Shown here in pieces: positions 1 through 64,000 of a stretch of 64,000 bases of DNA. A model generated the notes under the pieces. The model saw only the letters and a list, made by a program, of their open reading frames with translations. It was not told the DNA's origin and ran no database searches. The stretch lies in contig JAUSAB010000048.1 of assembly GCA_030653035.1 (NCBI GenBank), positions 1 to 64,000 of the forward strand, in the 5' to 3' direction. The stretch is from Desulfocapsaceae bacterium (GTDB lineage Bacteria > Desulfobacterota > Desulfobulbia > Desulfobulbales > Desulfocapsaceae). Position 1 is the stretch's first letter. Each line of letters starts with the position of its first letter. The translations under genes and the position numbers were made by a program.

Positions 1-118
1 CCAAGGCCGCGACAATCCATGTTCGATGCGCCATATTTGTCAAATGACCATACCAGGCAAAGGTCATAAAGACATTACTGCAACAAAGCAAAACCAGGGT
101 AACAATATAGGGATTCAT
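1..118 (-). CDS. DUF486 / DMT-family small membrane protein, 5' part only
   Basis: Reading leftwards from an ATG at 118 gives 39 codons before the window edge. The peptide opens MNPYIVTLVLLCCSNVFMTF and continues AWYGHLTN, the hallmark start of DUF486 (DMT-like) proteins, small inner-membrane proteins of about 110 residues with four predicted helices and no established substrate. Only the first helix and the conserved Trp-Tyr-Gly-His-Leu segment are visible. A purine-rich stretch (GAGGTG, then GGAAAAG) lies just upstream of the ATG. The remainder lies outside the window. Confidence 0.75.
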   Translation of the reverse strand, partial: MNPYIVTLVLLCCSNVFMTFAWYGHLTNMAHRTWIVAAL

Positions 119-269
119 CTTTTCCACACACCTCATCCATCCATCAATAATCATCAAACAAAAGCAACTAACGGTTATTTTGAACAATCAGGACTCATGT
201 TGAAGGGAACGATTTGATTTAAAAAAAGGCTCTAACGGCAAGATCTGTATCCACTCTTTCTGTGCCACT

Positions 270-1001
270 TCACTTCTCAATACTTTCAATGCCTGACGGG
301 TTCTGATGCCGATTTTCCGAAAAATCTCTTTTAGATAAAATCTGGGCCTGCCCCTGGTCAAGAATATCATTAATCCCATGAAACACAGCCCGTACATCTT
401 GCGAAATATCAGCCCCTGAACAGCGGCGCATCGTGTCTCCCTGACGATACGCGGAAATAACCGTATGGATCTCCTCCATCGGTTTTACCACCCGCCGTAA
501 AAGACTACGGATAAAAAGCAGGCCAACACTAAAAACACAGATCGCCATGAACACAACGCCCCAGACCCCGCCTTCACGAAATCGTCGGGCACGTTTAACC
601 GCCTCATTCATCGCCTCACGATTGATATCTGCAAGCTGGACAATGGCCGTTACCGTTTGCTTGCGCGCCGCCAGATCGCCTGCAAACACGGCAGGTGAAT
701 TGGCGGAAACAACCTTTAAGGCTGTCGACTCCCCTTCTTCCGTCACATTCTGTTCCGCCCGCTTCAATGCCGCCTTAAAACGGGTACGCTGCTCGTCATC
801 GGGGGCACTCTCGTTGCCGCCGACAAGGGATAGTGAGGCCAGCATCTCCTCACAGGCATGCAGGGATCGTTCATTCCGTTCAATAATACCAGCGATTGCC
901 GGCGCCATACGCATGAGAATCCCAATAGCACCAAGGGCCATCAGCAGATTCAGTCCAACCAGCAGCCAGGCTCCCAGCCGAACGGATTGTGCCAGCCGCA
1001 T
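270..1001 (-). CDS. membrane sensor-like protein with HAMP-type segment and no output domain
   Basis: 243 residues. A first membrane helix (about residues 9-31) is followed by roughly 110 mostly helical, charged residues expected outside the membrane, a second helix (about 143-166), and a HAMP-like segment beginning near VVKPMEEI (about 171-217). This is the front half of a chemoreceptor or histidine kinase, but the protein stops after the HAMP region with no kinase, GGDEF or MCP signalling domain. The start codon lies one base beyond the stop of the upstream trkA-like gene, so the two are co-transcribed. I infer a sensing or regulatory role for the K+ uptake system, or a relic of a longer receptor; no function is known to me. 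Confidence 0.6.
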   Translation of the reverse strand: MRLAQSVRLGAWLLVGLNLLMALGAIGILMRMAPAIAGIIERNERSLHACEEMLASLSLVGGNESAPDDEQRTRFKAALKRAEQNVTEEGESTALKVVSANSPAVFAGDLAARKQTVTAIVQLADINREAMNEAVKRARRFREGGVWGVVFMAICVFSVGLLFIRSLLRRVVKPMEEIHTVISAYRQGDTMRRCSGADISQDVRAVFHGINDILDQGQAQILSKRDFSENRHQNPSGIESIEK

Positions 1002-1002
1002 C

Positions 1003-1662
1003 TTAAAACTCCTCAGTCAGTTTAGGAATTGCCGACTCGTGGGAAACGATGACGAGATGATCACCTTCCTGGAGCGGGGAATTTGGTGAGGGCTGCAGAA
1101 TCCGGCCAGGAGAGCCCCGCCGGATCGCGACCACCATCACCCCAAATCGTTTGGGCAGGGCCAGTTCCATCAACGTCTTGCCGATCATCGTCGGCAGGAT
1201 AGAGATCTCGGTGAGATGCAGATCCTCTCCAAAAGGCATGTCGGCCACCACATGCCGATAGACCAAACGATTGGCAAAACGCTTGCCAAACTCCTGTTCC
1301 GGATTCACCACCTGATGCGCCCCCACCAGATGAAGAATACGCTGATGCATCGCATCGTTGGCACGGGCAATAACCAAAGGCGCGCCCATCTGCCGAAGCA
1401 GTGCCGTACAGATAATCGAGGCCTCTTTTGAATCATCACCGATGGCACATACCGCCACATCGCGCTGCCCTGGCTGGAGACGGGCCAGTTCTGCCTCATC
1501 GGTAGCATTCATGACCATGGCCTCGGTCACAAAAGACGATGCCTCCTCAACCAGATCTTTACGCCGGTCAACAGCCAGAACCTCAGCGCCTTTCTCTGAC
1601 AGGGCCTGGGCCAGAGACATACCAAACTGACCAAGTCCGACAATGAGTATTTGTTGAGCCAC
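1003..1662 (-). CDS. trkA: TrkA/KtrA-type K+ uptake regulatory subunit
   Basis: 219 residues with an N-terminal RCK Rossmann fold (GLGQFG at 9-14, acidic residue at the end of strand two) and a C-terminal TrkA-C domain (about 140-219). Length fits the short single-RCK KtrA class rather than the doubled E. coli TrkA. Such proteins form a cytoplasmic ring that binds ATP/ADP or NAD(H) and gates the TrkH/KtrB membrane subunit. The partner lies immediately upstream in the same direction. The two are separated by a perfect 29-bp-arm palindrome, then about 38 bases to this start. KtrA and TrkA cannot be separated by eye, so the symbol is a family label. Confidence 0.87.
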   Translation of the reverse strand: MAQQILIVGLGQFGMSLAQALSEKGAEVLAVDRRKDLVEEASSFVTEAMVMNATDEAELARLQPGQRDVAVCAIGDDSKEASIICTALLRQMGAPLVIARANDAMHQRILHLVGAHQVVNPEQEFGKRFANRLVYRHVVADMPFGEDLHLTEISILPTMIGKTLMELALPKRFGVMVVAIRRGSPGRILQPSPNSPLQEGDHLVIVSHESAIPKLTEEF

Positions 1663-1699
1663 AGTTGCACCCTCCTTTATAAACCTGCAAGGTAACTGA

Positions 1700-1761
1700 T
1701 CAGGTGGATAGGCTGAAGGCTGAAGGTTCTTAAACCTTCAGCCTTCAGCCTATCCACCTGA
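1700..1761. repeat. palindromic repeat copy 1 (GGCTGAAGG family), perfect 29-bp arms
   Basis: Positions 1700-1728 and 1733-1761 are perfect reverse complements separated by the 4-base loop CTTA. Each arm carries AGGTGGATAGG followed by two CTGAAGG units. The right edge lies 8 bases from the TAA stop of the trkH-like gene (1770-1772). Five related copies lie near 16.3, 26.0, 34.8, 53.3 and 57.4 kb. This is the youngest-looking copy because its arms have no mismatch. In RNA it would form a very stable hairpin between the two cistrons of the K+ operon. Confidence 0.9.
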
Positions 1762-1769
1762 GTTCTTCC

Positions 1770-3794
1770 TTACGTTAACGTTACTTTTGCATCCAGGCAA
1801 CGGGAAACAGACACCGACCGATCTTCGCTCAAAAGCATGAACAAGGTCATGGGTCCGATACGTCCGGCAAACATGGCAATCATCACGATAATTTTACCGA
1901 TACCATCAAGATGGTTGGTGGCGCCGACGGAAAGGCCAACCGTTCCCAGGGCTGACGTCACCTCGAACAGAAGTTCACGCGCCGGAATCTGTTGCGTCAT
2001 CTCCAGCATAAGGACAATAACGATCCAGACCAGGGCACCCGAACTGACAATGGTTACGGCACGATTAATCGTTCCCGGCGGGATCCGCCGATTCTGGACA
2101 ATGACCTCGGAACGCCCGGTGACACTGGCCCAGAAGGTCATAACCAGAAGGGCGATGGTTGTGGTTTTTACACCGCCGGCGGTGCCGCCGGGGCTACCGC
2201 CAATAAACATGAGGCAGATCATGATCAGGCAGGAAGGATTCATCACGTTGTTAATGTCAACGGAATTAAATCCGGCGGTACGGAGCGTGACCGATTGAAA
2301 CCAGGCGTTATGAATCTTGTCGCCCACAGTCAAATTTGACAAGGTACCGTTCCATTCAAAGGCAAGAAACATCAAGGCACCGCTGACAAGAAGAACAGCC
2401 GTTGTCACCAGGGCCAGACGCACACCGACGCCGACAGGTCGTCCCGCCAGCCATCGTGGAACCAGCAAGCTGGTTGCAGGCGCCATGCCCCCAAACACGA
2501 TCAACAGGGCCACTATGTGAAGAATAAATGGATTTTCCTGATACGGGATCAGATTATCACTCTGGAGGGCAAAACCGGCATTACAAAAGGCAGAAATGGC
2601 GGTAAACAGGCCACGCCACGCTGCCTGGCCCCAGTTATCACCAGTGAGACGAAAAAGTCCAGCCAACAGCAGCGCCCCCAGTCCCTCAGCCATAAACGTG
2701 AACCGGAGAATGGTAACCAGCGAAACCACCAGATCCTGATGATCCGTATCCGTCATCGAGGTCAAGAGACGCTCCTGATGCAGGCTTAATCGCCGCCCCA
2801 TGGCATGCATAGCCACAGTGGCAATGGACATGATACCAAGACCACCCAGTTGGATGAGCAGCAGAATCAAAACCTGACCGAATACAGTAAAATCATGGGG
2901 GGTATCAAGGACAATCAGACCGGTTACACAGACCGCGCTCACCGAGGTAAATGCGGCGTCCACCAAGGAGATGCCATCCCCGCGCGTTGCCCCGGGCAGC
3001 AGTAACAGAAGTGCTCCCAGACTGCACAAGGCAAGAAAAGTCGTGAGGAGAATCCGGGCCGGATGACTGAGCAGGATCTTCCACCAACGATCATCCCACT
3101 CCTGTGCCCGCGTTGAACCGGGCAGGACAAGGACTGTCAAGACCCCAAGAACAGGGGCCGTCACCCGTAGATAACCGCTCATAAAAGAAAAGATCACGGC
3201 AACAATCATACCCGCGCCCAGCATAGTCAAGACCAGGGCATGAACAGGTGAAAATCGTCGCCACAGCCAATGCATCACCAGGATCATCGTCACCACCACA
3301 GATGCCGTAAGTGACGCATTCACCAGAAAATGACTGCTCTTATCAAAAATCACCGCCGCCAGAACAAGTCCGGACAAAGTCATTGCCGACCAGCGCGCTC
3401 GTTGCAGACAACGATCCACAGGACGACTCGGCTTCTGCTCATCAACACAGAGCTGGAAATCAGCCAGGGCATACCCGGCACCGATAATCATCACCGCCCC
3501 CAACAACACCGTAATCGGGTCACTCTCAAAAAATGGAATAATCGTAACGGTACTTCCAGCCAAGGCCAACCCACCAAAGATCCGCCCTGCTTGCGGGCGG
3601 CGCAGGAGCAAAAAAGCGGCAGCCAAACAAGAGAAAACGGCAACACCTGCCGCCACCAACCGCCAGAGTGGCGGATTGGTGTTGCCGGTCATCATCATGG
3701 CGGCAAGCATAAAAGGGACAGGGGAAAGCGCCATCAACATGCCTTCGACCCCAACCTCCTGCAAGGATGCACGGGAAAGACGTTTTACTTCCAT
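1770..3794 (-). CDS. trkH: TrkH/KtrB-type K+ channel-like transporter with N-terminal extension
   Basis: 674 residues. The C-terminal about 450 residues carry the four pore-loop repeats of the SKT superfamily: SAVCVTGLIVL, SAFCNAGFAL, VTLRTAGFNS and SALGTVGLSV, giving the selectivity-filter glycines. TrkH/KtrB proteins are usually 440-490 residues; here about 200 extra residues at the N-terminus add roughly five or six predicted membrane helices before the canonical core. Start: ATG at 3794 (MEVKRLSRASLQ). It is the first gene of a minus-strand K+ uptake operon with the trkA-like subunit and a HAMP protein. Expected role: ion-gradient-coupled K+ uptake across the inner membrane. Confidence 0.87.
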   Translation of the reverse strand: MEVKRLSRASLQEVGVEGMLMALSPVPFMLAAMMMTGNTNPPLWRLVAAGVAVFSCLAAAFLLLRRPQAGRIFGGLALAGSTVTIIPFFESDPITVLLGAVMIIGAGYALADFQLCVDEQKPSRPVDRCLQRARWSAMTLSGLVLAAVIFDKSSHFLVNASLTASVVVTMILVMHWLWRRFSPVHALVLTMLGAGMIVAVIFSFMSGYLRVTAPVLGVLTVLVLPGSTRAQEWDDRWWKILLSHPARILLTTFLALCSLGALLLLLPGATRGDGISLVDAAFTSVSAVCVTGLIVLDTPHDFTVFGQVLILLLIQLGGLGIMSIATVAMHAMGRRLSLHQERLLTSMTDTDHQDLVVSLVTILRFTFMAEGLGALLLAGLFRLTGDNWGQAAWRGLFTAISAFCNAGFALQSDNLIPYQENPFILHIVALLIVFGGMAPATSLLVPRWLAGRPVGVGVRLALVTTAVLLVSGALMFLAFEWNGTLSNLTVGDKIHNAWFQSVTLRTAGFNSVDINNVMNPSCLIMICLMFIGGSPGGTAGGVKTTTIALLVMTFWASVTGRSEVIVQNRRIPPGTINRAVTIVSSGALVWIVIVLMLEMTQQIPARELLFEVTSALGTVGLSVGATNHLDGIGKIIVMIAMFAGRIGPMTLFMLLSEDRSVSVSRCLDAKVTLT

Positions 3795-3897
3795 AGGACG
3801 TTTATCTTCCTGCCGAAATCATGATGGAGGGATCTTTTCATTCTTTTCGCAAACGGTTATAATGAGACACACAGGACAAATTTGTAAAAATATTCTG

Positions 3898-4791
3898 CTA
3901 TTTTGCAATTTTGAGACCAAACATCCCCTGAATCGCCGCCGGCAGATCCGCAGGCAGGATAACGGTCTTGGCATTAGCGGAAGCTCCCAGATGCTGCAAG
4001 GTGGCAATATATTTTTCGCCCAGCAGATAGAGGGCTGGCAACTGCTCAGCCCCGATCCCTTGTTGCACAAGGGCCAAGGCATCTTTCGTGGCATTGGCCA
4101 GGACGATACGGGCTTCGGCCTCTCTTCTGGAGGCCTCAAGACTCCCCTCCGCCTCGAGAATGGCCTTCTGTTTTTGACCTTCTGCGGTCAAAATCGCGGC
4201 CTGTTTTTCTCCTTCGGCCTCGGTGATAGCCGCCCGTCGAATCCGCTCAGCCGCTGCCTGCCGCTCCATGGAGGCCTGCATGGTGGTCGAAGGTTTGATA
4301 TCCTGAATCTCGATACTCTTGACCGTCAGCCCCCAATCTTCAAGATCATTGGCAATGGCCTGAATCAATTTAATCTTGATCTGCTCCCGGGAGCTGAGGG
4401 CATCATCGAGATCCATCTGGCCGACAATGGCCCGCAGGTTCGTCATAATCAGGTTCCTGGTGGCATGTTCATAAAAATCAATGCCGAAAATGGCCTTGTG
4501 CGGGGTATGAATATTGATAAAGGCAATGGCATTGGTGATGATCACCGCATTGTCACGGGTGATAACCTCCTGGCTCGGAATATCCAGCGAGATGTCCTTT
4601 CTCGTTACCTTGGCAGCAATGGTATCAATATACGGAATAATGAGATTCAAACCCGGCGTCAGTGTTGCATGATATTTGCCAAGACGCATGATCACATACT
4701 CATAGCCTTGCGGCACAATCTTAACCCCGTTGACAATGGTCACAACCACCAAAACCAGAATAGCCACAATAATAATGAGACCCACGTTCAT
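3898..4791 (-). CDS. SPFH/Band 7 (stomatin, QmcA-like) membrane protein
   Basis: 297 residues. A single N-terminal membrane anchor (about 3-25) precedes a Band 7/SPFH domain (about 20-180) with the family motif GLNLIIPYID. An Ala/Glu-rich coiled coil (about 175-240) is full of RRAAITEAEGEKQAA-type repeats. Length and order match paraslipin/stomatin-like proteins rather than HflK or HflC. These oligomerise as membrane cages or microdomain scaffolds. The nfeD gene directly upstream on the same strand is the classic partner (slipin/NfeD pair), which supports the assignment. Exact physiological role is unsettled across bacteria. A 54-base inverted repeat sits between the two genes. Confidence 0.88.
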   Translation of the reverse strand: MNVGLIIIVAILVLVVVTIVNGVKIVPQGYEYVIMRLGKYHATLTPGLNLIIPYIDTIAAKVTRKDISLDIPSQEVITRDNAVIITNAIAFINIHTPHKAIFGIDFYEHATRNLIMTNLRAIVGQMDLDDALSSREQIKIKLIQAIANDLEDWGLTVKSIEIQDIKPSTTMQASMERQAAAERIRRAAITEAEGEKQAAILTAEGQKQKAILEAEGSLEASRREAEARIVLANATKDALALVQQGIGAEQLPALYLLGEKYIATLQHLGASANAKTVILPADLPAAIQGMFGLKIAK

Positions 4792-4816
4792 GTTTTATTC
4801 CTCCTGTCAAAAGTTT

Positions 4817-4870
4817 AGGAGCCGTTACGAAATAACATGGCCATTTATATTCATTTCGTTACGGCTCCTT
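4817..4870. repeat. inverted repeat between nfeD-like and SPFH genes (second palindrome family)
   Basis: The left arm (4817-4834, containing GGAGCCGTTACGAAAT) and the right arm (4853-4870, containing ATTTCGTTACGGCTCC) are near-perfect reverse complements with about one internal mismatch and an 18-base centre. The 16-mer GCCGTTACGAAATAAC recurs in reverse orientation near 36.34 kb, so this is not just a local terminator. It lies 26 bases upstream of the SPFH start codon and about 57 bases past the nfeD stop. Confidence 0.75.
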
Positions 4871-4926
4871 ATGCCGTTTCAATTAACCGATTGGCCTTGT
4901 TATTTTTTTACAACGGCTTAGCAATG

Positions 4927-5406
4927 CTAACGTACTTTTTCCACCTTAAGAATCCGGTCTTGGTCCCTGCCTTTTTGCTTTGAAGAAAGAATCGCTGTCA
5001 CCCGAACCCGATTACCTGTTTCTATTGGCTCATCAGCCAAATACATCCAGGCTTCATCGTCCAGCACCGGAATAGAAAAAACCACCCGCCCAATCTCCCC
5101 CGGAATCAGGGCCCGAGTGGCGGCGATCCCTGTCTGACCAATGGCCGCCTGTTCATCAACCAGCAGGGCCTTGATTTTTTTCCGTGGCACAAAAAAACGA
5201 AACCAGAAGAAAGTAAATCCAATACTGGACAAAGAGAACACCAGTAATTGCCACTTCAGCGAGATCTCAGGGAGTATGGCCAGCAACAGTCCCGTCACAA
5301 GAGCTCCCAAGCCAAACCAGAAAATGGTAAAGGACGGGACCACCAGTTCCATAAGAACCAGGATGATTCCCAGAACAATCCAATGCCACCAAAGGAGATT
5401 TTCCAT
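4927..5406 (-). CDS. NfeD-like short membrane protein
   Basis: 159 residues. Three closely spaced membrane helices (about 7-27, 29-47 and 50-72; the first includes WIVLGIILVLMELVVPSF) are followed by a soluble C-terminal domain (about 90-159) of the NfeD OB-fold type (IGQTGIAATRA ... PGEIGRVVF ... GNRVRVTAI). It lacks the N-terminal serine-protease domain of long NfeD proteins, so it is the short YbbK/YqiJ-like class encoded next to slipins. The start ATG (5406) has GGAGG just upstream in the minus direction. It is the first gene of the nfeD-SPFH pair and is divergent from cysC across about 265 bases. Confidence 0.85.
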   Translation of the reverse strand: MENLLWWHWIVLGIILVLMELVVPSFTIFWFGLGALVTGLLLAILPEISLKWQLLVFSLSSIGFTFFWFRFFVPRKKIKALLVDEQAAIGQTGIAATRALIPGEIGRVVFSIPVLDDEAWMYLADEPIETGNRVRVTAILSSKQKGRDQDRILKVEKVR

Positions 5407-5578
5407 CGGTCCTCCTTAATTTTTAGCGTCGTTCAAAAAAACAACTAGACCATTGAACTACCGGAATCGCCCGTCACCCTTCTCATCCATCCCCGAAGCA
5501 AGCGACACTGGACCAGGAAAACGAAGACTCCGGCCATGGTCTGCGAATGGAACGACTCTTTCGTATTAGCCTGATACA

Positions 5579-5607
5579 TTGACAACAGGCAGACAGTATC
5601 ATATGTT
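5579..5607 (+). promoter_or_regulatory. sigma70-type promoter for cysC
   Basis: TTGACA at 5579-5584, a 17-base spacer, then TATGTT at 5602-5607: a perfect -35 and a 4/6 -10 at optimal spacing. It lies about 65 bases upstream of the cysC start, with no other gene between. This is a consensus match only. Confidence 0.6.
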
Positions 5608-5671
5608 AATACTTTCTTTAAAGCAATTGCAACTCCCGGCGCAAACAAGTCTAAACAAGAGATTTTGATCA

Positions 5672-6289
5672 ATGACTGAAAATCAGAAAGATATAGTCTG
5701 GCATCATGCCACCGTCACCCGAACCCGTCGAGAAGCTCTGAATAAACACAAAGCGGTAAATCTCTGGTTCACAGGGCTATCCGGCTCCGGCAAATCCACC
5801 ATTGCCCATGCCGTGGAAGAACATCTCCACATGATGGGCTGCCGAACCTTTGTCTTTGATGGCGACAATGTCCGTCATGGCCTCTGCTCCGATTTGGGTT
5901 TTAGCATGGAAGACCGCAGCGAGAACATCCGTCGCATCGGTGAAATGGCAAACCTCTTCCTGCAGGCCGGAGTTATTGCCCTGACAGCCTTTATTTCTCC
6001 ACTGGAAAAGGATCGACAGAAAATACGAGACGTTGTTGGAGGAGACCACTTTCTGGAAATCTACTGCGCCTGCCCACTGGCAATCTGTGAGCAGCGAGAT
6101 GTCAAGGGGCTCTACAAAAAGGCCAGGGCTGGCTTGATTAAGAACTACACAGGCATCTCTTCGCCGTACGAAACTCCAGAATACCCGGATCTCCGTCTGG
6201 AGAGCGGTTCGGAATCTCTTGAAGAGTGCGTGGAAAAGGTGATCTCTCTCCTGAGAGACAAAGGGATCATTTCTTCGTTGACCCCCTGA
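5672..6289 (+). CDS. cysC: adenylyl-sulfate (APS) kinase
   Basis: 205 residues, the usual CysC length. The P-loop GLSGSGKST is at 35-43, followed by the APS-kinase signature FDGDNVRHGL, DLGFSMEDRSENIRRIGE, and the lid motif KGLYKKARAGLIKNYTGISS with SPYETPE downstream. All are diagnostic of the enzyme that phosphorylates APS to PAPS with ATP. No ATP sulfurylase or sulfotransferase gene is adjacent, so the pathway served (assimilation or sulfation) is not shown by context. The start is the first ATG of the frame after the TTGACA promoter; its ribosome-binding site is weak (AAGAGA). Confidence 0.93.
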   Translation: MTENQKDIVWHHATVTRTRREALNKHKAVNLWFTGLSGSGKSTIAHAVEEHLHMMGCRTFVFDGDNVRHGLCSDLGFSMEDRSENIRRIGEMANLFLQAGVIALTAFISPLEKDRQKIRDVVGGDHFLEIYCACPLAICEQRDVKGLYKKARAGLIKNYTGISSPYETPEYPDLRLESGSESLEECVEKVISLLRDKGIISSLTP

Positions 6290-6321
6290 GCCAGAGACAA
6301 AAGGGACATTTTAAGAGATGT

Positions 6322-6531
6322 TTAATACAAACGGGAATGGGTTTTTACAAAGGAAGACGTCTTCTTGTCATCAAGCATCTTGCGCAACTGCTGCAATTCC
6401 GCCTGGGCCTGGCGCAACTCCTCCCGCACGACTCCTGATTCATTCAAGGGCGCGGCCTCAAGGTGCGCTTCAAGGTGGCCAACATTCTGCTGGGCGCGAT
6501 ACAATTCAATAGCCAGTAACTTGATCGACAT
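6322..6531 (-). CDS. small predicted coiled-coil protein, 69 residues
   Basis: A 69-residue frame whose middle (REELRQAQAELQQLRKMLDD) is a clear heptad-like helix rich in Leu, Gln and Glu; the tail is basic. No family is recognised. It lies 75 bases downstream of and co-directional with the 50-residue gene at 6607-6759, and converges on cysC with a 32-base gap. No convincing Shine-Dalgarno sequence precedes the ATG. Amino-acid use looks like a real protein rather than an antisense shadow, but support is modest. Confidence 0.5.
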   Translation of the reverse strand: MSIKLLAIELYRAQQNVGHLEAHLEAAPLNESGVVREELRQAQAELQQLRKMLDDKKTSSFVKTHSRLY

Positions 6532-6606
6532 TATGGCGGATTTTACAAATCAAAAGATGTTTAAACAGGCTGTTTGGGAGAGAAGGGAGAAAAATGAAAC
6601 GTCCTA

Positions 6607-6759
6607 CTATTTCTTATTATTACTCGAATCATTCTGCCGCAGGGCAATGGTATTAAAAAATTCGCAATATTCCTGCACTAATTGTTTCCGATCAGCGGGG
6701 GACATTTTAAAGTAAAAAGGGCTCAGCATGAGGATTCCAATAGCTTCCTGACTTGTCAT
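6607..6759 (-). CDS. 50-residue conserved-looking small protein
   Basis: Reading leftwards from an ATG at 6759 with a strong AAGGAGG ribosome-binding site at optimal spacing gives MTSQEAIGILMLSPFYFKMS, then PADRKQLVQEYCEFFNTIAL and a polar tail, ending in TAG. The Phe-Tyr-Phe-Lys segment followed by a charged helix recalls tiny uncharacterised proteins I associate with deltaproteobacteria; that memory is not a search result. Function unknown. It is followed on the same strand by the 69-residue coiled-coil gene. Confidence 0.65.
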   Translation of the reverse strand: MTSQEAIGILMLSPFYFKMSPADRKQLVQEYCEFFNTIALRQNDSSNNKK

Positions 6760-6850
6760 GATCTTGCCCTCCTTTCTTTACAATGACACAAGCAAAAAAA
6801 TCATAGTATCCTTATCAATCCTTTCGGCTCATTGACAATTTTTCTTTATC

Positions 6851-6878
6851 AAAAAAAGAAAGTCTTGTAAAGACTTTC
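6851..6878 (-). terminator. rho-independent terminator downstream of yajC
   Basis: GAAAGTCTT (6858-6866) and AAGACTTTC (6870-6878) form a perfect 9-bp stem with a 3-base loop. On the minus strand the stem is followed by seven T (A-run at 6851-6857). It lies about 125 bases beyond the yajC stop and ends the tgt-yajC unit. Confidence 0.8.
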
Positions 6879-6920
6879 TAAACTTACCCTTGTATCCCCG
6901 TCATCAGACGTACAACAAAA

Positions 6921-6958
6921 TGACCCAAGGTTGAGCTTGGACATCAACCTTGGGGTCA
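6921..6958. repeat. inverted repeat 3' of yajC
   Basis: TGACCCAAGGTTGA (6921-6934) pairs with TCAACCTTGGGGTCA (6944-6958) with one bulged G and a 9-base loop. There is no T-run. It sits between the yajC stop and the T-tailed terminator and may protect the transcript 3' end. Confidence 0.6.
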
Positions 6959-7002
6959 GTTCGGCCTCTACAACCTGCAGAGCATTAGCAGCCGCCGATT
7001 CC

Positions 7003-7314
7003 TCAACCACCCGCCTTGACGACAGGGGCTGCTACATTTGCACTTTCTGGACTGGCAATGGCTGACCGGGAAACCTTGACACGGACATCCTGAGCAATCT
7101 CCAGAGTCACGATAGTATCCGTCAACCCAGTGATTGTGCCATGAAGACCGCCTTTAGTTATAACCTTGTTCCCAGTCTTCAGATCGCTTAAAAATTGCTG
7201 CTGCTGCTTGGCCTGCTTCTGTTGAGGCCTGATCAACAGAAAATAAAAAACCACAAAGATAAGAATAAGAGGGACGAAAGAAGCGATTGATCCCCCTGCT
7301 CCGGCTGTTGGCAT
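7003..7314 (-). CDS. yajC: YajC, Sec translocase accessory subunit
   Basis: The chosen ATG at 7314 (MPTAGAGGSIASF) has GGAGGAACCAGT directly before it, whereas a longer frame opening at 7362 has none. The product is 103 residues: one membrane helix (about 10-32, FVPLILIFVVFYFLLIRPQQ), then the hallmark RPQQKQAKQQQ and a C-terminal domain with GNKVITKGGLHGTITGL. YajC binds SecDF-SecYEG at the inner membrane. It follows tgt as in many bacteria, but a terminator comes next and secD/secF do not follow within the window. Confidence 0.94.
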   Translation of the reverse strand: MPTAGAGGSIASFVPLILIFVVFYFLLIRPQQKQAKQQQQFLSDLKTGNKVITKGGLHGTITGLTDTIVTLEIAQDVRVKVSRSAIASPESANVAAPVVKAGG

Positions 7315-7409
7315 ACTGGTTCCTCCAAAAAAATTATAATGTAAACGGCAAATAAACGACAACGATATCTTTCAGGGAAATTTCCCTCACATCAAGGCAA
7401 TGATGTTAA

Positions 7410-9034
<1,625 letters not shown>

Positions 9035-10546
9035 ATGATTAAAAAAATTTCCATGTTAGCCCTTGCCGGACTAATCGCCCTGCCTGTAGTTGCTTCTGCA
9101 GGTGTTGGCCCCAAGTCCAGCGATCTGGATCGTAAGATTCAAGATCTGAGTTCACAACTTGACCAGTTAAAAGCACAAATGGCTGCTCAGGCTGAGGCTA
9201 ACGCCGCGACCAAAGCCAAGGTAGGCGATCTGGACAATACCGTTGCCAGCTTCAGTGATCGTGCCACGGATTGGGATCTGGCCGCTCGCGTTAAACTGTA
9301 CGGCGATTATCGCGCCCGTCTGGATTACTACAGTGCTGACACTGTTTTTGGACGCAGTCTCGACAATGACACCTCATGGACCAACCGTTTTCGTCTGAAC
9401 ATGCGAGTAGGCGTCACCGAGAACGTCGAGTTCAAGGGTCGTCTTGCCATGTACAAGGCCTGGGGCATGGAGTCAGCAATGGCCGATGCTTCTAACACTG
9501 CCTTCCCACAGTTTGACGGCAACAGCACCCGTACCCCTTCAGACAATGCCCTGCGTGTTGACCGTGCCTTTGTCAACTTTAATAACATCGGTGGCGCACC
9601 CATCTGGTTCTCCATTGGTCGTCGTCCGACCACCGATGGCAATCCATCAAATATCCGCATGAACTCCACCGAACGCAGTGGCACCCCGCTGATCATGGAT
9701 TATGCCTTTGATGGAATTTCTGCAGGTTATGCCTACAAATGGGGTGGAGATCTCGGTGCCGGTCGCGTTCGGGTCTGTTACGGACGGGGCTTTGAAGATG
9801 GCCTCCAGGTAGATGGCGAAGGCATGGAAGATACAGATTTTATTGGCATGAGCTGGGATATCCTGCAGAAGGGTGATCGCTTCCTTTATGCCCAGTCTTT
9901 TGTGGCTGCCAATGTCTTTAATTACCCCAACTTTCAGGATACTTTCACTGAAACAATGGCCCCCCTTGTATATGGTCCAAGAGATCAGATGGGTAACATC
10001 ATCCTCTCCGGCGCCACCTATATGGATAAAATTGGCCCAGTGAACTTCTTCGTAGCCGGTGGTTGGAGTCGTACCGATCCTAACGCGAACGGTATGCTCA
10101 ATGACTATGCTGGCATGTTCTTGGGCCAGAATGGTTATAATGAAGACAGCGAAAACGGTTACCATGCTCACGGTGGTGTCCGTTATGATATCGATCCAAT
10201 CGGCCTCAAGCTGGGTGCTGAATTAAACTGGGGTTCCGAGAACTGGATCTCCTTCACTCCAGGACATGATGATCTCTATCAGTCCAAGATTGCTACTCGC
10301 GGTACAGTTGCTGAAGTTTATGGCATCTACGACCTGCCCACGGGCAAGGCCATCTCTAAATATGCCAAGACCTTTATGCGTCTCGGCTACCAGCATTACG
10401 AGTATGATTATTCCGGTTCCGGCGATTGGAACCAAAAAGCATACGACCTGGGCAACAGCATTGATCAGGCAAAGATGCTCATGATGGGTATGGATCCCGT
10501 CGAGAGTGCTGATCAGGTTTATGTAACCCTTGAGGCAACATTCTAA
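9035..10546 (+). CDS. outer-membrane porin-like beta-barrel, DUF3373 type
   Basis: 503 residues. A signal peptide (about 1-22, ending VVASA) is followed by a short coiled coil (about 27-75, LDRKIQDLSSQLDQLKAQMA) typical of periplasmic trimer stalks. A long Gly/Tyr/Asp-rich region of alternating strands follows, ending in Phe (VTLEATF), the usual barrel-terminal residue. The pattern matches DUF3373 proteins of Delta- and Epsilonproteobacteria, thought to be porins; substrate unknown. AGGAGG lies 7 bases before the ATG. A strong terminator follows, so it is monocistronic. Clean codon use with many Gly and Asn suggests high expression. Confidence 0.8.
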   Translation: MIKKISMLALAGLIALPVVASAGVGPKSSDLDRKIQDLSSQLDQLKAQMAAQAEANAATKAKVGDLDNTVASFSDRATDWDLAARVKLYGDYRARLDYYSADTVFGRSLDNDTSWTNRFRLNMRVGVTENVEFKGRLAMYKAWGMESAMADASNTAFPQFDGNSTRTPSDNALRVDRAFVNFNNIGGAPIWFSIGRRPTTDGNPSNIRMNSTERSGTPLIMDYAFDGISAGYAYKWGGDLGAGRVRVCYGRGFEDGLQVDGEGMEDTDFIGMSWDILQKGDRFLYAQSFVAANVFNYPNFQDTFTETMAPLVYGPRDQMGNIILSGATYMDKIGPVNFFVAGGWSRTDPNANGMLNDYAGMFLGQNGYNEDSENGYHAHGGVRYDIDPIGLKLGAELNWGSENWISFTPGHDDLYQSKIATRGTVAEVYGIYDLPTGKAISKYAKTFMRLGYQHYEYDYSGSGDWNQKAYDLGNSIDQAKMLMMGMDPVESADQVYVTLEATF

Positions 10547-10582
10547 ATCGTTGTTCAAAAAAACGGATAGATGAGTAAGCTG

Positions 10583-10621
10583 GGAAGGTTCCTTTTTTCT
10601 AAAGGAACCTTCCTTTTTTTA
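10583..10621 (+). terminator. rho-independent terminator of the porin gene
   Basis: GGAAGGTTCCTTT (10583-10595) and AAAGGAACCTTCC (10601-10613) form a perfect 13-bp stem with a 5-base loop, followed by a run of T at 10614-10621. The IS200-type element begins immediately after it. Confidence 0.92.
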
Positions 10622-10639
10622 TTGTCTCACTTTGGGATG

Positions 10640-11236
10640 GTTACCCCCCCCACCTTTAGGGGGCAGCTTCAGCATAGATTTTGTAAAATGTAGGCCATGA
10701 ATGATTATCAACATGGCGCACATACGATTTTTAAGATACACCTGCATTTGGTATGGATCACCAAATATCGTAAGAAGATATTGGAAGGTGATGTAGTCAT
10801 ACGGGTGCGTGATGTGATCCGTGAGATTTGTCGTTCTGAAAATGTTGAGATCATCAAGGGTCATGTTTCTCGAGATCATGTTCATCTGTTTGTATCAATT
10901 CCCCCGCAGGTAAGTATAAGTCGTTTGGTTCAGCGTTAGAAGGGTAAGTCTTCACATAAACTGCTCCATGAGTTTGATCGGTTGCAGAAGTTGTATTGGG
11001 GGCGGCATTTTTGGGCCCGCGGATATTTTTGTTGTAGCAGTGGCGACATAACCGATGAGATGATTAGGGAGTATATTGAAAATCAGCGTCATGATTCATG
11101 ATATAGATGAAAATTTCAAGATAGACGAAGCTGCACCGTAGTAATCTTGAGCCTGCTTTAGCTGGGATCAAACTGGCTTCAGCCTGAAACGCCGACTTTA
11201 GTCGTAACCCGAAGCCACCGCTCTTCAGGCGGTGGA
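10640..11236 (+). mobile_element. IS200/IS605-family insertion sequence (tnpA only)
   Basis: A single-gene element. Near the left end is a C-run/G-run hairpin (CCCCC at 10647-10651 with GGGGG at 10659-10663). Near the right end, CCACCGC (11215-11221) pairs with GCGGTGG (11229-11235) around a 7-base loop. Such subterminal hairpins, rather than terminal inverted repeats, define the IS200/IS605 group moved by HUH Y1 transposases as single strands. No tnpB is present. Exact cleavage sites cannot be fixed from one copy; boundaries are good to a few tens of bases. Confidence 0.8.
10697..11101 (+). pseudogene. tnpA: IS200-type TnpA transposase interrupted by an in-frame TAG
   Basis: The frame opens MNDYQHGAHTIFKIHLHLVW and contains the HUH pair HVHLFVSIPP. 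A TAG at 10937-10939 (codon 81) interrupts it; the same frame then runs on as KGKSSHKLLHEFDRLQKLYW to SGDITDEMIREYIENQ and stops at 11101 (135 codons in all). The catalytic tyrosine (in EYIENQ) lies after the amber codon, so the 80-residue product would lack it. The family usually has a Leu-like residue there (TTG to TAG is one change). Either a dead copy, or amber read-through; the rest of the frame is intact, so the lesion is recent. Confidence 0.85.
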
Positions 11237-11276
11237 TCGTTCACTTTATTCAGATAGCCACCAGATTTCCCACTCC

Positions 11277-12140
11277 ATGCTCACTCCCTCTTCCTTCCTC
11301 GCGCCCTCTACTCCTGACCTCATCCAGGCCACCTTTGACCGCCATCATGGAACGAGTGCCACCCCTTTTGGCTCACTCAACTGCAGTTTCAGTGTTGGTG
11401 ACCAGAGCGAAAAGGTGCAAACCAATCGCCAGATGATGAAACAGTCGCTGAGGATCAACCGCCTGGTTTCGGCCAGACAGGTACATGGGGATCAGATTAT
11501 CAGGATTCAGGAAACTCCTGACCATGATCAGGAGATAGATGGGATTGACGCCTTGATGACCGACAGAAAAGATGTGGGATTGATGATCCAGCATGCCGAC
11601 TGTCAGGCCATTCTTCTCCATGACCCTGTCCAATCGGCAATAGCCGCAGTACATTGTGGTTGGCGGGGCAGTGTTCTCAAAATCATCGAAAAAACAGTGG
11701 AGATGATGAACGCCAGCTATCAGTCCCGCCCTGAAGACATCATGGCCAGCATCAGTCCCTCATTGGGTCCCTGCTGCGCTGAATTTATCAACCATCGCCA
11801 GGAACTTCCTGTCTCCTTCCAGCCTTTTCAGCAGCGCCACAACTATTTTGATTTCTGGAAAATATCCCGCTCACAACTCATGAAGGCCGGCCTGCAACCA
11901 GAAAAAATTAGGATCGCTGCGATCTGTACTTGTTGTAGCCCAGATTTTTTTTCCTACCGACGAGCTCGGCGTAAAGGCGATGGAATCACAGGAAGAAATT
12001 GTAGCATCATTGCCTTACGTGATAAAGCAAGAATTGCAGGAGTAGCTGGCGCCATTCCCGTCACACCTTCAATTGAATCACACCTACTCGATTCCGTCCA
12101 CTCTGTTTTGCCTGATACAAAGCAGCGTCCGCAGCATTAA
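11277..12140 (+). CDS. pgeF: YfiH/PgeF-type peptidoglycan-editing factor (Cu-oxidase_4 family)
   Basis: From the ATG at 11277 the product is 287 residues; a longer frame starts at 11232 inside the IS right-end hairpin and is unlikely. Metal-site motifs of the family are all present: ARQVHGDQI, MIQHADCQAI, VHCGWRGS and CTCCSPDFFSYRR. Homologues were called multicopper polyphenol oxidases but E. coli YfiH removes misincorporated amino acids from peptidoglycan stems. After the usual end of the fold (ITGRNCSIIAL), about 38 extra residues continue and overlap the 3' end of the convergent HDOD-GGDEF gene by 80 bases. No clear ribosome-binding site is seen. Confidence 0.85.
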   Translation: MLTPSSFLAPSTPDLIQATFDRHHGTSATPFGSLNCSFSVGDQSEKVQTNRQMMKQSLRINRLVSARQVHGDQIIRIQETPDHDQEIDGIDALMTDRKDVGLMIQHADCQAILLHDPVQSAIAAVHCGWRGSVLKIIEKTVEMMNASYQSRPEDIMASISPSLGPCCAEFINHRQELPVSFQPFQQRHNYFDFWKISRSQLMKAGLQPEKIRIAAICTCCSPDFFSYRRARRKGDGITGRNCSIIALRDKARIAGVAGAIPVTPSIESHLLDSVHSVLPDTKQRPQH

Positions 12141-13560
12141 TCAGTTGCGATTTGCTAACCGCCATCATGGCCGGTTCAAAAGAGGTCAGTCCCAAACTGA
12201 TGGTGATCCTGATCGCGATACCAGCAATAACCGTTTCCATTTCTTCCACCCGTCTCCGTAATCGTTCCGCAAAGACCTTGCAACCAGCCAGATCAGTCAT
12301 AGGAAGGATCACCGCGAATTCTTCCCCGCCATAACGAACGATCAGATCCGACGTACGCATGATTGTTATCACCAGTGTTGCCAGGTTGCGCAAGACATCA
12401 TCGCCGGCGGGATGCCCGTAGGTATCATTGACATCTTTAAAGAGATCAATATCAAACACGATAAGAGACAGGGCCAGATGGTAGCGTGTAGCCCTGTCTA
12501 TCTCTCTATCCATCAACTCCTGGAAATAACGATAATTATACAGACCGGTCAGGCCGTCACGAAAAGCCAGATCTCTCAGTTTGGCATTAGCCAACAGCAA
12601 CTCGGCCGCCAGTTCTTCCGCCTTCTGCCTGGCCTGTTTCGCCTGCATAACCACTTGTTCATAAGACAGATTGATACGGCGCAGCTCTTCATTTGCATCC
12701 TGAAGCAGAAGTGAAAATGGTTTCATCTCACCGGGGTCAATATCGAAAAAAGCAAGGAGCTCGACACTCTTTTGCGCCACAGCATCAACCAGCGCATCAA
12801 TAGCCTCTTCATTGACCTGGAAGCGGGGACAGATGGCCGCCTTGAGCCTCTGCACCTTTTCTACACTCCGTGAACCATAATAGATCGAGGCGAGCATGGT
12901 GGACCAGTGCAGAATATCAACCGGCATCCTGATTGCTTCAGGGCAGTCACTCGCATGATGATACCGGATCATCGTCGAGATGGTCTCCGGTAACCCCCAT
13001 CCTGCAAGTAGCTCCGCCCCGATTTCTTGATGGTCAACTCCAAAGAGCTTACGCTCACTCCCAAAGACCGAGGCCTCGGTTGCCATCTTTTCGTCTAATA
13101 TCTGCCGATACTCGCTTGGCCGACACAGATGCAAAACCAACACCCCGATATCCTGGAGCAAGGCCGAAACAAAGAGATCATCGTTTTTGTAGTGGAGTAA
13201 AGAGGCCAACAGTTCGGCGCCTACTGCACAGGTAACCGCTCTTTTCCAGAAGTATATAAAATCAAAGCCCTCCTGCTTATTGCCATTCAATTCCGTGGCA
13301 ATCACAAAAGAGAGGGCAATGTTCTTTGTGATATTCATGCCAAGAACTGACAGGGCCTTCTCTATCGTATTGACCTTATTGGGCATACTGTAGAAAGAAG
13401 AATTAGCAACCTGCAGTATCTTGACAGTCAAGGCCGGGTCAACCGAAATAATCTGGGCCAATTCACCAAAAGAGGCGTCACCCTTCTTAACCGCCTCAAG
13501 AATACGCAAGGCAATAGCCGGAGGAGACGGCAGTTTGATATCTTTTATGGTCTCATGCAT
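12061..13560 (-). CDS. HDOD-GGDEF signalling protein, probable diguanylate cyclase
   Basis: 499 residues. An N-terminal HDOD domain (about 5-205, LPSPPAIALRILEAVKKGD ... VANSSFYSMPNKVNTIEKAL) is joined by a helical linker (about 285-325) to a C-terminal GGDEF domain (about 325-495). The active site reads GGEEF and a product-inhibition I-site RTSD sits five residues before it, so an active, feedback-controlled c-di-GMP synthase is predicted. HDOD replaces the catalytic HD residues and probably serves as a sensor. Monocistronic by position: aconitase lies upstream on the same strand with 32 bases between. Its 3' end overlaps the convergent pgeF frame. Confidence 0.9.
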   Translation of the reverse strand: MHETIKDIKLPSPPAIALRILEAVKKGDASFGELAQIISVDPALTVKILQVANSSFYSMPNKVNTIEKALSVLGMNITKNIALSFVIATELNGNKQEGFDFIYFWKRAVTCAVGAELLASLLHYKNDDLFVSALLQDIGVLVLHLCRPSEYRQILDEKMATEASVFGSERKLFGVDHQEIGAELLAGWGLPETISTMIRYHHASDCPEAIRMPVDILHWSTMLASIYYGSRSVEKVQRLKAAICPRFQVNEEAIDALVDAVAQKSVELLAFFDIDPGEMKPFSLLLQDANEELRRINLSYEQVVMQAKQARQKAEELAAELLLANAKLRDLAFRDGLTGLYNYRYFQELMDREIDRATRYHLALSLIVFDIDLFKDVNDTYGHPAGDDVLRNLATLVITIMRTSDLIVRYGGEEFAVILPMTDLAGCKVFAERLRRRVEEMETVIAGIAIRITISLGLTSFEPAMMAVSKSQLINAADAALYQAKQSGRNRVGVIQLKV

Positions 13561-13592
13561 CCATTGCTCCAGACAATCATATCAAGTGCTTA

Positions 13593-15869
13593 TTATCCCC
13601 GAAGGAAATTCAAGGCCGAACCAGCCTTAAACCAGGCGATCTGCTCAGCATTCAGGGAATGAGTCAGAGCCAGTGCCGAATCTGATCCATCGACGTGATG
13701 GAAGACAACCGTCACTGTGGAGCCGGGAGCAAGTTCAGTCAAACCAAGAATGTCCACCCGATCAGTCTCCTGAATCAAATCATAGTCAGCACCAGTGACA
13801 AAAGTCAAAGGCAGAACCCCCTGTTTTTTTAGATTGGTTTCATGGATACGGGCAAAAGAGCGGGTAATCACCACGCGCCCCCCCATATGACGAGGACTCA
13901 TGGCCGCATGTTCCCTGGAAGAGCCCTCTCCATAATTGGCATCGCCTACCACCAGCCAGTTTTCGCCAGCCGCGGTATAGGCCCGGGCGACCTCATTATA
14001 TGGCTGCCGCTCACCTGTCAACTGATTCAGACCCATCCCGGTCTCACCGGTAAAGGCATTGGTGGCCCCACTGAACATATTGCCGGAGATGTTATCCAGG
14101 TGACCACGAAAACGCAACCAGGGACCGGCCGGCGAGATATGATCGGTGGTGCACTTGCCTTTGGCCTTCATCAACAACCGCAAGCCAGCGAAATCATGCC
14201 CATCCCAGGGAGTAAAGGGAGAGAGCAGGGCCAGACGTTGCGAATCCGGCGCCACCTGCACAAGGACCGCAATTCGTTCCGCAATAGGCCCAATGGGCGC
14301 CAGAAATCCGGATTCATCACGGACAAGACCTTGCTGCGGCACTTCCGGCAACTTGCCGGGAGGGGTCAGCACAAAAGAAGAACCATCCGCCGCCTGCAAT
14401 TGCTCGCGATAAGGATTCACGTTAAAGGTACCGAACATGGCATAGGCCAGACAGGTCTCAGGACTGGCAATAAAGCCGCAGGTGCCGACATTGCCGTCAT
14501 TACGTTTGGGGAAATTCCGGTTGTACGACGTCACAATGGAATTCTTGAACCCCGGTTCAATCCCTGTTCTGGTCCATTGACCGATGCAGGGACCGCAGGC
14601 ATTGGCCAGCACCGTAACCCCAATAGTCTCAAGCTTGGCAAGCTGACCATCCCGAGCAAGAGTAGCACGAACCTGTTCGGAACCTGGAGACAGCAGCAAA
14701 GGAATCTTCAATTTCAGTCCCTTAGACGCGATCTGTTCTGCCATGGCAGCAATACGGCCCATATCTTCATACGAGGAATTGGTGCAGGAACCAACCAAAG
14801 CATACGTCACATTTGCCGGATACCCACCCTTGTCAACATGCTCTTTCATCGCTGAGACCGGGGCGGCAAGATCCGGGGAATGAGGGCCGACCAGATGAGG
14901 TTCAAGACTGGACAGATCAATCTCAATGATCTGATCATAATATTTCTCAGGATTGGCCAGGACTTCCCGGTCAGCCTGCAACAGATGCTGGTATTTACCG
15001 GCAAGGGCTGCCGCCTCTCCGCGACCACAGGCCTGAAGATAGGCTGCCATATGCTCGTCATAGGGAAAGACAGAGGTGGTGGCGCCCAATTCCGCACCCA
15101 TATTGCAGATCGTGGCCTTACCGGTGCAGGAAATGGTGGCGGCGCCTGGACCAAAATATTCAAAAACCCGATTGGTGCCGCCGGCACAGCTGAGCATTCC
15201 CAGAAGTTTCAGGATCACATCCTTGGGTGCGGCCCACCCCTGCAACTGACCGGTAAGACGGACACCCACAAAACGCGGATGCAGCACCTCCCAAGGCATA
15301 CCAACCATGACATCCACGGCGTCCGCCCCGCCCACCCCTGAGGCAAAGGCCCCGATCCCGCCGGCATTCGGGGTGTGGGAGTCGGTGCCCAGCATCATCA
15401 GGCCAGGGAATCCATACTGTTCAAGCACCACCTGATGGATAATTCCGGCACCAGGCAACCAGCAACCAAACCCATAACGCTGGGAGGCGGAGGCAAGGAA
15501 ATCATACACTTCACGATTTTCCGTGCGCGCTAACTGCAGGTCCGTTTCAGCCCCATGCTCAGCGCGGATCAGATGATCACAGTGAACAGTAACCGGAACG
15601 GCAGCCTCATCCTTGCCTGCAAGCATAAACTGCAAGATGGCCATCTGGGCTGTTGCGTCCTGCAGGGCAATCCGATCAGGGCAGGTCTTGACATAGGAAA
15701 CACCAGCCTCAAGATCGGCCTCCATAGCATTATCAAGATGGCCATAGAGGATCTTCTCACCATAGGTCAAAGGACGGCCCAGCCGTTTTTTGACCAAGGC
15801 AATATTGGTGTCCATTTTCTGATACACCGCTTCGATGAATTGGGGGGTAGAATCAACCAAACTACTCAT
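13593..15869 (-). CDS. acn: aconitate hydratase, mitochondrial-type
   Basis: 758 residues. The [4Fe-4S] ligands are visible in VGSCTNSSYEDMGR and in LANACGPCIGQW (Cys-x-x-Cys). Substrate loops GTDSHTPNAGG, YGEGSSREHAAMSPRHMGG and VVITRSFARIHETNLKKQG follow. Length and sequence style are those of the mitochondrial-like aconitase class rather than E. coli AcnA (about 890) or AcnB (about 865). It isomerises citrate and isocitrate in the TCA cycle. No citrate synthase or isocitrate dehydrogenase is adjacent. Confidence 0.93.
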   Translation of the reverse strand: MSSLVDSTPQFIEAVYQKMDTNIALVKKRLGRPLTYGEKILYGHLDNAMEADLEAGVSYVKTCPDRIALQDATAQMAILQFMLAGKDEAAVPVTVHCDHLIRAEHGAETDLQLARTENREVYDFLASASQRYGFGCWLPGAGIIHQVVLEQYGFPGLMMLGTDSHTPNAGGIGAFASGVGGADAVDVMVGMPWEVLHPRFVGVRLTGQLQGWAAPKDVILKLLGMLSCAGGTNRVFEYFGPGAATISCTGKATICNMGAELGATTSVFPYDEHMAAYLQACGRGEAAALAGKYQHLLQADREVLANPEKYYDQIIEIDLSSLEPHLVGPHSPDLAAPVSAMKEHVDKGGYPANVTYALVGSCTNSSYEDMGRIAAMAEQIASKGLKLKIPLLLSPGSEQVRATLARDGQLAKLETIGVTVLANACGPCIGQWTRTGIEPGFKNSIVTSYNRNFPKRNDGNVGTCGFIASPETCLAYAMFGTFNVNPYREQLQAADGSSFVLTPPGKLPEVPQQGLVRDESGFLAPIGPIAERIAVLVQVAPDSQRLALLSPFTPWDGHDFAGLRLLMKAKGKCTTDHISPAGPWLRFRGHLDNISGNMFSGATNAFTGETGMGLNQLTGERQPYNEVARAYTAAGENWLVVGDANYGEGSSREHAAMSPRHMGGRVVITRSFARIHETNLKKQGVLPLTFVTGADYDLIQETDRVDILGLTELAPGSTVTVVFHHVDGSDSALALTHSLNAEQIAWFKAGSALNFLRG

Positions 15870-15920
15870 AATGCCTCCAACAAGGTTCCAAACCTGATAA
15901 TGTATAGAACAATTAAAGAA

Positions 15921-16256
15921 TCAAGATCGAATAAGCTCTTCGTCCAGCATTTTATCCGCCAGATCAAGGATAAATTGACGCTGCGCAGGGGTTGCATGGG
16001 CAATACACTCACAATGCAGATTCGCATGACTGCGTACCAGCATCTCAAAACGGACCGCATATTTTTCCACCTCAACCCCGCAATAATAAGGCCCGCATTT
16101 TTCAACGTGCGCCTGTTGAGACTCGGAGAGCATCTCAGGCGGCAGGACAATCCAATACAGGCCGATCATCGGCCCTCGACGCAAGGTGCGTTTGAGATAC
16201 GAATCTATATTGTCCCGCTCCATGGGGGACAGATCATCAATGACATATTGGCGCAT
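15921..16256 (-). CDS. conserved-looking 111-residue protein, unknown function
   Basis: Opens MRQYVIDDLSPMERDNIDSY and continues with GLYWIVLPPEMLS and VEKCGPYYCGVEVEKYAVRF; three or four Cys and several His/Glu are spread through it, without a recognisable CxxC metal pair. The C-terminus is helical (QRQFILDLADKMLDEELIR). It looks soluble and cytoplasmic. It lies 51 bases upstream of aconitase on the same strand and may be its operon partner. I do not recognise a named family with certainty. Confidence 0.7.
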   Translation of the reverse strand: MRQYVIDDLSPMERDNIDSYLKRTLRRGPMIGLYWIVLPPEMLSESQQAHVEKCGPYYCGVEVEKYAVRFEMLVRSHANLHCECIAHATPAQRQFILDLADKMLDEELIRS

Positions 16257-16260
16257 TTTT

Positions 16261-16358
16261 TAGATAGATAGGCTGAAGGTTAAATGCTGAAGGCTGAAGG
16301 TTTCTTGAAGACTCAAAGACCACCCTTCGGTCTTCAGCCTTTTACCTTCAGCCTCTTT
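16261..16358. repeat. palindromic repeat copy 2 (GGCTGAAGG family)
   Basis: Left half: AGGCTGAAGG, then GCTGAAGGCTGAAGG. Right half: CCTTCGGTCTTCAGCC, then CCTTCAGCC. The halves are imperfect reverse complements around a 30-base centre. It ends 2-3 bases from the TAG stop of the PIN-PhoH gene (16361-16363). It shares the 17-mer GGCTGAAGACCGAAGGG (minus strand) with copy 3 near 26.03 kb. Confidence 0.85.
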
Positions 16359-16360
16359 TA

Positions 16361-17683
16361 CTACAACAGCTGAGCGGCAATGGCTGACAGCGGACTTCTT
16401 TCGCTCTTGCTCAAGGTCACATGACCATAAAGAGACTGCCCTCTCAATTTTTCCACGGCATAGGAAAGACCGTTCGAAGAAGAATCAAGATAGGGATTGT
16501 CAATCTGTTGCGGATCACCGGTGAGCACCATTTTCGTGCCTTCACCAGCCCGGGAGATAATAGTTTTCACCTCATGCGGGGTCAGATTCTGGGCCTCATC
16601 GACGATAACAAACTGTTTAGGGATGGAACGCCCGCGGATATAGGTCAGGGCCTCAAGCTCCACCATTTGTTCCTTCAGCAGCATGTTCACCTTCTGCTGT
16701 ACCGTGCCTTCCTCATTGCGATGATCCTTTTGCATCAGATAGACAAGATTGTCGAAGATCGGCTGCATCCACAGCGACAGCTTTTCATCTTTGGTTCCCG
16801 GCAGATAGCCGATATCCTTGCCCATAGGGATAATGGGCCGTGAGACCAGCAGTTTCTCATACCCTTGCTGATGGAGGACACATTCCAGACCGGCGGCCAA
16901 GGCCAGTAAGGTCTTGCCGGTGCCGGCCTGACCGATAAGCGTGACCAGACTGATCTTGGGATCCATGAGCAACTCAAGGGCCATCCGTTGCTCTTTGGAA
17001 CGCGAGTGAACGTTCCAGGCGCTCTCAAAACTGGCATTGAGATGGATCAGGCTGTTTGGCCCCACCGCCCGCCCCATTCCTGAGTGTTTGGGGTTAGCGG
17101 CATCCTGCAACAGGACAAACTCGTTGAGCAGAAAATCAAACCCTTCTGTCTCCAGACTCTTCCCTTCATGAAAACGATCCACCATCTCAGTTGCAACCTG
17201 GATCTCTCGCCAGCCCGTGTAAAGTTCATCAAAATTACACTTCTGCTTCTCAAAATCCATCACATCAATGCCGAGGGCATCGGCCTTCAGCCGGGCATTG
17301 ATATCCTTAGAGACAAAAATAACCTTTTTCCCTTCCAGGTGCAGGGCATTGGCCACAGCCAGAATCCGGTTATCGGGCACAGACATATCAATACAGATCC
17401 CCGGCATTTCCTTGTGCTCGACAATAATCTGCAGAATGCCACTGTTTTTCATGGTCACCCCATCCTTCAGCGAGCCCTGAGACCGAAGCTGATCAATCTG
17501 CCTGATGACATGGCGGGCGCTGCGCCCCAATTCATCGTTATGGCGCTTGAAATTGTCCAGTTCCTCGATAACCGTCATCGGCAGGATCACATAATTATCA
17601 TCAAAAGAGGTGAGGGATTCGGCGTTGTGAAGCAGCACATTGGTATCAAGAACAAAATATTTGCGGACGCCCATTGCATTCAT
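16361..17683 (-). CDS. PIN-domain/PhoH-like ATPase fusion (PhoH2 type)
   Basis: 440 residues. The N-terminal PIN RNase domain (about 6-145) keeps acidic sites in YFVLDTNVLLHN, VIEELDNFKR and SVPDNRILAVA. The C-terminal PhoH helicase/ATPase domain (about 225-440) has Walker A GQAGTGKTLLALAAG, Walker B FVIVDEAQNLTPHEVK and LTGDPQQIDNPYLD. PhoH2 proteins are RNA-unwinding ribonucleases. The ATG overlaps the stop of the M24 peptidase gene upstream by four bases, so translation is coupled. An alternative start at codon 4 (MGVRKYF) is possible. Confidence 0.92.
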   Translation of the reverse strand: MNAMGVRKYFVLDTNVLLHNAESLTSFDDNYVILPMTVIEELDNFKRHNDELGRSARHVIRQIDQLRSQGSLKDGVTMKNSGILQIIVEHKEMPGICIDMSVPDNRILAVANALHLEGKKVIFVSKDINARLKADALGIDVMDFEKQKCNFDELYTGWREIQVATEMVDRFHEGKSLETEGFDFLLNEFVLLQDAANPKHSGMGRAVGPNSLIHLNASFESAWNVHSRSKEQRMALELLMDPKISLVTLIGQAGTGKTLLALAAGLECVLHQQGYEKLLVSRPIIPMGKDIGYLPGTKDEKLSLWMQPIFDNLVYLMQKDHRNEEGTVQQKVNMLLKEQMVELEALTYIRGRSIPKQFVIVDEAQNLTPHEVKTIISRAGEGTKMVLTGDPQQIDNPYLDSSSNGLSYAVEKLRGQSLYGHVTLSKSERSPLSAIAAQLL

Positions 17684-18780
17684 AGATCAAGCCAGGTTGA
17701 GTTTTTATTGAACAGTTCACAGCCGTCTTCACGGACGACCACCATGTTTTCCAGCCGGACTCCGCCCCATTCCGGGATGTAAATACCGGGCTCAACGGTT
17801 ACCACCATCCCGGTCTGCAATTTCTTTCCATTCCGGGATGAAAGGCGCGGCTCTTCATGGACGGCCAACCCCACGCCATGCCCCAGGGAATGACCAAAAG
17901 CCTGGCCGTACCCGGCAGCAGCGATGATATCGCGCGCTTTTGCATCGACCTTAGCCGCCGCAACTCCCGCCCGGATCGCCGCAATAGCCGCACGCTGGGC
18001 CCGACGCACCAACCGGTGGATAGCCTGAAAACGTTCATCCGGCTCGCCAATAACAAAGGTCCTGGTCATATCAGAGCAATAACCATCAAGAATCAATCCC
18101 ATATCAATCATCACGGGCTGACCGGTCTCGATAGCTTTCATGCCGGGAACCGCATGCGGCAAGGCGCTGTTGCCGCCCGTTGCAACTATCGTGTCAAAGC
18201 TCGGAGACTGGGCGCCCATCCGGCGCATGGTGGACTCAATGATAAGGGCAATCTCTCGTTCAGTCTGACCGGGACCAATAGTGCTGTACACCTCCTCAAA
18301 GACCTTTTCATTCAGGTCAACCGAAGCCCGCAGTTTGGCTATCTCATCCTCATCCTTGATTACCCGCAATTTTTCCACCAGATCTGTCGTCGGGACAAAG
18401 CGCACACCTGTCTTTTCGCTCAGTCCGTTCAGCTTTTCGGCAAAAGAATGGAGGGTATAATGGCTTTCAAAACCAAGGGTACGAATCCCCAGATCCGGCA
18501 GCATCTCCCGCAGTAAGGCCAACAGCCCTTTGGGATAGAGACCGATATGGAGAAAATCGGCCTCAGCCTCGGCCTGCAGTTTGAAACGAAAATCAGTCAG
18601 CAGCCAGGAATCGCCCTTGGCCGGAATAAGCAACAGCCCGGCAGTCTCACCAATACCGTGATCAAGCGCCGAATAACCGCTCAGAAACCGCCTGTTCTCC
18701 GGCTGACTGACCAACAGGCCATCAAGCTTTTTCCGGCGCAAGACAGCCTGAATCTTGTTTATTCGTTGCTGATAGTCCAT
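17680..18780 (-). CDS. M24B family Xaa-Pro aminopeptidase / proline dipeptidase
   Basis: 366 residues. A creatinase-like N-terminal domain (about 5-130) is followed by a pita-bread catalytic domain (about 135-355). Metal ligands are in place: Asp in MIDMGLILDGYCSDMTRTF (two), His in FGHSLGHGVGLAVHEEP, Glu in TVEPGIYIPEWGGVRLEN (two). It cleaves N-terminal residues preceding proline in the cytoplasm. One-base overlap (TAATG) with the 196-residue gene upstream and four-base overlap with PIN-PhoH downstream make a tightly coupled three-gene operon. Confidence 0.93.
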   Translation of the reverse strand: MDYQQRINKIQAVLRRKKLDGLLVSQPENRRFLSGYSALDHGIGETAGLLLIPAKGDSWLLTDFRFKLQAEAEADFLHIGLYPKGLLALLREMLPDLGIRTLGFESHYTLHSFAEKLNGLSEKTGVRFVPTTDLVEKLRVIKDEDEIAKLRASVDLNEKVFEEVYSTIGPGQTEREIALIIESTMRRMGAQSPSFDTIVATGGNSALPHAVPGMKAIETGQPVMIDMGLILDGYCSDMTRTFVIGEPDERFQAIHRLVRRAQRAAIAAIRAGVAAAKVDAKARDIIAAAGYGQAFGHSLGHGVGLAVHEEPRLSSRNGKKLQTGMVVTVEPGIYIPEWGGVRLENMVVVREDGCELFNKNSTWLDL

Positions 18781-19370
18781 TACATAAAACGCTGTAACAA
18801 CATCTCTTTGCGTTGATCAAGGGCCTGATTGTATTGCTGGTTCAGCTCGGCCTTCATCCTCGTCCACTCCTTCTGAAACATAGGGTGCATCGCCGGATCC
18901 ATAGACATCCTGCCCCCGGCAACAGCCCCCGGTTGGCCGCCAAGTTTCTGATCAAGCTGGGCGCGTACAGCGTCTTCCAGCTGCTTTCTAATCTGCTCTT
19001 TATGCTGATTATACTGCTCGAGGATCTGTTTCAACTCGGCGCAAATGGCAATCATATCTCCTGCCGATTGCTCCATCTCCACCAGACCCTGCATGGCCCG
19101 AAGACCTGTGGCCATCAAGGCCTCATCACGCGGCAGGACGATATTGCGCAGCAGGGCCTGGGCCATGCCCCTGCGTACCGCCATCTGCTCACTCGCCGCC
19201 TGCCCGGCAAGTGCCTGTCCGAGATCATCCAGGGCAAGACCTATATATTCAGCGGCCAGACGCATCCCTGTGCGTTCCGATTCTTGAGAATCAGGTTGGC
19301 CAACCGCACGGGCAGCCATCCGGGCAGCCCGTTCCATAACCATATCCATGGTGCTTTTTATCTCTGCCAT
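18780..19370 (-). CDS. 196-residue helical protein, DUF6657-like, unknown function
   Basis: Opens MAEIKSTMDMVMERAARMAA and is almost wholly helical, rich in Ala, Gln, Met and Glu, with a central segment (about 100-145, AELKQILEQYNQHKEQIRKQ) predicted as a coiled coil and a Gly-rich break (about 145-155, GGQPGAVAGGRM). It resembles short uncharacterised Desulfobacterota proteins I recall as DUF6657, but the family name is from memory. It is first in an operon with the M24 peptidase and PIN-PhoH ATPase. No signal peptide, no catalytic motif. Confidence 0.7.
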   Translation of the reverse strand: MAEIKSTMDMVMERAARMAARAVGQPDSQESERTGMRLAAEYIGLALDDLGQALAGQAASEQMAVRRGMAQALLRNIVLPRDEALMATGLRAMQGLVEMEQSAGDMIAICAELKQILEQYNQHKEQIRKQLEDAVRAQLDQKLGGQPGAVAGGRMSMDPAMHPMFQKEWTRMKAELNQQYNQALDQRKEMLLQRFM

Positions 19371-19588
19371 TTTTCAGGATGTTCAATTCTTTGAATTATT
19401 TCATAAACATGAAGCAAGAAAGAGAAACTACATGGGACAAAAGACGGTCTTTTCCTAACTCTCCTCCTTTCCCTTTTTACTCTTACCTATTTACTCCAGA
19501 GGAGACTGAACCGTAAAGAAAAAATTGTCCCTCTTGTCAAGTCAATTATTTCTGGACCGTTTTTTCTCTCAACGAAAACAAGAAGTGC

Positions 19589-19617
19589 TTGTCTTTCCAT
19601 TTATCTTTTGCTATATA
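19589..19617 (+). promoter_or_regulatory. sigma70-type promoter for rpsA
   Basis: TTGTCT (19589-19594), a 17-base spacer and TATATA (19612-19617). It lies about 130 bases upstream of the chosen rpsA start and inside a frame that would otherwise extend the protein N-terminally. That is one reason to reject the longer start. The remaining intergenic stretch 19371-19588 shows nothing else I can name. Confidence 0.6.
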
Positions 19618-19749
19618 GTGCTCTTTCTCTCAAAAAAGATACAAGGTTCGTTCCTTTATTTTTTAGAGATTACAGGCATCGTTTCCACAACAAACGATAA
19701 AGATCAACCCTTACAACCTGGCCCCTACAGGCAGCACGAGCGAAAACCC

Positions 19750-21483
19750 ATGACCGAGGCACTCACACAAACAAACAATGACGAAGAGTTAAGTTTTGCG
19801 GAACTCTTTGAGATGGATGAAAACAGCAGCGTCGTTAACGTTGGCGATGTAACCATGGGCACCATCATCGGCGTCGTCGATGGTTATGTCCTTGTTGATG
19901 TCGGAGATAAGGCAGAAAGTTATGTTGCCAAATCCGAATTCCAACTGGAGAAAGGTAAAGAAATTCAAATCGGCGACACATTTGAAGTCTTTATTGAACG
20001 TCGTAAAGAAGAAGGCGGCCTCCTTCTGTCACGGGAAAAAGCAATTGCCATAAAGGTTTGGGAAGATATTGCCAAGATTCAGGAAGAGGGCGGCACTATT
20101 GAAGGCAAGATCGAGAGCAGGGTCAAGGGCGGCATGTCTGTTAATGTCGGCGTCCCGGCTTTTCTTCCTTATTCGCAGATTGATCTGCGTCCGGTCAAAG
20201 ACCTGGATGCGCTCATTGGTGAGACCTTTTCTTTCAAGGTGCTCAAGTTTAACCGTAAACGTAATAACGTGGTTATCTCCCGTCGCGCCATTCTTGAGGA
20301 TGACCGCAACAAACTGCGCGAGAAGATGCGTTCCATCCTGCAGGAAGGACAGATCATCAAAGGCGCCATCACCAATATCACCGACTATGGTCTCTTTATC
20401 GACATGGGCGGCATGGATGGTCTCTGCCATATCACCGATCTCTCCTGGGGACGGGTTTCTCATCCGGCAAAACTGTACAAAGTCGGCGAGGAACTGGAGG
20501 TCAAGGTTCTCAAATACGACAAAGAGAATGATCGCGTCTCCCTCGGTGTTAAACAACTGAAAGAAGATCCATGGGCAACCGTTACTACCCGTTACCCTAT
20601 TGGCGAAAAGACAATGGGCAAAGTTGTCTCCATCACTGATTATGGGGTCTTTATTGAACTTGAAGAAGGTGTTGAAGGCTTGATCCATGTCTCTGAAATG
20701 ACCTGGTCCAAGAAACCCCGTCATCCATCCAAGATCGTTGCCGTAGGTGATGAAGTTGAGGTCATGGTTCTCAATATCGAGCCAGAGACCAAACGAATCT
20801 CTCTTGGCATGAAACAATTGCAGCCCAATCCTTGGGATCTGGTCACAGACTCATATCCGGTCGGCGCCATTATCGAAGGAAAAGTTAAGAATATCACCGA
20901 CTTTGGTGTTTTCATCGGCATTGAAGACGGAATTGACGGACTGATTCATGTCTCCGATCTCTCTTGGACTGAGCGAATCAAGCATCCTTCCGAAAAATAT
21001 GTCAAAGGCCAGACCATCCAGGCAGTTGTCCTGAAGATTGACAAGGAAAACGAGCGTTTCTCCCTCGGCATCAAACAGCTTGAGCCCGATCCATGGCAGG
21101 CTGCCTACAATAAATATCCATCCGGCACCATCATCGAAGGCACCATCACCAACGTCACTGACTTTGGTGTATTCGTACAGTTGGAAGAGGGGATTGAAGG
21201 ACTGGTACATGTCTCCGAGATCAGCAAAGAAAAAATCAAGACCCCGGTTGGCGTCTATCAGGTTGGTGATACCCTGAAGGCAATTGTCATTAATGTATCG
21301 GCAAAAGACCGGAAAATTGGCCTCTCCATCAAAACCCTGGAAGGCGATAGTGAGGAGCCAGCCGAGGCCGGCCAAACAGCCTCCAAGAAAGAAGACTCTG
21401 CTTCTGCAGCAGCTGTTGCCGCTCCTGCCACCTTAGGCGACCTCATGAAGGCCGCCGCCAGTGGACAGACCGAAGAAAATTAG
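19750..21483 (+). CDS. rpsA: 30S ribosomal protein S1
   Basis: From the ATG at 19750 (MTEALTQTNNDEELSFAELF) the product is 577 residues with six S1 OB-fold repeats, at about 37-105, 122-190, 205-275, 290-362, 377-448 and 464-535. The last four contain the RNA-binding pattern ITDYGLFIDMGGMDGLCHIT and its relatives. A longer frame from 19525 runs through a promoter and an un-S1-like Phe-rich stretch. The start lacks a strong Shine-Dalgarno, a known trait of rpsA, whose 5' leader is read by S1 itself. The tail (about 540-577) is Ala/Glu-rich. A terminator-like hairpin separates it from the HU/IHF gene. Confidence 0.94.
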   Translation: MTEALTQTNNDEELSFAELFEMDENSSVVNVGDVTMGTIIGVVDGYVLVDVGDKAESYVAKSEFQLEKGKEIQIGDTFEVFIERRKEEGGLLLSREKAIAIKVWEDIAKIQEEGGTIEGKIESRVKGGMSVNVGVPAFLPYSQIDLRPVKDLDALIGETFSFKVLKFNRKRNNVVISRRAILEDDRNKLREKMRSILQEGQIIKGAITNITDYGLFIDMGGMDGLCHITDLSWGRVSHPAKLYKVGEELEVKVLKYDKENDRVSLGVKQLKEDPWATVTTRYPIGEKTMGKVVSITDYGVFIELEEGVEGLIHVSEMTWSKKPRHPSKIVAVGDEVEVMVLNIEPETKRISLGMKQLQPNPWDLVTDSYPVGAIIEGKVKNITDFGVFIGIEDGIDGLIHVSDLSWTERIKHPSEKYVKGQTIQAVVLKIDKENERFSLGIKQLEPDPWQAAYNKYPSGTIIEGTITNVTDFGVFVQLEEGIEGLVHVSEISKEKIKTPVGVYQVGDTLKAIVINVSAKDRKIGLSIKTLEGDSEEPAEAGQTASKKEDSASAAAVAAPATLGDLMKAAASGQTEEN

Positions 21484-21548
21484 GCAACTTCTCCACAGCC
21501 GACAAGTCGAGAGAAAACGACCTGCCTAAGCTTGCCTGAGCACATAAA

Positions 21549-21597
21549 AGGTTGTTTCGCCTTGAAAAATTCATCATGGCGAAACAACCTTTTTTTA
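21549..21597 (+). terminator. terminator or attenuator between rpsA and the HU/IHF gene
   Basis: AGGTTGTTTCGCC (21549-21561) and GGCGAAACAACCT (21578-21590) form a perfect 13-bp stem around a 16-base loop, followed by seven T. The next gene begins 33 bases beyond the T-run, so it needs read-through or its own promoter. Confidence 0.85.
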
Positions 21598-21629
21598 TAA
21601 TTATCATTTTAAATGAAAGAAGATTGAAC

Positions 21630-21908
21630 ATGTTAAAAAAGGAACTTATCGATCAGGTCAGCATGGATCTCTCTCTCCCTAAACGGGATGTGACCGCAGC
21701 CCTTGACATCATGCTAACGACAATGAGGAACGCCTTAACGGAAAAAAGAAGAATAGAACTTCGAGGTTTTGGAAGTTTTTCCCTCCGAAAACGCAAGGCA
21801 CGAACCACGAAAAATCCAAAAACCGGCGCCATAATGGATATTCCAGAAAGAAAGACCATCCACTTTACCATGAGCAGATCCCTGAAAGCTCCCTTGATAA
21901 AAGAATAA
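21630..21908 (+). CDS. HU/IHF-family DNA-bending protein
   Basis: From the ATG at 21630 (MLKKELIDQVSMDLSLPKRD) the product is 92 residues, the normal size; a longer frame from 21552 reads through the terminator. Family landmarks: helical N-terminal dimer body, RIELRGFGSFSLRKRKART (beta-ribbon base), NPKTGAIMDIPERKTIHFTMSRSLK. The IHF-like Pro in the intercalating arm (IMDIPE) is present. A position after rpsA recalls the rpsA-ihfB order of proteobacteria, so it may be IHF beta; HU cannot be excluded. GAAAGAAG precedes the start by about 8 bases. Confidence 0.9.
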   Translation: MLKKELIDQVSMDLSLPKRDVTAALDIMLTTMRNALTEKRRIELRGFGSFSLRKRKARTTKNPKTGAIMDIPERKTIHFTMSRSLKAPLIKE

Positions 21909-22012
21909 AGACAGAGGTTATTGCAGATAAACACACCTGCGCAAGATTCCGAAACACCATCGCAGGTCATTGCGAATACAGACAGGTCAAATGGCCTAAT
22001 ACCACTCACGGC

Positions 22013-22048
22013 GTGGACACCCAAAAAAAGTATTCTGGGAGTGTCCAC
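22013..22048. repeat. inverted repeat between HU/IHF and YciO genes
   Basis: GTGGACACCC (22013-22022) pairs with GGGAGTGTCCAC (22037-22048) with a small bulge and a 14-base loop containing a run of seven A. It lies in the gap between two convergent genes and may act as a two-way terminator. Confidence 0.6.
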
Positions 22049-22083
22049 CTCTTGACCTCTCTTCTTTCCGGTTTACAGCATAC

Positions 22084-22698
22084 TCATCTCAGAAATGGGG
22101 CAATATCGCCCTTCCCTTCACGCAATATCTCAGGATGATCTCCGGTCAGATCGATAAGCGAGGATGGATCGGGATAGACCGGCCCACCATCGATAATGAT
22201 CTCGACCCTGTTCCCAAGAAGCATCTCGATTTCATAGGCCTCAGTCGGGACAGGATGTTCACTTTCCACCGGGATACTGGTGTTGACAAGAGGATTGCCA
22301 AGAGTTTCCAGCAGCAACAGGCAGATAGGATTGGCTGGAACCCGGATACCAACGGTTTTCTGCTTTGTCGCCATGATTTTAGGAACAAGCTTGGTTCCGG
22401 GCAGGACGAAGGTATAGGCCCCCGGCAGATTTTTTTTCATCAACCGATAAGCCGTATTTGACACATGGGCATATTCGCTGATATTGGTCAGACTGGAACA
22501 CATAAAAGAAAACGGCTTGCCCTCCGGTCTTCTTTTGATCTGCATCAATCGCTTAATCGCCTTTTGATGAAACAGATCGCAACCTACACCATAACCGGTA
22601 TCCGTTGGATAACAGATAATCGCCCCGGCTTGCAGATGCTCAACAACCTGCTGAATCAGGCGCAGTTGAGGATTATCGGGATTAATATTTATAAGCAT
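22084..22698 (-). CDS. Sua5/YciO/YrdC-family protein (probable threonylcarbamoyl-AMP synthase paralogue)
   Basis: 204 residues covering a single YrdC domain: ICYPTDTGYGVGCD (substrate loop), LMQIKRRPEGKPFSFM (the KRxxxKP nucleotide motif), GAYTFVLPGT and VGIRVPANPI, and late PLVNTSIPVESEH. It lacks the extra Sua5 C-terminal domain. The sequence feel is closer to E. coli YciO than to TsaC, so the tRNA t6A role is likely but not certain. It stands alone between the HU/IHF gene (convergent) and guaB (divergent). Confidence 0.88.
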   Translation of the reverse strand: MLININPDNPQLRLIQQVVEHLQAGAIICYPTDTGYGVGCDLFHQKAIKRLMQIKRRPEGKPFSFMCSSLTNISEYAHVSNTAYRLMKKNLPGAYTFVLPGTKLVPKIMATKQKTVGIRVPANPICLLLLETLGNPLVNTSIPVESEHPVPTEAYEIEMLLGNRVEIIIDGGPVYPDPSSLIDLTGDHPEILREGKGDIAPFLR

Positions 22699-22908
22699 GA
22701 ATTCCTTTTTCCTCTTTCTGTAAAGACATCACCAGACAAAAATGGATTAGTCCCGAAAAAGGTTTAAGCTTTTATCTTGAAATGCTACACTGTTCAGGAG
22801 ACAGGTTACTTTTTAATAAATATCTCTCCTGTCCCATCATTCCCCTATATTTAACACTGAAAACTATAAACTGAAAACTCTTAAATTCAATACATTCTCT
22901 TCATTTGA

Positions 22909-24393
<1,485 letters not shown>

Positions 24394-24470
24394 TCTGGAA
24401 ACAGACTCAATCAGCCGCTTCGGGCTGGAAGCACTTAACTTTCAATTTTAACTTTTAATCTTCTCTTATC

Positions 24471-26009
24471 ATGAAAAAAATCCTCATCCTTGATTTTGGT
24501 TCCCAGACCACCCAGCTCATTGCCCGGCGTATCCGCGAACAGAAGGTGTACTGCGAGATCCACCCTTATTCGACCCCCCTTGCAAAAATCAAAGAGCTGG
24601 CGCCGGCAGGCATTGTCCTCTCTGGTGGACCAGCCTCAGTCTATGACCTCGATGCCCCCTTATCCGACCCCGCAATTTTTGAGCTGGGCCTCCCCGTTCT
24701 GGGCATCTGCTACGGGGCCCAGCTCATGATCCAGCAACTGGGTGGCAAGGTTGAAAAGGCGGAAAAACGGGAATTTGGCAAGGCAGACCTTGCCATCCAG
24801 TTTACCGGCGGCCTCTTTGCCGGGCTGGAAACTAGCCCCGTACATCATCAGGTATGGATGAGCCATGGTGACCGGGTGGAGATAGCGCCGGAGGGATTTG
24901 AGACCACAGCCACCAGCAGTCATTCTCCCTTTGCTGCCCTCCGACATAAAAAGAAACCTTTTGTTGCCGTCCAGTTCCATCCTGAGGTCGCCCATACCCT
25001 GATCGGCACCGATATCCTGCGCAACTTCATCTTTGGTCTCTGCGACTGCCAGCCGGACTGGACCATGCACTCCTTTATCGAATCGACAGTCCAGGCAATC
25101 CGCAACAAAGTAGGCACCAACAAGGTCATCTGCGCCCTCTCCGGCGGCGTTGATTCCTCGGTCACCGCCGCCCTGATCCATCGCGCCATCGGCGACCAAC
25201 TGACCTGTATCTATGTCAATAACGGCCTGATGCGCATCGGTGAAACCGAGTCCATCCTCCGTTTTTTCAAAGAAAAAACCAAACTCAAGCTCATTGATGT
25301 CGAGGCCACCGATTTCTTCCTTGGCGAGCTGGCAGGTGTTGTTGACCCGGAAATCAAACGCAAACGCATTGGTCTGGGCTTTATCCAGATATTTGAAGAA
25401 GAGGCGCGAAAACTGGGCGAGGTTAACTATCTGGCCCAAGGCACACTCTATCCGGATGTGATCGAATCGGTCTCCTTTCGCGGCGAGGCCCCGATCAAAT
25501 CCCATCACAATGTCGGCGGCCTGCCCGAGATCATGAAAATGGAGCTGATCGAACCTCTGCGCGAGCTCTTTAAAGACGAGGTGCGCGAGCTGGGCCTGGA
25601 ACTGGGACTGCCGGAAGAGGCTATCTATCGCCAACCCTTTCCCGGGCCGGGACTGGGCATCCGCATCATGGGCGAGGTCAATCTCGCGCGGCTGGAGATC
25701 CTGCGCCAGGCTGATGTTATTGTCCTTGAAGAGATGAAAAAAAGCGGCTGGTACCGCAAGGTCTGGCAGTCATTTGCTGTGCTCCTCCCCATTCAGACCG
25801 TCGGAGTCATGGGCGATGGCCGCACCTACGAAAATGTCATTGCCCTGCGGGCCGTGGACTCCAAGGACGCCATGACCGCCGACTGGTCAAAGCTGCCCTA
25901 TGAACTGCTGGGGGCTATCTCCAGCCGGATCATCAATGAAGTACGCGGCGTCAACCGGGTGGTCTTTGATATCTCCTCTAAGCCGCCAGCCACCATTGAG
26001 TGGGAGTAA
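24471..26009 (+). CDS. guaA: GMP synthase (glutamine-hydrolysing)
   Basis: 512 residues. The N-terminal class I amidotransferase (about 1-190) has its catalytic Cys in [11 protein letters not shown] and His/Glu in [10 protein letters not shown]. The ATP-pyrophosphatase domain has the P-loop [14 protein letters not shown] (about 225), and the C-terminal dimerisation domain ends IEWE as is standard. It converts XMP to GMP and completes the guaBA pair. A member of the palindromic repeat family starts 5 bases after the stop. Confidence 0.96.
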
Positions 26010-26013
26010 ATTA

Positions 26014-26120
26014 AGAAGGCTGAAGACCGAAGGGCGTCAGGCTGAAGCCGGACTGGAAGGCTGAAGGGAAAACAATAACGTGCTCAAATCCTTCCTTCAG
26101 CCTTCAGTCTTCAGCCTCTT
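26014..26120. repeat. palindromic repeat copy 3 (GGCTGAAGG family)
   Basis: Left half has AGGCTGAAGACCGAAGGG, CAGGCTGAAG and AAGGCTGAAGG. Right half has CCTTCCTTCAGCCTTCAG, then TCTTCAGCC. It begins 5 bases after the guaA stop (TAA at 26007-26009) and ends 46 bases before the NYN gene. It shares a 17-mer with copy 2. Confidence 0.85.
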
Positions 26121-26165
26121 TCCACCCTCCACCTACCTAAACCCGACAAAAGGACGACCTGAAAA

Positions 26166-26936
26166 ATGCTGAAGACGGGAATCTATGTCGATGCCGAGAA
26201 TATCCGCCTGTGCGGCGGATACGGCATGCGCTACGACATTCTGGTTGATCTGGCCAACCTGGGAAAATCCGTCCTTTTGCGGGCCAACTCCTATCTGGCC
26301 GAAGATCGGGCCCGCACCAAGGATGACCATGAATACCGCCAGAAACTGTATCGGTACCATGACATCCTGCGCCAATGCGGCTTCAAGGTCATCAAAAAAT
26401 ATGTGCAGCATTATGTCGATGACGAAGGGATCCTCACTACCAAGGCCAACGCCGATATGGATCTGGCAATTGACGCCCTGCTCCAGGCCCGCAATCTCGA
26501 TCGCGTCATCCTGCTCACCGGCGACGGCGATTTCGTCCGATTGGTGGTCGCCCTCCAGAACATGGGATGCCGGGTTGAAGTCATTGCCTTCAACAATGTC
26601 AGCAATCAATTAAAGGAGATTGCCGATTCCTACCTTTCAGGATTTCTTGTTCCCGGGCTCCTCCCCATCCAGGCCGGCCATAATGAAAACTGGCAGCGCG
26701 GAGTTGCGGTCAATTATAATCCGGACCGAGGTTTTGGTTTCATGCGTTACTACACACTGAAACCGGAAGGACTGGTGGCCGAGACGATTTTTTTTCACTG
26801 CTCTAAATCCAATGTCGTGAACGACACCCTTTTTCTTGACCCTACCAGTATCTTTGAATTCCGCATCGTCATCAACACCGACAACAACCGCACCGAGGCC
26901 TGGGATATCCGTTCCCTCGACGAGCCTTTGGCCTGA
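26166..26936 (+). CDS. NYN-domain ribonuclease fused to a cold-shock-like domain
   Basis: 256 residues. The NYN (LabA/DUF88, PIN-like) domain spans about 1-160 and keeps the acidic metal site: Asp in GIYVDAENIRL, ADMDLAIDALL, and LLTGDGDFVRLV. After a short linker a second domain (about 178-250) reads RGVAVNYNPDRGFGFMRYY and later IFFHCSKSN, which mimics the RNP1/RNP2 aromatic pattern of cold-shock domains (GFGF, FFH). This suggests a nuclease with its own single-strand nucleic-acid clamp. The HerA-like ATPase gene follows after 24 bases. Cytoplasmic; target unknown. Confidence 0.85.
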   Translation: MLKTGIYVDAENIRLCGGYGMRYDILVDLANLGKSVLLRANSYLAEDRARTKDDHEYRQKLYRYHDILRQCGFKVIKKYVQHYVDDEGILTTKANADMDLAIDALLQARNLDRVILLTGDGDFVRLVVALQNMGCRVEVIAFNNVSNQLKEIADSYLSGFLVPGLLPIQAGHNENWQRGVAVNYNPDRGFGFMRYYTLKPEGLVAETIFFHCSKSNVVNDTLFLDPTSIFEFRIVINTDNNRTEAWDIRSLDEPLA

Positions 26937-26960
26937 CGAAACTTACAAGAGGCGTAATAA

Positions 26961-28463
26961 ATGGCTGATCTTCATCAAATCGTTCTTGGTGGCAACAAAC
27001 AGGGCCGGCAAATCCTTTTTAACGCCGGGATGGCCAACAGGCATGGCCTGATCACCGGGGCAACCGGCACGGGTAAGACCATTACCCTGCAACTCCTGGC
27101 AGAATCCTTTTCCCGCCTCGGGGTCCCTGTCTTCTCGGCAGATGTGAAGGGTGATCTTTCAGGGATTGCCGCCCCCGGCCAGGAACATCCGAAGATCACC
27201 GATCGACTCAAGCGGATTGGTCTGGGAGCTCAACCCTTTGAAGGGTGTCCCATTCTGTTCTGGGACCTCGTTGGCAAAACCGGACATCCGATTCGCACCA
27301 CCGTCTCCGAGATGGGGCCCATCCTTCTCGCCAACCTGCTGGACCTCAATGAAACCCAGAGCGGAATCCTGCATGTGGCCTTTACTGTGGCGGATGCGCA
27401 AGGTCTCCTCCTTCTTGATCTGAAAGACCTCCACACCCTGCTGGGCTGGATGATGGAACACCGGCAGGAACTGACTAAAGACTATGGCAATATCTCAACC
27501 CCGAGCATCACAACCATCCAGCGCAACCTATTAGTTTTGAAAGAATCCGGAGGAGAACTCTTTTTTGGTGAACCGGCCCTGAAAATTGGCGATCTGATGC
27601 ACACAGATTTCTCCGGCCGCGGAGTCATCAGTCTGCTTGACGCCTCGTCCCTCTACTCCAACCCCAGGATCTACACCTCTTTTCTGCTCTGGCTGCTCTC
27701 GGAACTCATGGAAGAACTTCCTGAACGTGGTGATGCCCCCCTGCCCAAACTGGTTTTTTTCTTTGACGAGGCCCATCTCCTGTTTAATAATGCCCCGGCG
27801 GCCCTCCTGCAGCGAATCACCCAGGTTGTCCGCCTGATTCGCTCAAAAGGGGTGGGGATTTTCTTTGTCAGTCAATATCCCAACGACATTCCCGACGAGA
27901 TCCTCGGGCAATTGGGTTGTCGGATCCAACACGCCCTACGGGCCTTTACCCCGCAAGATCAAAAGGCCGTCAGAGTCGCAGCAGAGACCTTCCGCCAAAA
28001 TCCGCAACTCGATACCGCCACCATCATTACCGAACTTGGCACCGGCGAGGCACTCGTTTCAACCCTTGATGAGCAAGGCAGACCAACCATAGTAGACTGG
28101 TGCCTGCTCAGCCCGCCCCGATCTCACATCGGGCCGGTTGAAAGCACCAAACGAGAACGTCTTTTCATACGCTCACCCTTAAAAGGCCTCTACGACACGC
28201 CCGTTGACCGGCAATCCGCCTATGAAATATTGACAGCTCGCAATAACAATGCCGCCACGCAACAGAACCTGCCACAGACCTCAGCGGAGCAAAACAGCAT
28301 AACCAAGCAGATTATTGAGGCCGGGAAAGCGGCATTGGGCGGGGGCGGCGGGCGTCAATCGGTGGGGGAGACCTTACTCAAATCCGTGGTCCGCACCGTC
28401 GGCTCCCAGATTGGCCGGTCCCTTGTCCGCGGCCTTCTTGGCTCGCTTACCGGCAGAAGATAG
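26961..28463 (+). CDS. HerA-like ATPase, DUF853 (YjgR) family
   Basis: 500 residues. Walker A GATGTGKT is near residue 33-40 and FSADVKGDLSGIAAPG follows (typical YjgR). Walker B is LVFFFDEAHLLFNNAP (about 265-280), then RLIRSKGVGIFFVSQYP with a sensor-like SQ. The C-terminus ends in a Gly-rich stretch (GKAALGGGGG) and a basic tail. DUF853 proteins are hexameric FtsK/HerA-superfamily motors of unknown role. AAGAGGCG precedes the start. Pairing with an NYN nuclease suggests a motor-nuclease unit; HerA motors are often encoded with nucleases. Confidence 0.9.
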   Translation: MADLHQIVLGGNKQGRQILFNAGMANRHGLITGATGTGKTITLQLLAESFSRLGVPVFSADVKGDLSGIAAPGQEHPKITDRLKRIGLGAQPFEGCPILFWDLVGKTGHPIRTTVSEMGPILLANLLDLNETQSGILHVAFTVADAQGLLLLDLKDLHTLLGWMMEHRQELTKDYGNISTPSITTIQRNLLVLKESGGELFFGEPALKIGDLMHTDFSGRGVISLLDASSLYSNPRIYTSFLLWLLSELMEELPERGDAPLPKLVFFFDEAHLLFNNAPAALLQRITQVVRLIRSKGVGIFFVSQYPNDIPDEILGQLGCRIQHALRAFTPQDQKAVRVAAETFRQNPQLDTATIITELGTGEALVSTLDEQGRPTIVDWCLLSPPRSHIGPVESTKRERLFIRSPLKGLYDTPVDRQSAYEILTARNNNAATQQNLPQTSAEQNSITKQIIEAGKAALGGGGGRQSVGETLLKSVVRTVGSQIGRSLVRGLLGSLTGRR

Positions 28464-28558
28464 CCAAAGACATTCAGCTCCTGGCTATCTCGATATTGTT
28501 GAAAACAACGTTCAGATTTTCCCCTCTGACAAAAAAGCAAAAAGCCCTTTGCGCCAAA

Positions 28559-29260
28559 CTACCCCTTCATCCGGTAGCCGATCCCCCGCACCGTCTCGAT
28601 ACATTCTCCGGACGCCCCCAGTTTCTTTCTCAACCCGAAGACCTGAACATCCACCGCCCTCGGTGTAATGACATAGTCATAGCCCCGCACCCCATCAATA
28701 ATCTGCTGGCGGCTGAAGACCCAGCCTGGCCGCCGCGCCAGAAGATCGAGGATACTGAACTCGGTGACCGTCAGAGCAACAAGGCTGCCGGCCACCACAA
28801 CCTCATACCGTTTTGGATCAATGACAATATCATGCACCTTGAGCAGACCGTCTTTTGCTTCACTTCCGTCTTCCCCGGATAATTCCTCACGCCGACGCAA
28901 GGTCGCTTTAATCCGGGAAACCAGGATTTTCGGGCTGAAAGGCTTGGTAATATAATCGTCCGCACCCAGGTCAAGTCCGGCAGTCACATCATTCTCCTCT
29001 CCCTTGGCAGTCAGCATGATAATTGGCAGCCCCTTGGTTTGCGGGTCCTTGCGCAGAATCTTGCACACCTCAAAGCCATTAAGGCTGGGCAGCATGATAT
29101 CGAGCACCATCAAGTCCGGCAGCTCACGTTTCACACTCGCCAAGGCCTGCTCGCCATTCTCGGCATAGAGGACATGGAATCCAGCCTTTGCCAGGTTATA
29201 GCCAACAAGCTGCTGGATATTTTCGTCATCTTCGACAATGAGAATAGTTGCTCTTGCCAC
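28559..29260 (-). CDS. phoB: PhoB-type phosphate response regulator
   Basis: 233 residues. The receiver domain has acidic pair DD (about 11-12), phospho-acceptor Asp54 (MVLDIMLPSLNG), Thr (MLTAKGEEND) and Lys (TKPFSP). The OmpR/PhoB winged helix (about 135-232) ends ECIETVRGIGYRMKG. It is the last gene of the minus-strand pst-phoU-phoB unit. The cognate kinase gene phoR is not next to it but at 49.3-51.1 kb. It should bind the TAAC-type Pho boxes described upstream of pstS, the 36.4-kb porin and phoR. Confidence 0.92.
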   Translation of the reverse strand: MARATILIVEDDENIQQLVGYNLAKAGFHVLYAENGEQALASVKRELPDLMVLDIMLPSLNGFEVCKILRKDPQTKGLPIIMLTAKGEENDVTAGLDLGADDYITKPFSPKILVSRIKATLRRREELSGEDGSEAKDGLLKVHDIVIDPKRYEVVVAGSLVALTVTEFSILDLLARRPGWVFSRQQIIDGVRGYDYVITPRAVDVQVFGLRKKLGASGECIETVRGIGYRMKG

Positions 29261-29296
29261 TCTTAACTCCTTGTTTTATTAAAAATAATAAACTTA

Positions 29297-29980
29297 TCAC
29301 GAATGAATATGGCGGACAATCCGGCCCTGTTGCATATAAATAATGTCTTCGCAGATATTGGTACAGTGATCGGCAATACGTTCCGTGCTTCTGGCCACAC
29401 TGAGCAACTTGGCCAGATAGACATGCTGGGCCGGGTCGCTCATGATACTCTCTTCCAGCTCACGATAAATGGCGCGCTTGAACTGGTCCACTTCATCATC
29501 AGTCAGGCAGACCTTATAGGCAAGATCCGTGTCCTCGTGGACAAAGGCCTCCAGAGTCTGTCTAAACATCCACACTGTTTTATCAAACATCTCGTTAAAC
29601 ATATCCGGAATCTGCATCGCAGCGGAAAAAAATTGCACAGGATCGGCCTTATAGAGCAAGAGCACCTTATCAGCAATTTTTGCCACCAGATCGCCGATCC
29701 GTTCAAGATCACTATTTACTTTCAAGACCGTGACCAGAAAACGCAAATCGCTAGCCACCGGCTGATGCAGGGCCATAATACGCAGACATTCCTGCTCCAC
29801 ATCGATCTCAAGATGATCAATCTCACACTTATCTGTCTGCATGACCTGATAGGCCAGGCCAGGATTTTTCTCCACCAAGGCCTTGATCGCACACAGCATG
29901 TTCTCCTCAACAACGGTACTGAGATACACGATATGACCTTTCAAGGTCTCAATTTCAGTCTGGATATTATGCGCCATCAA
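29297..29980 (-). CDS. phoU: PhoU phosphate-signalling regulator
   Basis: 227 residues made of two three-helix PhoU repeats, each with the metal-binding E/D-xx-D pattern (DLERIGDLVAKIAD near 105; STERIADHCTNICEDI near 205). PhoU links the Pst transporter to PhoR and restrains phosphate uptake and Pho signalling. It sits between pstB (106 bases upstream) and phoB (37 bases downstream), the classic order. Confidence 0.94.
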   Translation of the reverse strand: MMAHNIQTEIETLKGHIVYLSTVVEENMLCAIKALVEKNPGLAYQVMQTDKCEIDHLEIDVEQECLRIMALHQPVASDLRFLVTVLKVNSDLERIGDLVAKIADKVLLLYKADPVQFFSAAMQIPDMFNEMFDKTVWMFRQTLEAFVHEDTDLAYKVCLTDDEVDQFKRAIYRELEESIMSDPAQHVYLAKLLSVARSTERIADHCTNICEDIIYMQQGRIVRHIHS

Positions 29981-30085
29981 GGTACTCCTTCTGTCCTTTC
30001 AGAACCTTTATCAATCAATAACAAACATGGCCAATACGTCAACTCCGGCCCCCAAGACTACTCCCTGGTGAGCCACCCACGATTT

Positions 30086-30874
30086 TCACCCAAAACGGCC
30101 GGTGATATAATCCTCGGTTTCCTTGCGTTCAGGGACGGTAAACAGCTTCTGGGTCGGCCCGTATTCAATCAATTCACCCAGATACATATAAGCAGTATAA
30201 TCAGAAATACGCGCCGCCTGCTGCATATTATGGGTCACAATAATAATTGTATATTCACCCCGCAACTCCCGGATGAGATCCTCAATCCGGGACGTTGACC
30301 GGGGGTCAAGGGCCGAACACGGTTCATCCATCAGGATAATCTCGGGATTGACGGCCACTGCCCGGGCAATGCAGAGCCGTTGCATCTGGCCCCCGGAAAG
30401 GCCCATGGCCGATTGATGTAGACGGTCTTTTACCTCATCCCACAGAGCTGCTCGTTTCAGACTCTGCTCCACGGCCTGATCCAACACTCCCCGGTCTTTG
30501 ATCCCGGCAATACGCAGGCCATAGATGACATTTTCATAGATGGATTTGGGAAAGGGATTCCACTTCTGAAACACCATCCCCACCTTGCGCCTCAGTTCAA
30601 TGACATCAAGGGATGGATCGTTGATATTTTCACCATCAATGGCAATCAGCCCTTCGATCCGCAACCCCTCAACCAGGTCATTCATCCGGTTGATACAACG
30701 AAGAAAAGTCGATTTCCCGCAACCGGAAGGACCGATCAGGGCCGTTACCTGACTCCGCGGTATCCCAAAACTCATATCCTTGAGCGCTTGACTGGCACCA
30801 TAAAAGAGATTCAGGTGCTCGACCGCAACCTGCGGAGTGTCAATAGCCATGATGGCAGTATCAGAGTGTGACAT
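30086..30874 (-). CDS. pstB: phosphate ABC transporter ATP-binding subunit
   Basis: 262 residues. Walker [10 protein letters not shown] (about 53-61), the PstB-specific [12 protein letters not shown]-loop [17 protein letters not shown], signature LSGGQMQR and Walker [14 protein letters not shown] are all intact. It dimerises beneath PstA/PstC at the inner membrane. The start ATG at 30874 lies 13 bases after the pstA stop. The C-terminus ends ITGRFG as is common in PstB. Confidence 0.96.
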
Positions 30875-30887
30875 TGTGTATCCTTAT

Positions 30888-32516
30888 TTATAGGTCGGCC
30901 ACGGAGAACCGCTCGCGCATCTTATTACGCAGATGGATTGCCGTGCTCGTCATGATGAGTACGATCAGAATCAACAACAAGGTGGTGACATAGACCATGG
31001 GCTTTGCCGCCTCGACATTGGGGGATTGGAAACCGATGTCGTAGATATGAAAGCCGAGGTGCATAAACTTGCGATCCAGGTGCAGATAGGGAAAGCTGCC
31101 ATCAAGCGGCAGAGCCGGCGCAAGCTTGACCACACCGGTGATCATCAGCGGCGCCACTTCGCCTGCGGCCCGGGCCATGGCCAGGATAAACCCGGTCAGG
31201 ATCCCAGGGGAAGCCATAGGCAACAGGATCCTGGTCAGGGTCTGAAACTTGGTGGCGGCCAGGGCCTGAGATCCTTCCCGGATACCAGGGGGGATCGCCC
31301 CCAGGGCCTCTTCAGTGGCGACAATGACCACCGGCACGGTCAGAAGCCCCAGGGTCAGACTGGCCCAGAGAATCCCGCCCGTGCCAAAGGTGGGAGTCGG
31401 TAACATTTCCGGGAAAAAAAGCTGATCGATCTGACCGCCGACACCATACACAAAAAAGCCCAGACCAAAAATACCGTAAACAATGGAAGGGATACCCGCC
31501 AGATTATTAACGGCAATACGCACCATTTTGACCAGATAGCCGTCTTTTGCATATTCACGCAGATAAATCCCGGCAATGACCCCGACTGGAAAAGAGAGGA
31601 TGCTCATCAATAAAATCAGCATAATCGTGCCGAAGATCGCCGGGAACAACCCTCCTTCGGTATTGGATTCCCGCGGCTCAGCAAAGAGCAGCTCTCCCAG
31701 TCGTTTTCCATAATAGCTGCATTTTTGCAGCCATGACATGGAATTGGGTTGATAACAGCGGACGATATTGGCCAGGGCAATGATTTTTTCCTGGCCGCCC
31801 GCATCCACCATCACGGCCACATTGGCCGAGACGATTGCTCGTTTGCTGCCAAGAAGCACAACCAACCGGTCAAACTCGGCCTTGATATTTTTTTCCTCCT
31901 CCTGTAAGGCCGCGGCCACAGGGGTATTCTCTTCCTTATGATACCGCAACCGGGCAAGCTTGTTATTGCTCTGTTCCACCTGGCGATTGAGGGTGGCAAT
32001 CTGCCTGTCAATCTCTGCAACCTCGGCTTGCTGCGGCAGGATGGCATCAAGGGCTGCCTGCAGGCTCTTTTTTTTATCTGCGGGTAAAATCAGACCAGGG
32101 ATTTTCAATTCCTTCAAGGAACCGTAAAAATTACCATGCTCCTGCCGTTCCAAAACATAAATCTCCGGCGGCAGGCTGAAGTTACTGACACTCGCCTCAT
32201 CGACCCACTTGAAATCAAGACCATAGAGATCGCGGTTGCCGATCTTGAACTGCACCCTTTTTTTCCCGGTAGCCGGATTTTCTTCTTCCTGGATCACTTC
32301 ACCAAGCAGATGGCCGCCATCGGTCAAGGTTGCCAAGGTCACTTTCTTGGGCCAAAAAACCATGACCCCATTGGCTAGGACCACATAAAAGAGGAGAAAA
32401 GTCATAAAAAGGATAAGTGAGAGCGCAAGACTCGTGGCCCACACAAAGGGTTCTCCCTGCCGCCAGAATTTTTTTGTCACCATCATTTTTCCTTTATCTC
32501 CTTTAATAGCGGCCAT
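30888..32516 (-). CDS. pstA: phosphate ABC transporter permease PstA, long form
   Basis: 542 residues, nearly twice the roughly 290-residue E. coli protein. One membrane helix (about 24-50) is followed by an inserted soluble region (about 55-270) with a coiled-coil stretch (AEVDRQIATLNRQVEQSNNK-like, about 140-185). The standard permease core (about 285-535) includes the EAA loop REGSQALAATKFQTLTRILL. The long form occurs in several Gram-negative lineages together with a long PstC, as here. The start overlaps the pstC end by 14 bases. Confidence 0.9.
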   Translation of the reverse strand: MAAIKGDKGKMMVTKKFWRQGEPFVWATSLALSLILFMTFLLFYVVLANGVMVFWPKKVTLATLTDGGHLLGEVIQEEENPATGKKRVQFKIGNRDLYGLDFKWVDEASVSNFSLPPEIYVLERQEHGNFYGSLKELKIPGLILPADKKKSLQAALDAILPQQAEVAEIDRQIATLNRQVEQSNNKLARLRYHKEENTPVAAALQEEEKNIKAEFDRLVVLLGSKRAIVSANVAVMVDAGGQEKIIALANIVRCYQPNSMSWLQKCSYYGKRLGELLFAEPRESNTEGGLFPAIFGTIMLILLMSILSFPVGVIAGIYLREYAKDGYLVKMVRIAVNNLAGIPSIVYGIFGLGFFVYGVGGQIDQLFFPEMLPTPTFGTGGILWASLTLGLLTVPVVIVATEEALGAIPPGIREGSQALAATKFQTLTRILLPMASPGILTGFILAMARAAGEVAPLMITGVVKLAPALPLDGSFPYLHLDRKFMHLGFHIYDIGFQSPNVEAAKPMVYVTTLLLILIVLIMTSTAIHLRNKMRERFSVADL

Positions 32517-34737
32517 ATTTTTTTCGCAACCGCTCTCGTATCACTTCCGCTCCGGTATTGAGAATAAAAGTCAGGGCAAACAGAAGCGTGGCACAAAGAA
32601 AAAGCACCCGATACAAGGTTCCATTAAAAGGCGCCTCCGGGATCTCCACCGCAATGTTAGCAGACAAAGTTCGCATCCCGTTAAAGAGTGACCAGTCCAT
32701 GATGGGGGTATTGCCGGTGGCCATGAGGACAATCATGGTCTCCCCCACTGCCCGGCCAAAACCGATCATGATGGCGGCAAAGATTCCGGGACTGGCCGAG
32801 GGCAGCACTACCCGCCAGATGGTCTGCCAGCGGCTGGCGCCAAGGGCCAGAGAGGCTGCCGTCAGACTGGAGGGGATATTAGAGATGGCATCTTCGGTAA
32901 TAGAAAAAATAATGGGGATGATGGCAATACCGAGGCCAAAGGCAATGATAATACTGTTACGCTGATCATAGCGAACGCCAAGATCACTATAGAGCCATTG
33001 CAGAAAATTGCCGCCAAAAAGCAACCGTTCCACTCCCGGGGCCAGCCATAGCGACAAGGCGGCCGTCAAGAGAATGACCGGCACCAGCAACAGAAATTCA
33101 TAACCATTACAACGGTTTTGCAGGGTGGGGGTTCTGTAGTATGGCTGCATGAGCAGCATCATACTAACCAGAACCAGGGGGAGAAGCAGGCAAAAGCAGA
33201 TAATTGCCAGGATTGACTTTTCAACAAGGGGCCCCAGCCACAAGGCAATAAGAAAGCCTATGACCACCGAGGGCACCGAGGCCATAATCTCAATCAACGG
33301 TTTGATATTTTTCTTGAAGGTATAGCTGGTAAACTGGCTGGTATAAACGGCACCAAAAAGGGAAAGCGGAATCGCAAAAATCATGGCATACAAGGTGCCT
33401 TTAATGGTGCCGAACAGGAGAGGCACCAGACTGAATTTTGCCTCAAAGTCATCGTTGCCGGCAGAGGATTGCCAGACATACTCCGGTTTATCATAACTTT
33501 CATACCGCACCTTGCCAAAAAGGGTCTTCACACTCACCTCCGGATGCGGATTATCAACATTCCAGACAATAAGTTTTTTGTTCCGGTCAAGGCCTATCAG
33601 GCTGTTATCACTCCCGGAAATGGCAAAACTTGTCAAGTGCTGCTCAATATCAAGCAGGTGATTTTCACTGGACATATGGTCATAATGGACCCTGCCGTCA
33701 GCATCAAAGCTGACAATCGTTTTAGTGCGGCGCGAGGCGACAATAGTTACAACAGCAGCCGTATGCGGGACAAGCTGATGAATTTTGCGAAGTTTTTTTA
33801 CCTTCCCCGCCCCTTCTCCGCTCCAGACCAGACTCCAGGTAGCAAGGCCACCTTTGACATCACCAACCGCTACCGACATATCACCAAAGACCATGGTCAA
33901 GGCACTGATAGCCTGTTTGTCCGCGGTCGCCACCACATTATCGGTGAGGCTGGCCCCATCACTTTGACTTACATCCCAACGCAACAGACTCCCGGAATCT
34001 GTGCCGGCAAAAAGGGTGTCCCCCTTTTCATCAAGGGTAAAGGCCATAATCTTCCCAGGAGGATCATGCTGAACAGGAAAAGAAAAATCCTCTTTTTTCT
34101 CATTGCCAAAGAGATCAGTCGTGGTCACCTGCTGCGTTACCTGAAAACTGTTGTCATCAAGAAGCACTACCTTGGTCAGACGACCATCTTCGGTCTTGCG
34201 GATAGCGGCATGCAAGACTTTGGCCGTTGCCACTCCTGTCTCTGGCGGAAATTCAGCAAGAGTCTGGATCTCAGGTTTGACAGTACGCTTTCCTTCTTTG
34301 TCAAAAAGAAACCGGAACGAAACCTCGGTCATGCTGGTACTCTTATCCGCCCACAGCAGAGTGTACTGATTATTTTTATGCAACTCGATGGATTGCAGCG
34401 GAACTTTCTTGTCAGCAACAGCCGCCAAACTCAAAAAGGATGCGCCCTTGGCCAGGTTATAAAAGATAAAGACACCCCGATCATTCAAGGTATAGGCGAT
34501 CTCCTGATAATCATCAACCCCCATGGCCAGCAACGCTTCTGGTGGGGAAGAGAGCGGAAACTGAAAGACAATATTGGTCCGGGCCGACTGAAAAAGAGGA
34601 ATAGTCACGCGGACGATCAGGACCAGAATAGCAATCACACTGGCAATAACCAGCAGCCCGCCCAAAGTAATAATCCGGGTGGCAATACGATCCTGAAGGC
34701 GGACTTTTTTTATGAACTGTTTATCAAGTTTTTGCAT
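32503..34737 (-). CDS. pstC: phosphate ABC transporter permease PstC, long form with WD-like insert
   Basis: 744 residues against about 320 in E. coli. After a first membrane helix (about 25-50) comes a long periplasm-facing insert (about 55-400) of repeated strands ending in Trp/Asp-type motifs (LLRWDVSQ, GLATWSL, LIVWNVDN) that look like beta-propeller blades. The permease core (about 430-740) has the EAA loop ASLALGASRWQTIWRVVLPS. It pairs with the long PstA. A repeat-family palindrome lies between pstS and this gene. Confidence 0.9.
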   Translation of the reverse strand: MQKLDKQFIKKVRLQDRIATRIITLGGLLVIASVIAILVLIVRVTIPLFQSARTNIVFQFPLSSPPEALLAMGVDDYQEIAYTLNDRGVFIFYNLAKGASFLSLAAVADKKVPLQSIELHKNNQYTLLWADKSTSMTEVSFRFLFDKEGKRTVKPEIQTLAEFPPETGVATAKVLHAAIRKTEDGRLTKVVLLDDNSFQVTQQVTTTDLFGNEKKEDFSFPVQHDPPGKIMAFTLDEKGDTLFAGTDSGSLLRWDVSQSDGASLTDNVVATADKQAISALTMVFGDMSVAVGDVKGGLATWSLVWSGEGAGKVKKLRKIHQLVPHTAAVVTIVASRRTKTIVSFDADGRVHYDHMSSENHLLDIEQHLTSFAISGSDNSLIGLDRNKKLIVWNVDNPHPEVSVKTLFGKVRYESYDKPEYVWQSSAGNDDFEAKFSLVPLLFGTIKGTLYAMIFAIPLSLFGAVYTSQFTSYTFKKNIKPLIEIMASVPSVVIGFLIALWLGPLVEKSILAIICFCLLLPLVLVSMMLLMQPYYRTPTLQNRCNGYEFLLLVPVILLTAALSLWLAPGVERLLFGGNFLQWLYSDLGVRYDQRNSIIIAFGLGIAIIPIIFSITEDAISNIPSSLTAASLALGASRWQTIWRVVLPSASPGIFAAIMIGFGRAVGETMIVLMATGNTPIMDWSLFNGMRTLSANIAVEIPEAPFNGTLYRVLFLCATLLFALTFILNTGAEVIRERLRKKYGRY

Positions 34738-34760
34738 GGAATCCTGGAAGGTTCAATATT

Positions 34761-34858
34761 AAAAGCTGAAGGCTAAAGATTAAAAACTGTCGGTAGTACT
34801 GCCGCACCGTATATTTCATGATGCTTTCCCGTCAGTCTTCAGTCTTCAGCCTATCTAC
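34761..34858. repeat. palindromic repeat copy 4 (GGCTGAAGG family), within the pst operon
   Basis: Left half AAAAGCTGAAGGCTAAAG. Right half CAGTCTTCAGTCTTCAGCC then TATCTACTATC. It begins 11 bases beyond the pstS stop (34870-34872, minus strand) and lies between pstS and pstC. Hairpins at this place in other bacteria stabilise pstS mRNA and lower downstream expression, so a similar effect is plausible here. Confidence 0.8.
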
Positions 34859-34869
34859 TATCTGTCTTC

Positions 34870-35865
34870 CTAATTCAACTTCGCCAATTCCTTTGCTACG
34901 ACTTCAGCAGGCAGCGGCATAAACCCGTCTTTCACCACAATCTCCTGACCCTCTTTAGAAAGGATATACTTCAGGAATTCAGCAGCCACAGGCGATAACG
35001 GTTTGTTTGGTTCCTTACCGACATAGATAAGAAGGGTCCGAGACAGAGGATATTTCCCGGAAAGAACATTCTCATAAGTGGCCTCAGCGGCAGGCGCACC
35101 TTCTTTAGCGCTCAAGGCAACGGCCTTCACCCCGGAGGTTTTATAGCCGATACCGGAATAGCCGATACCGGAACGATCCTCGGTAACACCCATAACCACA
35201 GAGGCTGATCCCGGCTGTTCCTTGACAGTGTCCTTATAGTCGCCCTTGGCCAGTGCATGTTCCTTAAAAAATCCGTAGGTACCGGAAGCAGAATTACGAC
35301 CAAACAGACTGAGAGGCAGGTTCGCCCATTCACCGGTCAGACCAAGCTGCCCCCAGGTCTTATAATCCTCAGCAATGCCGCCCTTATGGGTCTTTGAAAA
35401 AATGGCATCAACTTGAGGCAGGGTGAGAGACTTGATCGGATTGTCCTTATTGACAAAGACAGCCAGGGAATCGAGGGCCACGCCAATACTGGTCACCTTG
35501 TAGCCATACTTGCTGACGAAGGCATCTTCCTCATCTTTCTTCATGGGCCGAGACATGGGGCCTAATTGGGCAGTTCCCGCGACCAGGGCCGGCGGCGCCG
35601 TGGTTGACCCTTTGCCTTCGATCTGGATACGGACATTAGGGTACTCCTTACGGAATCCTTCCGCCCAATAGGCCATCAGATTGTTCAAGGTATCAGAGCC
35701 GATACTGTCCAGATTACCGGACACCCCGCTGACCTTCTTGTATGGGGCAATCTTGGGATCAACTTCAACAGCGGCCAAAGCGCCGGTGGTGGTCACGGCC
35801 ACCAGACAACCTGCCACTATTGCCTTCTTCAGTGATTTTCCGATCAAACTTTTCTGCATCTTCAT
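34870..35865 (-). CDS. pstS: phosphate ABC transporter substrate-binding protein
   Basis: From the ATG at 35865 ([20 protein letters not shown]) the product is 331 residues, with AAGGAG 8 bases ahead; a TTG at 35886 would overlap that site and is rejected. Signal peptide about 1-32. Phosphate-site motifs: [38 protein letters not shown], and [17 protein letters not shown]. The tail [18 protein letters not shown] is typical. It is the first gene of pstSCAB-phoUB and has a Pho box and -10 upstream. Confidence 0.95.
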
Positions 35866-35937
35866 TTTTTGCATCTCCTTTAACAAGAGTTTGAGTGGCT
35901 TATACCCGAAGGGTCCTTGCCGGTAAGTGATGCGCCT

Positions 35938-35979
35938 ACAATGCCTCCCTCTTGTTAGGATTTGGTTAGGATTACATTA
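35938..35979 (-). promoter_or_regulatory. Pho box and -10 for pstS
   Basis: On the minus strand the half-sites TAAT, TAAC, TAAC are spaced exactly 11 bp apart (35979-35976, 35968-35965, 35957-35954). After 10 bp comes CATTGT (35943-35938). PhoB boxes are direct repeats with an 11-bp period placed 10-11 bp before the -10, so this fits, with TAAC as core instead of the E. coli GTCA. The same layout recurs at two other sites in this window. Confidence 0.75.
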
Positions 35980-36033
35980 AGGGACGAACAGGGTTTTGAT
36001 GGCGACCCTCCTTCCCCTCTTCCCGGGAATCTT

Positions 36034-36099
36034 CCTAACCAACAATTAACGACCTGCTAACATTGCAGTAACCCTATCCTAAAATAACTCCGCTATTGT
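36034..36099 (+). promoter_or_regulatory. five phased Pho half-sites and -10 for the 36.4-kb porin
   Basis: TAAC cores at 36036, 36047, 36058 and 36069 and TAAA at 36080 are all spaced exactly 11 bp. After a 10-bp gap comes TATTGT (36094-36099). The orientation points to the porin gene at 36384, giving a leader of about 275 bases. This is the longest phased array in the window and predicts strong PhoB binding. Confidence 0.78.
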
Positions 36100-36246
36100 C
36101 ACGGCACATTGAGAGTCAAAAGATGAATGAATCTTGATGAATTAATAAACGCCCAATGGGGCAAGCAGGTAAGTGATTGATTCAAAACGAGAAGACACTC
36201 AAACAGTAGAAAAATTAATGCCGTCATCGGGATGGCAAAAACAGCA

Positions 36247-36356
36247 TAAGGTGCCGGTCACTTTTCATCCGTCCTTGGAACAAGCGACACAAGGCCATCC
36301 TTGGCCGTCGTGACAAAATGATCCAAAACGCACTGGTTATTTCGTAACGGCACCTC
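36247..36356. repeat. about 110-bp element with GGTGCCG-type ends in the porin leader
   Basis: Left end AAGGTGCCGGTCAC and right end GGTTATTTCGTAACGGCACC are inverted relatives. The right end contains the reverse complement of the 16-mer GCCGTTACGAAATAAC found at 4821-4836. The interior (TTTTCATCCGTCC ... AACAAGCGACAC) resembles a stretch near 5490-5520 (CTTCTCATCCATCC ... AGCAAGCGACAC). It sits between the Pho promoter and the porin start, so it would be in the transcript leader. Confidence 0.55.
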
Positions 36357-36383
36357 AATCTTTTGGGAGAAAGGAGAAAAAAA

Positions 36384-37745
36384 ATGAAAAAAGTATTATC
36401 AACGGTGGCCGCCCTTGGCTTCTGTCTGTACCTTCCTGCGGCCGCTCTGGCCGGAGGAAGCACGTCTAATGATGCAATTTTACGGGAGCTTCAGGAGTTG
36501 CGGGCCCAGGTTTCCAACCAGCAGGCGGAGATTGACATGCTCAAAGGCCAGAAGACCTCTGCTCCGGCAGACATGGAATACGTGAAGACCAAGGTCGCCG
36601 CTCAGGGTGAACACATTGAGGCCCTGGAGGCCAAAAAAGGCTTTGCCGTTTCCGGCAATGAGTTTATTGACGGCATTAAACTGAAGGGAGACCTGCGCGT
36701 CCGGTATGAGATGCGCGACAAAGAGTACAAAGACGGAATGGGAACAGATCTCACTCGCGAGCGTTTCCGTACCCGCTTTCGGCTGGGTGGTGTCTGGGAT
36801 AACAAGGCAGAAAACTGGCAGATGGGCGCAGGCCTTGCGTCCGGCAGTGACGATCCAACCAGCACTAATGATACCTGGAGTGAGGTCAAACCCTTTGAAA
36901 CCGGAGACATCCGTCTTGACTATGCCTATGCCAAACACAAATGGAATGATTTCAGCATGACCCTGGGCCAAGCTGAAAATCCCTATAAAACCTCCTGGGT
37001 CCTCTGGGACGGCGATGTACGGCTTGCCGGCATGACCCTGGCCTATGGTCAAAAAGAAGGCGTGTTTGCCATGGGTGGTGCCTATGGGGCCAAACTGGTT
37101 ATGGATGATGACACATCCATGCTCTATATGGGACAGGTTGGCTATAACGGTACGTTCAGCGAAAAAGGCAAGTTCACAGTTGCCACCGGCTATCATACCT
37201 ATGGCAAGGAAATGATCAACGAAGAATATGCACTTGATCATGATGCCGCTGATCTAGATACCAAGTCAGCTTTTGGTCTTGGCAGTGTTGATCCTAACAC
37301 CTATGAGCTGAATATCGGCGACATCTATGGTGATGTCAGTTTCCCGGCCGGTCCGGTTAAGCTCAAGATGTATGGTCAGGCCTGGATGAACTTTGGAGCC
37401 GATGGCGCGCACGGTCAGGCCGGCAGCAAATTCCCGGAATTACCTGAGGATAATAACATGGGTTGGGTTGCAGGCATTGACGGCACATTCAATGACTTCA
37501 AACTTGGTTACGCCTACTCCGTGGTTGAGGCCGATTCCCTGTTCGGATACCTCTCCGACTCAGATTTTGGCGACGGTCTCTCCAAAACCAATAAACAAGG
37601 TCACCGCGTTCAACTGGGCTACAGCCTGACCAAAAACTGGTCAACCGATTTTACCTTTCTCAACTTTGAGCGTGTTGAAGACTTTGCCAGCGCCAAGGAA
37701 GATCAAGTCAGCATCTACCAGATCGACGTAAACTATAAATTTTAG
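36384..37745 (+). CDS. outer-membrane porin, predicted phosphate-starvation induced
   Basis: From the ATG at 36384 (MKKVLSTVAALGF) with AAGGAG 7 bases ahead, 453 residues. Signal peptide about 1-25 (ending AALAGG). A coiled coil (about 35-85, LRELQELRAQVSNQQAEIDM) follows, then a strand-rich barrel starting LKGDLRVRYEMR and ending YQIDVNYKF with the terminal Phe. This layout is that of trimeric porins with a periplasmic coiled-coil stalk. Its gene is divergent from pstS and has five phased Pho half-sites upstream, so a phosphate or polyphosphate channel comparable in role to OprP/PhoE is inferred. Specificity is not visible. Confidence 0.82.
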   Translation: MKKVLSTVAALGFCLYLPAAALAGGSTSNDAILRELQELRAQVSNQQAEIDMLKGQKTSAPADMEYVKTKVAAQGEHIEALEAKKGFAVSGNEFIDGIKLKGDLRVRYEMRDKEYKDGMGTDLTRERFRTRFRLGGVWDNKAENWQMGAGLASGSDDPTSTNDTWSEVKPFETGDIRLDYAYAKHKWNDFSMTLGQAENPYKTSWVLWDGDVRLAGMTLAYGQKEGVFAMGGAYGAKLVMDDDTSMLYMGQVGYNGTFSEKGKFTVATGYHTYGKEMINEEYALDHDAADLDTKSAFGLGSVDPNTYELNIGDIYGDVSFPAGPVKLKMYGQAWMNFGADGAHGQAGSKFPELPEDNNMGWVAGIDGTFNDFKLGYAYSVVEADSLFGYLSDSDFGDGLSKTNKQGHRVQLGYSLTKNWSTDFTFLNFERVEDFASAKEDQVSIYQIDVNYKF

Positions 37746-38065
37746 GGTTTGCCCATAAAAAAACCGCAACACCTGATCCCCTCACCAACCAGCCTTGTCT
37801 GTCCCGCAGACAGGGCTGGCTTCCCTCATGTTCCCCCCTACCTCTTCTCTTCATCTTCAAGACATTCCACGCTGCCCGAGACATTCTCCCCACAACTTTT
37901 CCCCCTTTGTACGGCGCAAAGCCATCCCGGAACTCGCAAAAATCGTAGTGGCAAATTAACCTTCCTTTGAAATTCAAAAGAATATATACTAACAATTGAG
38001 ACGGGTCAGTAAGACAACGGACAGGCAGGACATACTGGCGAAGCAGGCCTTTAGCCATTAACATC
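37746..38065. other. intergenic region before yfiR-like gene
   Basis: 320 bases. No gene was recognised. A possible -10 TATACT lies at 37985-37990 without a good -35. From 38006 on, the sequence is duplicated near 43.0 kb. No T-tailed terminator for the porin gene was seen. Confidence 0.4.
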
Positions 38066-38148
38066 ATGAACAGATACCTCCAAACGCTACTGCTCGTACT
38101 TACTTTGATCCTGCTGAGCAATCAGATGCTCTGGGCAAAAGGACCTGC
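38006..38148 (+). repeat. direct repeat, left copy (yfiR leader and first codons)
   Basis: About 143 bases starting TCAGTAAGACAACGGACAGG and running through the first 27 codons of the yfiR-like gene recur at 43001-43144 with few mismatches and one indel. The copies are about 5 kb apart in the same orientation, flanking the whole yfiR/kinase/TonB-receptor module. Confidence 0.9.
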
Positions 38149-38608
38149 ACTCGACGAATATACGGTCAAGTCCGCACTCCTCTACAATTTTGCCAAATTT
38201 GTGACTTGGCCCCTTGATTCGTTCCCGGCCAACCGTCCATCCCTGGACATCTGCCTCATCGGCGATGCCCCCTTTGGCAGTTCACTTGAGGCAATCTCCA
38301 GCAAAACCATCCACGAAAGGCAATTAACGGTGCAGCGAATCGATAACATCGAAGCGATCTCCAGCTGTCACGTCCTCTTTATTAGCGAATCGGAAACCAA
38401 GCGTCTGAAGCCGATTTTAGAATCGGCTCGCAGGCACCATGTGTTAACCGTCAGCGACATCGAGCATTTCGACCTTTCCGGGGGCATGATCCATCTCTTC
38501 ACAGCAAGTGACAAAATACGTTTCTCGATAAACCAAGACGCTGCGAACCTTGCCGGGCTTGAGATCAGCTCACAGCTTTTAAAACTGTCCTTCACGAACA
38601 ACAAGTAG
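38066..38608 (+). CDS. YfiR-family (DUF4154) periplasmic protein
   Basis: 180 residues. Signal peptide about 1-24 (ending MLWAKG), then the family opening DEYTVKSALLYNFAKFVTWP, a central CLIGDAPFGSSLE, CHVLFIS and a late GGMIHLFTASDKIRFSINQD with ISSQLLKLS at the end. In Pseudomonas YfiR is a periplasmic repressor of the membrane diguanylate cyclase YfiN. Here it is followed after 5 bases by a hybrid kinase with a CHASE8-like sensor instead, then by a TonB-dependent receptor, so it probably gates that kinase. Its start region is duplicated near 43.06 kb. Confidence 0.88.
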   Translation: MNRYLQTLLLVLTLILLSNQMLWAKGPALDEYTVKSALLYNFAKFVTWPLDSFPANRPSLDICLIGDAPFGSSLEAISSKTIHERQLTVQRIDNIEAISSCHVLFISESETKRLKPILESARRHHVLTVSDIEHFDLSGGMIHLFTASDKIRFSINQDAANLAGLEISSQLLKLSFTNNK

Positions 38609-38613
38609 GGCAA

Positions 38614-40695
38614 ATGAGGGGAAAAATGACCAGTCGTTTCAATGACATGCCCATAAAGAACAAGCTCACGATGATGATCATGGGAACTACTACGATAGTA
38701 GTGATCATCGCTTTTCTGGCCTTCTTTGTCTACCAGTTAGACGCGACGTGGCAGGATAATAAAAACAAACTCACTTCTGTTGCAAGAATCACCGGACTCA
38801 ATGTCGCCGCTGCCATTACCTTTCACGAACAACAATCAGCAGCGGACACCCTGGCCGCTCTCAGCGTCGAACCCAGCGTGCTTGCAGCTTTTGTTATTAA
38901 GCCAAACGGCCAGATATTCGCGCAATACCGATCTCTTTCTGGTATGGCAAATAAGCATGTCCAGGAACCATCCCCAAAAATTGATGAGCTGATCGCAGAG
39001 GCATCAACCGAATCTTTTTGGAGCTTTGACAAAGATCTGGAAGCGGTCGAACCAATCATCTTTGATCACCAGCAAATAGGCTTGGTTATTATTCGAAGCC
39101 AGCCCACCAATCTTTTAGCTAAGACACGTTGGTTCATAGAGTTTACCGCCGGCATCCTTGCCCTGATTTTTATCATCATCTATTTTTTGTCCTCGAGGCT
39201 CCAACAGGTCATCTCGGGGCCGATTCTGCATTTGGTCGAGATCATGCGAACCATCTCAGAGCAGAAGAACTATTGCCTTCGCGTCAAAAAAGAAACCAAC
39301 GACGAGGTCGGCACACTCTTTGACGGTTTTAACGAAATGCTGGAGAATATTGAGACGCGAGACAAGCAGTTGGAACTGCACCGGGAAAATCTTGAGCAGC
39401 AGATTGCCTTGCGCACGAATGATCTTTCTGACACCAACCGGAAGCTGGAAGACATGATTGTGGAGCTAAAGCTGGCCAAGGAGACTGCCGAGACGGCAAG
39501 TAAAGCAAAATCGGAATTCCTCTCAAACATGAGTCACGAAATAAGGACACCTCTGCATGCAGTACTTGGCATGACAGAATTGCTTGATCATACCGAATTA
39601 ACCGAAGAGCAGCGTAAACTTCTCACCACCATCCATTCAGCAGGAAAGACACTCATTGGGCTTATCAGCAACATCCTTGATTTTTCAAAAATAGAAGCCG
39701 GCAAGATGGTGTTGGATTATGTTGCTATTGATCTGTTGAGTACCTTCAATGAAACAATCGCCCCCATCGTGCAGATGGCAGAACAGAAAGGACTGAAAGT
39801 TGAAATCTGCATTGAAGGTACCGATGGTCTCCTTGTCCTTGTGGATCCAACTCGCCTCAAACAGATTCTCACCAATCTGATCTATAACGCTGTTAAGTTC
39901 ACGGTACAGGGTAAGATCTCCGTTCACTCCTCGCTCCGCAGACAGAGCGACAATAACGCCGATCTGTTGATTGAGGTCACTGATACCGGCATCGGGATAT
40001 CCACAGATGCTAAGGCCACAATTTTTGATAGTTTCACTCAGGAAGATGGCTCCACGACCAGAAAATATGGGGGGACAGGACTCGGCTTGGCGATAACGAA
40101 AAAATTAGTCTCCTTGATGGGCGGCGAAATAAGTATTGAAAGTGAGCTTGGCAAGGGATCGACCTTCCTAGTCATCATTCCGTGCCAGACACAGAATAAG
40201 CCCTTGACGGTGGAGGCCACGCCGGACTGTGCCGCCGACAGAAAAGAGATTAAGGGCACCAGCATCCTGGTTGTTGAAGACAATGCCGACAATCAGAATG
40301 TGGTCAGACAAATGCTCGAAATGTTTGGATTCCGGGTAGATATCGCCGGAAACGGCCTCCAAGCTTGCGAGATGACTGCTCATGCCACGTATGACCTCAT
40401 TTTGATGGATTGCCAGATGCCGGTGATGGATGGATTCGAAGCAACCCGATCCATCCGAGAACGGGAACGTTTGACCGGTGCACACACAAACATTGTTGCC
40501 CTGACCGGAAATGTAGTAACAAAAGATCTGGAGCAGTGCCTGATCGCCGGCATGGATGACTATCTGGGTAAACCATTTTCCTTACAAGAGATACACACAA
40601 TGGCGATGAAGTGGCTGCCCGCCCAGGATGGAACGGCCGACCGCAATGATGATAACAGGGACGAAGCATGGCAGGGTTCGGCAGAGGTGACATGA
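38614..40695 (+). CDS. hybrid histidine kinase (CHASE8-like sensor, HAMP, HisKA, HATPase, REC)
   Basis: 693 residues. First membrane helix about 19-41, a periplasmic CHASE8-like sensor (about 42-170; ITGLNVAAAITFHEQQSAADT is typical), second helix about 172-194, HAMP (about 195-247), a coiled coil, HisKA with H-box NMSHEIRTPLHAVLG, HATPase with GTGLGLAITKKLVSLMGG, and a C-terminal receiver (about 550-668) with ILVVEDNADN and phospho-acceptor Asp in LILMDCQMPVMDG. No output domain or HPt is attached. A start at 38626 (MTSRFND) behind GAGGGG is equally likely. It is coupled to yfiR and precedes the TonB receptor. Confidence 0.9.
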   Translation: MRGKMTSRFNDMPIKNKLTMMIMGTTTIVVIIAFLAFFVYQLDATWQDNKNKLTSVARITGLNVAAAITFHEQQSAADTLAALSVEPSVLAAFVIKPNGQIFAQYRSLSGMANKHVQEPSPKIDELIAEASTESFWSFDKDLEAVEPIIFDHQQIGLVIIRSQPTNLLAKTRWFIEFTAGILALIFIIIYFLSSRLQQVISGPILHLVEIMRTISEQKNYCLRVKKETNDEVGTLFDGFNEMLENIETRDKQLELHRENLEQQIALRTNDLSDTNRKLEDMIVELKLAKETAETASKAKSEFLSNMSHEIRTPLHAVLGMTELLDHTELTEEQRKLLTTIHSAGKTLIGLISNILDFSKIEAGKMVLDYVAIDLLSTFNETIAPIVQMAEQKGLKVEICIEGTDGLLVLVDPTRLKQILTNLIYNAVKFTVQGKISVHSSLRRQSDNNADLLIEVTDTGIGISTDAKATIFDSFTQEDGSTTRKYGGTGLGLAITKKLVSLMGGEISIESELGKGSTFLVIIPCQTQNKPLTVEATPDCAADRKEIKGTSILVVEDNADNQNVVRQMLEMFGFRVDIAGNGLQACEMTAHATYDLILMDCQMPVMDGFEATRSIRERERLTGAHTNIVALTGNVVTKDLEQCLIAGMDDYLGKPFSLQEIHTMAMKWLPAQDGTADRNDDNRDEAWQGSAEVT

Positions 40696-40796
40696 AAAGC
40701 TGGGATATATTTCCCCTTCTTTCTCAAACGGCAGGAATAATTTTTCCAGATAGTTTTATGCAATTCCTTAACCAGACAACACTGTAGGTTTACTCA

Positions 40797-42905
40797 ATGC
40801 AAAGAAGATATCTTAATTCTCAACAACCCAATATAAAGAACGGGTGCATTGGAGTTATAAAATGCAACTCAATGAGTTTCGGTGGATTAATTGTGGCCAT
40901 TCTCTTTGCGGCCATGTGCTTCCATGCCTCGATCGCGCACTCGGAAGAACAGCTTGACCTAACCGAACTGCCAATAGAAAGTCTCTTAAATATACACGTT
41001 TACAGCGCGTCAAAATTCATCCAGAAAAAATCCGATGCGCCAACGGCGGTAACTGTTATAACGGCGCAAGACATTAAGGATTACGGGTATCGCACTCTGG
41101 CCGCGATTATCCAGAGTGTTCGCGGCGTTTATGTCGATAGTGACCGCAATTACAGTATGGCAGGCATGCGCGGCTTTAATATTCCTGGCGATATAAATAC
41201 CCGGGTTCTGGTGTTGTTGGACGGTTATCGCCTCAATGACGCGACCTATGACCAAGGGCCATTGGGCACTGAATTTCCAGTCGATGTGGATTTGATTGAG
41301 CGTGTGGAATATGTGCCCGGCGCCGGTTCTGCGATATACGGCAATAATGCCTTTTTGGGTGTGATTAACGTCTTCACCAAATCAGGTAAGGATTTCAAAG
41401 GCAAGGGAGCAGAAATATCTGGAGAGATTGCCAGTTACGGTACCGATCAGGAACGGGTAAGCTTTGGCAAGTATTTCGACAATGGCGTGGAAATGCTGGT
41501 TTCCGCAACCCGCCATGACAGCAATGGTGAAAACGGTCTGTTTTTTCCAGAGTTTAATACCCTGGAAAGCAATAACGGCATCACCAGCCATGGGAACTTT
41601 GACAACGCCGAGCGCTTGTTCGGCAAGTTTTCATGGCAGCACTTCACCTTAGAGACCGGTTACTCAAAACGCAATAAAGGCCTTCCCTTGGCTAATTATG
41701 GGACAGTTTTTAACGACCCTCGCAACCAAAATACGGATCAGCATATCTTTGGGAATCTCACTTACAACAACTTGATTGCCAATCATCTTGAATTGTATGC
41801 ACGGGCTTATCATGGCCGTTATGATTATCCAGGAACCTGGGTATATGATGATCCACCCATTACCCTTTATAAAGAGTTAGGGCTTGGACGATGGTGGGGT
41901 TCAGAAGCACGCCTGGTCAGCACGCATATTGATGGCCATAAATTGATGATTGGAGGCGAGTTTCAGGATAATTATCTCTTGTCGGATGAGCAGCTCATGG
42001 CTGTAAACCCGGATAATCCCAGTGCCGCGGCAGGTTTCAAGCACTCGACCAATAGCTCTGGACTTTATCTTCAGGATGAGATGACACTTCGCGACAATCT
42101 AATCCTGAATGCCGGGTTGCGTTACGATCACCTGAGTTATGGTGTTAATGCCATTAACCCCCGAATGGCGCTGATTTACAAGCCTTGGGACGATACTGCC
42201 TTCAAGCTTTTATACGGTTCCTCTTTTAGGGCTCCTAATGCTAACGAACTTTATTATACTGACCCCATTACCATAGCCAGTAACAATCTCATCCCTGAAA
42301 AAATCAAAACCTATGAAGCTCTTATAGAATATCAGCCAGGCCGCACAGTGCGATTGACTGCCGGGGGGTTCCAGTATGAAATAACAAATCTTATTGAACT
42401 TACGGCGATTCCCAGCCCAAACCCTGGAGAAGATACTGTAAACCAATTTATTAATGCCGGTACAGATAATAAGGCCTGGGGCACGGAATTGGAAGTTGAA
42501 AAACTGTGGGATTATGGTTCGCGGCTTCGAGCCAGTTATATCTGGATCAAAACCGATGAAGCCAGTAGTAACCAACAGTTGATTAATTCGCCCAGCAACC
42601 TCTTTAAATTGAATTTTTCAACACCTTTATTAGAACACTGGCTACGTGCCGGCATTGAAGCGCAATACACCGACAGCCGGAAAGGGCGAGACGACACCAA
42701 GAGCGAAGGTTATCCGTTATTCAACCTGACCTTGACCAGTGGCGATAAACTCTTTAAAGGATCACTTAGCGGCGTGGAAATCTCCGGTAGCATTTACAAC
42801 CTTCTTGATCAGCAATATACCAGTGTGGCCAGTGATGAATTTATTCAGCATTTTATCCCGCAAAACGGTCGGAATTTCCGACTGGTATTCTCATACCGAT
42901 TTTAA
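40797..42905 (+). CDS. TonB-dependent outer-membrane receptor
   Basis: 702 residues. A signal-like segment (about 28-50, GGLIVAILFAAMCFHASIAHS) is followed by a TonB-box/plug domain (about 70-190: APTAVTVITAQDIKDYGYRT, SVRGVYVDSDRNYS, MRGFNIPGDINTRVLVLLDG, VEYVPGAGSAIYGNNAFLGV). A 22-strand barrel follows, ending NFRLVFSYRF with the terminal Phe. An N-terminal start at MSFGG (codon 26) is also possible. The substrate is unknown; plug and barrel style match siderophore/cobalamin-type receptors. Its place after yfiR and the kinase suggests that ligand binding or import is tied to the signalling pair. Confidence 0.9.
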   Translation: MQRRYLNSQQPNIKNGCIGVIKCNSMSFGGLIVAILFAAMCFHASIAHSEEQLDLTELPIESLLNIHVYSASKFIQKKSDAPTAVTVITAQDIKDYGYRTLAAIIQSVRGVYVDSDRNYSMAGMRGFNIPGDINTRVLVLLDGYRLNDATYDQGPLGTEFPVDVDLIERVEYVPGAGSAIYGNNAFLGVINVFTKSGKDFKGKGAEISGEIASYGTDQERVSFGKYFDNGVEMLVSATRHDSNGENGLFFPEFNTLESNNGITSHGNFDNAERLFGKFSWQHFTLETGYSKRNKGLPLANYGTVFNDPRNQNTDQHIFGNLTYNNLIANHLELYARAYHGRYDYPGTWVYDDPPITLYKELGLGRWWGSEARLVSTHIDGHKLMIGGEFQDNYLLSDEQLMAVNPDNPSAAAGFKHSTNSSGLYLQDEMTLRDNLILNAGLRYDHLSYGVNAINPRMALIYKPWDDTAFKLLYGSSFRAPNANELYYTDPITIASNNLIPEKIKTYEALIEYQPGRTVRLTAGGFQYEITNLIELTAIPSPNPGEDTVNQFINAGTDNKAWGTELEVEKLWDYGSRLRASYIWIKTDEASSNQQLINSPSNLFKLNFSTPLLEHWLRAGIEAQYTDSRKGRDDTKSEGYPLFNLTLTSGDKLFKGSLSGVEISGSIYNLLDQQYTSVASDEFIQHFIPQNGRNFRLVFSYRF

Positions 42906-43000
42906 ATTGACTCGCTTCGGGAAGGAAAATCTCCCTTTAATAAGGGACATGAAATCTTAAAAAACCGGCTTAGCAAACTGTCCATTTTTAGTTGACCGTC

Positions 43001-43166
43001 TCAGTAAGACAACGGACAGGCGGAACATACCGGGCGAAGCGGGAATTTAGCCATTAACATCATGAACAGATACCTCCAAACGCTACTGCTCGTACTTACT
43101 TTGATCCTGCTGAGCAATCAGATGCTCTGGGCAAAAGAACCTGCTGGACGGCGGTCATGCTGAGTT
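43001..43166 (+). pseudogene. duplicate yfiR start, truncated after about 27 codons
   Basis: 43001-43144 repeats 38006-38148, including the leader and ATG (43062). The frame reads MNRYLQTLLLVLTLILLSNQ like yfiR through AKEPA, then leaves the homology and stops at TGA (43164-43166). The signal peptide is therefore intact but the protein body is missing. Confidence 0.85.
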
Positions 43167-43239
43167 TGTTCAGGAAACATTCACTCGTCCCACTGAAGTT
43201 AGTCGCAATGTGTACGGTAAACTGACCTATAAATTTTAA
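43144..43239 (+). pseudogene. C-terminal remnant of a second TonB-dependent receptor
   Basis: In a frame different from the preceding yfiR fragment, 31 codons read LDGGHAEFVQETFTRPTEVS then RNVYGKLTYKF and a TAA stop. This is a typical last barrel strand with terminal Phe. It is joined directly to the yfiR start fragment, so the middle of a second module is deleted. It differs in sequence from the intact receptor's end (NFRLVFSYRF). Confidence 0.75.
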
Positions 43240-43254
43240 GACGGGGCCGTATCT

Positions 43255-43463
43255 GTGTTTAAACAAACAATACAGGACAACTGTGCTTTGGTAATTTCTC
43301 TTTGCCTCTGGTGACTGGGAAGCTGTCTGTTGCTGCCCGAAAAAATATTTGCCAGAGAAGGGGAGGAGTATGCGGTGAAGGCCGCATTTGTCCTCAATTT
43401 TTCAAAGTACCCTAAACGTTTCAAGCAACCCGTGATTCTTGACACACCAAAAGAAGGCAACAA
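43255..43463 (+). pseudogene. frameshifted remnant of another yfiR-like gene
   Basis: A GTG-initiated signal-like peptide (FKQTIQDNCALVISLCLW) stops at TGA. In another frame the text continues LGSCLLLPEKIFAREGEEYA, then VKAAFVLNFSKYPKRF, which matches the YfiR opening EYTVKSALLYNFAKF of the intact gene. The homology ends just before the ZnuA-like gene at 43464. It points to at least one more yfiR/kinase/receptor module in the past. Confidence 0.7.
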
Positions 43464-44378
43464 ATGCATAAAAAAATAGTAATGGCTTCAATAGTGCTCT
43501 CATTCTTATGGTTCACCACAATGGTCCTTGCGGCCCCTCCTCTACCTCTGAAGGTCTTTGTCTCTGTCCCCCCGCAAAAATGGGTCAGTGACAATATAGG
43601 TGGAGCCCTCGTGACCACTGAGGTCCTGGTCGACAAAGGGCAGGATCCTCACACCTATGAACCTACGCCAAAACAGCTGACAACCCTTTCCCAGGCAAAA
43701 CTCTACTTCACCCTTGATCTCGAATTTGAAAAACAAATCATTCCCAAGCTGGGACAAACAGTTCCCACCCTGAGCATAGTCGATACGGCGGACTCCATTC
43801 CCAAGATCGCCATGTCCGAACATGAACATGATGAGCCCAAGTCGAGCAACGAAGCTCATTCCAACAAGGAACACCAGCACCAAGAAGGTCTTGACCCCCA
43901 TGTCTGGCTCTCTCCCCTGAACCTGAAGATCATGGCTGCGGATATGGCCAGGGCCATGATTGCAAGCGATCCGGCAAATAAAGTAACCTATGAAAAGAAT
44001 CTGCTGGAAACAACCAGAATCCTGGATCAGGTGCATCAAAAGATCGAACAAAAGCTGGCCCCTTATCAAGGCGCATCCTTTTATGTCTTTCACCCGGCCT
44101 TCGGCTACTTTGCCCATACCTATCACCTGCAGCAACAGGCCATTGAAACCGGCGGCAAATCGCCAACCCCCAGACAACTCTCTTCCCTGATTACTCAAGC
44201 CAAAGCGAGTAAGGCACGGGTGATTTTTGTCCAACCCCAGTTTGACCCCAGAAGTGCGCAGGCCATAGCCAATGCCATTCATGGTGAAGTCGTGCCTCTT
44301 GACCCGCTGGCCGAGGATGTGGCAGCCAACCTGGAGACCATGGCCTCAAAGATTCAAGCGGCATTTATTGCCAGATAA
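43464..44378 (+). CDS. ZnuA-like metal ABC transporter substrate-binding protein
   Basis: 304 residues. Signal peptide about 1-23 (MVLAAPP). Cluster 9 (A-I) binding-protein features: VSVPPQKWVSDNIGG, GQDPHTYEPTPKQL (first His ligand), an acidic/His-rich loop about 115-145 (SEHEHDEPK ... NKEHQHQEG), DPHVWLSPLN (second His), and YVFHPAFGYFAHTY (third His). This argues for Zn2+ or Mn2+. No permease or ATPase gene (znuB/znuC) lies nearby, so it is an orphan here. It follows the yfiR remnant directly and may have been captured with the rearranged region. Confidence 0.87.
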   Translation: MHKKIVMASIVLSFLWFTTMVLAAPPLPLKVFVSVPPQKWVSDNIGGALVTTEVLVDKGQDPHTYEPTPKQLTTLSQAKLYFTLDLEFEKQIIPKLGQTVPTLSIVDTADSIPKIAMSEHEHDEPKSSNEAHSNKEHQHQEGLDPHVWLSPLNLKIMAADMARAMIASDPANKVTYEKNLLETTRILDQVHQKIEQKLAPYQGASFYVFHPAFGYFAHTYHLQQQAIETGGKSPTPRQLSSLITQAKASKARVIFVQPQFDPRSAQAIANAIHGEVVPLDPLAEDVAANLETMASKIQAAFIAR

Positions 44379-44445
44379 TTCCGTACATCCTGCCACCAAG
44401 AACAAGAGGACAGAAAGCCGATTTACCTATCGCGTACCAGGAACA

Positions 44446-46584
44446 ATGAAACAAGGCATGACTTTACCGAAAACACATGGGACTGTAGTTGATTACCGGA
44501 AAGATATTGATGGATTACGGGCCATTGCCGTTCTTGCGGTATTTTTTTTCCATCTCTACCCTGTTTTACTGCCAGGGGGTTTTCTTGGAGTTGATGTTTT
44601 TTTTGTTATTTCTGGATATTTAATTACCTCCATTATTTTACGCGAGAATGCTCGCGGCGTGTTTTCATTCAAACGCTTTTATGCCCGTCGTGTAAAACGC
44701 ATCTTTCCCGCACTTTTTGTTGTTCTTATTTTGTCTTCACTGCTTGCTTTTTTTCTTCTGGCTCCTGAAACTTATCTGAACTTCGTAAATTCTGCGCGCG
44801 ATGCCTCCGCGCAGTTTTCCAATTTTTTCTTTGCCCGCAAGGTTGGTTATTTTGAAGAAAACCTGGCATCTCAACCCCTTTTACATACCTGGTCACTGGG
44901 TGTGGAAGAACAATTTTATCTTTTCTGGCCTCTGCTGATTTATTTCTGCTTCCGGTTTGTAAAATTACAGCGGAAAAAAATTTCAGGCCAGCCTTTTCCT
45001 GAGAATTTTAACAAAATTGTGAAAGAGGACACGTGCTGTCAAAGAAGAATGTACCGGTTCTTCTTTATAGTTTTTCTTCTCCTTGCAGTACTCTCTTATG
45101 TCTTGTGTGTTCTTTTTATTGATATGGACAGGCAAAAAGCGTTTTACATGTTTTATACCCGTGCCTGGGAATTCTGTATTGGCGGATGTGTATCACTGCC
45201 CATTTTCCCATCAATTAAGAGAAAAGATCTTGGCGCCCTTGTTGGAGGAACAGGGCTCTTTCTGCTTGGTTTCAGCTTTCATGCTGTTGACCAAAATTTT
45301 CTTGGCATCTCTTTTTTGCAATTCGGCGCGTTACTGCCTTGCCTGGGCGCGGCGCTCCTTATGTATGCCAATTGCCAATTAAGTATAGGCAACAGGCTGC
45401 TGGCAACAGTGCTGCCAGCGGGTATCGGAAAAATTTCTTATTCTTTATATCTGTATCACTGGCCAGTGATTATTTTTTATAAAATTTTCAACAATAATCA
45501 TGAAATAACTCCTTCGGCAGCCCTGATTATTATTTCCGTATCATTTGTCCTGGCGTTTTTAAGTTATATCTTTATTGAACAACCTGTTCGAAAACTGGAG
45601 ACAGGTGACAATTTTATTCTTGGTTGCGCCCTGGTAGTCATGATTGTATTCAGCACAGGCTTTTCTCATCTGAAGCGTTATGAGCGTGCCTCCTGGAGAG
45701 GGGCTGACTATCCCAATAAAACGGATAATCCACCGTTACAAATCCCTACAAGTTGTGTCCCGAATATAAAAGACCATTTTGTATCTTTAGAATGCAAGGT
45801 ATCAGGCAAAAAGGAGGCGCCAGTCATCGCGCTCGTTGGTGATAGCCACGCTCCTCATTATCTTTCTGCTCTTGTTTCCTGGGCTTCCCATAACGGCTAT
45901 GATGTTTTGTTTCTTGGCGTCGCGGGTTGCCCCATGCTCCTGGGAGACGTGAAGATTGAGAGTCTGATTACCGTTGAACATGAAGTACAGTGTTCACAGG
46001 CACTTCCTTTCTTTGCTGCAGAAATTGTTACCCATCCTCGAGTGACAACAATCCTTATGGCCCAACGATTTGATCTTTTTCACAACGGTAAAGGATATCT
46101 TAGTGTGGACAGAAAGATTTTCTTTAAAAACAAGGAGGGCAGAAGAATAGAAAATCACACCGAATATTACCGTGACCGCTTTGCGGATACGGTACGGCAA
46201 ATACGAAAGGCAGGAAAAGAGCCCGTTATTCTCCAGCAGGTCCCTCTTTTTAATTCAGTTTCTGCGTGTACCTGGGAGCCGCGGTTAAAAAAAATCTTAT
46301 CGCAAACAAGGGATTGCGACTATGATGAGCAATTCTTTGAAAAATGGCAAAGACAAAGTATTGATTTTTTGAATGAATTTGCAGCATTACATCATATTCC
46401 TGTTTTTGACCCATTCCTGTGCATGACAGATCCGTTAAATAATAATATCAATATGTATAGAGATATTGATCATTTGAATGAATATGGATCGCAGTTCTTA
46501 ACATCCTGTTTTTCAGATGCTCTGGATACTATAATGAGTGACATCAAGAAAAATACAACCTCCCGCAGTCAATCTGTACAATAA
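44446..46584 (+). CDS. OafA/YrhL-type acyltransferase with C-terminal SGNH domain
   Basis: From ATG 44446 (MKQGMTLPKTHGTVVDYRKD) 712 residues; a longer frame from 44272 only overlaps the ZnuA-like gene. The membrane acyltransferase-3 domain (about 17-385, about ten helices) has DIDGLRAIAVLAVFFFHLYP, GGFLGVDVFFVISGYLI and HTWSLGVEEQFYLFWP. The extracytoplasmic SGNH domain (about 440-700) has its Ser in ALVGDSHAPHYL and Asp/His in DIDHLNEYG. Such enzymes O-acetylate surface glycans. The gene is visibly AT-richer than its neighbours with long T-runs, suggesting recent acquisition. Confidence 0.9.
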   Translation: MKQGMTLPKTHGTVVDYRKDIDGLRAIAVLAVFFFHLYPVLLPGGFLGVDVFFVISGYLITSIILRENARGVFSFKRFYARRVKRIFPALFVVLILSSLLAFFLLAPETYLNFVNSARDASAQFSNFFFARKVGYFEENLASQPLLHTWSLGVEEQFYLFWPLLIYFCFRFVKLQRKKISGQPFPENFNKIVKEDTCCQRRMYRFFFIVFLLLAVLSYVLCVLFIDMDRQKAFYMFYTRAWEFCIGGCVSLPIFPSIKRKDLGALVGGTGLFLLGFSFHAVDQNFLGISFLQFGALLPCLGAALLMYANCQLSIGNRLLATVLPAGIGKISYSLYLYHWPVIIFYKIFNNNHEITPSAALIIISVSFVLAFLSYIFIEQPVRKLETGDNFILGCALVVMIVFSTGFSHLKRYERASWRGADYPNKTDNPPLQIPTSCVPNIKDHFVSLECKVSGKKEAPVIALVGDSHAPHYLSALVSWASHNGYDVLFLGVAGCPMLLGDVKIESLITVEHEVQCSQALPFFAAEIVTHPRVTTILMAQRFDLFHNGKGYLSVDRKIFFKNKEGRRIENHTEYYRDRFADTVRQIRKAGKEPVILQQVPLFNSVSACTWEPRLKKILSQTRDCDYDEQFFEKWQRQSIDFLNEFAALHHIPVFDPFLCMTDPLNNNINMYRDIDHLNEYGSQFLTSCFSDALDTIMSDIKKNTTSRSQSVQ

Positions 46585-46605
46585 TTCCGGTGAATTGTAT
46601 TATCC

Positions 46606-46824
46606 CTAGAACTCACGGCTGTAGTCTTCCGGGATTCCTTTCTGGTCGTACCGGAACTTTTCTTTTCAGAGAATTTCAAAAAGGTGGTCTATCTGTGGAA
46701 GCAGTATGACCAAAGAAATATCGAGGAGATCATGACCTCCTTCAAGCCGGATATCGTCATCGAAATCACGGTGGAAAGATTCCTGTTCAACACGGTAACA
46801 GCTCACCCCGAAAAAGAAGAGTGA
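46606..46824 (+). pseudogene. C-terminal remnant of an AlgJ/AlgX-like (DHHW) acetylation protein
   Basis: An open stretch with no start reads LELTAVVFRDSFLVVPELFF, SENFKKVVYLWKQYDQRNIE and SFKPDIVIEITVERFLF before TGA at 46822-46824. The RDSF serine motif and the PDIVIE...VER end are typical of AlgJ/AlgX/DHHW proteins that act in exopolysaccharide O-acetylation. The catalytic N-terminal portion is missing. It follows the OafA-type acyltransferase by about 20 bases. 46825-46941 holds only a strong AAGGAGGAAGG site before ATGGCTTGA, a two-codon frame of no clear meaning. Confidence 0.7.
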
Positions 46825-46941
46825 ACCGTTTTATGTTTGACAAGAATCACAGAAAACTCCTAACATAAAGGAGGAAGGTTATGGCTTGATATTTACCTGG
46901 ACAGACAAAAGCCAGCACATGGAATCCCCAAAGGAGATATC

Positions 46942-47987
46942 ATGCACATCCAACGACAGCGCCTGTATTGTCAAAGGCTCATTTCTCTGATTGCATTCTC
47001 TGTTTTATCCATACTGTTCGTTGGAATTTCAAGTGCCGCTGCCGGCAGCACCATAGCGGGATGTTCAATCTTTCCGGAAAATAATATCTGGAATACCCCG
47101 GTTGACACCTTACCGGTGGATCCCAATTCTGCGACCTACATCAACACCATCGGCGCCAGCGCCAACTTTCACGCGGATTTTGGATCCGGCCTGTGGAATG
47201 GCGGCCCCATCGGCATCCCGTTCACCATTATCGAAAGCTCCCAGGCCAAGGTGGCTGTTGCCTTTGAGTACGACAGTGAAAGCGATCCCGGCCCCTATCC
47301 CATCCCGCCAAACGCCCTGATCGAAGGCGGCCCGAACAGCGACGGCGATCGCCATATTTTGCTCCTCGACAAAGACAAGTGCCGACTCTATGAACTCTAT
47401 TACGCCTGGCCCGAAACGAATGGTTCCTGGAGTGCGGGATCGGGGGCCATTTTTGATCTCGGATCACACAACCTGCGGCCAGCCGGTTGGACCTCCGCGG
47501 ACGCCGCCGGTCTTCCCATTCTGCCAGGACTCGTCCGCTATGACGAAGCCGTCTCTGGCGCCATTGAACATGCTATCCGCTTCACCGTCCCCGAGACCCG
47601 CAAAAGCTACATATGGCCAGCCCGTCATTATGCCTCAGACCTGACCGGCAGCCAATACCCCCCATGGGCCAGCGGTTCCGGCTGAAGGCCCATTTTGACA
47701 TCTCTTCTTTTTCGCCGATTGTCCAAACCATTCTCAAGGCCATGAAAAAATACGGCATCATTCTCGCCGATAATGGCTCACCATGGTTCATCAGCGGTGT
47801 CCCGGATGAACGCTGGAACAATGATGTCCTGCACGAACTGGATCACGTTTACGGTGCCAACTTTGAGGCCGTAAATGTCTCCACCCTGATGATCAATCCA
47901 GATTCAGGGGAGGTAAAAGTCTCCACGTCCTTACCCAGAAAGGGCTATCAACCAGCACTCTTCTTGCTGCTCAAACAAGAACATTAA
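46942..47987 (+). pseudogene. secreted protein of unknown family, broken by a single-base frameshift at a C-run
   Basis: The first frame (46942-47685, 247 codons) has a signal peptide (about 1-35) and reads CSIFPENNIWNTPVDTLP ... GAIEHAIRFTVPETRKSYIWPARHYASD. It hits TGA soon after a run of six C (47658-47663). The adjacent frame continues without break as PPMGQRFRLKAHFDISSF ... MKKYGIILADNGSPWFISG ... LKQEH to TAA at 47987. Adding one C to the run joins both into one protein of about 348 residues. So this is a mutated gene, a homopolymer sequencing error, or a phase-variable gene. Family name not known to me. Confidence 0.8.
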
Positions 47988-48005
47988 CCCCCCTCACATC
48001 TCACT

Positions 48006-49220
48006 ATGGACATTCTCATTGCCAGGCAACCCATCTTTGACTTCAACCGGAGACTCTTTGCCTACGAACTGCTTTTCCGCGGCACCGAAGACCACGATCA
48101 CGCCAACTTGAACGGAGACAGGGCAACCACCAGCCTCTTGTCTGCCGCCTTTCTCACTGAAGGGATTGACCGGATATCGGGATTTAAACCGTGCTTTATT
48201 AATTTCACCACCGGGCTTCTGATCAAGAATATCGCCGCGTCTTTTCCCAAAGACAAGATTGTTGTTGAGATACTCGAAGATGTGCAACCAACCATTGAGG
48301 TGATAACCGTTTGTCGGGCCTTATCCCAACAGGGGTACAAGATTGCCTTGGACGACTTTGTCTATGATCGGAAGCTGGAACCGCTCGTTGAACTGGCTGA
48401 TATCATTAAAATTGACATCATTGGTACACCGCTAGATACCCTTCATAAGACCCTGCACCGACTGTCCAACCACTCCAAGATACAATTACTGGCCGAGAAA
48501 GTGGAGACGTATGCCGAATTTGAAAAGGCCCTGAAACTGGGTTTCACCTATTTTCAAGGGTATTTTTTCAGCAAACCGGAAGTGCTGACAATCAAGGAAC
48601 TGACTGCGGCCAAGATCAACCTGTTGCATCTGCTGGCCGAAGTCTCTTCAGGTGCTACAACGGTATCCCGTTTAACCAATATCATTAACCACGACGTGGC
48701 CATCAGTTACAAGCTCTTACGCTTTCTCAACTCTGCCTACTTTTACCGGCTGGAAAAAATTGAGTCCATCAGTCAAGCCATCGCCTATCTTGGCGAGCAA
48801 AAGCTTAGACGCTTTCTCATGCTGATGATTATCTCCGAGATGGCGACAAAAAAACCACAGGAATTGGTTCGGCTGGCGCTTATTCGAGCAAAATTCTGTG
48901 AATTGCTGGCCACGGCAAGCGGCAAGCCCGAACAACAGAATAATCTCTTTTTGTTGGGACTTTTTTCCTTGCTTGATGCGATGCTTGATTCAACAATGGA
49001 GTATCTGGTGACAAAACTCCCCATTAACGATCAGGTCAAAGATGCCCTGATTAAACAAAGCGGTCCGTTAATGCCCTACCTGAATGCCGTCACCACCTAT
49101 GAAAAGAAAGCAACCCAGGAATGCGTGCAGGCCGTCGCCAGGATTGGTGTTGCCAGAAAAGATGTCTATGAAATATATCTAAAATCACTGGAATTTGCGC
49201 AAGCGTTTACCGATCTCTAA
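48006..49220 (+). CDS. EAL-HDOD (YuxH-type) signalling protein with degenerate EAL
   Basis: 404 residues. N-terminal EAL-like domain (about 1-200): LIARQPIFDFNRRLFAYELLFR replaces the Glu-Ala-Leu signature with Tyr-Glu-Leu-Leu, and later ALDDF and LLAEKVETYAEFE with FQGYFFSKPE remain. C-terminal HDOD (about 205-400): NHDVAISYKLLRFLNSAYFY, AIAYLGEQKLRRFLMLM. YuxH-like proteins usually act as regulators rather than c-di-GMP phosphodiesterases. It ends 37 bases before the convergent phoR gene. Confidence 0.88.
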   Translation: MDILIARQPIFDFNRRLFAYELLFRGTEDHDHANLNGDRATTSLLSAAFLTEGIDRISGFKPCFINFTTGLLIKNIAASFPKDKIVVEILEDVQPTIEVITVCRALSQQGYKIALDDFVYDRKLEPLVELADIIKIDIIGTPLDTLHKTLHRLSNHSKIQLLAEKVETYAEFEKALKLGFTYFQGYFFSKPEVLTIKELTAAKINLLHLLAEVSSGATTVSRLTNIINHDVAISYKLLRFLNSAYFYRLEKIESISQAIAYLGEQKLRRFLMLMIISEMATKKPQELVRLALIRAKFCELLATASGKPEQQNNLFLLGLFSLLDAMLDSTMEYLVTKLPINDQVKDALIKQSGPLMPYLNAVTTYEKKATQECVQAVARIGVARKDVYEIYLKSLEFAQAFTDL

Positions 49221-49256
49221 CCCCCGTCTCCCCTTTGTCATGCAGCGATACGGCCC

Positions 49257-51065
49257 TCAAGGGTTCGTTGATTCACCGTCTTCAACTTCAACCGGGAGAT
49301 GGAGAGTAAAGATGCTGCCCTTTCCTGGACTGCTCTCTACTGAAATGTGCCCATGATGGGCCTGCACGATATGCTTGACAATGGAAAGGCCCAGACCCGT
49401 GCCACCCAGCTTGGCGCTGCGCGCCTTATCGACTCGATAAAAACGCTCAAAGATCCTGGAGATATCCTGCGAGGCAATCCCGACCCCGTTATCACAGACC
49501 CGGATCAACACCTCGTCCGGATGTTTTTCTGTCTCAACCCTGATCGAACTGCCTTTGCCGCTGTATTTAACCGCATTATCGAGCAGATTGACCACAGCCT
49601 GTTCAAATAAGGCTGGGTTAATCCTAGCAGTGATCGTTGGCGCACAGGCCAGACTGATCGCCATATTTTCTTTTTCGGCTCTTGAACTGCAAGCCTGAAT
49701 CGCCGATTGCAATACCTCCGCTATCGGCAGCTCCTGCAGGACAATTTCCTCCCGCTTGGCCTCCTGTTCTACCCGGGAAAGGGCCAGCAGATCTTCGACA
49801 ATGGCATGCAGACGTGAGGCCTGCTTGCCGATAATTTCGACAAAACGACGGGCAGATTCCGGTTCATCCAGGGCGCCATCAAGCAGGGTTTCCGCAAAGC
49901 CCTCAATGGAAGTGATCGGCGTTTTCAGTTCATGCGAGACATTGGCCACAAAATCACGACGAATGGACTCCAACCGGCGCAGGTTGGTCACATCATTGAT
50001 AACAATCAAGGCCCCGGTGATACGACCTTGACTGTCCTGCAATCTGGCGCCATGGGCATAAAAATATTTTTCCTTGCCATCAGCGCCCATCCGACTGCTG
50101 AATTCCCCTTCCATGGGTACGGCACAGGCCAGGGCATTTTTGACAAAATTCTGCAAATGGATATTGCGCACGGCCAGCAGGATACTCTTGCCCTTGATTT
50201 TTTCAGGATCAACATTCAGCAGTTGCGCCCCCGCCTGATTCACCTCAAGAATCCGCTCCTCGGTATCCACTGTGATCACACCCTCGACCATGCTGGCAAA
50301 GACCGCCTGTAATTGACTGTGCTGACTGACAATGGTCTGGATACGGCCATCAAGCTGGGTCGCCATTTCATTCAAGGCCCGTGCAAGGGTTGCCACCTCT
50401 TCCGCGCCTTCCTCCCGCATTCTCCCAGTAAAATCACCCCTGGAGAAACGCTCGGCACCGAGTTTCATCTGCTCCAAGGGCTTACTGATCCGGCGGGCAA
50501 TAAACCAGGCGACCAGGGCCGCAAACAAGGCCACAACAACACAGCCCCAGATAATTTTTTGATAAATAGCTGAAAGGGCCTTGTCTATGGCAGTCACCGG
50601 GATTGCCGCGCGAAGCACACCTCTCCTGTGACCCTGATCCTCAAGGGGAATGGCCACATACATGAGATTTTGCTGTAAGGTCTGGCTGAAACGCAAGGAA
50701 GAAACAACCTTCCCGGAAAGCGCCGCAATGATCTCAGGTCGGTCGTTATGATTTTCCATCCGGGCCGGATCTTCGTCCGAATCGGCAAGGATCTTGCCGG
50801 CCGAGGAAATCACCGTCAACCTGGTAGAGGATTTCTTTCCTGCCTCCCGGCAAAAGGTTTCAAGGCCCGCCAAATCATCATGTTCCAGATAAAAAAGGAC
50901 ACTGCCGGCCGCAAGATGAGACCGCGCCTCAAGGCTGGCCGCAGTCTCACTTAATTGAAACGAACGGATAGAGGATGTGCCGTACCAGGTAAAGGCCAGC
51001 AGGGCCGCAAAAGCAATCAGAAGCTGACTTGGATAAAGTTGCCAGATAAGACGTTTGTGACGCAT
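49257..51065 (-). CDS. phoR: PhoR-type phosphate sensor histidine kinase
   Basis: 602 residues. First membrane helix about 11-30, a periplasmic sensor (about 32-165; LEARSHLAAGSVLFYLEHDD), second helix about 168-190, HAMP (about 190-243), PAS (about 250-365, VFASMVEGVITVDTEERILE), HisKA with ANVSHELKTPITSIEG, and HATPase with FERFYRVDKARSAKLGGTGL. The PAS plus FERFYRVDKARS combination is the PhoR pattern. It is unlinked from phoB (13.4 kb away, intervening genes all on the plus strand). A Pho box with -10 upstream implies autoregulation. Confidence 0.88.
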   Translation of the reverse strand: MRHKRLIWQLYPSQLLIAFAALLAFTWYGTSSIRSFQLSETAASLEARSHLAAGSVLFYLEHDDLAGLETFCREAGKKSSTRLTVISSAGKILADSDEDPARMENHNDRPEIIAALSGKVVSSLRFSQTLQQNLMYVAIPLEDQGHRRGVLRAAIPVTAIDKALSAIYQKIIWGCVVVALFAALVAWFIARRISKPLEQMKLGAERFSRGDFTGRMREEGAEEVATLARALNEMATQLDGRIQTIVSQHSQLQAVFASMVEGVITVDTEERILEVNQAGAQLLNVDPEKIKGKSILLAVRNIHLQNFVKNALACAVPMEGEFSSRMGADGKEKYFYAHGARLQDSQGRITGALIVINDVTNLRRLESIRRDFVANVSHELKTPITSIEGFAETLLDGALDEPESARRFVEIIGKQASRLHAIVEDLLALSRVEQEAKREEIVLQELPIAEVLQSAIQACSSRAEKENMAISLACAPTITARINPALFEQAVVNLLDNAVKYSGKGSSIRVETEKHPDEVLIRVCDNGVGIASQDISRIFERFYRVDKARSAKLGGTGLGLSIVKHIVQAHHGHISVESSPGKGSIFTLHLPVEVEDGESTNP

Positions 51066-51108
51066 GGGGGTCCCCTTCTTTGGTTGAAGTCAAACAACAA
51101 GCTACAAC

Positions 51109-51139
51109 ACAATACCACGGGATTGTTAGGATATGATTA
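51109..51139 (-). promoter_or_regulatory. Pho box and -10 for phoR
   Basis: On the minus strand TAAT (51139-51136), 7 bp, TAAC (51128-51125), exactly 10 bp, then TATTGT (51114-51109). Same geometry as the pstS and porin promoters. The start codon of phoR is about 43 bases further on. Confidence 0.72.
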
Positions 51140-51180
51140 GCAAAGAGAAAGATTTTTCTTTGCTGTCTCTGAAGCGACTC

Positions 51181-51367
51181 ATTCCAAAAAGCATTCAAGT
51201 TGACACCGAGGAGGCAGTGGGTGGGCGTAGAACCATCGACGAGTGAGCGGCGACGAAGCAGTACAGGGAGTACGTAAGGAGCCGCATAGTGCAAGCCACA
51301 GCATGGACGCTGCAGTGTCGCACGAGCCAAGGACGGCAAAAGTGCCGGCTTGAATGCAAATTGGAAT
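51181..51367. repeat. 187-bp element with imperfect terminal inverted repeats
   Basis: Ends ATTCCAAAAAGCATTCAA (51181-51198) and TTGAATGCAAATTGGAAT (51350-51367) pair at 15 of 18 positions. The interior is GC-rich and repetitive in feel (GAGTGAGCGGCGACGAAGCA, GTACAGGGAGTACGTAAGGA) with no convincing frame. It separates the aspS 3' hairpin from the phoR promoter. It could be a miniature mobile element or a structured RNA; not identified. Confidence 0.6.
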
Positions 51368-51402
51368 CAGCGCGGCAATCGGGATCCCGGTTACCGCGCT
51401 GA
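51367..51402. repeat. 36-bp near-perfect palindrome 3' of aspS
   Basis: TCAGCGCGGCAATCGGGA (51367-51384) and TCCCGGTTACCGCGCTGA (51385-51402) are reverse complements except for two positions, with the centre at GGGATCCC. It lies 16 bases past the aspS stop on the minus strand. No T-run follows, so it is not a canonical rho-independent terminator. Confidence 0.75.
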
Positions 51403-51418
51403 GGAGGTACGTCTTTGC

Positions 51419-53203
51419 TTATTCTTTCCAGTCCGGACGCAGATGCAGCTCGGTCAGCTGCTTTCTGGCAACAGAAGCCGGGGCGTCAGTAAGCGGACAG
51501 GTTGCCTTCTGGGTCTTGGGAAAGGCGATGACATCGCGGATAGAATCACTGCCGGTAATCAACATCATCAAGCGGTCAAGCCCAAAGGCCAGGCCGCCAT
51601 GGGGCGGAGCGCCCAGTTCCAGGGCCCGGAGCAGGAAGCCGAATTTATCCATGGCCTCTTCTTCAGAAATTCCCAGGACCGAAAGCACCCGGCTCTGCAT
51701 GGCCCGCTGATGGATACGGATGGAGCCGCCACCGATCTCGGTGCCATTCAACACCAGATCATAAGCCCGGCTGTAGACGGAACCCGGATCGGTCTCCAGC
51801 TTAGCCTCGTCCTCTTCTTTGGGGGCGGTAAAGGGATGATGCAGGGCTTGATACCTCTTTTCCCGGGCGTCATACTCAACCAGAGGAAAATCTGTGACCC
51901 AGACAAAGTTAAAGACACCAGTCTTCAAGAGACCAAGACGCCGGGCCAGCTCCAAGCGAAGTTCAGAGAGGACCTGCAGGACCACTGCCTTGGTATCGGC
52001 ACCGAAGAAAAGAAGGTCGCCTTCCTGCGCATCAAGGACCTGGCTCATGGCTGCCCGCTCCTCATCGCTGAAGAACTTGGCAATGGGCGACTGCCACTCA
52101 CCATCCGCCTTCATCTTCACCCAGGCCAGACCCTTGGCCCCGAACTGGGCCACGTATTCGGTCAAATCATCGAGATCCTTCCGGGACATGGCGGCGCAGC
52201 CCTTGGCATTAATAGCCCGCACGGTTCCACCCTCATCGGCAATTGCGCGGAAGACCTTGAAACCGCAGGTGCGGGCGATTTCCGTCAGATCCGTCAGCTC
52301 AAAACCAAAACGGATGTCAGGGCGGTCGGTGCCAAAACGGCTGATCGCCTCGTCATAGGTCATCCGGCCAAAGGGCGGGGCCACATCAAGGTCAAGGGTC
52401 TCTTTGAAGAGTTTGGCAATCATCCCCTCGGTAATTGTAATGATCTGCTCCTCGTTGACAAAGGAGAGCTCCATATCAATCTGGGTGAATTCCGGCTGGC
52501 GGTCAGCCCGCAGATCTTCATCGCGGAAACACTTGACGATCTGGTAATAGCGATCCATGCCCGCCACCATCAACAACTGCTTGAAAAGCTGCGGCGACTG
52601 GGGCAGGGCATAGAACTTGCCGGCATTCACCCGGCTGGGCACCAGATAATCCCGCGCCCCTTCCGGGGTGGAACGGGTGAGCATCGGGGTCTCCACCTCC
52701 AGGAAGGTATTATCATTGAGATAGGTCCGAATGGACTGCACCGCCTTATGACGCATGACCAGCTTTGCCGCCATGGCTGGACGTCGAAGGTCAAGATAGC
52801 GGTATTGTAGACGCAGGGTCTCAGAAATCTCAGTTTCCTCATCAAGCGGGAAAGGCGGGGTCTCGCTGGTGTTCAAAATCCGCAGCTCATCGACGATGAT
52901 CTCGATCGCACCGGTCGCAAGTTTGGGATTTTCCATCCCGACCAGCCGGGCCACTACCCTGCCCCGCAGGGCCAGCACCCATTCACTGCGCAACTGATGC
53001 GCCTTGGCATGGACTTCCGGGTTGATCTCCGGATTAAAGACCACCTGGGTCAAGCCATTGCGGTCACGGAGATCAATAAAGATGACGCCGCCATGATCAC
53101 GCCGACGCAACACCCAACCCATGAGCACCACTTCCTCACCGATATTTCCCTTGCCAAGATCGTTGCAGAAATGGGTCCTGCATAAATTTCCCATTGATTC
53201 CAT
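51419..53203 (-). CDS. aspS: aspartyl-tRNA synthetase, bacterial type
   Basis: 594 residues: N-terminal OB anticodon-binding domain (about 5-105), class II catalytic core with motif 2 [20 protein letters not shown], bacterial GAD insertion (about 290-420), and motif 3 [18 protein letters not shown] near 535. The C-terminal [17 protein letters not shown] is conserved. Discriminating or non-discriminating specificity (Asp versus Asp/Asn) cannot be read by eye. It follows hisS in the same direction with a repeat element in between. Confidence 0.96.
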
Positions 53204-53235
53204 GAGGTTCTCAAATAGAAGTAAAATTTTATGGT

Positions 53236-53399
53236 AGTTACTCAGGTGTTTAGGCCGAAGGCTAAATCCCGAAGTATGTCAATCATCACGCAACGCCCGG
53301 ACCAGATCAGCAGATCGAAAATCCCGACATTTTGCCTGATCGCACATTATTTGTCCCTAAAAACCTTCGGCCTTCAATCTATCTACCTGAGCAGTTACG
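53236..53399. repeat. palindromic repeat copy 5 (GGCTGAAGG family), between hisS and aspS
   Basis: Ends GTTACTCAGGTG and ACCTGAGCAGTTACG are inverted. The inner arms GGCCGAAGGCT and ACCTTCGGCC also pair. The right end lies 2 bases from the hisS stop (TAA, 53404-53402). The centre (about 53270-53345) holds unrelated sequence not found in other copies, possibly an insertion into the element. Confidence 0.78.
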
Positions 53400-53401
53400 T
53401 T

Positions 53402-54679
53402 TTATAAAGATTTAAGCTGAAGGATCAGGGTTTGCACCATTTTTCCCTCTTCCTGCAACACGATCTCCTGCTGCTGCTTGGTGGCCATATTTCTGAGCAC
53501 CGCTTTGCCTGCGGCCAATTCATCCTCGCCCAGAATCAAGACATGCGCGGCGCCAAGCTTGCCTGCCTGTTTCATCTGGCTCTTCAGGCTCCGGCCCTCC
53601 AGATCCATGGCAACCCGCATCCCGCTCGTACGCAGGGCATGGGCCAGGCCAAAGGCATGACGTGATGACTGCTCACCAATGGCTGCCACAAAAAGATCGA
53701 TCCCGGAAACCGCAATCTTGTCCTCTTTCTGCTGCAGCAAGAGGACAAGACGTTCCATGCCGAGGGCAAAACCAATGCCGGGTACCGACGGCCCGCCCAG
53801 TTGTTCAACCAGGCCATCATAACGGCCACCGGCCCCAACTGCGGCCTGGGCACCGAGATCACTGGTGATGAATTCAAAGGTGGTGCGGGTATAATAATCA
53901 AGACCGCGCACCATGAATTTATTCAGGCTGTACTGCACGCCAAGCTGGCCAAGCCCCTCCTGCACCCCGCGGAAATGATCTGCACAATCAGCACAGAGAT
54001 GATCCTGCAGAGACGGGGCCTCGAGCACCTGCTCACGACACTTGGGGTTTTTACAGTCAAGAACCCGCAAGGGGTTGGTGGCGCTCCGTCTCTTGCAGTC
54101 GTCACACAACGCCCGGTGACGATCATCTAAAAAGGCCAGCAGGCTGGTACGGAAACCAGGACGGCAGACCGGGCAGCCGAGAGAATTCAACTCCAGGGAG
54201 ACAAAGAGCCCCAATTCGCCCAACAACATAGCGCCCATGGCCATCATCTCGGCATCAACTCGTGGACTGACGGATCCCAGCACTTCGACATCCATCTGAT
54301 GAAACTGGCGGAGCCTTCCCTTTTGCGGCCGCTCATGACGAAACATGGGGCCAATGGTAAAAAGGCGCTGCACCGGTTTCTGCACATGCAGTCCATGCTC
54401 GATGTAGGCCCGCAACAGCGAGGCCGTTGCCTCCGGCCGCATGGTCACCTGCTTGTCAACAAAGGTGTACATCTCTTTTTCGACGATATCCGTTGCCTCA
54501 CCGATAGCACGGGCAAAAAGATCGGTCTTTTCGAGAATGGGCAACCGGATCTCGAAAAAATTGAACCGGGCAAAGATATCACGGGCCACAGCCTCCAACC
54601 GCTGCCACAGCTCCACCTCTCCGGGTAATATGTCTTTAAAGCCATTTAAGGCTTTTATATTCACAGGCTGATCCTCCAC
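53402..54679 (-). CDS. hisS: histidyl-tRNA synthetase
   Basis: 425 residues. Class II core with KALNGFKDILPGE at the start, motif 2 GPMFRHERPQKGRLRQFHQM, HisA motif MVRGLDYYTRTTFEF, GAGGRYDGL, motif 3 GIGFALGMERLVLLL, and the C-terminal anticodon domain (about 330-425). A Cys-rich insert (about 195-245, CDDCKRRSATNPLRVLDCKN) is normal for this subgroup. First gene of hisS-aspS, a common deltaproteobacterial pair. Confidence 0.96.
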   Translation of the reverse strand: MEDQPVNIKALNGFKDILPGEVELWQRLEAVARDIFARFNFFEIRLPILEKTDLFARAIGEATDIVEKEMYTFVDKQVTMRPEATASLLRAYIEHGLHVQKPVQRLFTIGPMFRHERPQKGRLRQFHQMDVEVLGSVSPRVDAEMMAMGAMLLGELGLFVSLELNSLGCPVCRPGFRTSLLAFLDDRHRALCDDCKRRSATNPLRVLDCKNPKCREQVLEAPSLQDHLCADCADHFRGVQEGLGQLGVQYSLNKFMVRGLDYYTRTTFEFITSDLGAQAAVGAGGRYDGLVEQLGGPSVPGIGFALGMERLVLLLQQKEDKIAVSGIDLFVAAIGEQSSRHAFGLAHALRTSGMRVAMDLEGRSLKSQMKQAGKLGAAHVLILGEDELAAGKAVLRNMATKQQQEIVLQEEGKMVQTLILQLKSL

Positions 54680-54927
54680 AGAAAAAATGCCGAAATTAAC
54701 CGCCGAAATTAACAGTAATTGCAGGAAAAAGTCAAGGATAGTGCGCCGACGCCGGAAGATTCAGCCCTTTTGCCGACAATTAAAAAAGAATCATTGCTCT
54801 TAATCTCTCTTCCATCTCTCTTTCCTGCACTTTCCAGCGGCGATGCTTGACAAAACATGGTAAGCAGTGCATTATCTTTTTTTGTTCATCAGACCATTCT
54901 CTTTGGCACAGGAGTTTTTTTACGAAC

Positions 54928-55914
54928 ATGAAGTTACCACCACTAAAAATTGCAAATCTCACCGCCACAGTCCCCTTAATCCAGGGCGGGATGTCCATCC
55001 GTGTTTCAACCGCCGCCTTGGCCGCACCTGTTGCCAATTGTGGCGGCATCGGGGTTATCGGCGGCTCCGGTATCCCCACCGAGGAACTGCAGGCCGATAT
55101 CCTCAAGGCCAAGGCCAATACTGATGGCATTGTGGCGGTCAACATCATGTACGCCATGAAGAATTTTTACAATCTGGTGATGAGCTCCATTGAGGTCGGT
55201 GTTGACATGATCATCACCGGCGCCGGATTTTCCCGCGATATCTTCAAAATCGGCCGCGACCACAACATCCCTATTGTCATGATCGTCTCTTCACCCGGTA
55301 TCGCCAAACTCGCCGAAAAACTGGGAGCGTCAGCCATTATTGTCGAGGCCTGCGAGGCAGGCGGACATCTGGGTACAGATCGCCCCCTGCGTGAGATCTT
55401 CCCCCCGATCCGGGACGTGATCACCAAGGTCCCTCTCATTGCCGCCGGCGGCATCACCAATGGCTATGAGATGGCAGAGTTAATGGACAAATATGGCGCT
55501 GACGGCATCCAGATCGCCTCCCGTTTTGTCCTCAGCCAGGAGTGCGATGTGGCGGACAGCTTCAAACAGACCTTTCTCGATGCCAGAAAAGAGGACATTG
55601 TTCTCGTCTCATCACCCGTTGGCATGCCCGGCCGGGCGATTAATACCCCCTTTATTCAGGCCATGGCCAGAGGCGAAGATGTCTCCACCAAAAGATGCGA
55701 TTACACATGTCTGAAAAAATGCGACCATCATTACTGCATCAGCGAACGGCTGATGATGTCCCGAAACGGTAATGTCCAGGAAGGGCTGGTCTTTTCCGGG
55801 GCCAATACCTACAAGATGAAAGAGATCCTGCCCGTGGCCGAAATCTTCCGCCAATTTGTGACCCAGGCCGAATCCGTGTATAAAGAAGGTCACGGCTTCG
55901 CCCCTGCGGCCTGA
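54928..55914 (+). CDS. nitronate monooxygenase / enoyl-ACP reductase II-like flavoprotein
   Basis: From ATG 54928 (MKLPPLKIANLTATVPLIQG) 328 residues; an upstream in-frame ATG at 54847 adds an un-family-like Cys/Phe-rich stretch. TIM-barrel FMN-binding motifs: PLIQGGMSI, NCGGIGVIGGSG, EACEAGGHLGTD, PLIAAGGITNG and DGIQIASRFVLS. A Cys-rich stretch near 260-275 (KRCDYTCLKKCDHHYC) is an unusual addition that could hold metal or a cluster. Substrate is not predictable: the family includes nitroalkane oxidases and FabK. It is followed by pcnB with 19 bases between. Confidence 0.85.
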   Translation: MKLPPLKIANLTATVPLIQGGMSIRVSTAALAAPVANCGGIGVIGGSGIPTEELQADILKAKANTDGIVAVNIMYAMKNFYNLVMSSIEVGVDMIITGAGFSRDIFKIGRDHNIPIVMIVSSPGIAKLAEKLGASAIIVEACEAGGHLGTDRPLREIFPPIRDVITKVPLIAAGGITNGYEMAELMDKYGADGIQIASRFVLSQECDVADSFKQTFLDARKEDIVLVSSPVGMPGRAINTPFIQAMARGEDVSTKRCDYTCLKKCDHHYCISERLMMSRNGNVQEGLVFSGANTYKMKEILPVAEIFRQFVTQAESVYKEGHGFAPAA

Positions 55915-55933
55915 TGTAGCTCCACAATACTCT

Positions 55934-57355
55934 ATGCCCAGTCCACGGAACAAATCCAAGCAAAAAGAAAAAACACCTTCTCTTGTGCCCCCTCGCATCC
56001 TTTTACCTGGCGAGCATCCTATCACCTCCGGAATGATTGACGCAGACGCCCTCATGGTGTTGCGTAAACTGCATGAGACCGGATTCTCCGCTTATCTGGT
56101 TGGCGGTGGGGTCCGGGATCTCTACCTGGGCAAGCCCCCCAAAGATTTCGATATCAGCACCAACGCCCATCCCGGCCAGATCCGCAAGATCTTCCGCAAC
56201 AGCATGACCATCGGCCGCCGTTTCCGGCTGGTTCAGGTCTTCTTTCGCAATGGCAAGACTGTCGAGGTCTCCACCCTGCGCTCTCTCGACGAACATGATC
56301 TGGATGGCCCGGAGACCGTGCTGGCCCCCAATAATACCTTTGGCACCGTGGAGGAAGATGCCCAGCGTCGGGACCTGACCATCAACTCCCTCTTCTACGA
56401 GATAGAAAATAATACTATTCTTGATTATGTGGGCGGCATTGACGACCTGACCCACGCCATCGTGCGCATCGTCGGCGATCCCGACAAGCGAATTAGCCGC
56501 GATCCGGTACGGATGCTACGGGCCATTCGCCATGCCGCCCGCATCCACTTCACCATCGATGAGCAGAGCTGGCAGGCAATCTGCAGACACCACCATGAGC
56601 TCACCCTCTGCCCACCCTCCCGTCTGCGGGACGAGCTCTTCAAGGACCTGCACAGCGGTTCGCTTCTGGACTGGTTTCATCTCGCTGCTGACTCAGGTCT
56701 GTTTATCAGTATTCTGGCCCCATACAAGGATTTCCTAACCAAAACATCAGGCTCGGGCTCCTCCTGTAAAGAACAACTGATTAACTTGTTTACTGTTATC
56801 GATCGAGTCACCACAAAAATGACGGAAGAGCAGATAGGACAGCGGCTGCCGAATGAATTTCTGCTCGCCCTGCTGCTGCTGCCTTGGATCAACACCAAAT
56901 TTAACCTGGTCGGCCAGGAACAGAAAGGCTCTGCTGCCTATCAGTTCAGCAAACAATTGCGAGACTGTCTGGATCTGGAAATCGGCACCCAACTGAATCT
57001 GCCCCGTACTACCCGCCAGGAAATCGTCACCCTCATTGGCAACCTCCCCCTCTTCCTCGAACACCACGAAAAAGGCTCCTGGCCGCAATGGCTGACCCGA
57101 AAAAGCTACTTTAAAAACTGCCTGCTCTTTTATCATTTTTACCTGGAATCTACCGGTGGCCTGCCCGTGCCGGACAGCTTGCTGGACATTGTCCCCCGGC
57201 CCGTCGTCCCCGTGGAAAGGCCACGTTCAAGCTCCAGTGGCAAACGTACTTCCCGCCCAGGAATTACCGGTCCGGCCCTTTCCTCTGACACCCCAGGCGG
57301 CATCTTCGGCTTCAAGAAAAAATCCCCTCCCAAGGCCAATACCAACAAGTCATAA
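55934..57355 (+). CDS. pcnB: poly(A) polymerase I-type nucleotidyltransferase
   Basis: 473 residues. Class II nucleotidyltransferase head: YLVGGGVRDLYLGKPPKDFD with the DFD metal pair, then TIGRRFRLVQV (92-102), which fits the signature reported to separate bacterial poly(A) polymerases from CCA-adding enzymes. Body: EEDAQRRDLTINSLFYEI, DPVRMLRAIRHAARIHF. The C-terminus (about 415-473) is Pro/Ser/Lys-rich and basic, as in PcnB. It probably adds 3' A-tails to RNA for decay; a CCA-adding role is the alternative. Confidence 0.88.
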   Translation: MPSPRNKSKQKEKTPSLVPPRILLPGEHPITSGMIDADALMVLRKLHETGFSAYLVGGGVRDLYLGKPPKDFDISTNAHPGQIRKIFRNSMTIGRRFRLVQVFFRNGKTVEVSTLRSLDEHDLDGPETVLAPNNTFGTVEEDAQRRDLTINSLFYEIENNTILDYVGGIDDLTHAIVRIVGDPDKRISRDPVRMLRAIRHAARIHFTIDEQSWQAICRHHHELTLCPPSRLRDELFKDLHSGSLLDWFHLAADSGLFISILAPYKDFLTKTSGSGSSCKEQLINLFTVIDRVTTKMTEEQIGQRLPNEFLLALLLLPWINTKFNLVGQEQKGSAAYQFSKQLRDCLDLEIGTQLNLPRTTRQEIVTLIGNLPLFLEHHEKGSWPQWLTRKSYFKNCLLFYHFYLESTGGLPVPDSLLDIVPRPVVPVERPRSSSSGKRTSRPGITGPALSSDTPGGIFGFKKKSPPKANTNKS

Positions 57356-57475
57356 TTACTCAGGCGTGCAGACTAAAGGCTAAAGGTTTTTAGGGTAAAA
57401 TAATATGTGACCATGCACCATGCATGATATTTTCAAAACACTTCAGCTTTTACCATAAATACATAAGGAGTTACG
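57356..57475. repeat. palindromic repeat copy 6 (degenerate), 3' of pcnB
   Basis: Begins immediately after the pcnB stop with TTACTCAGGCGTGCAGACTA, then AAGGCTAAAGGTTT. A weak complementary half (CACTTCAGCTTTTACC) lies near 57440-57456 and GGAGTTACG near 57468. More eroded than the others. The remaining bases 57476-57604 are AT-rich with no gene recognised. Confidence 0.65.
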
Positions 57476-57604
57476 ATAAGTTATAATTATCCACCGAATC
57501 CATTCGTGTTCCCCTCTTCCTCCCTCTCTCATCCCTTAACAATCCGTTTGAATACGTTGATCAATATTAGTGATCGGCAAATACAAAAAAAAAACAACAG
57601 TCCC

Positions 57605-57634
57605 TTGACAATGCCACACATTCGCCGCTAACAT
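57605..57634 (+). promoter_or_regulatory. sigma70-type promoter for the hydrogenase operon
   Basis: TTGACA (57605-57610), an 18-base spacer, TAACAT (57629-57634, 4/6 match to TATAAT). It is about 50 bases upstream of the small-subunit start, which is preceded by AGAGGAGG. No other promoter-like pair stands out in the 330-base gap. Confidence 0.55.
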
Positions 57635-57685
57635 TATTAATATTGCTTGTATCCTGTTTTCCAGTTTTAATAAGAGGAGGATTAT

Positions 57686-58792
57686 ATGATAGACACAGCA
57701 CAGGGCACAGATCTGGATCTACAAGTCAACCGGCGTGGATTTCTGAAGGGTTGCACCATGGTGGCGGCGGCGCTTGGCATCTCTGAGGCCATGATCCCCA
57801 AACTGGTAGAAGCGGCCACCTCCGCACAAAGGCCGCCGGTAATCTGGCTGCACTTTCAGGAATGCACCGGCTGTACCGAAAGTCTGTTGCGGGCCTCTCA
57901 TCCAGATATCGGCCGCCTGATTCTCGAGATCATCTCCCTTGATTACCATGAAACGGTGATGGCAGCGGCCGGACACCAGGCAGAAAAGAGCCTCCATGAC
58001 ACCATGGAGAAATATGCGGGGAAATTCCTCTGCGTGGTCGAAGGCGCCATCCCCACCAAAGACAAGGGCATCTACTGCAAGATCGCCGGGCGTACCGCCG
58101 TTGACATCCTGGCAGAGGTCGCCCCCAAGGCCGCGGCCATTATTGCCATTGGCTCCTGCGCCTCCTATGGGGGCATTCAGGCCGCAGCCCCCAATCCCAC
58201 AGACGCCAAAGGGGTAATGGATCTGGTTTCAGGGACACCGGTGATCAACATCCCCGGCTGTCCGCCAAATCCCATTTCATTGCTCGGCACTATCCTCCAT
58301 TACCTGACCTTCAACCGCCTGCCGATCACCGACAACCTGGGTCGGCCTCTTTTTGCCTATGGCCGCAAGATCCATGACCATTGCGAACGCCGGGCCCACT
58401 TTGACGAAGGCCGCTTTGCCGAACAGTTCGGGGATTTTGGCCACCGGAACGGTTACTGCCTCTACAAGGTTGGCTGCAAGGGGCCAGGGACTTTTTCCAA
58501 CTGTCCTTCCGCCCGCTTTAATGATGTGGACGTCTGGCCGGTCAGTGTTGGTCACGGCTGCGTGGGTTGCACCGAACCCAATTTCTGGGATACCATGACC
58601 CCCTTCTATGAACGACTGCCCAATGTCCAGTTCCCTGGAACCGCCGGCATTACGGACGTTGACAGCGCCGGCAAGAAGATCCTGAGCGTTGCCGCCGCAG
58701 CCATTGGCATCCATGCCGCCATCGGGATTGGTAAAAAACTGGTTAAAGGCTGTGTCTGTAAAGATGATAAAAAGGGAGGTACCAATTCATGA
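57686..58792 (+). CDS. [NiFe] hydrogenase small subunit, Tat-exported, membrane-anchored
   Basis: 368 residues. Twin-arginine signal NRRGFLKG at 15-22, cleavage expected near 44. Iron-sulfur ligands: proximal QECTGCTESLL (Cys60, Cys63), IGSCASYGG, IPGCPPNP; then medial/distal HDHCERRAHF, YKVGCKGPGTFSNCP and GHGCVGCTEPNFWD. Gly, not Cys, follows CT in the first motif, so the extra Cys of oxygen-tolerant enzymes is absent there. A C-terminal hydrophobic helix (about 328-350) anchors it. It overlaps the large subunit by four bases. The complex oxidises periplasmic H2 and passes electrons to the cytochrome b. Confidence 0.95.
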   Translation: MIDTAQGTDLDLQVNRRGFLKGCTMVAAALGISEAMIPKLVEAATSAQRPPVIWLHFQECTGCTESLLRASHPDIGRLILEIISLDYHETVMAAAGHQAEKSLHDTMEKYAGKFLCVVEGAIPTKDKGIYCKIAGRTAVDILAEVAPKAAAIIAIGSCASYGGIQAAAPNPTDAKGVMDLVSGTPVINIPGCPPNPISLLGTILHYLTFNRLPITDNLGRPLFAYGRKIHDHCERRAHFDEGRFAEQFGDFGHRNGYCLYKVGCKGPGTFSNCPSARFNDVDVWPVSVGHGCVGCTEPNFWDTMTPFYERLPNVQFPGTAGITDVDSAGKKILSVAAAAIGIHAAIGIGKKLVKGCVCKDDKKGGTNS

Positions 58793-60489
58793 CCGAACGA
58801 ATCACTATTGACCCCATCACCAGAATCGAGGGTCACTTACGCATAGATGCCGAAGTTGATGGCGGTAAAGTCACCAAGGCCTGGTCGTCAGGCCAGATGT
58901 GGCGCGGCATTGAAGTCATTTTGCAGGGACGCGACCCACGCGATGCCTGGCTCTTCACCCAGCGCATCTGCGGGGTGTGCACCACCGTCCATGCCCTGGC
59001 CTCAGTGCGGGCCGTTGAAAACGCGTTGCAGCTGGAGATCCCCCTGAACGCCCAGTACATCCGCAATATCGTCATGTCGATCCATGCCCTGCAGGATCAC
59101 ATTGTCCATTTTTACGTCCTCTCCGCCCTCGACTGGGTAGACGTGGTTTCGGCACTCAAGGCTGATCCTGTCAAGACCGCAACCCTGGCAGGCAGTATCT
59201 CGTCCTGGCCCAACAACAGCGCCAAACGCTTCAAGGCGGTCCAGGAAAAGGTGCAGGGGATTGTGGACAGCGGTCAGCTTGGCCCCTTTGCCAACGGCTA
59301 CTGGGGCCATCCGGCCATGAAACTGCCGCCGGAGGCCAATCTGATGGCAGTGGCCCATTACTTGGAGGCCCTTGATTATCAACGCAAGGCAACCCAGGCA
59401 CTTGGCATCATCTCCGGCAAAAACCCGCACATCCAGAATCTGTCCGTGGGCGGTGTCACCACCGCCCTCAACCCGGACAGTGATTCCGCCCTCAACATGG
59501 AGCGGCTCTACTGGATCAAACAACTGATCGGTGAGGTGCGAGGATTCATCCAGCAGGTCTATCTGCCTGATGTGGCGGCCATCGGCGCCCTGTACAAAGA
59601 CTGGCTCCCATACGGCGCCGGGGTCACCAACTATCTGGCCGTGCCTGATATGGTGCTCGACACCAAGGCCACCAAATTTGACCTGCCCGGCGGCACCATC
59701 ATGGGCGGCGACCTGAGCACCGTCAAACCGATCAGCAGCTTTAATGATCCTTACTTCCGCGACAACGTGGTCGAAAACATCTCGCATGCCTGGTACAAAG
59801 GTGACTGGACCAAACACCCCTACGAAGAAGAGACTGTCCCTGAATACACCGAGTTCCAGGATGACGGCAAATACACCTGGCTCAAGGCCCCGCGCTTTGC
59901 AGGCAAACCGATGCAGGTCGGCCCCCTGGCCCAGTTACTGGTCGGCTATGCCCAGGGACATCAGGAGATCATCAAAAATGTCAATAACGCCCTGAGCCTG
60001 GTCAGTTCCGTGGCCGGGGTCACCGTTGGCCCTGAGGTTCTGCACTCCACCCTCGGCCGTCATGTGGCGCGAGCGGTCCGCGCCTCCATGCTCGCCGACC
60101 TGTCTCTGAAACACTGGGATCTGCTGGTAGATAATATCGGCAAGGGCGATCTGACCATCTTCAACAAACCGGTCTTCCCTAAAGGCGAGCAAAAAGGTTT
60201 TGGTATTCACGAAGCGCCGCGCGGCGCCCTTTCCCACTGGATTGTCATCCAGGACGGCAAGATCAAAAACTATCAGTGCGTGGTGCCGTCCACTTGGAAC
60301 GCCGGCCCTCGAGACAAAGAAGGACTGCCCGGCCCCTATGAGGCATCGCTTGTCGGCAACCCCATTGCTGATGCCAAACAACCGCTGGAGGTCTTGCGCA
60401 CCATCCATTCCTTTGACCCCTGTATTGCCTGCGCCGTGCATATGCTTGATCCGGAAGGCAAAGAAACAATCAAGGTAAAGGCATTATAA
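58789..60489 (+). CDS. [NiFe] hydrogenase large (catalytic) subunit
   Basis: 566 residues. Ni-Fe ligands: Cys61 and Cys64 in TQRICGVCTTVHAL, and Cys545 and Cys548 in FDPCIACAVH. After His551 the 15-residue extension MLDPEGKETIKVKAL remains, so the product needs cleavage by a dedicated endopeptidase, whose gene is not in the window. Group 1 features: IDPITRIEGHLRI at the start, HPAMKLPPEANL and SLKHWDLLVDN. It is exported with the small subunit's Tat signal. Confidence 0.96.
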   Translation: MTERITIDPITRIEGHLRIDAEVDGGKVTKAWSSGQMWRGIEVILQGRDPRDAWLFTQRICGVCTTVHALASVRAVENALQLEIPLNAQYIRNIVMSIHALQDHIVHFYVLSALDWVDVVSALKADPVKTATLAGSISSWPNNSAKRFKAVQEKVQGIVDSGQLGPFANGYWGHPAMKLPPEANLMAVAHYLEALDYQRKATQALGIISGKNPHIQNLSVGGVTTALNPDSDSALNMERLYWIKQLIGEVRGFIQQVYLPDVAAIGALYKDWLPYGAGVTNYLAVPDMVLDTKATKFDLPGGTIMGGDLSTVKPISSFNDPYFRDNVVENISHAWYKGDWTKHPYEEETVPEYTEFQDDGKYTWLKAPRFAGKPMQVGPLAQLLVGYAQGHQEIIKNVNNALSLVSSVAGVTVGPEVLHSTLGRHVARAVRASMLADLSLKHWDLLVDNIGKGDLTIFNKPVFPKGEQKGFGIHEAPRGALSHWIVIQDGKIKNYQCVVPSTWNAGPRDKEGLPGPYEASLVGNPIADAKQPLEVLRTIHSFDPCIACAVHMLDPEGKETIKVKAL

Positions 60490-60509
60490 TTCAGGGAGAG
60501 GAGGCAATC

Positions 60510-61160
60510 ATGATCTATGAGAAACATTACGTCTGGAGTATCCTGCTTCGCCTGTATCACTGGTCTCTTGTCAGCTCCATTGTGGCGCTGGCCATCACTG
60601 GATTCTACATCAACTCACCGTGGAGCCAGACCACCCTGGAAGGAACCGGCCTCTATCCGATGCTGACCATGCGCAATATCCATGGACTCGCCGGCTATCT
60701 CTTTACCGCAGCCATTCTGACCAGACTGTTCCTCCTGCTCTTTGGTAATCGCCAGGAACGCATCCTGGATCTGCTCCCCGTTACTTCACGCAATATCAAT
60801 AACTTGTCCACCACCCTCTGCTCTTACGCCTACCTGCATGACTGTCACGATGAAGAGCGGTTGGGTCACAACATCGTGGCCGGTATGATCTATGTCGTGA
60901 CCATCATCGTTGCCCTGTTCCAGGTGGCCAGCGGTTTTTACCTACGGCTGCCGGAGAGCATTTTCTGGCAGAAATGGGGAGTCATGCTCTTTGGCACGCA
61001 ACAACATGCCCGTTTTGAACATCATCTCCTGATGTGGTATTTCATCATCTTTGCCTTTATCCATATTTATCTGGTGATATGGAATGACCTGAAAAATCCG
61101 GACGGAATCACCTCCTCCATCTTTACCGGCAACAAATTCAGGCCACGCAGTATTAAATGA
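60510..61160 (+). CDS. Ni/Fe-hydrogenase b-type cytochrome subunit
   Basis: 216 residues with four membrane helices (about 15-37, 58-80, 126-148, 175-198). Heme-ligand histidines are likely in LRLYHWSLV, RNIHGLAGYLF, RFEHHLLMW and AFIHIYLVIWNDL. It is a HyaC/CybH-type quinone-reducing anchor that takes electrons from the small subunit's distal cluster. AGGGAGAGGAGG precedes the ATG. Its stop overlaps the hypF start (ATGATAG). Confidence 0.93.
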   Translation: MIYEKHYVWSILLRLYHWSLVSSIVALAITGFYINSPWSQTTLEGTGLYPMLTMRNIHGLAGYLFTAAILTRLFLLLFGNRQERILDLLPVTSRNINNLSTTLCSYAYLHDCHDEERLGHNIVAGMIYVVTIIVALFQVASGFYLRLPESIFWQKWGVMLFGTQQHARFEHHLLMWYFIIFAFIHIYLVIWNDLKNPDGITSSIFTGNKFRPRSIK

Positions 61161-63538
61161 TAGATTTGTCCTGCCTCGGGACAGAGCCGCATTCTCTCCC
61201 ACAGGAAAGAAAAGGGGTGGAACTCACCGTTCAAGGCACCGTTCAGGGAGTAGGGTTCCGCCCCTTTGTTTATCGTCTGGCCAGAGACTTCAAAATAGGC
61301 GGAAGCATTGCCAACACCAGTCAGGGAGTGGTGATTCAGGCTGAGGGCTTGGCCGACGATCTTGACAATTTTCTGCAGGCCCTTACCGAGGAGGCCCCGC
61401 CGCTGGCCCGTATCTCCTCTATCAGCCAACGCAAGATCCCGACAGTAGCAGATAGACAGGCTTTCACTATTCTTGAAAGCCGGAACAGTTGCGCCACCCA
61501 GACCATGATCCCGGCCGACATCGCCCTCTGTGACGATTGCCGGAAGGAGCTCCTGGACCCGGCAAACCGGCGCTATCGCTACCCCTTTATCAACTGCACC
61601 AACTGCGGCCCTCGTTTTACCATCGTCAGCTCCATCCCCTATGATCGCCCCTGTACCTCCATGCACTCCTTCCCCATGTGCAGGAGCTGTCAGGCCGAAT
61701 ATGACGATCCCGATAACCGGCGTTTTCATGCCCAGCCCAATGCCTGTGCCCAATGCGGACCGCAGATCAGCTGGCATGCATCTACCGGCGAAAAACTGGA
61801 CTGCCATGACGCCCCGGTGACCGAGACTATCAAGGCGCTCAGAGATGGTCACATTGTCGCCATCCGCGGGATGGGCGGCTTTCACCTGGTGGTTGATGCC
61901 GGCTCCGAATCGGCAGTGGCACTCCTCCGTAAGCGAAAGCAACGCAGGAGCAAGCCCCTGGCCATCATGGTGGCCGACCTTGAGGCCGCAGGCTTGATTT
62001 GTCAGCTGTCACCTCTGGCCGGCGCGACCCTGACCAGCCCAGCCCACCCCATAGTCCTGCTGCCCAGAAAAGAGACGGCCTCTCTTGCCGCCAATCTGGC
62101 GCCGGGCATGGGAGAGATCGGGATCATGCTGCCCTACACCCCGCTGCACCACCTGCTGTTCGCCACCCCCGGCTGCCCGCCGGCCCTGGTCATGACCAGC
62201 GGCAACCGCAACGGCGAGCCACTGTGCACCGGCAATGAGGAGGCAATAGCGCACCTTGGCGATATCGCCGACTTCTTTCTCCTGCACAACCGCGAGATTG
62301 TGACCCGGATTGACGACTCCGTTATCCGCATTATGCAGGGCCGCCCCAAAGTCCTGCGCCGCGCCAGGGGCTATGTGCCAAACCCCATCCCGCTTACCCA
62401 ATCCCTGCCGCCTCTGCTTGCCTGCGGCAGCGGCCTGAAGAACACCTTCTGTCTGGTGCGGGACAATATGGCCTTTATCAGCCAGCATATCGGCGATCTT
62501 GCCAATCTGGAATCACTGGCTTTTTTCAAAGAAAGCATCTATCATTTCCAGGAGCTTCTGGAGACCCGGCCACAACTGGTAGTCTGCGACCTCCATCCCG
62601 ATTATCTGAGCAGCCGACATGGGCAGGAGCTGGAACGGGAGCTGGGTCTGCCGCGGCTCCTGGTCCAGCATCACCACGCCCATGCCGTGGCCGTGATGGC
62701 CGAACATGGTTTGCAGGACAAAGTCCTGGCCATTATTCTTGACGGCACGGGCCTTGGCCCCGATGGCACCATCTGGGGCGGCGAGATCCTGGAGGTGACG
62801 CGCACCGATTTTATCCGGCGTGGCTGTCTGGCGCCCTTGCCCCTGCCGGGTGGCGATGCCGCCGCCGAGCAGCCATGGCGCATGGGACTTGCGGCCCTGT
62901 ATCACACCTTTGGCGAGGCCGGACTGCAGCCATCCTGCCTGCCGGCCGCGCTTCTGGGGATCGCCGAAGAAAAAAGGAGTGCCGTCCTCGCCATGATGCA
63001 AAGCGGATTCAATAGCCCGCTCACCTCAAGTTGCGGGCGTTTGTTTGATGCGATCGCCGCCCTGCTTGGCATCCGCCTGGACTCCGATTTTGAGGGTCAG
63101 GCCGCCATGGAAGTGGAGGCCCTCGCCCAGCAATGGCGGGGGACAGAAGAGCACAAACAAAGGCCAGAGGAACCAGTGGAAGAGAACGGACTCTTCATCA
63201 TGGACAGCAGCGCGTTCATCGAAAGAATGCTCCGTGACCTGCAGGCCGGGAAATCCATTCCCGAGCTGGCCATGGAGTTTCACTCCTGGCTGATCGACAG
63301 TCTTGTGGTCATAATCAGAAAACTTGCAGGCAGCAGCGACATCCGTACCGTTGTGCTCTCCGGTGGCTGCCTGCAGAACAGAATTATCATGGAAGGTCTT
63401 TTTCAGGCCCTGGAACAGGACGGTTTTCAGGTCTTCACCGGCCAGGAAGTACCGGTGAACGACGGGGGAATCTCTCTGGGACAGGCAGTTATAGGAGGAT
63501 TACGGTATGTGTCTGGCAATACCCATGCAGGTCATTGA
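61157..63538 (+). CDS. hypF: carbamoyltransferase HypF, hydrogenase maturation
   Basis: 793 residues with all four parts in order: acylphosphatase domain (about 20-110, VQGTVQGVGFRPFVYRLARD), two Cys4 zinc fingers (CDDCRKELLDP ... CTNCGPRF, CRSCQAEYDDP ... CAQCGPQ), a YrdC-like domain (about 205-390, KRKQRRSKPLAIMV) and a Kae1-like domain (about 400-780, QHHHAHAVAVMAEHG, VLSGGCLQNRI). It makes the carbamoyl group that HypE converts to cyanide for the Ni-Fe site. Start at 61157 overlaps the cytochrome stop; the end overlaps hypC by 32 bases. Confidence 0.96.
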   Translation: MIDLSCLGTEPHSLPQERKGVELTVQGTVQGVGFRPFVYRLARDFKIGGSIANTSQGVVIQAEGLADDLDNFLQALTEEAPPLARISSISQRKIPTVADRQAFTILESRNSCATQTMIPADIALCDDCRKELLDPANRRYRYPFINCTNCGPRFTIVSSIPYDRPCTSMHSFPMCRSCQAEYDDPDNRRFHAQPNACAQCGPQISWHASTGEKLDCHDAPVTETIKALRDGHIVAIRGMGGFHLVVDAGSESAVALLRKRKQRRSKPLAIMVADLEAAGLICQLSPLAGATLTSPAHPIVLLPRKETASLAANLAPGMGEIGIMLPYTPLHHLLFATPGCPPALVMTSGNRNGEPLCTGNEEAIAHLGDIADFFLLHNREIVTRIDDSVIRIMQGRPKVLRRARGYVPNPIPLTQSLPPLLACGSGLKNTFCLVRDNMAFISQHIGDLANLESLAFFKESIYHFQELLETRPQLVVCDLHPDYLSSRHGQELERELGLPRLLVQHHHAHAVAVMAEHGLQDKVLAIILDGTGLGPDGTIWGGEILEVTRTDFIRRGCLAPLPLPGGDAAAEQPWRMGLAALYHTFGEAGLQPSCLPAALLGIAEEKRSAVLAMMQSGFNSPLTSSCGRLFDAIAALLGIRLDSDFEGQAAMEVEALAQQWRGTEEHKQRPEEPVEENGLFIMDSSAFIERMLRDLQAGKSIPELAMEFHSWLIDSLVVIIRKLAGSSDIRTVVLSGGCLQNRIIMEGLFQALEQDGFQVFTGQEVPVNDGGISLGQAVIGGLRYVSGNTHAGH

Positions 63539-63776
63539 AATCAGAGGTGACGCCGATGATTTTCTCACCGAACAGATCGCCGTGGTCGACGCCGACGGCA
63601 TCCGCCGCGAGACCCGGCTCGATATCGTCGACCGTTGGCCCGAGGTTGGCGACTATCTCATCATCCACGCCGGCTTCGCCATCCACACCCTTGACCCCGG
63701 TGAGGCGGAGATCAACCTGAAACTGATGCGGGAGATGGCCGACGGGCTTGCCCGGACGGATGGCACACAACAATAA
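63507..63776 (+). CDS. hypC: hydrogenase maturation chaperone HypC
   Basis: 89 residues. Starts MCLAIPMQVIEIRGD; the Cys2 exposed after Met removal is the residue that contacts HypD and the large-subunit precursor. GDYLIIHAGFAIHTLDPGEAE is the conserved second half. Its AGGAGG lies within the hypF coding region. hypD, hypE, hypA, hypB and the maturation protease do not follow within the remaining 224 bases. Confidence 0.95.
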   Translation: MCLAIPMQVIEIRGDADDFLTEQIAVVDADGIRRETRLDIVDRWPEVGDYLIIHAGFAIHTLDPGEAEINLKLMREMADGLARTDGTQQ

Positions 63777-63890
63777 TCGGTGAGAACTCAGAGCAAAGCT
63801 GACAATTCGGACAAAAGAAGTTTTGTGAAATAATGCCGTCTTTCCGCATATCACTCACTAAGAGTGATATACAGAAACTAGACAATAACT

Positions 63891-63916
63891 TGATGTCCCC
63901 GCTTCGCGGGACATCA
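63891..63916. repeat. hairpin downstream of hypC
   Basis: TGATGTCCC (63891-63899) pairs with GGGACATCA (63908-63916) around CGCTTCGC. A second short palindrome, ATATCACT/AGTGATAT, lies at 63848-63870. There is no T-run after either. They sit between the hydrogenase operon and the last frame of the window. Confidence 0.65.
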
Positions 63917-63936
63917 CACGGATAAGCAAAGAATCC

Positions 63937-64000
63937 ATGACTGAACTGGTACCCCCATCTAAACAAGCACTTCGCGAAGCTTTAGCATTGTCTGAAGACA
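63937..64000 (+). CDS. start of an unidentified gene, cut by the window end
   Basis: An ATG at 63937 opens MTELVPPSKQALREALALSE and runs to the window edge (21 codons). The helix-like start is protein-like. It reminded me of abortive-infection (AbiTii-like) proteins, but 21 residues cannot support that. No strong ribosome-binding site (GCAAAG). Confidence 0.35.
   Translation, partial: MTELVPPSKQALREALALSED

Follow-up and report, generated by a model that had tools for sequence, protein, structure and literature searches.

Yfi-type systems and signalling from the outer membrane

In P. aeruginosa, the YfiBNR (TpbB) system consists of a soluble periplasmic DUF4154 repressor (YfiR), a diguanylate cyclase with GGDEF output (YfiN) whose CHASE8-type (PAS-like) domain carries an AAVVF-type motif and is followed by HAMP, and an OmpA-like outer-membrane lipoprotein (YfiB) encoded alongside (PMC3375315, PMC4655355). 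YfiR binding has been assigned to the AAVVF motif of YfiN by genetics (PMC3375315), and the cysteine pair C71/C110 of YfiR is redox-type (PMC4655355). The YfiR plus PAS/HAMP core also occurs on sensor kinases, including a hybrid kinase in Thauera; homologues from Geobacter and Desulfobacterium have been aligned, and the divergent YfiR-YfiN systems, whose outputs are kinase, HPt or GGDEF-EAL, have been proposed to be modular (Malone et al. 2012, PMC3375315). TonB receptors are absent from that account, the term 'TonB' having 0 occurrences in the main text of PMC3375315.

The window, a 64,000-nucleotide stretch of DNA from a Desulfocapsaceae bacterium, holds a module with the YfiR-PAS/HAMP-kinase core of these divergent systems. 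It shares with YfiBNR the soluble repressor, the sensor domain with its motif and HAMP, and an outer-membrane component encoded alongside. This component is a TonB-dependent receptor (TBDR) instead of a lipoprotein, however, and a hybrid histidine kinase takes the place of the cyclase as output. The exchange of cyclase for kinase, noted when the sequence was first read, is already published for YfiN (PMC3375315). The same three kinds of neighbour also have names in NCBIfam, given with no mechanism: NF053591 (TOL_0243 YfiR-like), NF053592 (YfiR-associated kinase) and NF053590 (TOL_0244 TBDR). The window proteins score under all three cut-offs (YfiR 124.7 against 125, kinase 165.1 against 194, TBDR 104.1 against 645). 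No paper joining YfiR and TBDRs as one system was found in the portion of the open-access literature covered. Taken together, the earlier description of divergent systems, the family models and this literature result mark the core as known, the output swap as published and the conserved receptor input as apparently undescribed.

Few signal routes are known from an outer-membrane receptor to the cytoplasm, and the textbook one is cell-surface signalling by FecA, FecR and FecI, in which a TBDR with an STN domain and a membrane-bound FecR lead to a sigma factor as output. The window TBDR would likewise be an envelope-crossing signal input, but here there is no STN domain, YfiR is soluble and the output is a kinase.

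Gene content and layout of the module

The yfiR-like gene (38066-38608, + strand) encodes a secreted DUF4154 protein of 180 aa, as judged from Pfam, an AlphaFold2 model and alignment to YfiR (4zhu). It is followed by a gene for a 693-aa hybrid histidine kinase (38614-40695, + strand; TM-CHASE8-TM-HAMP-HisKA-HATPase-REC by Pfam, with H308 and D599) and by a 702-aa TBDR gene (40797-42905, + strand), recognised by plug and barrel and by its place in a tree. All three are intact and lie on one strand where they were first placed, and their Pfam domains bear out the sequence-only reading of a YfiR-family gene, a CHASE8 kinase and a TBDR at 38066-42905. Likelier starts are the second ATG of the kinase, at 38626, and M27 of the TBDR, at 40875. 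The gap between yfiR and kinase is 5 bp, against 101 bp from the kinase to the TBDR reading frame or 179 bp to M27, so that the tight order claimed for the trio holds for the first pair and does not extend well to the receptor. Rfam yielded neither a riboswitch nor any other element in the vicinity of the module, and scans for promoters and terminators around it stayed at chance level.

The window YfiR matches DUF4154 at 156.3 bits, against a Pfam curated cut-off of 24.9. Its AlphaFold2 model (pLDDT 92.8) has only YfiR entries among its best 15 PDB matches (TM 0.69-0.80), below which come the substrate-binding proteins 6k1y, 3lkv and 3lft with TM about 0.5-0.6. In a profile alignment to 4zhu, C63/C101 align with C71/C110 of the P. 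aeruginosa protein and F153 with F162. The same alignment gives no counterpart of the P. aeruginosa pair C145/C152, and neither cysteine pair is a requirement of the Pfam DUF4154 family. The RFxIN face is kept as well.

The kinase scores 55 bits for CHASE8 (E-value 1e-14), 76 for HisKA, 99 for HATPase_c and 96 for Response_reg, with HAMP at 24 bits slightly below the cut-off of 25. H308, the N/G boxes for ATP binding and the receiver aspartate are all kept. The receiver (residues 551-663; 40264-40602, + strand; Pfam Response_reg), with phospho-acceptor D599, is followed by 30 residues only, so the protein ends without an output domain and without HPt. This agrees with the earlier description of a kinase with periplasmic sensor and receiver and no output domain, and with phosphorelay as its output, HisKA-HATPase-REC standing where YfiN has GGDEF.

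The likeness of the periplasmic domain to that of YfiN is equally well founded. The sensor (residues 50-160; 38761-39093, + strand; Pfam, AlphaFold2) is a CHASE8 domain in which NVAAAITF (residues 63-70; 38800-38823, + strand) aligns as the counterpart of the YfiR-binding motif of YfiN (PMC3375315), reading AAITF where YfiN has AAVVF. Of 143 aligned YfiR-linked sensors, 98% retain the Phe of the motif (F70). Sequence comparison with solved structures gave no match for the sensor. Neighbours of its AlphaFold2 model (pLDDT 90.5) are PAS-like extracytoplasmic domains, including the LapD-type periplasmic domain and the extracellular PAS domain of WalK. Both of these are domains under the control of partner proteins. 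Pairwise distances of YfiR and sensor correlate in a mirror-tree comparison with r = 0.557, where shuffling reaches 0.151 at most; shared ancestry adds to this value as to those of the other two pairs below.

Conservation of the trio

Of 38 relatives 13 have DUF4154, as do about half of the congeners that were searched; in a sample of 297 genomes from across the phylum, 48 have it. Loci from the phylum were joined with 80 loci of named genomes, the latter picked by the YfiR pattern N[FI]AK[FY]V[ETK]W and hence biased towards the motif; several loci were common to both sets and duplicates were therefore removed. Profiles built up from the window proteins served to type the reading frames. This yielded 156 distinct yfiR genes, 108 of them with at least 3 kb of context on both sides. 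A TBDR lies within 6 kb of yfiR in 104 of the 108 full-context loci, and in 97 a gene for a CHASE8 protein adjoins yfiR as well. Twenty of these genomes, together about 74 Mb, contain about 90 TBDRs, so that a 10-kb stretch would hold one by chance in about 1.3% of cases. Record titles of the named set include Desulfobacterales, Nitrospirae, Acidobacteria, Verrucomicrobia, Geobacteraceae, Competibacteraceae and Methylococcaceae, among others. The sequence-only reading would have fallen if the trio were confined to close relatives; with its spread over many phyla, that objection does not apply.

The physical order, which had served as an argument for the relay, does not bear that weight. The commoner arrangement is TBDR-YfiR-kinase, with the TBDR upstream on the same strand (89/108), and a downstream TBDR as in the window is found in 10 of the 108. 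An OmpA/YfiB-type motif stands beside yfiR in 1 of 158 loci only, the window having the TBDR there instead, and the only other families recurring beside the trio are generic ABC ATPases. At two loci (L068 and L129) TBDR, YfiR and CHASE8 stay but the output is swapped, the sensor protein being CHASE8-GGDEF(-EAL). L101 (5765-8341) encodes a natural fusion of YfiR, coiled coil, TM, HisKA, HATPase and REC. Elsewhere (L029, 9079-14968) two YfiR genes flank one receptor in the row YfiR-TBDR-YfiR-kinase.

The receptor and its pre-plug segment

The window TBDR has a Plug domain (71.5 bits, 1e-19) and a beta-barrel (150 bits, 2.5e-43), and Pfam gives no match to an N-terminal STN signalling domain. A tree built from 81 TBDRs contains a branch (support 0.957) that parts 14 of 15 unlinked receptors, all taken from the phylum of the window, from 65 of 66 YfiR-linked ones, with which the window TBDR groups. 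A separation of the two classes by HMM score was set aside as circular in favour of the tree.

YfiR-linked TBDRs thus form a branch of their own and carry a distinctive pre-plug segment, both new here. The segment faces the periplasm between signal peptide and plug, in a region located by HMM anchor, and has the consensus DLTxLSLExLMxxEVTSVSKxxQKLSxAAAAVF; unlinked TBDRs have at the same place mostly a TonB-box-like stretch, EEVVVTATR. In the window it reads DLTELPIESLLNIHVYSASKFIQKKSDAPTAVT (40956-41054, + strand; segment profile). Of 139 linked TBDRs, 128 reach at least 20 bits with the profile; the unlinked set stays at about 15 or less. At a threshold of at least 28 bits the segment is found in 42 of the 297 genomes, 41 of which also have DUF4154 (p = 7.5e-42); 7 of the 48 DUF4154 genomes are without it. 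In the lone exception (G328), the gene between TBDR and CHASE8 kinase encodes 218 aa that match DUF4154 below threshold, at 18.9 bits. Weak DUF4154 genes in G238, G282 and G190:C54 each also stand in a TBDR-YfiR-kinase row. At L239 (3762-4418), a diverged YfiR-like protein under the Pfam cut-off was traced via a segment-bearing TBDR.

Beyond the phylum sample, the named loci led to 20 further genomes, most of them from other phyla, with 35 segment-bearing TBDRs between them; 29 of these have a DUF4154 gene within 7 kb. The remaining six belong to two genomes and have no DUF4154 on the available stretch, some of them standing at contig ends. L246 (7096-11459) has tandem segment-bearing TBDRs with no YfiR nearby, one flank, about 7 kb long, being empty; its genome has nine segment-bearing TBDR matches and six DUF4154 matches. 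Given both counts and the few exceptions, the segment is a strong marker of YfiR-linked receptors. No solved structure matches it. It may be a dock for YfiR and could equally be a special or unusual TonB box. YfiR and TBDR co-diverge weakly (r = 0.183, best shuffle 0.138), as do sensor and TBDR (r = 0.168), and the closest relatives of the window TBDR and those of its YfiR and sensor come from different genomes. With co-divergence this low, a specific contact between TBDR and YfiR stays a prediction.

Output partners

For 113 sensor proteins the available sequence extends far enough downstream to show what follows: motifs place REC-GGDEF(-EAL) or HD-GYP genes behind about 15 of them, and stand-alone receivers or further kinases behind others. 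The cassette of the congeners has a fourth gene, for a REC-PAS-GGDEF-EAL protein of 711 aa; the window cassette has no linked partner regulator. A surviving copy of the congeners' protein elsewhere in the organism's own genome was considered and rejected, the best match being without the REC part. The genome has eight HPt matches, one a stand-alone 107-aa protein encoded at G000:C91:7666-7989, and pairing this protein with the window kinase would be a guess. A hand-on to an unlinked HPt or regulator, as had been supposed, is plausible, but in the congeners the partner is a linked fourth gene.

History of the locus

The window cassette is bracketed by a direct repeat (D1/D2, 91-96% identity) whose first copy, at 38006-38148 (+ strand), spans the yfiR leader and the first ~28 codons and whose second, at 43001-43144 (+ strand), lies downstream of the TBDR. 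Matches to congeners reveal two relics beyond it, the last codons of a lost TBDR from the genus' own cassette (43136-43240, + strand) and the start of a lost yfiR, ~53 codons containing an in-frame stop (43249-43407, + strand). Together they form a 272-bp match (43136-43407) that is 81-86% identical to the congeners' cassettes. The window YfiR is about 29-36% identical to that of the congeners, and this divergence, with the relics, shows the window cassette to adjoin the remains of an older one. Repeat and relics (43001-43407) suggest tandem cassettes and a deletion. As far as sequence alone can tell, the window copy could be decaying like its neighbour.

The same genome has another such module, divided between contigs C89 and C53 as YfiR-kinase and REC-kinase-TBDR (L036 13290-15020, L215 1495-6478); it shares about 85-96% identity with the module of genome G006. 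The yfiR of this second module falls into two reading frames, through a frameshift or an assembly error. Directly after the relics follows a gene for a ZnuA-type metal-binding protein (43464-44378). On the other side of the module (32503-34737) lies a gene for a PstC-like permease whose N-terminus is extended by a large region weakly matching beta-propellers, adjoined by a PBP-like (PstS-type) gene.

A possible mechanism and its rivals

The module is probably a three-layer Yfi-type envelope relay, with a TBDR taking the part of YfiB and a phosphorelay that of the diguanylate cyclase; its physical contacts, sign of control, ligand and partner regulator are all ones that we infer. The outer-membrane TBDR would be the input in place of the lipoprotein, soluble periplasmic YfiR the messenger between the membranes, and the CHASE8 domain of the hybrid kinase the docking partner that receives it. 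While the TBDR is idle, YfiR would dock by its conserved C-terminal face (the F153 region) onto the AAITF patch, and docked YfiR would hold the kinase in one state. On ligand binding or transport the pre-plug tail would either gain capture of YfiR or lose its hold of it. This capture or release would flip the kinase, and phosphate would leave via REC to an unlinked HPt or response regulator. The predicted contact faces are the F153 region of YfiR, AAITF of CHASE8 and LPIESLLNIHVYSASK of the TBDR. The conserved trio, the TBDR branch, the co-occurrence of the segment, the YfiR-sensor co-divergence, the conservation of AAVVF-type motif and RFxIN face, the output swaps and the L101 fusion count in favour of this reading. 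The position of the window TBDR, 3' instead of 5' and not close behind the kinase, and the lack of a linked regulator count against, as do the six segment-bearing TBDRs without DUF4154 and the chance that the segment may be a TonB box. The wider proposal, that the pre-plug peptide (LSLEELMxxEVTSVSKK) captures or releases diffusible YfiR and so gates CHASE8 kinases or cyclases as a second widespread class of TonB-receptor signalling, is put forward tentatively and has somewhat less than even prospects. Such a route would be a counterpart of FecA-STN/FecR in which the messenger is soluble and crosses the periplasm.

It is rather unlikely, though worth weighing, that the TBDR is a transporter only, the imported ligand binding YfiR and the ligand state setting the kinase with no need of contact between TBDR and YfiR. 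The resemblance of the YfiR model to 6k1y, 3lkv and 3lft fits this, YfiR being presumably a one-lobe relative of substrate-binding proteins, and so do the weak YfiR-TBDR co-divergence and the swapping of TBDRs between lineages seen in the nearest kin of the window receptor. A segment specific to linked TBDRs would be unexpected in a pure transporter, however, and we know of no ligand for YfiR proteins. Regulation of nutrient receptors by neighbouring genes is frequent. The TBDR could be a nutrient receptor whose expression the two-component system controls, with YfiR reporting the envelope or redox state by itself, a role suited to the cysteine pair C63/C101 with its likeness to C71/C110 (PMC4655355). 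Yet co-encoded regulators are often c-di-GMP enzymes and not DNA-binding, as is the REC-PAS-GGDEF-EAL protein of the congeners, and the TBDR stays even where the sensor output is GGDEF-EAL; a receptor under such control is improbable. Least probable of all is neighbourhood drift, with the window cassette a transient remnant of no present function: the relics directly downstream, the patchy occurrence of DUF4154 in phylum and congeners and the missing linked regulator would suit it, but three intact reading frames with catalytic and interface residues kept would not.

Significance

Interest lies in the receptor link and the pre-plug marker more than in the window copy itself. The short pre-plug peptide is a candidate YfiR binder that is directly testable. 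The trio is real and conserved, probably as a variant of the Yfi-type relay with the mechanism predicted above, and is found in Desulfobacterota, Nitrospirota, Acidobacteriota, Verrucomicrobiota and gamma- and betaproteobacterial genomes. If the relay holds, TBDR-YfiR-kinase would be a second route from an outer-membrane receptor to the cytoplasm, and the YfiR family would have a general role as messenger between the membranes. The conserved trio thus suggests a widespread, little-described way for a surface signal to pass both membranes.
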